From positions 1 through 32,386 of the IMG/VR virus record IMGVR_UViG_3300009494_000409: 32,386 bases of DNA. One strand, given 5' to 3'. Shown piece after piece: positions 1 to 32,386 of the stretch; the stretch's first letter is position 1; each line of letters opens with the position of its first letter. Source of the stretch: a virus. The position numbers were made by a program, and so were the translations under genes. The notes below the pieces were generated by a model. It worked only from the letters and a program-made list of their open reading frames with translations, did not search any database and was not told the origin of the DNA.

Positions 1-1371
1 ACGAATACGCTCTTTGCCTATATCTGCGATATTTTTATATCCAGCTTTAAATGCTTCGGATTTTTTGTTTGTTAATTCGGGTAATTGAACCATGATAAAA
101 CTATGATTTTCGTTATCTTCTTTGTTAAGGTCTAAAATTGCATGGGCTGTTGTGCCAGAACCTGCAAAGAAATCGAGAACGATGTTGTTTTTATTTGTTA
201 CAATTTTAATAAAATGCGTAATTAATTCAATCGGTTTTGGATTATCAAAAAGCCCTGGAATATGAAATAATTCAATGTTTACCAATTTAGAACCAGAGTC
301 AGTAGAACCATAATTAAATAAAATATTTGGCTGCGCACTAAAAGTATTAAATTCCTCAAAATTATATATTTTAAGGAGTATCTTTTCCCCATCCCAAATA
401 AATCTATTTTTATTTTCTAATTCTTGAGCTTTTTCTTTACCTATTTGCCACCTTTTTCCTTTTCTCGGATATCTTCCAAGTATTGCAAATTTCATAGTAT
501 TGCGTTTATATGTACCAGAATCTTTTTTCTCAATAACTATTGTGCGATAATTTCCTGTTATATCTTGATTCGTATAATGTCGCGTACTTGCTTTCTTTTC
601 TCTCTGTTTAATTTTGGCTTTTGAGCTCTTCTTGTAACATAATTGATAATCTACTTGAGGACTAACTTCGGAACCTTTTACATTTGAAGTAGTAGATTTC
701 TTCTTCCACAAAAAATATGTAACAAAATTTTCCTCTCCAAAAATTTCATCACAAATTTTTCTTAAATTCATTACTTCATGATCATCGATTGAAATAAAAA
801 TAACACCGTCATTTTTCAAAAGATTTCTTGCTAACTTTAAACGCGGATACATCATGTTTAACCAGTTTGTATGATAACGACCAGCGGTTTCCGGGTTACT
901 TGAAGTTTTTAATCCTTCAGAACTTTTTTGACCGGTATATCTCAAATAATTATCTAAATTATCGTGAAATTTATCACTGTAAACAAAATCTTTTCCAGTA
1001 TTATAAGGCGGATCAATGTAAATCATTTTTACTTTGTTGGCATAACTTTTTTGAAGAAGTTTTAATACTTCAAGATTGTCACCTTCAATAAATAAGTTTT
1101 TAGTTGTATCCCAATCAACACTTTCTTCTCTACAAGGTCGCAGAGTTCCTAGAGATGGAGTAAGAGCAATTTGTCGAGCTTTTTTTTTACCATACCAAGT
1201 AAAACTATATTTTTCTTCATCCTCATTAATTTGATTACCAAGAAGTTGCTTAAGAGTTTCAAAATTTACTCCATCTTCGGAAAAAGCCTCTGGAAAAACG
1301 GTTTTTAATGTTTCTATATTTTTATTTATGATATCTAAACTCTTACTATCCTGCTTTCGTAGTCTCTCCAC
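1..1371 (-). CDS. mod: Type III-like adenine-specific DNA methyltransferase (Mod), 3' end beyond window
   Basis: The minus strand is open for 457 codons from a GTG start at 1371 to the window edge, so the C-terminus is missing. The start is set by an AAGGAG box (1378-1383) six bases upstream. The protein has the beta-class amino-methyltransferase order: catalytic DPPYNTG at about residues 120-126 and the AdoMet-binding FFAGSGTT at about 401-408. Upstream segments such as NLFIEGDNLEVLKLLQKSY are typical of type III Mod proteins. It should methylate adenine in a specific site and supply site recognition to a Res subunit. In type III systems res normally follows mod, which here would be beyond the left edge, so an orphan methyltransferase is equally possible. 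A run of nine A (codons 62-64, Lys-Lys-Lys) lies near the 5' end. The family call is firm; the recognition site is unknown. Confidence 0.93.
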   Translation of the reverse strand, partial: MERLRKQDSKSLDIINKNIETLKTVFPEAFSEDGVNFETLKQLLGNQINEDEEKYSFTWYGKKKARQIALTPSLGTLRPCREESVDWDTTKNLFIEGDNLEVLKLLQKSYANKVKMIYIDPPYNTGKDFVYSDKFHDNLDNYLRYTGQKSSEGLKTSSNPETAGRYHTNWLNMMYPRLKLARNLLKNDGVIFISIDDHEVMNLRKICDEIFGEENFVTYFLWKKKSTTSNVKGSEVSPQVDYQLCYKKSSKAKIKQREKKASTRHYTNQDITGNYRTIVIEKKDSGTYKRNTMKFAILGRYPRKGKRWQIGKEKAQELENKNRFIWDGEKILLKIYNFEEFNTFSAQPNILFNYGSTDSGSKLVNIELFHIPGLFDNPKPIELITHFIKIVTNKNNIVLDFFAGSGTTAHAILDLNKEDNENHSFIMVQLPELTNKKSEAFKAGYKNIADIGKERIR

Positions 1372-1392
1372 TACTTACTCCTTAATTTTCTT

Positions 1393-1680
1393 TTAATTAA
1401 TATTAACGTCCGAACTATCGGTCTCCATTACTTGCCTTACGAAATTGTTCAACTTGGAATATGTCTTAAATCTACAGATAGCACCTTTATGATCACATAA
1501 TTTGCTACTTAATACACGACTAACTGTAGCCCTATGTAAGCCAGCAAGATCACCTAATTCCTTAATGCTTAAACTTGAAATCATTACTATGTTATTTATA
1601 GAATTTATTATTATCTCCACCTTTTCTTTATAGTTTTCGTTAGTCAAATCCTCAACGTATTCTAGTACCATATCTATCAT
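1393..1680 (-). CDS. Small helix-turn-helix transcriptional regulator
   Basis: This 95-aa protein carries a helix-turn-helix in its middle: SIKELGDLAGLHRATVSRVL (about residues 38-57) reads as helix, turn and recognition helix, with the family-typical A-G-x-x-x-x-T-V-S-R spacing. An AGAAGG box precedes the ATG at 1680. It ends 21 bases before the mod start and is transcribed in the same direction, so it probably forms an operon with mod and could be a control protein for it. A dyad (1734-1759) and a perfect palindrome (1761-1772) in the divergent gap upstream are candidate operators. The DNA-binding role is clear from the motif; the target is inferred from position only. Confidence 0.7.
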   Translation of the reverse strand: MIDMVLEYVEDLTNENYKEKVEIIINSINNIVMISSLSIKELGDLAGLHRATVSRVLSSKLCDHKGAICRFKTYSKLNNFVRQVMETDSSDVNIN

Positions 1681-1733
1681 TAATTGCCTTCTATGTATTT
1701 AATGTCGATTTGTGTTGACTTTGGTCTGTATGT

Positions 1734-1772
1734 GTATAACATGGATAATAATGTAATACATTTTGCGCAAAA
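1734..1772. promoter_or_regulatory. Candidate operator region between divergent genes
   Basis: The gap between the minus-strand regulator and the plus-strand secreted-protein genes holds two symmetric elements. One is an inverted repeat with 9-base arms, GTATAACAT (1734-1742) and ATGTAATAC (1751-1759), with one mismatch and arm centres 17 bp apart. The other is a perfect 12-bp palindrome, TTTTGCGCAAAA (1761-1772). A TTGACT box at 1715-1720 and TATAAC at 1735-1740 are promoter-like on the plus strand, but their 14-base spacing is short. Control by the adjacent helix-turn-helix protein is inferred from position. Confidence 0.4.
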
Positions 1773-1797
1773 GGTATATTAAAAAGAAAACACACAG

Positions 1798-1820
1798 GCA
1801 ACGGGTCTCATCAGGGAAGA
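1798..1820 (+). promoter_or_regulatory. Leader stem-loop upstream of the 1847 gene
   Basis: In the plus-strand leader, GGGTCTC and GAGGCCC form a 7-bp stem with one T-G wobble around a 9-base loop, about 25 bases upstream of the ATG at 1847. No T-run follows, so it is not an intrinsic terminator. It could affect translation or message stability; nothing more can be said. Confidence 0.3.
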
Positions 1821-1846
1821 GGCCCGGCAACTTTAGGGAATGCAAT

Positions 1847-2746
1847 ATGAAAAGGCTTCTATTAATAGCGCTATCTTTTAGCACCGTGTTCGGTGGCTTC
1901 AGTCCATTAATCTTAAACAAGAAGAGAGAACCAGCAGGAGAGGACTACTGGGAGAAAGCTGGTAAGTTCAGGCGGCTAGCTTTGGCCAAGGATTCTAAGA
2001 AATGCATGGATTCAATGAGGGACAAAAAAACAGGCAAGTTTGATTGGTTGGAGGGAGATTATGAGCCAGTAGAGGCATGGGAGTATGAAGAGTCTGATAT
2101 TTTTTTCTTTAGGATTCTTTACCCAATCAAGAGAAATAACGATGAGTTCGCTAATTACTTTAAGAGTTGTGTTTTTAATTGGAGGATGAACCGCATAAAG
2201 GCGAAGATTGCCTTCAACAGGAATAAAGCAACATGGGACGATTTTATATATGTCTTTTCGCAAATTCATCCACAAATAACACCTAGGCAACTTAAAGGCT
2301 TAAGTAAGAGAGCGCATTTACTTCCTGGTGGCAGACGGGCTATAGGCAGCGTTATATTTCTCATGATAGATTACTGCATGAAAGCTTCAATAAGTGAAGG
2401 CTATGCTCTTTCCAAGAAGGGACTAGGTAGACTAGTTAGTAGTGTGAAAATATTGCCTAAAAATAGAGTTGTAAAGCAAATAGGTACACAAGTCGCCTAT
2501 GAAGCAGGCATGACATCTTTAAGGCAATTTGTATCTACTCTAACTCAAAGGGTTGCTTCCCTAGGTTCTCAAAAGAAACAGCTTCAGTTTTTAGATCTAT
2601 ACAAAGAAAAGATCGAAGGAATAGAGAAGGGAAATGATTTTATTAACTTTTTGGGAGTCCTTAAAGGTAAGGTAGAGGAAGGAGGTGACTTAACAGAACT
2701 AGTAGTGTCTTATTTTGAATCTAAAGCTAAAGAAGCCAAAGTGTAG
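1847..2746 (+). CDS. Secreted or membrane-attached protein of unknown function
   Basis: The reading frame is open from a TTG at 1763, but the start chosen is the ATG at 1847. It follows an AGGGA box and begins a clear signal-like N-terminus, MKRLLLIALSFSTVFGGF, giving 299 residues. The rest is basic and probably mostly helical, with a moderately hydrophobic stretch near IGSVIFLMIDYCM and no catalytic motif I recognise. It is first in a plus-strand row of five small genes whose products all carry export-type N-termini, so a role in the envelope (host takeover, exclusion of other phages, or lysis) is possible but unproven. Its frequent AGG arginine codons look somewhat different from the later phage genes. 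Confidence 0.6.
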   Translation: MKRLLLIALSFSTVFGGFSPLILNKKREPAGEDYWEKAGKFRRLALAKDSKKCMDSMRDKKTGKFDWLEGDYEPVEAWEYEESDIFFFRILYPIKRNNDEFANYFKSCVFNWRMNRIKAKIAFNRNKATWDDFIYVFSQIHPQITPRQLKGLSKRAHLLPGGRRAIGSVIFLMIDYCMKASISEGYALSKKGLGRLVSSVKILPKNRVVKQIGTQVAYEAGMTSLRQFVSTLTQRVASLGSQKKQLQFLDLYKEKIEGIEKGNDFINFLGVLKGKVEEGGDLTELVVSYFESKAKEAKV

Positions 2747-2764
2747 CAATAAGGGAGCCAAAAA

Positions 2765-2980
2765 ATGTATCTAGGTAAAGTGAACTGTCGATTATCTAAG
2801 ACGCAATTGTTTTTTTTAGCAGCTGTTCTACCAGCTCTGGTATCAATTGGAGGATGTGATAGGCACAAAAATGTAAAGCCGGACAAGGTAATCAAGATAG
2901 ATATTAACTCAAAACAAATAGAAGGACATCTAAATGAAAAAACTATTAATGGTCGTGTTATTAAGTGCTACGGTTCATAG
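2765..2980 (+). CDS. Small putative lipoprotein
   Basis: This 71-aa product starts 18 bases after the previous stop, behind a good AGGGAG box. A hydrophobic stretch LFFLAAVLPALVSIGGC ends in a cysteine at about residue 31, in a lipobox-like context (Ile-Gly-Gly-Cys; the -2 Gly is not ideal). A short hydrophilic tail follows, so a lipid-anchored periplasmic peptide is the best reading. Its last 47 bases overlap the next gene in another frame. Paired small lipoprotein and signal-peptide genes recall phage spanin pairs, but neither protein has a recognisable spanin coiled coil, so lysis is only a possibility. Confidence 0.5.
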   Translation: MYLGKVNCRLSKTQLFFLAAVLPALVSIGGCDRHKNVKPDKVIKIDINSKQIEGHLNEKTINGRVIKCYGS

Positions 2981-3272
2981 CGCTTCCCCAATGAATCCAT
3001 CAATAATAAAAACTACAATGGATTTTTTAATGGAAATGGCCCCCGAAATAGGTGCGGCTGGTGGAAGTCTTCTAATGCTTAATAATTCAAGAACAGACAA
3101 CAATATTGTAGAACCTCCAACTGAACTTACTGGTACTGATACACAAGGCAATGTTACTACAGTAAGCGGTGTTCTTCAAGGTGAACTTGCTGACAGGTTT
3201 CACGATAGTGCAAGAGTTGCAACCGATAGAATCAATTATGAACGAAAATCAGGAAACTGTAGTTTAATTTAA
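2934..3272 (+). CDS. Small secreted protein of unknown function
   Basis: This 112-aa product begins with a typical signal peptide, MKKLLMVVLLSATVHSAS, with likely cleavage after the Ser-Ala-Ser region. An AAGGA box precedes the ATG although that region is also coding for the lipoprotein upstream. The mature part has a hydrophobic Gly/Ala patch (APEIGAAGGSLLML) and a Thr-rich polar tail. No known domain is recognised. Position and the shared export signal suggest it works with the neighbouring small envelope proteins. Confidence 0.55.
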   Translation: MKKLLMVVLLSATVHSASPMNPSIIKTTMDFLMEMAPEIGAAGGSLLMLNNSRTDNNIVEPPTELTGTDTQGNVTTVSGVLQGELADRFHDSARVATDRINYERKSGNCSLI

Positions 3273-3306
3273 TCGGAAGAAACATTTAATATTTGGGAAT
3301 ACACAA

Positions 3307-3564
3307 ATGAATAATAAATTAAAAGCAATAATCTTAGTCGCTGGACTAGCTTTTGCATCTAATCCACATTTAATGGCTGAGGACTTTGAACCCCTAACAG
3401 CAGGTATAATCATAGGTAGCGCTTGTGTTGCTGGTACGCTAATCGGTACAGCAGGTATTGAATCATATAACCTGTTAACAACACCTACTAATTCAATGGA
3501 TTTAACAACAACTAATACAATGGATTTAACAACAACCAATTCAGGAAACAATAATGAAAATTAA
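3307..3564 (+). CDS. Small exported or membrane protein with a duplicated Thr-rich motif
   Basis: The 85-aa product has an N-terminal signal (MNNKLKAIILVAGLAFAS, possible cleavage after Leu-Met-Ala). A second hydrophobic, Gly-rich segment, PLTAGIIIGSACVAGTLIG, could be a transmembrane helix. The tail carries a tandem duplication of MDLTTTN, visible in DNA as near-identical 24-base units at about 3490-3540. Its stop region overlaps the next start. A small membrane-active role (holin-like or accessory) is conceivable, but no family is recognised. Confidence 0.55.
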   Translation: MNNKLKAIILVAGLAFASNPHLMAEDFEPLTAGIIIGSACVAGTLIGTAGIESYNLLTTPTNSMDLTTTNTMDLTTTNSGNNNEN

Positions 3565-3934
3565 AATTATTATCTTAGCTTTATTAGTAATATCAACTTC
3601 AGCTTTTGCAGGTGGTGGCAACAGCAAGGAGAGAGCCCGAAAAGATACTATGGAAAGGAACTTGGGGAATTTTCCTAAACCTAGTAGTAATAATGTTACG
3701 CAAAATGGGGTCGTTGGCTATCAAGGTGGAAGCAATGGTGGTGAATTTTACGGTGAGTATGTGATCACTTACAGAAAAGGTGATTCCAGTATTTTCGGAA
3801 CTGTTAATGGTTCAAGACCTACTGGCAATAATCCAAAATGGAGTAATTCAGTTGGAATTCTTTACGGAAAAAACTGGAAATCTTTATCTAAAGAGACATT
3901 GAAAGAACTTGGACTCTCTGATATTAGAGATTAA
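3554..3934 (+). CDS. Small secreted protein of unknown function
   Basis: This 126-aa protein has a textbook signal peptide, MKIKIIILALLVISTSAFAG, with Ala-Phe-Ala before the cleavage site. AGGA lies upstream of the ATG, and the start overlaps the end of the preceding gene by 11 bases, suggesting translational coupling. The mature part is rich in Gly, Asn, Ser and aromatic residues (for example GGEFYGEYVITYRKGD) and may be beta-rich. No catalytic motif is recognised. It is the last gene before the terminator at 3945-3991. Confidence 0.6.
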   Translation: MKIKIIILALLVISTSAFAGGGNSKERARKDTMERNLGNFPKPSSNNVTQNGVVGYQGGSNGGEFYGEYVITYRKGDSSIFGTVNGSRPTGNNPKWSNSVGILYGKNWKSLSKETLKELGLSDIRD

Positions 3935-3944
3935 ATAGTGTCCG

Positions 3945-3991
3945 AAAGCCCTTAGAAATGGTATAATAATGCTGTATCTAAGGGCTTTTTT
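3945..3991 (+). terminator. Intrinsic terminator of the secreted-protein genes
   Basis: A perfect 12-bp stem (AAAGCCCTTAGA, 3945-3956, with TCTAAGGGCTTT, 3977-3988) surrounds a 20-base loop and ends in a T-run. It closes the transcript of the genes from 1847 to 3934. Confidence 0.85.
3959..3967 (+). promoter_or_regulatory. Extended -10 promoter for the ERF operon, inside the terminator loop
   Basis: The loop of the terminator contains TGGTATAAT: a consensus TATAAT (3962-3967) with the TG of an extended -10 promoter. There is no good -35 box at the usual spacing, which extended -10 promoters can do without. Transcription would start near 3974 and read the gene at 4009. Inferred from sequence only. 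Confidence 0.5.
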
Positions 3992-4008
3992 AATCATAGG
4001 AAGTAATT

Positions 4009-4638
4009 ATGGAAGAAAATTTAAAAAAAGTTTTAAGAAGATTTAATTCAAAAGAAGAAGAGGCACAGCCTGCGCCTGAATTAGATCGCAAAGACAAATT
4101 AATTGGCGAACTCGAAGATAAGAACAAAGATTTAACACAGAGATCAATAAAGAAGATTTCTAATCTTAAGCAAGAAATTGAAGAGCTAAAAGGGGAAATA
4201 GAAGCCTCCAAGAAAGAAAACATAGTCCAATTTCACTCAGAAACAATTGGTAAAATATCTGAAGCATTGGCTAAAGCCCAAAGTACCATGGATGTCGCAG
4301 GAAAAAGCGTAGACGGTTATAAATTTAAATATGCTAATTTAACTGAATACGTAAAAGCTTCAAGGCCTCATTTAACTAAAAATGATTTATCGGTTGTCCA
4401 ACTTATTCATAGTATGAACGGTGAAGAATATTCATTAACAATATTAAGTCATGGAGCATCTGGTGAATGGTTTAAATCATTGCTTAAAATAGATAGAGGA
4501 AGCAGTGGCAGAGAGGGAAGTATGTCACTAGAACAATTCTTTGGACTTCAGAATACATACGCAAAAAAATATCAGTACACAGGCATTACCGGCGTTGTAG
4601 CAGAAAAAGAAGATGATTTAGATTCAATCAAAAAATAA
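4009..4638 (+). CDS. erf: ERF-family single-strand DNA annealing recombinase
   Basis: This 209-aa protein starts at an ATG behind AGGAAG. Residues 1-75 are charged with a short coiled coil (KKISNLKQEIEELKGEIEAS). Residues 80-203 match the phage ERF/Sak-type annealing domain: ISEALAKAQ at 83-91, the GYKFKYANLTEYV strand-helix at 103-115, LSHGASGEW at 146-154, TYAKKYQYTGITGVV at 183-197, and an acidic end with EDD. ERF proteins anneal complementary single strands during phage recombination, genome circularisation and repair. The coiled coil may support ring assembly or protein contacts. It leads a plus-strand operon that also contains a second, divergent ERF-like protein. Confidence 0.85.
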   Translation: MEENLKKVLRRFNSKEEEAQPAPELDRKDKLIGELEDKNKDLTQRSIKKISNLKQEIEELKGEIEASKKENIVQFHSETIGKISEALAKAQSTMDVAGKSVDGYKFKYANLTEYVKASRPHLTKNDLSVVQLIHSMNGEEYSLTILSHGASGEWFKSLLKIDRGSSGREGSMSLEQFFGLQNTYAKKYQYTGITGVVAEKEDDLDSIKK

Positions 4639-4659
4639 GCAATTTAGGGTGCCTATAGG

Positions 4660-4675
4660 GCGCCCCGCGGGGCGC
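4660..4675. repeat. GC-rich perfect palindrome between ERF-operon genes
   Basis: A 16-bp perfect palindrome, GCGCCCCGCGGGGCGC, lies between the first ERF gene and the next gene in otherwise AT-rich sequence. It would form a strong stem in RNA but lacks a T-run, so it is not a standard terminator. It may limit transcription, mark RNA processing or protect the 3' end of the first gene's message. Confidence 0.6.
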
Positions 4676-4710
4676 AAGTTATCGCTGAATTCTTTGACCT
4701 GGAGAGAGTA

Positions 4711-5250
4711 ATGACAGATAGAGAAATTGAAATTAAAGATATCTTAATACAAGATGCGATGATATCATCGCTGCAAACAAAATTGATAAATGCCACAAAG
4801 GTAAGCTCTAAAAATTCAACATTATTAAGTATCGTTTCTGATATAATCGATAAAGATCTAAAAATTGAATTTGGTGAGAAGTTCATATATGAACTTAGTC
4901 TAAAAAATATATTGATAGAACACACCAGTTTGTTAAATGAAAAAAAAGATAATCTACAAGAAAGCTTTGAATTTACAGTCTTTATTTTTGATGACACTTT
5001 TTCGAAGAAGTTAACAAAAAATAAAATGCCTTCAGCGTGGCATAGAACTTATGAAACAAGCTTTGATAGAGACGCAGTTAATGACGAGAATAGCTGTTTG
5101 GCATTATGCAGACAAATTAAAATACACGCATTGGGCCAAGAATTTAGCAACACAGCCCACTTACTTGCAGTAAGAGATCTCAGGATAGTTAATATGAAAG
5201 TTGAAATATATGAAGCCATAATGTCTTTAAAGGAAATTGTATATGGATAA
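4711..5250 (+). CDS. Unknown protein between two ERF-family genes
   Basis: This 179-aa product starts behind a good GGAGAG box. It is mixed helical, acidic at the N-terminus, with no signal peptide, membrane segment, metal-binding cluster or nuclease motif that I recognise. Its C-terminal half (AWHRTYETSFDRD onward, then SCLALCRQIKIHALGQEF) looks globular. Its position between two ERF-type genes, and its overlap with the start of the second, suggest a role in phage recombination or replication. That is inference from context alone. Confidence 0.6.
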   Translation: MTDREIEIKDILIQDAMISSLQTKLINATKVSSKNSTLLSIVSDIIDKDLKIEFGEKFIYELSLKNILIEHTSLLNEKKDNLQESFEFTVFIFDDTFSKKLTKNKMPSAWHRTYETSFDRDAVNDENSCLALCRQIKIHALGQEFSNTAHLLAVRDLRIVNMKVEIYEAIMSLKEIVYG

Positions 5251-6001
5251 TCTAGATTCAAAATTAATTAAGTTATCTAAGCAGGTAGAAGCACTAACTG
5301 AACTATTAACCGGGGAAGTGTCTAAATACATAAATACGAACAGACACGAATCAGCTGAGACAAAAGAAATTAACGCTGCACTCGCTAAAGCACAATCAGA
5401 ATTTCCCAAAATAACTTTAAACAGAGTTTCCAAATACTTATCTAATCCGTACCCAGATTTAGACAATATAATATCTCCTCTACGAAAAGCATTAGGTAAC
5501 AATGAAATATCTATTACACAGCGTACAAATTTGACAGATAAGGGATCATTACTCTTGGAGACTAGAATATGGCACTCTACAGGACAATGGATAGAGAGCA
5601 TGGAAAACGTTCGCCCTAATGACAATGATATTAACAGCTATCGCTCAGAACTAAATGAACTTAAAAAGTCGCAAATAATGTCATTGTTAAATATAACGAT
5701 ATGTGACGATGTTTTAGATGACGATGGTTTTGAAGCAATAATTAGCAGAGACTCAAGAGGTAGAGTGTCTACTAGGCGAGGAGAACCAATCGTACGTAAA
5801 TCAAACAAAGAAAGCTTTGAGACGATAAACGAATCTGATTTACTTGAAGTGAACAGAGAAATAGCTTCTGTTCCTAAGGCTGTAGAAGAGAAACTACTTA
5901 AAGACCTGGGAATTAGATCTTTTGCTGATTTACCAAGGTCTAAGTTACGCTCTCTTTTAGGAACCATTAGAAATAACAGGGAAGCTTATTCAAGCAATTA
6001 A
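5243..6001 (+). CDS. Second, divergent ERF-family annealing protein
   Basis: The ATG at 5243 is preferred over the in-frame TTG at 5237 because AAAGGA lies at good spacing. This gives 252 residues overlapping the previous gene by 8 bases. The central region has ERF features: INAALAKAQSEFPKI (about 43-57), the PYPDLDNIISPLRKAL segment (69-84), LLLETRIWHSTGQWIESM (103-120, the counterpart of the S/T-G-E/Q-W strand), and a helix followed by ICDDVLDDDG (153-162). The usual Thr-Tyr-Ala-x-x-Tyr motif is absent, so it is diverged. The C-terminal 50 residues (VPKAVEEKLLKDLGIRSFADL onward) resemble a separate small helical domain. It probably anneals DNA or partners the first ERF protein. Confidence 0.65.
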   Translation: MDNLDSKLIKLSKQVEALTELLTGEVSKYINTNRHESAETKEINAALAKAQSEFPKITLNRVSKYLSNPYPDLDNIISPLRKALGNNEISITQRTNLTDKGSLLLETRIWHSTGQWIESMENVRPNDNDINSYRSELNELKKSQIMSLLNITICDDVLDDDGFEAIISRDSRGRVSTRRGEPIVRKSNKESFETINESDLLEVNREIASVPKAVEEKLLKDLGIRSFADLPRSKLRSLLGTIRNNREAYSSN

Positions 6002-6015
6002 AAAGAGAACTTAAA

Positions 6016-6297
6016 ATGATTAAAGAAAAAGAAATAATGTCTAAATATTCTGAACCTTCAAGATTTGATTGTGCACCACAAGGCACAATCATAAAATCAT
6101 TTAACGACACTTCATACAATTACTTCATACAAATTAGTAGCTATCCAGAAATGCCAAATTGGGTGACCTGGGGCCACCTTTTAGGTCTAATTCTTAAAGA
6201 AAAAGCTACAGATGAAGATTTTGTAGATAAATGTATAGAAGCATTCGAATCTCCATCAAGAGAGAAAATAGATAATATTGTTAATAGCCTAGATTAA
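6016..6297 (+). CDS. Small protein of unknown function at the end of the ERF operon
   Basis: This product is 93 aa from the ATG at 6016; a second ATG at 6037 (86 aa) cannot be excluded because neither has a strong ribosome site. It is soluble and acidic, with a Trp/aromatic patch (YPEMPNWVTWGHLLGLIL) and a helical C-terminus. No family is recognised. It follows the second ERF gene by 14 bases and ends just before the bidirectional terminator, so it is co-transcribed with the recombination genes. Confidence 0.6.
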   Translation: MIKEKEIMSKYSEPSRFDCAPQGTIIKSFNDTSYNYFIQISSYPEMPNWVTWGHLLGLILKEKATDEDFVDKCIEAFESPSREKIDNIVNSLD

Positions 6298-6333
6298 AAG
6301 CGAGGGGCTACCATTTCCTGTAGCCCCTCGCTT
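6298..6333. terminator. Bidirectional intrinsic terminator between convergent operons
   Basis: A perfect 14-bp stem (AAGCGAGGGGCTAC with GTAGCCCCTCGCTT) encloses an 8-base loop. On the minus strand it is followed by a T-run, ending the structural operon; on the plus strand a weaker T-rich stretch ends the ERF operon. Confidence 0.9.
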
Positions 6334-6344
6334 GTTAAAAAGGT

Positions 6345-7301
6345 TTAAGCTAAGTCACCATACAGCCACCATTCATTTGTATCCTGTAAAACAAGCACAG
6401 CTCCCGAATATTGACCATAAAAATCAGTACAATTTCCAGAACTTCGTATCGTTACTCCACCAGCTGGGGCAATAGAAACTTTTCCAGCTCCCTCTTGATA
6501 CAAAACAATAATTGTTCCAATTTCAAATCCAACAGTTACTGCAGTAGGAATTGTTAATGTTACCGGAGCTGCATTAGTAAATCGAATTTCTTTACCAGCA
6601 TCACTTATAATTAATTGGTAAACTGTTCCAAGGACTTCATTAATATCTACTTTGGATATGTCAGCATTAATAGTTAGTGTATTTGCTATTGCTGCAGTAG
6701 TTGTTACATTGGCACCACCTAAAACAAACAATTTGCCCGCTCCAGTTGGCGCTACGGTTAAGGCATCATCTGCTTCAAAAGTATTTGCCGGTGCACCACC
6801 AGCAGCCTCCAGATTAATTCCACCAGCAGTTCGTGTAATCGCTACGGTCGCTCCAGTCGAAGTTAAGGTACCAAATTCAGCAGCATTACCGGTAGATCCC
6901 ATATAAATCTCTAGATCACTTCCATCCGGCAATCCATAAACGGTTCCATCCGGAAGTGTTTTTAAAGTAGAGGCAAAGTTGATCGCACTTATCTTAATTC
7001 CACCATTGCTTATATAAAGATCACCAGCGGTTAAATTAATATCACCTAGAGAAATATTCAAATCATTTGTAGTTATTGTGATTTCAGTAAAAAGACCTGA
7101 ACTACCAGAATTATTAAGTTGAGTCCAAGTTGCAATATTATTATATCTGCTTGTAAGCATCCATACATTTGCAGTAAACTCTTGATGCCAAATATCACCA
7201 ACATGTACTCCGGAAAGATCTGTTGTCAGTGGCGCTCTAGTCCTGGTTTTAAAGTTTGGTGGATTAGGAGATTTAACTCCTAAATATGATAAATCACGCA
7301 T
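6345..7301 (-). CDS. Tail fibre or appendage protein with shared anchor and tip domains
   Basis: This 318-aa beta-rich protein is last in the structural operon; its ATG overlaps the stop of the 38-aa gene upstream (TAATG). The N-terminus (about 1-70: NPPNF, RAPLTTD, GDIW, VWMLTSR, TWTQLN) matches that of the 744-aa fibre encoded at 12187-14421, as expected for a common virion-attachment domain. The middle is Ala/Gly/Thr-rich. The last ~85 residues (EIRFTNAAPVTLTIP, GAGKVSIAPAGGVTI, EWWLYGDL) form a domain that recurs at the C-terminus of the 705-aa protein at 8507-10624. It probably takes part in host adsorption. Confidence 0.7.
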   Translation of the reverse strand: MRDLSYLGVKSPNPPNFKTRTRAPLTTDLSGVHVGDIWHQEFTANVWMLTSRYNNIATWTQLNNSGSSGLFTEITITTNDLNISLGDINLTAGDLYISNGGIKISAINFASTLKTLPDGTVYGLPDGSDLEIYMGSTGNAAEFGTLTSTGATVAITRTAGGINLEAAGGAPANTFEADDALTVAPTGAGKLFVLGGANVTTTAAIANTLTINADISKVDINEVLGTVYQLIISDAGKEIRFTNAAPVTLTIPTAVTVGFEIGTIIVLYQEGAGKVSIAPAGGVTIRSSGNCTDFYGQYSGAVLVLQDTNEWWLYGDLA

Positions 7302-7417
7302 TACATAACCCCTCTATCAAATATCTTATGAACATTAATTCGTTCTATTCTGTAAAAATTGGGTGGATTAACCGCCCTAACACCTAAATATGATAATGAA
7401 TTAGATAGCGTTCTCAT
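7301..7417 (-). CDS. 38-aa protein, truncated copy of a fibre N-terminus
   Basis: A short frame starts at an ATG at 7417 behind a strong AAGGAG and stops at 7303-7301, sharing one base with the next start. The product begins MRTLSNSLSYLGVRAVNPPN, very like the N-terminus of the 318-aa fibre downstream (LSYLGV, NPPNF), then runs into an unrelated tail and stop. It could be a decayed paralogue, or a short peptide kept because it couples translation to the fibre gene. Confidence 0.55.
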   Translation of the reverse strand: MRTLSNSLSYLGVRAVNPPNFYRIERINVHKIFDRGVM

Positions 7418-7429
7418 TGTGAACTCCTT

Positions 7430-8476
7430 TTATACACCCGGTACTGCTGTGGCCAGTTTTCCTGAAAGGCCCACTGCTACCCATACACCATCACCATAGG
7501 CTGCGCCCTTGATATTTGAAGTACCAAAGGAAGATGTCCGTTGTGTCCATGTACCCGTGGGGTCAGAAGTAGTAGCCAGTTTTCCACCATCACCCACTGC
7601 TACCCATGCACCATTACCATAGGCAACACCGTATATATATGAAGTACCAAAGGAAGATGTCCGTTGTGTCCATGTACCCGTGGGGTCAGAAGTAGTAGCC
7701 AGTTTTCCACCATCACCCACTGCTACCCATGCACCATTACCATAGGCAACACCGTATATATATGAAGTACCAAAGGAAGATGTCCGTTGTGTCCATGTAC
7801 CCGTGGGGTCAGAAGTAGTAGCCAGTTTTCCACCATCACCCACTGCTACCCATGCACCATTACCATAGGCAACACCGTATATATATGAAGTACCAAAGGA
7901 AGATGTCCGTTGTGTCCATGTACCCGTGGGGTCAGAAGTAGTAGCCAGTTTTCCACCATCACCCACTGCTACCCATACACCGTTACCATAGGCAACACCG
8001 TATATATCTGTAATACCAAAGGAAGATGTCCGTTGTGTCCATGTACCCGTGGGGTCAGAAGCCGTAGCCAGTTTTCCTGTAGAACCCGCTGTAACCCATA
8101 CACCATTACCATAGGCAACGTGAAAAAGATAGGTACCAGGACCAAAGGAAGACGTTCTATGTGTCCATGTACTAGTGGGGTCAGAAGCCGTAGCCAGTTT
8201 TCCATTATAGCCAACTATAACCCATACACCATTACCATAGGCAAGACCATATACAGGGTTAGTACCAAAGGAAATTGTTCGCTGTGTCCATGTACCCGTG
8301 GGGTCAGAAGCCGTTGCCAATCTTGCACTTCCTGCTGAAATGGCAACATACACACTGTTACCATAGGCAGCTCTGCTTATACCATAGGTACCAAAGCTTG
8401 GATCAGCATTCTGTGTCCATGTTTCAGGTTCTCCACCTCTTCTTCTTTTTACCATAAAAGCTGCTAGTGAATTCAT
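7430..8476 (-). CDS. Repeat protein, predicted beta-propeller with Asp-box-like motifs
   Basis: This 348-aa protein starts behind GGAGA. After ~18 residues it consists of eight 41-residue repeats of the type TWTQRTSSFG...GVAYGNGVWVAVG...KLATTSDPTG. The repeated S-D-P-T-G-T-W resembles the Asp-box (S-x-D-x-G-x-T-W) of beta-propeller enzymes and adhesins, and eight units could close into a propeller. Three consecutive repeats are identical in protein and, over 123-bp periods, in DNA, showing recent expansion; the outer repeats have diverged. It sits among tail-fibre genes, so a receptor- or glycan-binding tip is likely. No hydrolase active site is evident. Confidence 0.7.
   Translation of the reverse strand: MNSLAAFMVKRRRGGEPETWTQNADPSFGTYGISRAAYGNSVYVAISAGSARLATASDPTGTWTQRTISFGTNPVYGLAYGNGVWVIVGYNGKLATASDPTSTWTHRTSSFGPGTYLFHVAYGNGVWVTAGSTGKLATASDPTGTWTQRTSSFGITDIYGVAYGNGVWVAVGDGGKLATTSDPTGTWTQRTSSFGTSYIYGVAYGNGAWVAVGDGGKLATTSDPTGTWTQRTSSFGTSYIYGVAYGNGAWVAVGDGGKLATTSDPTGTWTQRTSSFGTSYIYGVAYGNGAWVAVGDGGKLATTSDPTGTWTQRTSSFGTSNIKGAAYGDGVWVAVGLSGKLATAVPGV
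7518..7974. repeat. 123-bp tandem repeat tract in the propeller-like gene
   Basis: Units beginning at 7518, 7641 and 7764 are identical 123-bp copies; the unit at 7887 is identical for most of its length and then diverges. The period equals one 41-residue protein repeat, so copy-number changes keep the frame. Confidence 0.9.
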
Positions 8477-8506
8477 AAATTATCTCCAAAAATATTAACT
8501 TTTAAA

Positions 8507-10624
8507 TTACGCTTCAACATCGCCTGCGATACACCATTGATCCTGGATCGTTTGGATAAGTGCAGCGCAGCTATTTTGTTTCACCAATTTATATGCGTCA
8601 TCTGCCGATTTGAAAGTAACTGCCGCACCAGGGGTTAGGGTCACTTGTCCAGCCCCTAATTGTTGCACATAGAGCACACATCCGACATCGTAAGCCACAT
8701 CTGCGTGTGGGGGGATAGTCAGTGTTGAGGCAGCCGCATTAGTCATCGTAATGAATTTATTTTGGTCAAGAATTACAGCAGTATACGCAGTACCAACTTG
8801 AGCGTTTATAGTTAATTTATTGCCTATACTAACTGAACCCGCTGCATTTGTTACTTCGATGCCGTGCTCACCCGTCAATGTAGCAGGAATTGGCACTCCT
8901 CCCGTATCACCAACTAGGAGCTGTCCATCACTCATTTCAGTTGTCCACGCTACTGCACCGGTAGTAGTCGCACCATAGGCTATGCCGTGAGATGTTTGAG
9001 TTCCTAATTTTGCCTTTAAAGTTAAAGGTGCTACTACTTTTGCAGCTTCCGTTCCTGCGATTGCTTCCGCATTGCTACAGAATGTTGGTGTATAGTCATC
9101 TAATGTATCTAGAGCAGCCTGTACATTTGTATCCGCTGCTGAAAGAATTCCACCAAAATCAGTAGTTACTGTTGAGACTAAGGAAGCTATATTTGTTCCG
9201 GAACTAACAATGCCTGACCGCAAAGAACTCTTATCTATATTAACTTGAACAATAGAAGATACTGTTTCACTATAAATAATCGTACCAAGTTGAGCGAATG
9301 CAAGATATTCAAATTCACCACTCATTACGGCGTTGTCACCATTACTTAAAGCTGTCTGCGCTAGAGCTAAATTGTTGAATTGTGCTGTATGCAATACTGC
9401 GCAATACGTAGGAGTGGCTGTGTTTAAATTATTCTTTGATGCATAAAGAGTATATATTCCATATTTTCCAGCAGTTAAGGCCGTAGCTACACCTGCGTTA
9501 TTATAATAGCCAGTAAAGGTATTAGTAGAATTATGCAATGCCCATTTACCACCAGCCAATGTAAACCTTTTACACCATGTTTCTGCAACTCCACCACTAT
9601 CTGCAATAGTTGTCTCAAGGCCTGCATTAGCTAAGATGTCAGCACCATTAATTTGAATACCTTGAGTACCGTTAAGTGTAATATTCGCACCGTCATTCTC
9701 AATAATAGAACCGAGATTTTTATTCACAAAGCGAGAAAATTCTATAGGGGTTTTATAGGAATAATTGTTTTTAACGGTTAATTGATTATTTCCAGCAGCG
9801 GTAGAATCTCGTAAGCACTTAAAAAGAACAATATTATCTTCGAATGTTGAATCAGATCTTATATTTGTCTTGCCGATTGTTCCCGTATCATCAATGTATA
9901 TCCAATAGCAATTTCCAGCAGTCATTCCTGCAACAGTTTGTGGGCCAGTCCAAGCTATTGGGGCGCCCTTAATATATCCAGAACCACCTCTTAGGAGCTC
10001 AAAATCCCCCAAAGTGGTGTCATCGAAATAATTTCCTGCCCCAGTCCATGCCTCAAAGCCAGAGTCACTCTGAAGAACAGGTAAAGTATCTATATCTACA
10101 GCATTAGCTACATTTAGAATTTCTAAGCGATTTTCTATTGAAGTAATATTTGCCCAGGCAGCTGCTCCAGTTGATGACGAAATCATCAATTGTCCGTTTG
10201 TACCTTCAGATGAAGAAAATACACCAGCGGCGCTAGATTGTACTATTCCACGACCTAAAGCCGAAGCGGTTAAGTTTGTAGTAACTATATTTGTAGCATT
10301 TACAGTAGTTAGTGTAATTGCATCATTAAGGTTCACGGTAACTGTGGATCCAGCTCCAGCTGAATTTATATTAGTTCCACCTGCCACTGTCAGAATATTT
10401 AAGGCCGGAGTCGCTGAACCAACATCTGTATCGAATTGATTTGCTACTGCCGCAGCAAATGAAATTGCTAACTCATTAGTTAGTGGATCACCTGTTATAG
10501 TAACAGGTGCTATGCCGACAAGATTTATATTATTAGCGCCATCTACTCCGACAGCTACCCCGATATCTCCGGTTAAAGTTTTAAGTGTATCCGTATCCGG
10601 ATCGAATTTTCCCATTTGAGACAC
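8507..10624 (-). CDS. Large tail appendage or fibre protein
   Basis: This 705-aa protein starts at GTG (10624), supported by AGGAGG seven bases upstream; the ATG four codons in is less well placed. Like many phage fibres it is rich in Ala, Thr, Asn and Gly with beta-repeat segments. It contains sequences common in such proteins: AADTNVQAALDTLDDY and DGQLLVGDTGGVPIPATLT. The C-terminal ~100 residues (KLTINAQVGTAYTAVILDQN, FITMTNAAASTLTIP, GAGQVTLTPGAAVTFKS) match the C-terminal domain of the 318-aa protein at 6345-7301. It may form a trimeric receptor-binding appendage. Exact placement in the virion is unknown. Confidence 0.7.
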   Translation of the reverse strand: MSQMGKFDPDTDTLKTLTGDIGVAVGVDGANNINLVGIAPVTITGDPLTNELAISFAAAVANQFDTDVGSATPALNILTVAGGTNINSAGAGSTVTVNLNDAITLTTVNATNIVTTNLTASALGRGIVQSSAAGVFSSSEGTNGQLMISSSTGAAAWANITSIENRLEILNVANAVDIDTLPVLQSDSGFEAWTGAGNYFDDTTLGDFELLRGGSGYIKGAPIAWTGPQTVAGMTAGNCYWIYIDDTGTIGKTNIRSDSTFEDNIVLFKCLRDSTAAGNNQLTVKNNYSYKTPIEFSRFVNKNLGSIIENDGANITLNGTQGIQINGADILANAGLETTIADSGGVAETWCKRFTLAGGKWALHNSTNTFTGYYNNAGVATALTAGKYGIYTLYASKNNLNTATPTYCAVLHTAQFNNLALAQTALSNGDNAVMSGEFEYLAFAQLGTIIYSETVSSIVQVNIDKSSLRSGIVSSGTNIASLVSTVTTDFGGILSAADTNVQAALDTLDDYTPTFCSNAEAIAGTEAAKVVAPLTLKAKLGTQTSHGIAYGATTTGAVAWTTEMSDGQLLVGDTGGVPIPATLTGEHGIEVTNAAGSVSIGNKLTINAQVGTAYTAVILDQNKFITMTNAAASTLTIPPHADVAYDVGCVLYVQQLGAGQVTLTPGAAVTFKSADDAYKLVKQNSCAALIQTIQDQWCIAGDVEA

Positions 10625-10658
10625 AATAGCCCCTCCTATTTTGCGCAGGTTTCACCTT

Positions 10659-10994
10659 TTACTTTGCGTAACAAATACTTACATATACAGAACCAGAAGT
10701 TGGAACTCCAATTCGTTTAACATAGAATCTAGTTCCTGATTCAACTCTCATTCCTTTTACGCCTTGTTGGTTTGACGCTACATCGTTAACCCAAAAACCT
10801 GTGGCTGGTAATGGTATATTGCTAATTATTCCATCAATAGAAAACATCAATGTTACATTTGTTAAATTTTGTACTATGAATTGCGTTGCTGGGCTTTTTA
10901 TGCTGTCGCCTATGCCAATATAGTCTGCAACAATATCACCGAAGGGCAACTCCCTTACTTCTTCCATTGAGAACCTAGTTTTATTATCTGCCAT
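10659..10994 (-). CDS. Small structural paralogue 3 of 3 (about 111 aa)
   Basis: This 111-aa product starts behind AGGAAG. A beta-rich core reads FIVQNLTNVTLMFSIDGI (about 39-56), then PLPATGFWVND, then TRFYVKRIGVPTSGSVYVSI. The same layout (hydrophobic strand with Asn-Thr/Asn, a 'voltage' of Val/Ile and Phe-Ser or Val-Ser, then Tyr-Val-Lys/Arg, then Gly-x-Val/Ile-strand) recurs in the two proteins upstream at 11021-11362 and 11355-11684. It is probably a small beta-sandwich virion component, such as a fibre connector or decoration protein. The function is inferred from location. Confidence 0.6.
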   Translation of the reverse strand: MADNKTRFSMEEVRELPFGDIVADYIGIGDSIKSPATQFIVQNLTNVTLMFSIDGIISNIPLPATGFWVNDVASNQQGVKGMRVESGTRFYVKRIGVPTSGSVYVSICYAK

Positions 10995-11020
10995 TTCACT
11001 TCCTATTTTTTTTCCAAAGA

Positions 11021-11362
11021 TTAGTCTTGATAGAACCCTGAAATTATAATAAACCCAGTTGCAGGTTGTCCTGGTAGTTGTTTTACATAAATCTTGGATT
11101 TCTTTCTAATAAGACTTCGTTTGTTTGTCTGAGAACTACATAGTTGTAAATTCAAATCCGATTCACCAGTAGAAGCCTTTAAATACATATGATCATGCGT
11201 ACCATCAAGGCTAACCATTACTGGGACATCGATTGTATTCAAAATATGTATGTAACTTAATGCACCTGGAAAACCATCAAGATCTACAGCTGTAAAGCCG
11301 CCTGTAATAGTACCATGCAGAACAACTAGCATAGGAATAAATGTAGCAATATTACTATTCAT
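11021..11362 (-). CDS. Small structural paralogue 2 of 3 (113 aa)
   Basis: The start is the ATG at 11362, not a longer upstream frame: AAGGAG lies at good spacing, and the ATG overlaps the last codons of the preceding gene by 8 bases. The product contains LSYIHILNTIDVPVMVSLDG, then MYLKAS, then KSKIYVKQLPGQPATGFIII, matching the strand order of the neighbouring paralogues. It is likely a virion component made with its two relatives. The family is not named. Confidence 0.6.
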   Translation of the reverse strand: MNSNIATFIPMLVVLHGTITGGFTAVDLDGFPGALSYIHILNTIDVPVMVSLDGTHDHMYLKASTGESDLNLQLCSSQTNKRSLIRKKSKIYVKQLPGQPATGFIIISGFYQD

Positions 11363-11684
11363 TATATACTCCTTCGACATAAACATTTCCAATGCCTGCT
11401 GTTCCTCTAATATAGACAATGGTATGCTTTCGAAGCTTCGAAGTATAATTTGTCGGAGTTGCATTTGCCTGAAAATATATGGACCTAGGCTTAGTTGCTG
11501 GAATATATAAATTATCATCTACTTTATTAAAGCTAATTATTACATCCGCATTAGAATCATTTGTTATACGTATAAAAGAAAGAGCGCCCTCTAACGGATT
11601 ACCGATTGGTGACCATACACCTGCACCAATAGTTGCTACATCAATAGATTGAATCTTTATTGGCGTTATAATATTACTTGCCAT
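11355..11684 (-). CDS. Small structural paralogue 1 of 3 (109 aa)
   Basis: This 109-aa beta-rich product contains LSFIRITNDSNADVIISFNK (about 35-54), then NLYIPATKPRSIYFQ, then HTIVYIRGTAGIGNVYVEGV. This is the same pattern as the two genes that follow it, and it overlaps the next gene by 8 bases. The three-gene array indicates tandem duplication of one structural gene within the fibre cassette. Confidence 0.6.
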   Translation of the reverse strand: MASNIITPIKIQSIDVATIGAGVWSPIGNPLEGALSFIRITNDSNADVIISFNKVDDNLYIPATKPRSIYFQANATPTNYTSKLRKHTIVYIRGTAGIGNVYVEGVYNE

Positions 11685-11778
11685 TACTACTGCCCTTCTC
11701 CTTTGTAAATAGAGTAAATATCTAAATACATAGTATCTAGATATTTAACCCGTAAACACAAGTGTTATTACAAGTGCT

Positions 11779-12030
11779 TTATTTATTATTTAATAGCGCT
11801 GCTTCAATCTTTTCAGCTGGCTTACTTTCTTTCTTTATTAGCTCAGCTTTCCAATTTTCAATAGAGAACTCTTCAAACAATCTTAATGCAACCTGTTTTA
11901 GTTCCATTAATGACGGATTTGCTGGCCCTGAAAGATTGTAAACTCTTCCTTCTGGTGCATTAATTGGAATGTTAAATAACTTAGGCTCTTTTGCTTTTGC
12001 ATCTATTGTTTTCTCAACGATATCAGCCAT
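11779..12030 (-). CDS. Small unknown protein in the fibre cassette
   Basis: This 83-aa protein has AAAGGGA before its ATG. It has a Lys/Glu-rich start, a central GRVYNLSGPANPSLMELKQVA segment and a helical charged tail. No family is recognised. It lies between the 744-aa fibre gene and the small paralogue array, so it may be a chaperone or connector for the appendages. An AT-rich hairpin (11716-11746) lies downstream without a convincing T-run. Confidence 0.5.
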   Translation of the reverse strand: MADIVEKTIDAKAKEPKLFNIPINAPEGRVYNLSGPANPSLMELKQVALRLFEEFSIENWKAELIKKESKPAEKIEAALLNNK

Positions 12031-12120
12031 GATATCCCTTTCTGTTTAATGATTAATAAGACTCTTAATACTCGTATGTTAATCAAATCTAACACATTTT
12101 AAACAATTATTGTTTCTTTC

Positions 12121-12152
12121 GAAAACCCCCTGCCATTAGAACAATGGCAGGG
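12121..12152 (-). terminator. Intrinsic terminator after the 744-aa fibre gene
   Basis: A perfect 10-bp stem (CCCTGCCATT with AATGGCAGGG, 12128-12152, 5-base loop) is followed on the minus strand by GG and TTTT. It lies just downstream of the fibre gene ending at 12187. Confidence 0.8.
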
Positions 12153-12186
12153 AACGAGAGTAAAAGAGAGAAATAAATCTTATTAC

Positions 12187-14421
12187 TTAGTTAAGAACTA
12201 TGAAACTTACTACGATATTACCATTTAGCGCCGCGGCCCCGTCGTTAACCATCTTACACACCATAGAACCGGCTGCGGTAGTTGTTCTTCTTATGTAACA
12301 TTGGGCATCATTAGCTCCAAGATTAGAAATCCAAACAATTACGCCAGAGCCTTCAGAAATCTCATCATTGGTAATAGTTAAATCCTGTACTCCAGCTGCA
12401 GCAGTCGTAATACCCGTGAAGGTAGCAACGCCGATCTTAGCATTTACTGTTACAGCAGCGGCTGCCTGTGTATCTGTAGCAGGTGTAAGCTCTACATCAC
12501 CACTAGCATCTAATTTGATACCAGCCGTTCCAGCCTCAACTACTACTCCAGCTACACCAACTTGATTACCGATTGTTACTACCCGTTCTCCGGCAGTTGC
12601 AATGTTGACAGCCTGGTCAATATCGTCAACACCAATACCTATTGTTCCAGCTGAACTATCAAAAGTCATGTTTCCAGTTACAGAAACATCAAATATTCCA
12701 CCAGCAGAGTCAAATGTGATATCGGTGGCAACATTAGCATCAAACGCTGCTCCAGCACTAATAGTCATTGCTCCGGTACCACTTTGAATTGTCGTATCAC
12801 ACGCCCCAGAGGTCGAACCCAATCTTGTTGTGTGATTTGTAGCCGAAACACCAAGATCAAGATTTCCGGTTCCAACATTTAGAATAATAGATGTGGCACC
12901 TGTTACATTTCCCAAAGTTAAAATTCTTGCCGCAGCTCCAGTACCGAAATTCATATTTTGTGCATCTACCCCAGCGCCGAAAGACATTGCTCCGCCTGTA
13001 GAATCAATTGTAACAGCGCCGACAGCGTTAACATCCCAAATTCCTCCGGCAGTCTGAACAAAATTCCCGGTTCCAGCCTGCAAGGTTAAAGCGCTCGTTG
13101 TATGCGTCGAACCGATTACTGTAGGATGAGCAGTTGCAGAAGCTCCAAAATTTGCTCCAACTGTTCCACAATCCACGATAACTTGCGACGCACCCGATGT
13201 GTTGCCTATTGTTATAACGCGTTGAGCTGCACCAGTTCCAAAGTTCATATTTTGTTCAACGTTATCATTTCCGAGTGAAATAACACCTCCTGAAGAATTA
13301 ACTTCATATACGCCTGCACAATCAAGTGTCATTGCACCCGTCGATGTAGCCGCCCAATTGCCTGTTCCAGCGGCTAATGTAAGACTCGACGCAGCTGCCG
13401 CATTTCCTAAAAGAACGTCTTTTTCAAAACCATCAGTACCAATACTTATAGTACCGATTCCTGACTCTAAAGTTACTGGGCCATCTATAGAACCTACTTT
13501 AAATCCTCCTAAGCCTACATCAATGAGCACTCCACCATCGCCAGTTAATGTATCAATTAATAATGAATCAGCTTCGCCGCTAGCTGTTTCAATAGTTATG
13601 CCGCCAGAATCTGCATGCAAATATAAAGCTGTATCTCCAGTACCCAGTTCAGAAAAAATATTGATGGTTTCATTGACACCACCCCTCGCCCGCAGCCTTA
13701 TAGCACTTGCAACATTATCATCTGAACTAATTGTGCACGTGCCAGCCGTCATTGTAAAATCATTGGCGGCTGTAAGTGACCCCACTGTGGCAACATTATC
13801 GGCCAGTCTAATTTTAACCGTATTAGCCGTAGCGCCGTCAGTTGTTATATTGGCGTCATAACCGAGAACATCTGTATTTCCAGCTCCGTCTGGGGCAACC
13901 ACATTTGTGTCTGTTGCTGTCATGGTTGTACCAGTAGCACCAGGATTGGTAATTGTAATTGTTCCTGCAGCTTCTGTGATATTGATACCTGCGCCAGCTG
14001 TTAATGTCGCCATAGTCATTGCGCCGCCAGTTGTTCCAATTGGAATTTCTCCATCAGCACCATTTGCCAATACTGAAAACACACCAGCTGCTGAAGATAT
14101 TACAGTACCTGCTCCTAGGGCACCAACTGTTAAATCTCCCGTTGTAACTGTTAAGCCTGCCCCTATTGTTGCTGCATTCGTAACAGTTAAAGCGTCAAAT
14201 TGGCCACTTCCACCACCCAAATTCAACCAATTCGCTGAACCACCTCTTTTTGATGTAAGCATATATGCGTTATCGGTGTCCGCAGCATCTTCCTTTATCC
14301 ATAATTGACCATTGCTATAATCCATATCCGTAGTCAAAGGTGCACGTGTCATACGCTTAGGTCTTGGAAAAACGCTTACGCTTACGTTTCTAGTAGAAAC
14401 CGCATTTCTAATTTTTGCCAT
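12187..14421 (-). CDS. Long tail fibre protein with repetitive shaft
   Basis: This 744-aa protein starts behind AGGAGA. Residues ~20-75 (RAPLTTD, GQLWIKE, YMLTSKRGG, WLNLGGG) match the N-terminus of the 318-aa fibre and are probably the virion-anchor domain. The shaft repeats short strands such as NMNFGTGAA, ITIGN/LTLGN, TLQAGTGN and GAMTISAG, as expected for a long beta-helical or trimeric fibre. The C-terminal ~90 residues (KIGVATFTGITTAAAGVQDL, then CYIRRTTTAAGSMVCKMVND) look like a distinct tip. The gene is the first of the appendage cassette and has its own likely promoter (14453-14482) and terminator. It presumably recognises the host surface. Confidence 0.75.
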   Translation of the reverse strand: MAKIRNAVSTRNVSVSVFPRPKRMTRAPLTTDMDYSNGQLWIKEDAADTDNAYMLTSKRGGSANWLNLGGGSGQFDALTVTNAATIGAGLTVTTGDLTVGALGAGTVISSAAGVFSVLANGADGEIPIGTTGGAMTMATLTAGAGINITEAAGTITITNPGATGTTMTATDTNVVAPDGAGNTDVLGYDANITTDGATANTVKIRLADNVATVGSLTAANDFTMTAGTCTISSDDNVASAIRLRARGGVNETINIFSELGTGDTALYLHADSGGITIETASGEADSLLIDTLTGDGGVLIDVGLGGFKVGSIDGPVTLESGIGTISIGTDGFEKDVLLGNAAAASSLTLAAGTGNWAATSTGAMTLDCAGVYEVNSSGGVISLGNDNVEQNMNFGTGAAQRVITIGNTSGASQVIVDCGTVGANFGASATAHPTVIGSTHTTSALTLQAGTGNFVQTAGGIWDVNAVGAVTIDSTGGAMSFGAGVDAQNMNFGTGAAARILTLGNVTGATSIILNVGTGNLDLGVSATNHTTRLGSTSGACDTTIQSGTGAMTISAGAAFDANVATDITFDSAGGIFDVSVTGNMTFDSSAGTIGIGVDDIDQAVNIATAGERVVTIGNQVGVAGVVVEAGTAGIKLDASGDVELTPATDTQAAAAVTVNAKIGVATFTGITTAAAGVQDLTITNDEISEGSGVIVWISNLGANDAQCYIRRTTTAAGSMVCKMVNDGAAALNGNIVVSFIVLN

Positions 14422-14452
14422 TACTATTCTCCTATAAAAATAAATAAGTAAT

Positions 14453-14482
14453 TATATATTTACTATAGTTACTTATTTGCAA
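14453..14482 (-). promoter_or_regulatory. Likely promoter for the long fibre gene
   Basis: On the minus strand, TTGCAA (14477-14482) and TATATA (14453-14458) are 18 bases apart, about 30 bases upstream of the fibre ATG. It is back to back with the plus-strand promoter at 14505-14533. Confidence 0.4.
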
Positions 14483-14504
14483 CCAAATCAATGAATTAAA
14501 AATA

Positions 14505-14533
14505 TTGACGTACTCAAATGAGTGTCGTAGAGT
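14505..14533 (+). promoter_or_regulatory. Promoter of the ribbon-helix-helix gene with an embedded dyad
   Basis: TTGACG (14505-14510) and TAGAGT (14528-14533) are separated by 17 bases. Within the spacer, ACTC-AAAT-GAGT (14512-14523) is an inverted repeat, and a related AGAGTAG follows. Such a site is well placed for the downstream small DNA-binding protein to repress itself and perhaps the divergent fibre gene. Regulation is inferred. Confidence 0.45.
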
Positions 14534-14570
14534 AGTTATTGACGAAATCAATTAAATGAAAGAAGCAATC

Positions 14571-14726
14571 ATGCAAAAAAAGAAAAGAGTAAATTTCGAT
14601 ATTCCGTTAGAAATTCATACATCTTTAAAGATAGCTGCCACTTCGTGCAACATGTCTTTAAAGATGTTTATATTAAGATTGATACTTGAAGAATTAGCTA
14701 AAATGGGATTAATTAAAGTGAAGTAA
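14571..14726 (+). CDS. Small ribbon-helix-helix (Arc/CopG-like) DNA-binding protein
   Basis: This 51-aa gene is the only plus-strand gene inside the minus-strand structural block. After a basic start, KKKRVNFDIPLEIHTSLKIA forms the predicted beta strand and first helix, and NMSLKMFILRLILEELAKMG the second, giving the compact ribbon-helix-helix of Arc/CopG repressors. Such proteins bind DNA as dimers through the strand. The ribosome site (AAAGAAG) is weak, but the promoter at 14505-14533 is plausible. It may control the adjacent fibre genes or itself. Confidence 0.65.
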   Translation: MQKKKRVNFDIPLEIHTSLKIAATSCNMSLKMFILRLILEELAKMGLIKVK

Positions 14727-14730
14727 ATAA

Positions 14731-16422
14731 TTACTTTAAATATCCCAGAGGATTTGCATCAAACGTTTTTTGTGCGCCAATTAAATTTTTAATATATTTC
14801 TTTGCCGCAGGAATAGAACCAGCAGCTATTGCCTTACCAAGGCCAAGTGAATGTTTTCTGAATGCTGGTGAATAAGCAAATGCTTGAATATTTTTCCCAA
14901 ATGGGCCTGCAAGTCTAAGAGCGGTAAATGCTTTCTTACCACCAATCGTATAAGCTAATGCATTAAGCAGTATTTTACTCGTACCCTTGTCCTTAACTCC
15001 TGTAATCCCTTTTGCGAGCTCTTCTATCAAACCAGCGCCACTTTTTACAGCATGAAGTGCGTCTGCGTTCTCTAAAGCATATGCAAAAGTTGGATGCTCT
15101 TTTCCATACTTTTTTAATCCGTCCATGACTGCTTCTTTTAAGGGAGCAACCTTTTTTAAGAAATATGGACTCGTACGGTATGTTCCATAAATCATATCAT
15201 TTAATTGTCTTTTCATTGTGAGTAAATCATGAACTGAGACTGGGCCACCTGCTTTTAATCCATCCTCAATTATTTTTCCTATCGGTGAGTCCTTAAAGAG
15301 CAATCCAGCATTACCAGAAGTCAAGTTACTAAAATGCTCTTTCATTGAGAGCAAATCTTTAACAGGAACAGAGCCTGAGTCCTTTAACCCTTTTGTGACC
15401 GATGCTTTCAAGGGAGCAATGTCTCGCCAGAACTCAGGGTTTTTACTTGTCGCTTTAGAAACAATTATATTGTCTAAATGCTTGTTTATTAATTGCAGAT
15501 CTTTAACTGGAATAGAACCAGATGCCGTTCTTCCTGCCATGGCCCTTGAGAGACTTTTCAGTTTAGAATTTGGTGTATATGCCGTTCCCATACCACTCTT
15601 GGATGCCTCCTCTACTTCCAGAACCGCATCTCGTGCTGCATACATTGGGACCGTGTCCGTCTTCTTAGGATACTTCTCCGTAAAATCGTAGAATCCCTTT
15701 TCCATCTTATTTAAAGTGCCAGTGTTAAACATTGTTTTAACTGCCGAAGTTGCTAATGGTAGTGTAATCATAGAAACCATTTTTAGCTTATTAGCAGTTT
15801 CCTCAGATGCGCCTAGGGCTTTGGCGGTATGTTTAACAGTATTTCCTGCAGCTATATTCTTAAGTGTAGTTTTCGCCAATTTAACCCCAGCTTTAAACAC
15901 AGTCTTACCAACCTTAGCACCTTTAGCTATTTTAGACGCTGCTCCTAGTCCAAAAGCAGAACCTACATCGGATGAAAACTCTTGCAAACCCGCTGCAAAC
16001 TTGCCTTTCGGTTTAGTATATCCACCAGTTGCGTTATCTAAATAGCTTTTCAGTTTTTCAGGACCTAACTTGTCCAAGTAATCAGCCGCAGTATTCGATA
16101 CATTAGATATTGCATCTGTCATTGACTTAGTTACTGAGCCCACACTACTGCTAGGATCGAGAAATTCTTTTGCCCTGCCAATTGTTTTGACATAGAGAGA
16201 AGTAGGCTCTTCTTTCTTTTTTTCTTTCTCTGGAGCAATAAGAGAAGTTAATCCACTTAAAGCAGCTCCTCCTGCTCTTAATCCTAATGATCCAAGTTGA
16301 GCTGGAGAACCCAATACGCCGGAGCCAAAAGCTCCGGCTGTTCCCGCAACATCTTTTAGATAGTCACGAGATTCACCCTTTTGTGAATCAAACTCATTAA
16401 AATCTAAGTAATTATTGCTCAT
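14731..16422 (-). CDS. Internal virion (DNA ejection) protein with helical repeats
   Basis: This 563-aa protein overlaps the previous gene by 4 bases (ATGA) and has a good AGGA ribosome site. Residues 25-62 and 155-235 are rich in Gly, Ala and hydrophobic residues, as in podovirus proteins that enter the host membrane during DNA delivery. Between ~302 and 440 there are three related helical units: SIPVKDLQLINKHLDNII, SVPVKDLLSMKEHFSNL and PVSVHDLLTMKRQLNDMI, each linked to an APLK...V..GLK-type helix. It sits third in a row of internal-protein candidates after the tail-hub gene. The ejection role is inferred from composition and gene order. Confidence 0.65.
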   Translation of the reverse strand: MSNNYLDFNEFDSQKGESRDYLKDVAGTAGAFGSGVLGSPAQLGSLGLRAGGAALSGLTSLIAPEKEKKKEEPTSLYVKTIGRAKEFLDPSSSVGSVTKSMTDAISNVSNTAADYLDKLGPEKLKSYLDNATGGYTKPKGKFAAGLQEFSSDVGSAFGLGAASKIAKGAKVGKTVFKAGVKLAKTTLKNIAAGNTVKHTAKALGASEETANKLKMVSMITLPLATSAVKTMFNTGTLNKMEKGFYDFTEKYPKKTDTVPMYAARDAVLEVEEASKSGMGTAYTPNSKLKSLSRAMAGRTASGSIPVKDLQLINKHLDNIIVSKATSKNPEFWRDIAPLKASVTKGLKDSGSVPVKDLLSMKEHFSNLTSGNAGLLFKDSPIGKIIEDGLKAGGPVSVHDLLTMKRQLNDMIYGTYRTSPYFLKKVAPLKEAVMDGLKKYGKEHPTFAYALENADALHAVKSGAGLIEELAKGITGVKDKGTSKILLNALAYTIGGKKAFTALRLAGPFGKNIQAFAYSPAFRKHSLGLGKAIAAGSIPAAKKYIKNLIGAQKTFDANPLGYLK

Positions 16423-17882
16423 CGTCCTGTCCTATCCCCTTTTCCAACAAACTTAAAGTCAACAAACTCGCCATCTTTAATTACTTTATATGAATTATCC
16501 GTAGTAACATCGTACATAATACTTCCAACAGGATGCCTCTTCATGAATGCTGGTTTTAGTTCTGGATCCAAATTATCCGATGCAGCCTTTAAAATTATTT
16601 CATGCGAAACGTTTTCTAGTTTATCTAAATGTGGTTCCATTTGTTTTGATATTTCTCGCTCAATTAATACAGAAGGTTCTCGACCGCTTTCTCTATATTT
16701 CTCAGCAACTGAAGCCTTAATATCAACATATTTCCTTTGCAATTCTAAAAAGCCCTTATTCATTTTGAAGATTCCAACTAAACCGTCCTTATCGTTACGC
16801 ATTTTACCGGTAGCTTCTTGAATTTGATCAAGCATAGCCTTAGATTTAACAGCAGTAGCGCCACCTTCTTTAGCTATTGTCATTACAAATTCAAGAGGTT
16901 CTTTAGCTAAAGCTTTTCGAAGTACCTGAGTAACAGTGTTTTCTGTGAAATTTTGAATTTTAAGTTTTTCTTTAGCAAACGCCTGGAATCCTAACTGAGC
17001 TTTACCTGTTTTCACATAATTCATAGACATCCTATAGCCAACTATGCGCTCTCTATTTTTTCTCTCAACAGCTATGTCTTTTTCAAATTGTTCGTCAAAC
17101 CTATCCCATTTATCATTAAATCTCTTTCTCTGGTATTCAGTAGTTCTACCTCTTTCCGAACGCTCCATCTTCCTTTCGGCCAGGAATTCCTTATGCTTAG
17201 ATTTTGTTACATCATGGGCTTCTTTAGAATCTCCATACTTAATGAGACTTTCAATATAATTTTTATCATAATCAAACCTAGGATCAGCCTTTTTAGTCTC
17301 TTCCCTTTTACGTTGTGCAAGGCGCTTAGCCCTTTCTTCTTGTCGCTGTACCTCTTGTCGCTGCATATCTTGTTCATATTGTGACGGCTGTTGTGGCTGT
17401 TGTGGCTGTTGTGGCGGCATACCGCCTAGTGCATTTCTTAATATATCCTGGTTTGATATAGGTGCGCCACCACCAGTTAATTGTTGAATCATATCTACAG
17501 GATTAATATTTTGCTGAGGTTGATCTTGCTGTGGTTGCACTCCTTGTTGCTGATCTTGGTACTGCTTGATTTGTTGTTGTTGAAGAGCTTGTTGCCGAAT
17601 AGCCGCTTGTTCAATCCGCTCAACTTTATCACTTAATTGTTTATTTCTCATCATGCCAGGCATTATTGATCTAAGTACTTCTGGCGGTAAATAAGACATA
17701 GCTTCAGCTTGCTTTTGTGGCATTAGTGCCGAAAGGCCAGCCATAGTATTTGAGCGTTGCTTTTGTTGATCAATACTTTGCAATTGCATATTAGTTAAGT
17801 TCTGCAAGCTTTGCATTACTGGGTCACCAATTCGCTGAGCAGACATTTGCGCCATTGTTGGGCCAGTTAATATTTGTGCCAT
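16419..17882 (-). CDS. Internal virion protein, Gln-rich with coiled coil
   Basis: The frame extends upstream to 17963, but the ATG at 17882 fits better: AGGGG precedes it and it starts one base after the previous stop, giving 487 residues. Residues ~1-130 are rich in Met and Gln. Low-complexity Gln/Pro runs follow (QQQQIKQYQDQQQ, PPQQPQQPQQP), then a long charged coiled coil (QEERAKRLAQRKREETKKAD onward). The C-terminal half is helical, with a final beta segment GSIMYDVTTDNSYKVIKDGE. Position between two membrane-active candidates suggests an internal core or ejection protein. No enzyme motif is recognised. Confidence 0.6.
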   Translation of the reverse strand: MAQILTGPTMAQMSAQRIGDPVMQSLQNLTNMQLQSIDQQKQRSNTMAGLSALMPQKQAEAMSYLPPEVLRSIMPGMMRNKQLSDKVERIEQAAIRQQALQQQQIKQYQDQQQGVQPQQDQPQQNINPVDMIQQLTGGGAPISNQDILRNALGGMPPQQPQQPQQPSQYEQDMQRQEVQRQEERAKRLAQRKREETKKADPRFDYDKNYIESLIKYGDSKEAHDVTKSKHKEFLAERKMERSERGRTTEYQRKRFNDKWDRFDEQFEKDIAVERKNRERIVGYRMSMNYVKTGKAQLGFQAFAKEKLKIQNFTENTVTQVLRKALAKEPLEFVMTIAKEGGATAVKSKAMLDQIQEATGKMRNDKDGLVGIFKMNKGFLELQRKYVDIKASVAEKYRESGREPSVLIEREISKQMEPHLDKLENVSHEIILKAASDNLDPELKPAFMKRHPVGSIMYDVTTDNSYKVIKDGEFVDFKFVGKGDRTGR

Positions 17883-17883
17883 A

Positions 17884-18492
17884 TTAACCCCTACTCTTTG
17901 CAGCTTCTCGAGCATCTTGATATTGTTTAATAGCGTCAGATCGCTGTTTAGCCTTTCTGTCACCTAGATATTTTCCGCCCATTATTGACATTAAGCTACC
18001 GAGGCCGCCTCCCATTGCACTGTCACCAAGCATTTGCATTCTTCCAGCAGATTCTGGTTGATATATATTTCCAAATTGTGGTCGCATACCCATCTGCATT
18101 AAATTCATCATTGAATTTCTATTCTGCATTCCATATTGTGATTTCATTGCAGCAAGTTTACTCTGAAGGCCTTCTCCGGCCCCAGACATCATTCCCTGGT
18201 AACCGCTGGATCTAGTTCCACCTAAACCTGCAAATTGCTCTGCTATTCTTGGAAGAGTATCAGACATAAAGTTACGTTGAGCATCATCCGCTATTGGCTG
18301 AAAGCCTTCATAAGGGTTTTGCAATCCCTGCATACCAATTTGTCTCGCTTTGTCCATATCAGCAATCTGCCCCGGTGAAGAGGTAGGTAATTGTGTAGTT
18401 TGCGCTTGCTTAGACTTACCAGCCGCTGACGCCATAGCTCCTAAAGCTGAAATTATTGCCGGTATCAGTACTGCGTCATCAACTCCAAACAT
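17884..18492 (-). CDS. Small internal virion protein
   Basis: This 202-aa protein has an AAGGA ribosome site. Its N-terminus (VLIPAIISALGAMASAAGKS) is a hydrophobic helix. The middle is Gly/Met/Gln-rich (FAGLGGTRSSGYQGMMSGAG, MMNLMQMGM, GGGLGSLMSIMGGKYLG). This composition is typical of short podovirus internal proteins encoded after the tail hub, which line or extend the DNA-delivery channel. Its stop lies one base from the next start. The function is inferred from composition and order. Confidence 0.6.
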   Translation of the reverse strand: MFGVDDAVLIPAIISALGAMASAAGKSKQAQTTQLPTSSPGQIADMDKARQIGMQGLQNPYEGFQPIADDAQRNFMSDTLPRIAEQFAGLGGTRSSGYQGMMSGAGEGLQSKLAAMKSQYGMQNRNSMMNLMQMGMRPQFGNIYQPESAGRMQMLGDSAMGGGLGSLMSIMGGKYLGDRKAKQRSDAIKQYQDAREAAKSRG

Positions 18493-18508
18493 AATATTTC
18501 CTTCTCGG

Positions 18509-18928
18509 TTATTCGATATAATTTATATATATACGAGCAGTATAAGCGCTCATATCTTTACCAACAACAATATTGATATTATCTTTATCTAAGTATAATT
18601 CTACAACATCTGCACCCGTAGAACTAGAATAAGGCAACGGTAAATACCCAGTTGGCGCAACTATTTTATCTGCTGTTCCATAAATGCAAACGGTTCTTGT
18701 TATATGCAGCCCATGAGCGACCGTCAATGTGGTATCTGGTGCAAAATCTGGAAGTGTTCCAACATCTACGTAAATATGTTTTGTAGGTTGCCCGCTATTA
18801 TATTCTGGATAAATAGTAGTCCCAGAAGATGAATCCAAAGAGGAATAATAACCACTTTTCTTTGTTTCCAAAACCAGAGTGAGATTATTTAATTCCTGCT
18901 CTTGGTTATTATCAGTCGCATTTGCCAT
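18509..18928 (-). CDS. Small tail-associated structural protein
   Basis: This 139-aa protein begins two bases after the tail-hub gene stops, behind GGGG. The N-terminal ~25 residues are polar and helical; the rest is beta-rich (KHIYVDVGTLPDFAPDTTLT, VCIYGTADKIV, VELYLDKDNINIVVGKDMSA, YTARIYINYI). This looks like a small beta-sandwich carried on the tail. No specific family is recognised. Tight spacing with the hub gene suggests it belongs to the same tail complex. Confidence 0.55.
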   Translation of the reverse strand: MANATDNNQEQELNNLTLVLETKKSGYYSSLDSSSGTTIYPEYNSGQPTKHIYVDVGTLPDFAPDTTLTVAHGLHITRTVCIYGTADKIVAPTGYLPLPYSSSTGADVVELYLDKDNINIVVGKDMSAYTARIYINYIE

Positions 18929-18930
18929 AA

Positions 18931-21147
18931 TTACCCCATTGAACTAGAAGGTGACGTTTCTAAAATCAAACCTTGGATTTCAAACTTACTTTGAACGACA
19001 CTCTTATTTAACATTTGAACATCACTCCATCTAATCTTTATCTGTACGTAATTACCTTCCGCTTGAAGATAAACTGCGTGCCATAAATAGGCCTGCGAGG
19101 CCTCAAGTGGCACGAGATCATACGGAGCCATCTCTAAGTTATATGTTCCTAGGTTAGCACCAGTACCTATGTTACTTTTTATTGCATTTACATTAGAACC
19201 AGACGGAATATAGTTTATATTTATCTCACCATCAATAGCCTTCGCAACACAAAATGTAACTTTTGATAAATAAACGTTATTACCCTGCTTTGAGTATGGA
19301 TTCCACGCTGTAGATTTTATGCTTATACGTGAGACTCTAGATACAGTAGCACCACCCTTATAGGCCGGAATAGCAAGCCCTGAAATTGTTATTGTATCAT
19401 CTGTTTCACTATCTATTTTACAAATAATGTCTTGAGCAGTAACACCACTGTTATGAATCAAGACATAACTGCCCTCTTCTAGGTTATTCTGATTAATTGT
19501 TAAAGTTGTACCAGTAACCTTACTTATCTGTAAAGCAGCAGCATTAGAGTTAGAAGTAGCATCTATAGCGACCACAAAACCATGCTGATTTCCTGCTATG
19601 ATATTTCTATGATTCGGTAAAATAATTCCGCTGTTCCACGGCATAATGTCATCTTCCCAAGATTGATAATCTTCTTCCCACGTATCTGATAGTTCTTGCT
19701 CAAAATAACCGAAACACGTAAAACAATCGTCAAATAGTGCCCAAGAGTTATTTTCATAGTTAAAACTTAATATTTTATCCGGAAAGTAATCTGGATCATT
19801 TTCTTTTTGAGCTGGAAGCGTCCAATAAAATAGTTCTCTATCATAATCTTTTATGCCATGAATTCTCTTAACGGCATCTGATACATTTAAAAATGTAGAT
19901 ATTTCATCTGGTATATTAGCATCTATCCGCTTAATCGCAAGTCCATTACATTGATGAATACCAGTTGTTCCGATCGTAAACGCACCACCTTCAGAAGGTA
20001 TACTTGAAAAAGGTGATTCTGAACCCAAATCGGTACTTAACTTTTGCCATACAAACTGATCAATACTATTACGCGTATGAACAATTTTATACGTAGAACG
20101 TTCAAAGAAAACGATTAATTCGTCTCTAACGTACTGAACAGACATTATTTCTTCTTCTGTAGGTGCATCTGTATAACCACCACCCATATAACCAGTTTGC
20201 TTAGCTTCTAACCATCCAGTCGCTATAGTTAATGGATTACCAATTGCAGAAAATCTCATTCTATTCTTAAAGGATTTATAACTATAGGCACCTGTCTTAT
20301 TCTCATATTCGTATGTTGAAAATAAACACAATCTAGACTTAAATGGTGCAATGATTTTGGCCGTAATAACTATATTTTCACCAAGGCCTCCATCAGTTCT
20401 TATTTTTGGCTTAAATGCAGTCCACGTTGTTTCATTTAACGTATAATATATTGGATCTGAATTTGCAGCATTAGCATTATAGTTAGTTACAAATAAAGCA
20501 GTTTCTGCTGGAGTTGGCCCTTCAAAATTAGAAGCCCAAAAGTAATTGAGATTATCACCTTTATATACCTGAGTTCCTATTCGACTCCAGCCTCCACCTG
20601 TATATCGATAAGCAAATCTTGTATCAAATGCTATTGAAGTATGATTATTTATAGAACCTGCTTCAAATTGAGTTAGGCCCATTACAGGTTCAGTTGGATA
20701 CCAATATAAATTAACGTTTTTCTCAGCATTAACGATAGCATAAGCACCAGAAGTTGTATCAAATGTACATACGCCCACTAACGCAGAACTACGCAACATA
20801 GTAATCGGCGTCCCAACTCCAGGTACGGTAAATATTTCATCACCAACAGAAAACATTTGGCCAGCTTTAAATATAGAACCTACCGGTAATGCCGCAGCGG
20901 CTGTATCTATATTTCCTGTTACCGGATCAGTTACACCAATAAGAATTCTTAATCTAGTCTTTAGCTGTCGTAAAAATTCGGTTCCTTCCCCAGTTCCAAT
21001 ATACTTAGAACCAAATCTCTTTCTTATAACTCCGCGATGAACATAAGCATTATTTAACTTTTCGAAAGAATCCTCCGGGGTTTGCCAAATTGGTAGGTCT
21101 TTAACGAGTCCTGAGGTAAATGGAGCGATCAGAAACTTATCTGCCAT
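18931..21147 (-). CDS. Podovirus tail hub/stabilisation protein (tubular protein B or gp10-like)
   Basis: This 738-aa protein has a TATAGGA ribosome site. Its N-terminus has the layout of tail-hub proteins of short-tailed phages: PFTSGLVKDLPIW, then EKLNNAYVHRGVIRKRFGSK (about 30-49), then Tyr-Ile-Gly. A central segment (DELIVFFERSTYKIV, then QKLSTDLG, then GIHQCNGLAIKRID) and the later FYWTLPAQ, ILSFNYENNSWALFD and YFEQELSDTWEEDYQSWEDD are like the propeller-type repeats of these proteins. It would form the nozzle or hub below the head-tail adaptor. The broad assignment is good; the exact family is uncertain. Confidence 0.6.
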   Translation of the reverse strand: MADKFLIAPFTSGLVKDLPIWQTPEDSFEKLNNAYVHRGVIRKRFGSKYIGTGEGTEFLRQLKTRLRILIGVTDPVTGNIDTAAAALPVGSIFKAGQMFSVGDEIFTVPGVGTPITMLRSSALVGVCTFDTTSGAYAIVNAEKNVNLYWYPTEPVMGLTQFEAGSINNHTSIAFDTRFAYRYTGGGWSRIGTQVYKGDNLNYFWASNFEGPTPAETALFVTNYNANAANSDPIYYTLNETTWTAFKPKIRTDGGLGENIVITAKIIAPFKSRLCLFSTYEYENKTGAYSYKSFKNRMRFSAIGNPLTIATGWLEAKQTGYMGGGYTDAPTEEEIMSVQYVRDELIVFFERSTYKIVHTRNSIDQFVWQKLSTDLGSESPFSSIPSEGGAFTIGTTGIHQCNGLAIKRIDANIPDEISTFLNVSDAVKRIHGIKDYDRELFYWTLPAQKENDPDYFPDKILSFNYENNSWALFDDCFTCFGYFEQELSDTWEEDYQSWEDDIMPWNSGIILPNHRNIIAGNQHGFVVAIDATSNSNAAALQISKVTGTTLTINQNNLEEGSYVLIHNSGVTAQDIICKIDSETDDTITISGLAIPAYKGGATVSRVSRISIKSTAWNPYSKQGNNVYLSKVTFCVAKAIDGEININYIPSGSNVNAIKSNIGTGANLGTYNLEMAPYDLVPLEASQAYLWHAVYLQAEGNYVQIKIRWSDVQMLNKSVVQSKFEIQGLILETSPSSSMG

Positions 21148-21148
21148 T

Positions 21149-21709
21149 TTAAATTCCTATAGCTAAATAACTGAATGTAACGGTTTTTGTGCTAGTTGAT
21201 CGCACAGCTGCAACCATAGTATCTGAAGATGTTACTGCAAATTTAAAATCAGTCCAAACGCCTCCACCAACTATTGTGTTAACAGAAAAGGTAACAGAAA
21301 GGGGGGCATGCTGATAGGCTTTAGAGAAATTCTCTCCACCATTTGTACCAGCGAAGGTTATCTTCCCCCAATTTAAAATTAATCCAGAAGGAAGAATTGT
21401 ATGACCCTTACTAGCAACATGAGTATAAGATGTAAAATCTATACCATCTGTACCAGCAGCCTTATCTTCAGGCTGTATAAATAGAGCATTACCCTTATTA
21501 TAAATAGCCATTTGATCTGATAAAGTTGCTGGATCATCAGCTTGTTTAGTAAATGTTACCTGCTTGTGCTTACCAGCACTTCCAGGAGCAGCCGTAAATG
21601 CTTCATGATCTACAGAAATAATAGTATTTAATTCTATGAAGTTTTGCTGAATTTCACCTTGAGATTTATTTTTGCCATCTGTTGCAATCGGTGTATCGAC
21701 ATAAGCCAT
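21149..21709 (-). CDS. Tail protein with gp53-like C-terminal domain
   Basis: This 186-aa protein follows an excellent AGGAGG site. The N-terminus (IATDGKNKSQGEIQQNFIEL) is like the short start of fibre and needle proteins. The C-terminal ~90 residues contain HTILPSGLILNWGKITF, then a strand-rich region ending TVTFSYLAIGI, matching the 'LP-x-G-x-x-x-x-W-G' layout of phage gp53-like fibre tips. It is encoded between the adaptor and hub genes, so it may be a short tail spike or needle. Confidence 0.6.
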   Translation of the reverse strand: MAYVDTPIATDGKNKSQGEIQQNFIELNTIISVDHEAFTAAPGSAGKHKQVTFTKQADDPATLSDQMAIYNKGNALFIQPEDKAAGTDGIDFTSYTHVASKGHTILPSGLILNWGKITFAGTNGGENFSKAYQHAPLSVTFSVNTIVGGGVWTDFKFAVTSSDTMVAAVRSTSTKTVTFSYLAIGI

Positions 21710-21718
21710 ATCTACCTC

Positions 21719-22642
21719 CTATAGTTTATAACCATCTTTAATTCCACTCTCAACTACCGTCTTGTATAGAATATCATCTGCCCTCTTCTGCATTTCTGCC
21801 TCAAGAATATCAGCAGTAGTAAAATCACCCCTATATATTAATATATCTCTTGCAGCCGCTACCGCCGCATAACCAGCCCATTGAGCTAAATCTGGCACAT
21901 CGGCTGGATCTGCAATTTCCGTTGGTCTACGTAAAACCTCGACCTCAATAGAGTAACTCTTATCCGGTACAGGCCTTAAAGAAAATGTATTATCAAAAAA
22001 CAATACAGAATCTGGCTTTGAAGCTTTATATGTACAAGACTGAACATAAACATCTTCACTAGCTTTGGGTGCTAAATTAAAAGTAAAATCATATTCTCCG
22101 GTAACATAATCAATCGTTCCAATTCCTGTACCAGATAGTGTACCGGCACCGTCGTCATGTATCTTTAAGTAACCGTCATTCAGGTCTTTTGAAGCAAATA
22201 TAATATCATTAGGCAATACAGGATAAGAATCCAATGTTCCAGAAAAAGAAGGTTCGACTCCGTCACCTGTCCCTATTGATTTAGATGTAATTGTTCTTGG
22301 ATACTTACTATAAAAATCCGGAAGGGACTGGGTAAAATAAGCTATGTCTCCAGACACAAATGCTGAACCTGTAGATACTATATAAGAGTTCTTAAAGTTA
22401 TATAATGGATCGTCTACATCAGCAGTATTTGTGGCGTAAGAACTCTTATAAGGCTCAGTGTAAAATCTAAGCGTAGTTCTTAAGCCATTTAAAGTTGCTT
22501 GAGTTGGCAACCTATACAGAAAAACAGTGTTTAATGCGTCATCTATTTCAGATGTTGATAACTGAGATTCGCTATAACTTTTTGTATAGCGACGAACTCC
22601 CTTTCTCATCATTTCTGTACTTGAAAGCGTTGAATCTGGCAT
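21719..22642 (-). CDS. Head-tail adaptor or tail-tube-like structural protein
   Basis: This 307-aa protein follows AAGGAG. The N-terminal third is helical (RKGVRRYTKSYSESQLSTSE, IDDALNTVFLYRLP). The middle is beta-rich (DYVTGEYDFTFNLAPKASED, KSYSIEVEVLRRP). A C-terminal helical part (LAQWAGYAAVAAARDILIYR, then EAEMQKRADDIL) is like helical adaptor or tubular-protein-A cores. The order (capsid region, this gene, then hub) fits a head-tail connector. The assignment is tentative. Confidence 0.45.
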   Translation of the reverse strand: MPDSTLSSTEMMRKGVRRYTKSYSESQLSTSEIDDALNTVFLYRLPTQATLNGLRTTLRFYTEPYKSSYATNTADVDDPLYNFKNSYIVSTGSAFVSGDIAYFTQSLPDFYSKYPRTITSKSIGTGDGVEPSFSGTLDSYPVLPNDIIFASKDLNDGYLKIHDDGAGTLSGTGIGTIDYVTGEYDFTFNLAPKASEDVYVQSCTYKASKPDSVLFFDNTFSLRPVPDKSYSIEVEVLRRPTEIADPADVPDLAQWAGYAAVAAARDILIYRGDFTTADILEAEMQKRADDILYKTVVESGIKDGYKL

Positions 22643-22661
22643 TTTAGCTCCTTATAACTCT

Positions 22662-23090
22662 CTAGGCTAATCTAGACTTCAAGATTATTGTAGGGTCTAG
22701 TTCTTCAAAATCTGCGCTACTTAAAACATCTAGGATTTTAAGACTATATCGTTGTTCTGCATCTTCAGTAATAACTCTTTTAGGGTTTCCCTCGTCATCT
22801 AACAGCCTCATTGCAGTTCTCCTTTCTACCCTTACCTTGCCATGTTCATTCAAGTATTTTATGTACCCAAAAGGTAACTCAAGTATCTGGTTGTTTTGTG
22901 CTAATTTCTTAAGCATAACGCCTGAATCTTGTAGGTATGTAAGCTGTAAATCCTTTAACCCCTTTACGCCATACATCTTCAATTGGCATCTAATCATTCT
23001 GCTATTCTTTTCTTTACCTTCTCGAACAATAGCTTCTTTAGATTTTTTTATAATAGGCGATGTTTTTTTTGCTATTTTCATGTTTTCCAT
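22662..23090 (-). CDS. Unknown structural-region protein
   Basis: This 142-aa basic protein has an AAAGGGA site before the ATG at 23090; a second ATG at 23081 is also possible. It starts with a Lys-rich segment (KIAKKTSPIIKKSKEAIVRE), followed by a compact mixed region (DLQLTYLQDSGVMLKKLAQN, LPFGYIKYLNEHGKVRVERR). Basic composition and position suggest a DNA- or portal-contacting head-completion protein, but no family is recognised. Confidence 0.5.
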   Translation of the reverse strand: MENMKIAKKTSPIIKKSKEAIVREGKEKNSRMIRCQLKMYGVKGLKDLQLTYLQDSGVMLKKLAQNNQILELPFGYIKYLNEHGKVRVERRTAMRLLDDEGNPKRVITEDAEQRYSLKILDVLSSADFEELDPTIILKSRLA

Positions 23091-23145
23091 ATAATCCCTT
23101 TACGTAAAAACGTTCCGAATTCTCTTTAATTACTCTTTTATTTTT

Positions 23146-23181
23146 GGTAGGAATACCCCCGACAAAGGAAGCACTCCTACC
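23146..23181. other. Stem-loop in the gap before the 142-aa gene
   Basis: GGTAGGA (23146-23152) and TCCTACC (23175-23181) can pair around a 22-base loop. On the minus strand an A-run rather than a T-run follows, so it is not a normal terminator for the operon. It may be an RNA-processing or stability element. Confidence 0.3.
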
Positions 23182-23186
23182 CTAGT

Positions 23187-23238
23187 TCTAAACCACAGTC
23201 TTAAACCACAGCCTTAAATCACAGCCTTAAACTACATC
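23187..23238 (-). repeat. Four tandem 13-bp units placing stop codons in all three frames
   Basis: Read on the minus strand, four 13-base units (type TGTGGTTTAAGAC) start at the last codons of the 315-aa gene. Each carries a stop: TAA at 23229, 23216 and 23203, then TAG at 23190 (first base of each). A 13-base period moves the stop by one frame each time, so all three frames are closed within 42 bases. The first stop ends the gene itself. Confidence 0.8.
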
Positions 23239-24174
23239 TGCAGCTTTTTCAGCAACCCAACGAATTGTGTCACCATTAGTTCCAGCTGGTAATGCGGTAC
23301 CACCAGCCAAAACAAAGCCACGGAAGGATTTATTTGAAGTTGCTCCGTCATAACCAAGTGTTAGTGAATCACCATGAGGTATTACACTAGCAGGCGTAAA
23401 GTTAGCAACTGCGGCTAATGGAAACTTAAATGCAGTAAACGCTGTTGAATTGATATTTACAGTAAATGTACCGGTTGTAATAGCGGTAATTTTACCTTCT
23501 TTACCATTCATTTCTATCATTCCACAGGCAGCTGGTACGTTAATACGTACAATTTGCCCTACAGAATAACCGTGATCAACCATGACAGTTACGACAGCAG
23601 ATGTAGCTTGAGAAATGTCGCAGATATTCCTTTTATTTGGGAAGATAATATCATAAACCTCTCTATTAGGTGCAATGATCTTATAGAATCCATTTGCACC
23701 GGCTACTATACCAGGCGCTGTTGCCAAAGTATTTGCCATTTCAAAGCTTGTATTAAGAGTTACATCACTAACAGTAAAAGGTAATCCGTGAAGATTCTTT
23801 TGATCTGTAGTAACTAATCTAACAATTGTACCAGCGCTCATTCCAGCTGTTGAAGCTGTTGAATACAGAGGTTTAGTTATATCTGTACCAGCTGTTACAG
23901 ATACTGAAGCACCAATTGTATAATTAAATGTATCTACTTGATTAATACCAGTAGCAATAACTGTATTTGCAGCAGTATTATCAGCAGCGGGGTGATAAGT
24001 TTGGTATGAGCTAGTGCCACCGTCTTCAGTCCATTCGTACTTATATCCGTAACCGTTATTGGTATCAGCGGCCTGAGTATCATTCCAAATAGTTAAAGCC
24101 TGAACCTCAACATCTAGCCGTAATACTTTGTTCTTGCCGTCTGCTAAAAAGGTACCTTTTAATTTTGTGTTCAT
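23227..24174 (-). CDS. Structural protein encoded after the capsid gene
   Basis: This 315-aa protein follows AGGAGA and begins 29 bases after the capsid stop. A segment VMVDHGYSVGQIVRINVPAA, continuing CGMIEMNGKEGKITAITTGT, matches the 'His-Gly-x-x-x-Gly-x-x-V ... Gly-Met-x-x-x-Asn-Gly' beta domain that recurs in phage head and tail proteins; a related stretch occurs earlier (AGMSAGTIVRLV, KNLHGLPFTVSDV). The rest is Ala/Thr/Gly-rich. It may be a head decoration or major accessory protein. No enzymatic motif is seen. Confidence 0.6.
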   Translation of the reverse strand: MNTKLKGTFLADGKNKVLRLDVEVQALTIWNDTQAADTNNGYGYKYEWTEDGGTSSYQTYHPAADNTAANTVIATGINQVDTFNYTIGASVSVTAGTDITKPLYSTASTAGMSAGTIVRLVTTDQKNLHGLPFTVSDVTLNTSFEMANTLATAPGIVAGANGFYKIIAPNREVYDIIFPNKRNICDISQATSAVVTVMVDHGYSVGQIVRINVPAACGMIEMNGKEGKITAITTGTFTVNINSTAFTAFKFPLAAVANFTPASVIPHGDSLTLGYDGATSNKSFRGFVLAGGTALPAGTNGDTIRWVAEKAADVV

Positions 24175-24203
24175 TTATATTCTCCTGTTTTGTTATCGTA
24201 GCA

Positions 24204-24725
24204 TTAAACCAATTCTGTTGAACGAGTGCATACTACATTAGCAACATGTTGATCAAAGAACATTACGCCAGCGAATACTGTCTTAATACCATATTGATAC
24301 TTATCGTCTAACGCGCCAACCTTCCTAGGCCCAACAATTTTAGCAGTATTAGAATTCTGTCTTATAATACCGTGAGCATCTTTACCCAAAACCAAATTAC
24401 TGTAAACAACATGATCTAATGCAGAAGTTGATGTTTCTTTTGGTGCTTGTGTTGTTTGAACAAACCTAATCCTAGAATAAGAGCCCCATTCTGAATCTAA
24501 AGGCTTATAGCTAGAGCCATACTCAACAAGTGTCTTAAAGTCTGGCATAGCCTCTAAATCAGGAATCAAGTCTGGGTGTGTGATACCCAAATATGCCTGT
24601 GCTACAGGTGCAGTACCAAACTTATTAGAACCAGAAATCTTTTGTGTAATAGTCTTAGCTTGGTAACCAGTCAATGTTGAAATAACGGTTAACCAATCCC
24701 TTTGCGACATTTCACTAGGATCATC
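24204..24725 (-). CDS. Major capsid protein (N4-gp56 type), exon 2
   Basis: This is the 3' exon of the capsid gene: 174 codons including the stop, 173 residues. It begins DDPSEMSQRDWLTVISTLTG and continues KFGTAPVAQAYLGITHPDLI, SEWGSYSRIRFVQTT and GKDAHGIIRQ. These are the order and spacing of the N4-gp56 family's second half: HPD..DL, EWGS, RF, G...G-I. Upstream the frame stays open only because it reads the antisense of the endonuclease gene. The first codon (GAT, 24725-24723) is chosen because family members have Asn-Gly-Asp-x-Pro at this point and because the preceding base is G, the required last base of a group I intron. Confidence 0.85.
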   Translation of the reverse strand, partial: DDPSEMSQRDWLTVISTLTGYQAKTITQKISGSNKFGTAPVAQAYLGITHPDLIPDLEAMPDFKTLVEYGSSYKPLDSEWGSYSRIRFVQTTQAPKETSTSALDHVVYSNLVLGKDAHGIIRQNSNTAKIVGPRKVGALDDKYQYGIKTVFAGVMFFDQHVANVVCTRSTELV

Positions 24726-25986
24726 CATTTCTTTTACTTTTATTGACTTAAGTCTTGTAGCCGATACTGTTAAAGCATGAAAAACAAAATTTGCAAAACT
24801 AGCTATGCCTATCTTGCGGGATATATCGACGGTGACGGGTGCTTTTTCCTTGGAAAATACCGCCCTAAAAATCGAATTTCCTATAAGTTTCCACTTGCTA
24901 TAATAATTTCTTCTACAAATGTAATTATTCTTAATAAATTCAAGTCCCTGCATGGTGGAAGCGTAGCGTCTGCTAAAAAAATAATTGCAGGCCATAAGCA
25001 ACTTCACTATCTTACCTTTAAAAAAGGCGTGTCCCTTCAAATCATCGACAAAATACTCCCGTACCTTGTTGAAAAGAAAGAAGAAGCTGAAATTGTTAAA
25101 CTCTTTGCCAAAACCAAAACCGCTTTTAATAAAATACAACTCATTTCTAAACTTAGAGTTCACAAAGATATAAATAATCTCGTGTCCAAATTCCATAAAA
25201 TAGAGTTTGAATCTTTCAAAAACACTGTTATACCAACCAAAGAAGATTTTGCTTATCTTGCTGGTTTTATTGACGCCGAATGCTGTCTTTGCATAAGTAA
25301 ATATAAGCCTAAAAATGGACCTAACTTCACCTATAAAATAACACTTCGTCTCAATAACTCTAAGGCACCAATTTTCAAGTGGCTTCTTGAGCGATTTGGT
25401 GGTCATACTAGCTTTATCAATAGAGTCAAAACCAATAGAAAAAATCAGTTGGATTGGCAACTTTCTGCAAAAGCACTCTCTAAGTTGCTTCCTAAGATTG
25501 TTGGCTTCCTTGAATATAAAAAACCTGTTTGTATTGAGCTTATCAAGTTCTACAATACAACCCTCACCAATGGAGGTGCTAGGCACACGGAAAAATTCCG
25601 TGAATCCTACGCATCTATCATTAGAGCAAGAGAAGAAATTGTCGAAAAAGTTCATAAACTCAACCTCAAAGGTAATAAAAACACTTAAGCGGGGAGTCTT
25701 GTTATTCCTCCCTCAACATGTTTCCATGCTGTTAAGACTATCGCTTGCCGTACATGTACGGCCCATCGGACTTAGTCGTTGCGGCTAGACATCTAATCGA
25801 AAAATATTCGAACTAGAACAGGAATGAGTGTGCCCTTGTCAATAAGACTAAAGTTATAATTAATGTAATTAATCATTGCTCTTCTTTTCCTGTTTAAACC
25901 CTTGCCTCTGGTTGCCTTAGGCTGAAATGAATGCCCTTAGGTTTTCCAAGTAATCACCGACGGTTTTACAATGGCAACTATCCGAT
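24726..25986 (-). ncRNA. Group I self-splicing intron in the major capsid gene
   Basis: The 1261-nt insert has a recognisable group I core at its 5' end (minus strand; plus-strand coordinates given). P1: exon AAUGGU (25992-25987) with guide GCCAUU (25975-25970), with the required U-G pair at the splice site. P2: 25969-25950. P3: UUGGA (25949-25945) with UCCGA (25770-25766). P7: GACUA (25777-25773) with UAGUC (25740-25736). P8: GCCGUA/UACGGC (25762-25747). P9: a hairpin with a GAAA tetraloop (25733-25715). P9.1: GGGAG/CUCCC (25712-25692). A P6-like 8-bp stem pairs 25894-25887 with 25824-25817. The endonuclease gene fills the space between P9.1 and the 3' end, on the other strand. The intron ends in G at 24726. 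Splicing is predicted, not shown. Confidence 0.85.
24777..25688 (+). CDS. LAGLIDADG homing endonuclease, antisense within the capsid intron
   Basis: This 303-aa protein has two LAGLIDADG motifs: LAGYIDGDG at 13-21 and LAGFIDAEC at 161-169. The two catalytic acids (Asp20, Glu168) are kept, so a single chain can form the two-fold cleavage core. Each motif is followed by the expected strand-rich DNA-binding saddle and a helix pair (for example LPKIVGFLEYKKPVCIELI). It should cut intron-less capsid genes and drive intron spread. The gene lies opposite to the capsid gene. An in-frame TAA at 24771-24773 fixes ATG 24777 as the earliest start. No ribosome site is visible, but TTGACT (24743-24748) and TACTGT (24765-24770) would give a nearly leaderless message. 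Confidence 0.9.
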   Translation: MKNKICKTSYAYLAGYIDGDGCFFLGKYRPKNRISYKFPLAIIISSTNVIILNKFKSLHGGSVASAKKIIAGHKQLHYLTFKKGVSLQIIDKILPYLVEKKEEAEIVKLFAKTKTAFNKIQLISKLRVHKDINNLVSKFHKIEFESFKNTVIPTKEDFAYLAGFIDAECCLCISKYKPKNGPNFTYKITLRLNNSKAPIFKWLLERFGGHTSFINRVKTNRKNQLDWQLSAKALSKLLPKIVGFLEYKKPVCIELIKFYNTTLTNGGARHTEKFRESYASIIRAREEIVEKVHKLNLKGNKNT

Positions 25987-26421
25987 ACCATTTTCTCCAC
26001 CAGCACAACGAATACATGTTGATGTAGTCAACAATATATTACGTGTAAGAATATCTTCTGTTTCTCTAAGTGCTGAATTCAATGCACCAGCATGTACTCT
26101 TAATACATCTTCCGGGTTCTGATCGACTGTTCTTTCAGAAATCAAGAAGTGTGTACCATAGTAGTTTATTTGTGCATCAATAAAGGTTTTTGCCAATACT
26201 TGCGGATCTGTATCCAGCTCAGTTTCAGCAATGGGTGTTGGAAATGCAGAAGGACGAGAAAATTTAGGAAAACGTTTTGTATCACCGGACCCCTTAGGCA
26301 TTTGTGATTCTATTGCTGTTAAGCCATAGACATAATTTGCCTCCGGGTCCATAAAGATAGTTGCATCTATTTTCGCTTTTACCGATAGAGGTATATTGAG
26401 TGTAGTTGTAAACCCAGCCAT
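25987..26421 (-). CDS. Major capsid protein (N4-gp56 type), exon 1
   Basis: This is the 5' exon: 145 codons ending ...CAGGENG at 25987. The ATG at 26421 has AAGGAG (26432-26427) five bases upstream. The N-terminal part (TTTLNIPLSVKAKIDATIFM, YVYGLTAIESQMPKGSGDTK, YGTHFLISERTVDQNPEDVL) fits the first half of N4-gp56-like coat proteins. If the intron is not removed, translation ends two codons later at TAG, so splicing is needed for a working capsid. With exon 2 the product is 318 residues, a usual length for this family, and would form the icosahedral shell. It follows the scaffold gene and has its own promoter and leader. Confidence 0.87.
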
Positions 26422-26432
26422 ACCATCTCCTT

Positions 26433-26460
26433 AAAAAAAAGTCTCTGAATCGAGATACTT
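26433..26460 (-). promoter_or_regulatory. Hairpin and U8 run just before the capsid ribosome site
   Basis: On the minus strand, AAGU and CUC (with a 2-base bulge) pair with GAG and ACUU (26460-26439), followed by eight U (26440-26433) and then AAGGAG. It looks like a weak intrinsic terminator or attenuator placed directly before the capsid start. Confidence 0.3.
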
Positions 26461-26471
26461 AAATATATTTA

Positions 26472-26612
26472 ATTAAGGTAGGCGAATTCCTTTTGAGATT
26501 TTACGCCAATGGTTGCGAAACCACCTAACGCTTAGTGCTTGCGAAGCACCGTGAGACTAGCAACAACGCTAGCCCCTTACGCTGTGACTTGCGACGCCAC
26601 ATTACGCGAACT
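26472..26612 (-). ncRNA. Structured leader of the capsid mRNA with repeated small hairpins
   Basis: On the minus strand this 230-base gap holds four short hairpins within about 90 bases: GUGGC/GUCAC, CUAGC/GCUAG, GUGCUU/AAGCAC and GGUU/AACC. Three have a related UCGC(AA) apex. They are separated by a recurring GCGUAA/GCGUUA spacer. The segment is GC-richer than its surroundings and has no open frame. It lies between a likely promoter (26618-26647) and the capsid start, so it would be the 5' leader. It could set capsid mRNA stability or bind a protein. No known RNA family is recognised. Confidence 0.5.
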
Positions 26613-26617
26613 ACTCC

Positions 26618-26647
26618 ATTATAATAACAATTTGTTACATAAAACAA
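26618..26647 (-). promoter_or_regulatory. Likely capsid promoter
   Basis: On the minus strand, TTGTTT (26647-26642) and a consensus TATAAT (26623-26618) are 18 bases apart. Transcription would start near 26611 and give a ~190-base leader before the capsid ATG. A dedicated promoter fits the high capsid demand. Confidence 0.5.
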
Positions 26648-26651
26648 TGTT

Positions 26652-27455
26652 TTACATCTTAGAGAGTGATTCTTCTAATTCTCTTCTTAAAATTGCTTGA
26701 GCATCCTTTGAATACAAATTCGTAAACGAAGACGTTTTTTGATTAGCTACAAACGCATGCTTCGGCTTTGCTAAGTTAGCACTTATCTTCTTAGCATTAT
26801 CCTTTATTTCAATAGCATGCAACTTATGTTTAATTATAGCCGCATAAGTCTCACGTCCCTTTTTAACAACATCTGTCTCTAAAGCAAGCCTGTCATATTC
26901 AACTGGGTCTAATGTCATTAACGATGAAACATTAACCTTACTAACCACTTCAGCAAAGTTTGGGTGCTCTCTTAGTAATACTGAAGCAGCTCCCTCAAGC
27001 TTTCTATCAAAATTATTCTTCTCAGTAATCTCTTTTAGAACTTGCTTCTTAATATCTTCTTTATCAACCTTGAACTGCTCTTTAAGCTTCTTAATATCAC
27101 CACTAGAATAATCTTCAAGGTCATCATCAAATTCATTTGCCTTAGCCGCCTTTTCATAAGCTTCAATCTTAGCCAAAGCCTCTTTATGATCTCTAGTTAG
27201 TTGCCCATTCTCTCTTTCAAGCCTCTCTTTTGCTGAAGCTATTAATCGAAGGTTCTTGATTCTAACATCTTCGACCACGGTGTCCTTAGCCTCAGGTTCA
27301 ATTGAACTAGGCTCATTTGCTTGCTCATTACTATCTTCATTTGCTTGTTCATTACCAGTTTCATTACCAGTTTCATTACCGGTTTCATTACCAGTTTCCT
27401 CTGCTACTTTATTCTCTTCGGTCTCTTTGTTCTCAGTCTCTAGATTCTCAGTCAT
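26652..27455 (-). CDS. Scaffold-like head assembly protein
   Basis: This 267-aa protein follows GGAGA and overlaps the preceding gene by 8 bases. The N-terminal 60 residues are very acidic with four Gly-Asn-Glu-Thr repeats. Then come long charged helices (AKERLERENGQLTRDHKEAL, DIKKLKEQFKVDKEDIKKQV) and a basic C-terminus. An acidic, coiled-coil, Cys-free protein encoded between portal and capsid genes is characteristic of phage scaffolding proteins, which guide capsid assembly and leave before DNA packaging. The basic C-terminus may contact the capsid. Assigned by composition and position. Confidence 0.7.
   Translation of the reverse strand: MTENLETENKETEENKVAEETGNETGNETGNETGNEQANEDSNEQANEPSSIEPEAKDTVVEDVRIKNLRLIASAKERLERENGQLTRDHKEALAKIEAYEKAAKANEFDDDLEDYSSGDIKKLKEQFKVDKEDIKKQVLKEITEKNNFDRKLEGAASVLLREHPNFAEVVSKVNVSSLMTLDPVEYDRLALETDVVKKGRETYAAIIKHKLHAIEIKDNAKKISANLAKPKHAFVANQKTSSFTNLYSKDAQAILRRELEESLSKM
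27348..27395 (-). repeat. 12-bp tandem repeats coding for Gly-Asn-Glu-Thr
   Basis: Four in-frame 12-base units in the scaffold-like gene, nearly identical (one base differs in one unit), code for GNET. Copy-number change would leave the frame intact. Confidence 0.8.
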
Positions 27456-27975
27456 TTATTTCTCCAGCGTTAATTAATTTTTCATACATCCTAAAATAGT
27501 TACCATTATTAAAGTTCTCTATAGCCTCCAACAACTCACTCTTGCCGCCCATAATAAGCGGAATTAAGGCCTTGTTGTTACAGACAAACTTAGAAGGAAT
27601 CGCCCATAGTTGCTCTAACTTCTTTTCTCTGCTGTTAAAGTAAAATACATCTTTACCATAAAAGGGAATGGGACAACTGTTTCTAATTATTGGCACTATC
27701 CTGTATACCTTCTTTAATAGCTTATCTTTAGCAAACGTAATCTCAATATAGTAGTTACCAGACATCTTCGTTGAAGCGTCGTTTACGGCGTCCTCTAAGC
27801 ACTTCTGGTATTCTCCTAATGTGTAACCAATAAAGTCATAAGTATCGGCTACCTTATTAGCACGGGCAACATCATTAATTATCATGTTGCCAATACTAGT
27901 TTTAGATGTGTTTATTGGTTTCCGCAACTTACGCTTTACACTTAAGCCTAGTTTGTCTACAAAGCTCTTAGTCAT
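27448..27975 (-). CDS. Unknown protein between portal and scaffold genes
   Basis: This 175-aa protein starts inside the end of the 51-aa gene (8-base overlap), suggesting coupled translation. It has a basic start (KLGLSVKRKLRKPINTSKTS), a helical middle and a mixed C-terminal part (RIVPIIRNSCPIPFYGKDVF, QLWAIPSKFVCNNKALIPLI). No known domain is recognised. Location suggests a head-assembly role. Confidence 0.5.
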   Translation of the reverse strand: MTKSFVDKLGLSVKRKLRKPINTSKTSIGNMIINDVARANKVADTYDFIGYTLGEYQKCLEDAVNDASTKMSGNYYIEITFAKDKLLKKVYRIVPIIRNSCPIPFYGKDVFYFNSREKKLEQLWAIPSKFVCNNKALIPLIMGGKSELLEAIENFNNGNYFRMYEKLINAGEIND

Positions 27976-28123
27976 CTTTCTTACTCTTCTTGTTGTTTTT
28001 ATCCTTCTTGCTAGTCTTAGCCTTCTTGTAATACGACTTATCGTCTTTTCGCCTTTCGCTAAGATTTAATATCTTTTCAATAAGGTCACGATAATGCTTA
28101 CTGGTTCTTATCATTGCTGGCAT
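27968..28123 (-). CDS. 51-aa Lys-rich basic protein
   Basis: This short frame starts one base after the portal stop and overlaps the next gene's start. The product, MPAMIRTSKHYRDLIEKILN followed by a run rich in Lys, Asp and Asn, is strongly charged. Tight packing with both neighbours and full use of the gap support a real gene. It may bind nucleic acid or the portal. There is no good ribosome site, so it probably depends on portal translation. Confidence 0.55.
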   Translation of the reverse strand: MPAMIRTSKHYRDLIEKILNLSERRKDDKSYYKKAKTSKKDKNNKKSKKDD

Positions 28124-28124
28124 G

Positions 28125-30143
28125 TTAAACTTTCACTTTTACCGGGTTATCAAGTTTACCTTGGGCTTCATTCTGTTGACCTACCTTTAAAACCTCAACT
28201 AACTTCATGAGCCTCTCTAAGTTAGCAAAGTCTATTGTCTCTAACTCTTTCATAGCCTTTGCTCTATCTAGCGCCGCTTGCTCATCGTCCTTATTAGCCT
28301 CAGCTAAGTTGGCCATTGCTTGAGTCCTATTGTCCTCTATCTTAGCCATACGCTCTTGAGCGCCAGCAAGGTCGTAAGAAGCCTTAGCATTAATCATTTG
28401 AGATTGATCTTGTTGCATTTGCATTTGAACTTGCTTCTCCTGCTCCGCGGCTTGTGCTTCTTGTTGTGATATTTGATCTAGATAATCAATAATTTCCTGC
28501 TTATTCTGAATAGTAGAAGCCTTCAGTAACATTATGTCTGGAATAGTCTCCGGCGCTATTTGCTTCATAGCTAACATCGTAGAAAATTGTAATTGCCGCT
28601 GAGTTGACGTATTTACTCCGTCTTCAACAACACAGTCGTACTTAGCGAATGCCTTATTATAAAACTCTTGGGCAGGCTCGTCTTCAATAATACGTGCTAT
28701 CTTTCCAGGTGTATAAGTTAACTGAAGTAATCTAATTAGCTTTGTCCCTAGTATCTGTAGCGATCTATCTACGCTATCGAATATGGGTTCTAAGACAGTT
28801 GAGCCACTTTTATGACGTAATGCCTCCTGAACTCCAGCAATGTCGTCTGTGGACGTACCAAGCATTTCCTCGTTACCAACATCATTCTGTATTATTTCTT
28901 TACCGATCTGTTCCCTAATTAGCGGAAGGGAAGCCGGGATATCAGTAGGGCTAGATATTCTTACGTCGTCCATGTTTGCATTTCTTTGAAGAGGTAACCC
29001 GTTGCTAAGATCTCTCCTCGCTATAGCTTTTGGGTCAACCAAAGATGAGGGCTTATACGTAACAATTGGATTTATTCTAGACTGTAAGAACTCAACTTCT
29101 AAAGACGTCAGCAGGTTATAGAGAAACTGAGAATCCCTCATTCCTCTTATTAAGCCTTGGTATCTTAGCGCCATGGTATTTACCTGCTTAGACACATAGC
29201 CAAACACCGGCACAAAGGGATATGTATCACCCGTAGGATTTAAAATATCGTAAAATACGTGACCATTAACAAGAACCGCTAACCTTACAGTAGGAATATC
29301 TTCTACTCTCATTTCCATTTCAGGCTGTTTCAATATCCGTTCTAATTGGTAATCATCTTGACCGGTATACTCTATAGACTCGCCAGTAATAGAGTTGATA
29401 ATAATTCGAGCTTCACGTAAATCTTTATAGTAGAACTCATCATACGCTAGGTGCGTGTCAGCGTCCCATGTCCCTGTACTTAAATACGGAAAGAGATCAT
29501 CTTGCCCTGCGCTACTTATAACAATAGACTCAATATCTTTCTTGTACTCTGGAAGCAAGCTAATGCATTCTCTTTTAGTCATGTATGTACGCTTAAAGAT
29601 AGAAGCACAATCTGAAAGGTCCGGAAGAGTAAAGGGCGCAATTATAAACGAATTGTAAGGCAGTAGCGCAACTTTGATTTCACCAGAAAGAGGGTCTGTT
29701 CTATAGTCTACCCAGGGTTGAAGTAACGTTAGTCCGGTTATTAATGAAGACTGAACTGCGTCAGAGAATGTTTCTAGTACAGTATCTTGCTTAAAGATAT
29801 TGAATATAAGCTTAGTGTACTGATCTGAAGCCTGTTGGTCACCGTACTCAGAGGGGGTCACCTTAATTGTCTTTCTATCCTGCCTTTGCATACCAGACAC
29901 AAATGAGGTAATTCTACGAGCTTTATTAAACGTATACATGTCAAGATTAGGCAGTACCCTAGTAAAGCCAAGCCTGTTTAGCGCTGATTGATCACCGGCT
30001 TCAATAAGAGCGTCAGTTTCCGCCTGCTCCATAAACTCTAAGTTCTCTGCCAGGTACTGATCAGTATGTTCTTGTATACGTTCACGAATTTTTTTATCTC
30101 GATCAGTACCAGAATAGTTGTCTGAAAATATTTTTACACTCAT
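28125..30143 (-). CDS. Portal protein (P22-like)
   Basis: The ATG at 30143 (AAGGAA upstream) is preferred over the frame's upstream extension, which overlaps terminase; it gives 672 residues. The N-terminal helices (IRERIQEHTDQYLAENLEFM, NLDMYTFNKARRITSFVSGM) and the QRQDRKTIKV, GLTLLQPWVDY, LLPYNSFIIAPF and YMTKRECISLLPEYKK segments follow P22-type portals. A long Gln/Ala-rich coiled coil at the C-terminus (EAQAAEQEKQVQMQMQQDQS onward) resembles a portal barrel. It forms the dodecameric vertex through which DNA is packaged. It follows terminase, the usual order. Confidence 0.85.
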   Translation of the reverse strand: MSVKIFSDNYSGTDRDKKIRERIQEHTDQYLAENLEFMEQAETDALIEAGDQSALNRLGFTRVLPNLDMYTFNKARRITSFVSGMQRQDRKTIKVTPSEYGDQQASDQYTKLIFNIFKQDTVLETFSDAVQSSLITGLTLLQPWVDYRTDPLSGEIKVALLPYNSFIIAPFTLPDLSDCASIFKRTYMTKRECISLLPEYKKDIESIVISSAGQDDLFPYLSTGTWDADTHLAYDEFYYKDLREARIIINSITGESIEYTGQDDYQLERILKQPEMEMRVEDIPTVRLAVLVNGHVFYDILNPTGDTYPFVPVFGYVSKQVNTMALRYQGLIRGMRDSQFLYNLLTSLEVEFLQSRINPIVTYKPSSLVDPKAIARRDLSNGLPLQRNANMDDVRISSPTDIPASLPLIREQIGKEIIQNDVGNEEMLGTSTDDIAGVQEALRHKSGSTVLEPIFDSVDRSLQILGTKLIRLLQLTYTPGKIARIIEDEPAQEFYNKAFAKYDCVVEDGVNTSTQRQLQFSTMLAMKQIAPETIPDIMLLKASTIQNKQEIIDYLDQISQQEAQAAEQEKQVQMQMQQDQSQMINAKASYDLAGAQERMAKIEDNRTQAMANLAEANKDDEQAALDRAKAMKELETIDFANLERLMKLVEVLKVGQQNEAQGKLDNPVKVKV

Positions 30144-30153
30144 CCTAATTTCC

Positions 30154-31482
30154 TTATCTATAACCAAATGACCTAGGGCCAAGCCTAGAACTTCTTGCCT
30201 CTTCGAGAATATCTTCTAGTTGCTCAGCTGTATAATCGTTTCCCAGTAAGTCTAGAGCCAAACAAGCGTACATTACACTATCGCAGTAATTTGATGACCA
30301 ATCGTGCACTGGCTCGTCATCTATATACCTAGCCTTACCGGCGTCCCACTTATAATGATAGGTATTTAGGGCCTTAATAACCTTCTCGCACTTGCCTTCA
30401 TCGATGTGCATTCTTGGTAAGGTTACCCTAGTCTTCTCTATACCATGAAGCTTCTTCTTAATCCTAGGGACCTTTAAAACTTCTAGCCCAAGATTCTCCA
30501 ACTGTCCTATCCTGGTTAAGCCAGAACCCCACTCAAAATTGGCAACATCATGCGGTAAGCAGTGCGACCCGTAAGTATAGTCCTTAGAGTTAATTAACTT
30601 GACGTAAAACTCAGCACCCTTCCTAAAATCTTCATAGCTATCAATAATATGAATCGCTGTGTTTACCACCTGAAAAAATACAATTGCCGTAGTATCAGAA
30701 GGTCGTACTCCCAAATCCCAGGCAGTATGCACTAAATAGGAGGGGTCGTAGGGTACGTTACCTATTCTATGATCTAAATACATCTTATTGATATACCTAC
30801 TGTACACAGCACCCTCTGAACCACATTCAAACGAACAAAAATATTCTTGCATAAACATTTCGTAACTTAATTTCTTACGCTCTATTTCTAGTTGTGTTGC
30901 TGACAAGTGGTTGGTATCTTCTACGGTTTGCTTAGAAACGTACCAATTCTTTGGGTCTTTTAATGCGGCTTGATATAAATCGTAGTAGTGATTTTTTCCG
31001 TTAGGCGTCGAAGCAAATATTGAAAATCCTCCAGAGTTAGCCAAAATAGGTGACACTACGTCTAGGTAACCCCTAGGGTCCTGGTACGCATATTCGGAGA
31101 AAATAGCACCGTGAAAAGTGTATCCACGAAGCCGATTATAATTATCACTACCAAAAAATTGCAACTGAGAATTATTAAGGAATGTCACGATCATTTCGGT
31201 ATTATTCTTCTTGCAAATTTCGTCTGGAATGTAGTCCAGAATCTTTACTCCCTGTACTGACATGCCACGCCACATTGCACCACGAGCCATAGCGTAAGTA
31301 GGGAACACATAGGCTATCCTACATGTTCGTGATAAACAGAATTGCATTGCGAGTCGTACGCATTGAAAATCTTTCCCACATTGTCGTGGCTTTAAGAAGA
31401 TAAAGTTTCGAATATCGCTATTAAAGAAAGCGTCAACATCAGCAACCTGATAGTCTCTATACTCAAAGTCTACATAGGCCAA
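30154..31482 (-). CDS. terL: Terminase large subunit (packaging ATPase/nuclease)
   Basis: This 442-aa protein uses a TTG start at 31482 with GGAGGA upstream; no ATG lies near. The ATPase has Walker A KPRQCGKD (31-38), Walker B GAIFSEYA with catalytic Glu130, and the coupling motif STPNG (158-162). The nuclease has Asp255 in AWDLG, Asp311 in LPHDVAN, and the final HDWSSNYCDSVMYACLAL with Asp400. This is the complete motor that drives DNA into the prohead and cuts it. It is preceded by the small subunit and followed by the portal. Confidence 0.95.
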   Translation of the reverse strand: MAYVDFEYRDYQVADVDAFFNSDIRNFIFLKPRQCGKDFQCVRLAMQFCLSRTCRIAYVFPTYAMARGAMWRGMSVQGVKILDYIPDEICKKNNTEMIVTFLNNSQLQFFGSDNYNRLRGYTFHGAIFSEYAYQDPRGYLDVVSPILANSGGFSIFASTPNGKNHYYDLYQAALKDPKNWYVSKQTVEDTNHLSATQLEIERKKLSYEMFMQEYFCSFECGSEGAVYSRYINKMYLDHRIGNVPYDPSYLVHTAWDLGVRPSDTTAIVFFQVVNTAIHIIDSYEDFRKGAEFYVKLINSKDYTYGSHCLPHDVANFEWGSGLTRIGQLENLGLEVLKVPRIKKKLHGIEKTRVTLPRMHIDEGKCEKVIKALNTYHYKWDAGKARYIDDEPVHDWSSNYCDSVMYACLALDLLGNDYTAEQLEDILEEARSSRLGPRSFGYR

Positions 31483-31485
31483 GGT

Positions 31486-32067
31486 TTAGTCCTCCGTGAT
31501 TTTCTTAGCTTTTGCGGCATAGTCCTTGGTTGAGACTTGTGAGTCAAGGCTCTTTGCCCTTGCCGAAGCTTTAGTTACCTCATTAAATATCTTTGAAGAT
31601 AGGTCGCCATATTCTGCCGGTGTAGCCAGTGCGGAGTTAGACTTAACCTTGAGGTCATTAAAGTATTGCTCTCTGGCCCGCCATTGAGGATCATAAACGC
31701 CTTGCATGAATGCCATAGTTTTATTGTCCCCGTCCTTAAAGAATGCGAGTTCTTCACGATTTACGCTAATTTTCTGTAGGGTAAGATTGTGAGCTTTTTT
31801 TAGTTCAGGGCAACGCTCAGTCCAGTCGATAAGATTAGAGTGATAGATATTTTGATAGTTCAAGAACTTGTTTAGTGATATAATTCTATCGGAAGAGTTC
31901 ACCCATTCAAGCATTATTTTCCCAATATATTCCAGTGTAGCATTGGAGAAAGGCGTTCGTTTTTCAGTTATCGGAATAACTGTTCGAAAATCGATTTCCC
32001 ACGGAAAAGCTTTTTTTGACCGTAAAGGTTTTGCTATGATATTGTGGGGTACTTTTTTATTTTTCAT
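31486..32067 (-). CDS. terS: Putative terminase small subunit
   Basis: This 193-aa protein follows AGGGGAG and ends 3 bases before the terminase large subunit start. A helical N-terminal half includes ISLNKFLNYQNIYHSNLIDW followed by TERCPELKKAHNLTL. This resembles the helix-turn-helix step and 'W-x-x-x-x-P-x-(I/L/F)-x-x-A' pattern of small terminases. The C-terminal part is helical and basic. It would recognise phage DNA and start packaging. Assignment rests on position and this weak pattern. Confidence 0.7.
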   Translation of the reverse strand: MKNKKVPHNIIAKPLRSKKAFPWEIDFRTVIPITEKRTPFSNATLEYIGKIMLEWVNSSDRIISLNKFLNYQNIYHSNLIDWTERCPELKKAHNLTLQKISVNREELAFFKDGDNKTMAFMQGVYDPQWRAREQYFNDLKVKSNSALATPAEYGDLSSKIFNEVTKASARAKSLDSQVSTKDYAAKAKKITED

Positions 32068-32083
32068 TACTGCTCCCCTATTT

Positions 32084-32386
32084 TTAAGTCATGGTTTCTA
32101 TATTAAATACAGTACACGCATTATTTGAATATACCTTAGAAGCATGTATTTCCGCAAATTGTGCGTCATCTACTATGAGGCCAGACATTGTTATACAGTC
32201 CAACAACAATTTCTGAAGATTATCACAATCTGAACGCTTACAGTGTGGTTGGCCGTACAGGGAATCCTTTTTCTTTTGCGATAGCGATTGCGGTAAAGGC
32301 ATAAAGAATACTACTGTAATCCTTAAGGGCCCTTTAAGTTGCTCACCTTTATATTGTTCTTTGATAATGAACGAAATCTTGTTCAT
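32084..32386 (-). CDS. rusA: RusA-like Holliday junction resolvase, 5' end beyond window
   Basis: The visible 100 residues reach the window edge, and the usual RusA N-terminus is missing, so the true start probably lies outside. Family features are clear: GPLRITVVFFMPLPQSLSQK (19-38), GQPHCKRSDCDNLQKLLLD (45-63) with the metal-binding Asp53 and Asp55, and GLIVDDAQFAEIHASKVY (69-86) with Asp73/Asp74 and Lys84. RusA enzymes cut four-way DNA junctions. In phages they often sit just before terminase and clear branched DNA for packaging, as the order here suggests. Confidence 0.87.
   Translation of the reverse strand: MNKISFIIKEQYKGEQLKGPLRITVVFFMPLPQSLSQKKKDSLYGQPHCKRSDCDNLQKLLLDCITMSGLIVDDAQFAEIHASKVYSNNACTVFNIETMT

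Follow-up and report, generated by a model that had tools for sequence, protein, structure and literature searches.

Evidence for a group I intron with an antisense LAGLIDADG endonuclease and a stop-free capsid-sense frame in a phage major capsid gene

The major capsid gene in a phage genome fragment of 32,386 nucleotides (IMG/VR record IMGVR_UViG_3300009494_000409, positions 1 to 32,386; here called the window) appears to carry a mobile group I intron with two expression programs on opposite strands. A homing endonuclease gene runs against the capsid gene and the intron, and opposite it a stop-free "escort" frame on the capsid-sense strand would be translated to protect late capsid expression from polarity. 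Judged from comparison of the window with related loci, we give this reading a probability of about 0.6. The original prediction, which was made from the window alone, missed two of its elements: a promoter belonging to the endonuclease gene and the selected stop-free frame in the capsid sense. The features of the window are collected in Table 1.

Table 1. Features of the interrupted capsid gene in the window and the evidence for each
Feature	Position	Strand	Evidence or remark
Major capsid gene, exon 1	25987..26421	-	145 codons, GAAAATGGU at 5' splice site; phrog_1357 match, same end in alignment to intronless L085
Group I intron	24726..25986	-	1261 nt, last base G (24726); family covariance model E 4.6e-21, Rfam E 2.4e-4, empty site in L085
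P1, exon AAUGGU (25992-25987) and guide GCCAUU (25975-25970)	25970..25992	-	U.G at splice site; perfect 6-bp P1 in 43/43 introns
Catalytic core, P3-P9.1	25687..25967	-	Family model match; covariation in 31/37 pairs
P3	25963-25957/25769-25763	-	Within catalytic core
P7, GACUA/UAGUC	25777-25773/25740-25736	-	Within catalytic core
P8	25762-25747	-	Within catalytic core
P9, GAAA-capped	25731-25714	-	Within catalytic core
Two-motif LAGLIDADG homing endonuclease gene, 303 aa	24777..25688	+	Antisense to capsid gene and intron; LAGLIDADG_1 (Pfam) E 1.5e-11
"Escort" ORF start, GAGG (25667-25664), 8-nt spacing, ATG (25655-25653)	25653..25667	-	ATG and Shine-Dalgarno enrichment at same place in relatives
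"Escort" ORF, stop-free, codon-aligned with endonuclease	24204..25655	-	Here runs in frame into exon 2; no TTA/CTA/TCA in endonuclease body of window
Putative endonuclease promoter, TTGACT-N16-TACTGT-N6-ATG	24743..24776	+	Inside intron 3' end; 8/12 in window (weak), conserved position in relatives
Major capsid gene, exon 2 including stop codon	24204..24725	-	phrog_1357 match and L085 alignment

The interrupted capsid gene and its group I intron

The capsid coding sequence had been predicted to break after residue 145 and to resume 1261 bases later, and profile searches bore this out. The capsid ORF at 26421-25978(-) matched positions 35-167 of phrog_1357 (major head protein), the ORF at 24725-24207(-) matched positions 179-318, and the exons joined at GGT|GAT produced a single phrog_1357 match spanning profile positions 36-318 (88.3 bits, E 9.4e-25). 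We detected no Pfam match for the joined exons, and we take the protein, a phrog_1357-type major capsid protein, to be of the N4gp56 type. Within the insert, the exon 1 frame meets a TAG stop (25980-25978) after 7 nt. The limits of the insert, 25986-24726, are fixed by an intronless capsid allele in an IMG/VR relative, L085, in which the same gene is a single ORF with 82% nucleotide identity and the junction reads GAAAATGGA|GATAATCC without interruption. An allele of this kind, reading straight over the junction, had been proposed as a check on the prediction. The L085 allele (L085:996-1949) has GGA instead of GGT before the junction and therefore has no U at the 5' splice site, a difference that could reflect either flank conversion or later drift. 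Ahead of the capsid start in the window, a leader of ~180 nt (26460-26640(-)) contains repeated short hairpin-like units (TTCGCAA/TCGCAAG with GCG borders).

A search with the Rfam Intron_gpI model, also proposed as a check, gave a weak match, on the minus strand only, at 26025-25714 (E 2.4e-4), and the score of 26.6 bits fell below the gathering score of 50 bits, which is a search threshold and not a biological boundary. With the endonuclease protein as the query, we gathered relatives (30 loci, and then 80 viral loci and 3 in bacterial MAG contigs) and built a covariance model from 37 aligned relative cores, with the window excluded. This model found exactly one match in the window, at 25967-25687(-), with 86.2 bits and an E value of 4.6e-21. 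In the core alignment, 96.1% of cells were paired versus 35-47% in slid controls, and changes on both sides occurred in 31 of the 37 core pairs, including those of the pseudoknotted P3 and P7. The pairing of exon and guide in P1 was a perfect 6 bp with a U.G in all 43 introns and covaried with the exon; AAUGGU/GCCAUU in the window is a compensated variant. The window contains the P3/P7 pseudoknotted core with P4-P6, P8, and P9, the U.G of P1, and the terminal G, and the P7 pairing, P8, and GAAA-capped P9 lie at the 5' end of the insert where the original prediction had read them by eye. Taken together, the family covariance model, the guide pairing in P1, the L085 allele, and the structural match of the endonuclease described below (AlphaFold/PDB) give strong support to a major capsid gene that contains a group I intron and, antisense within it, a LAGLIDADG homing endonuclease, in agreement with the predicted splitting of this gene by a group I intron.

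Other loci in the set contain two to five group I introns per capsid gene, mostly without endonuclease genes. At L004:3909-5140, four intron-model matches (138-172 bits) fall inside 1.25 kb of one capsid gene.

The antisense endonuclease and its putative promoter

The prediction of a two-motif LAGLIDADG gene pointing against the capsid gene and intron proved correct (Table 1). Its motifs read LAGYIDGDG and LAGFIDAEC, and their acidic residues, D20 and E168, are invariant (22 homologs). The AlphaFold model of the endonuclease (pLDDT 91.1) had mMsoI (I-MsoI) as its best Foldseek match (E 2.2e-15), which places the predicted structure in the LAGLIDADG fold. We found no close relative of the protein in the cultured-phage collection. 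The profile phrog_5046 is labeled as an HNH endonuclease but matches a clear LAGLIDADG protein (5.6e-32), and the label looks wrong.

The antisense placement had been considered unusual, and this view was not sustained. The intron model gave 196 matches in 83 related loci, every one antisense to the endonuclease, and a phage precedent has been published for mycobacteriophage LittleE. Across the sequences compared, the antisense layout is the rule among these relatives and not an oddity of one phage. The endonuclease gene lies between P9 and the 3' splice site in most loci and within P6 in a subgroup (L046-L065, L068, and L074-L080).

We also identified a putative, conserved sigma70-type promoter, new here, in the 3' end of the intron and 6-7 nt ahead of the endonuclease ATG. 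A TTGACA/TATAAT-type pair with 16-18 nt spacing, ending 5-8 nt before the ATG, scored at least 9/12 in 48 of 64 loci versus 3% of shuffled sequences, and its commonest form among relatives is TTGACT-N17-TATNNT-N6/7-ATG. This promoter was absent from the output of a generic promoter scan of the window, which gave three other sites, with 7.1 expected by chance, so that the promoter assignment rests on conservation in relatives. Because the predicted transcription start falls at or next to the ATG, this geometry suggests that the endonuclease mRNA is probably leaderless; the subgroup L074-L081 has a leader with AAAGGAG, a strong Shine-Dalgarno sequence, in place of the leaderless start. Near the 3' end of the intron, a conserved AAGTCAA that was at one stage read as RNA pairing with P4 is in fact the complement of the TTGACT promoter box. 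Searches of open-licence literature returned no report of the promoter or of the stop-free frame described below, which is not proof that none exists.

A stop-free frame opposite the endonuclease

The frame codon-aligned with the endonuclease on the capsid-sense strand is open because the endonuclease avoids TTA, CTA, and TCA. In the endonuclease bodies of 66 homologs, which are related to one another and have third positions close to saturated, 1,212 Leu and 911 Ser codons included no TTA, one CTA, and one TCA (2 among 2,123). For the 48 loci with enough neighboring gene sequence, none of these codons was observed where 603 were expected. In the other genes of the window phage, TTA and CTA make up 55% of Leu codons and TCA makes up 28% of Ser codons. 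Two loci, L021 and L072, were considered as exceptions and then dismissed, as the offending codons lie upstream of the endonuclease or in its first few codons. By these codon counts, the near-total absence of TTA, CTA, and TCA keeps a start-equipped frame open on the capsid-sense strand, a property that is new here.

Signals for translation cluster at the beginning of this frame. Among starts in its first 15 codons, 69 of 105 are ATG, and 25% of starts in these codons have a strong Shine-Dalgarno sequence versus about 0-11% in bins farther along. GAGG before the escort ATG arises from a Leu codon that is CTC in 14 of 21 loci versus 13% elsewhere. A recognizable Shine-Dalgarno start is found at some loci and not at every one. 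On these signals, the escort frame looks translated. The frame continues in frame into exon 2 in 12 of 24 loci and in a smaller share of the wider set, or about a third to a half of loci overall; a continuation seen at only some loci means that it is not the exon 2 frame that is conserved. We rejected fusion of the escort frame with exon 2, given that the frame in many relatives stops before exon 2 or runs out of frame.

Could a codon preference of the endonuclease gene, and not its antisense frame, account for the missing codons? Endonuclease genes can carry foreign codon usage, but the deficit of 603 codons is accompanied by normal use of the other NNA codons (CCA, ACA, GCA, and GGA) in the endonuclease. 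The last approximately four endonuclease codons offer an internal control that contradicts this explanation: the conserved Leu of LNxKG uses TTA or CTA in 15 of 50 cases and the other conserved Leu columns use neither, the two codons being allowed at this column because it lies upstream of the escort start and so outside the escort frame. We regard codon preference as scarcely credible. That the frame is a true overlapping gene, kept open by the function of a real second protein such as a splicing helper, would fit its length, its constant openness, and its start signals. However, the antisense peptides resemble one another about as much as the endonuclease sequence by itself would produce (identity of 0.225 versus 0.218 with shuffled synonymous codons, slightly higher in close pairs), and third positions are close to saturated. 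The product had no Pfam or PHROG match, and its AlphaFold model reached a pLDDT of 49 and a pTM of 0.20 versus a pLDDT of 91 for the endonuclease at equal alignment depth. A second protein is thus unlikely. As judged from these comparisons and structure predictions, the escort product is not conserved, does not fold, and is not selected, and for this reason selection probably acts on translation itself.

A different account dispenses with splicing altogether, with the capsid made as two fragments and the long open frame feeding exon 2. The 483-aa frame of the window does continue into exon 2, but the many relatives in which the frame stops before exon 2 or is out of frame with it, the covariation of the core and P1, which implies selection for splicing, and the in vivo splicing of the LittleE capsid intron make this account very improbable. 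Translation may also matter for reasons other than polarity: ribosomes might shield the pre-mRNA from RNases, keep it from pairing with the endonuclease mRNA of the other strand, or drive polymerase through head-on collisions with endonuclease transcription. Such RNA protection or collision effects are a possible alternative, as the same sequence evidence that fits polarity cannot separate these reasons and the endonuclease promoter faces the capsid transcript. We found nothing positive that favors them over polarity and consider them a somewhat doubtful explanation.

A model of opposite-strand expression and its relation to known systems

In the polarity model, host RNA polymerase would produce a leaderless endonuclease mRNA from the promoter of the endonuclease gene, without dependence on late capsid transcription, and homing would copy the intron into capsid alleles that lack it. 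When the capsid operon is transcribed late, ribosomes would start at the Shine-Dalgarno sequence and ATG just past the core, or in P6, and would accompany RNA polymerase across the insert of ~900 nt, with the escort peptide as a by-product. Translation would most likely be selected because, if ribosomes were missing over a stretch of this length, Rho-type termination (polarity) would be favored and would cut off capsid exon 2 and downstream genes. Rho-type polarity is the best-known reason for ribosomes to accompany polymerase and is established bacterial physiology. A sense endonuclease would bring ribosome traffic through its own translation, yet it would be tied to strong late transcription, whereas an antisense endonuclease would be free of late transcription, so that a stand-in frame would be needed. 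We see roughly even odds that this intron family has an escort frame that is noncoding by content and under selection for being translated, sparing the late gene from polarity. Several findings count against the polarity model as the best explanation: some loci lack a recognizable Shine-Dalgarno start, the promoter of the window itself is weak (8/12), and the codon-aligned antisense frame in LittleE (JF937101) has two adjacent stops. Given these stops in one published case, not every antisense capsid intron needs an escort frame.

If correct, the model would provide a clean natural case of a frame kept only for the passage of ribosomes, with translation selected without a product, and would explain how a mobile element carries a backward gene inside a very strongly expressed late gene. 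It would also caution against assuming that an open frame conserved over a real gene encodes a functional protein.

LittleE is the earlier phage case of an antisense capsid-intron endonuclease, and the layout described here is therefore not the first. Its major capsid gene, gp13, has a likely group I intron that is spliced in vivo and holds a LAGLIDADG-like endonuclease gene, gp14, on the bottom strand (PMC3706429; JF937101). The case differs from ours in representing one high-GC phage with a capsid described as HK97-like, and the available text of that report describes no promoter or escort frame (PMC3706429). Dsq.L2066-type group I introns of nuclear rDNA likewise have an endonuclease antisense to the intron and expressed apart from the host transcript, but they are eukaryotic, reside in an untranslated rRNA gene, and encode His-Cys family enzymes from a polyadenylated mRNA with a spliceosomal intron (PMC9548176). 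The T4 td intron resembles ours as a phage group I intron in which expression of the endonuclease, I-TevI, is split from that of the host gene; it differs in that this GIY-YIG enzyme is encoded in the sense orientation and controlled through a late promoter and a hairpin in the RNA that masks the ribosome site (PMC2988022). In contrast to our reading of the escort frame, translation of I-TevI from within the intron lowers splicing and is tightly restricted (PMC2988022). In the methylase insertion of phage ShiLan, a hidden HNH endonuclease also overlaps a stop-free frame on the host strand, but the two are on the same strand in different frames, the host frame is continuous, and no intron was found (PMC11855218).

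Variation in endonuclease size was also observed among the relatives. Loci L074-L081 have short single-motif endonucleases, mostly in P6, in which antisense stop codons are avoided too. In L020, L072, and L073 the endonucleases are shortened, and one is fused between its two LAGLIDADG motifs; the internal deletions are all in frame, and the capsid-sense frame stays open. As a sign of escort-frame upkeep, these deletions are suggestive, with small numbers and a possible search bias. The same intron and endonuclease occur at L082, L083, and L084 on contigs binned as Parachlamydiaceae, Patescibacteria, and Pseudomonadota MAGs, which are possibly phage contigs. Elsewhere in the window, two tail-region proteins (6345-7301 and 8507-10624(-)) share a C-terminal domain of ~100 aa (phrog_8780, phrog_21510, and phrog_21978).
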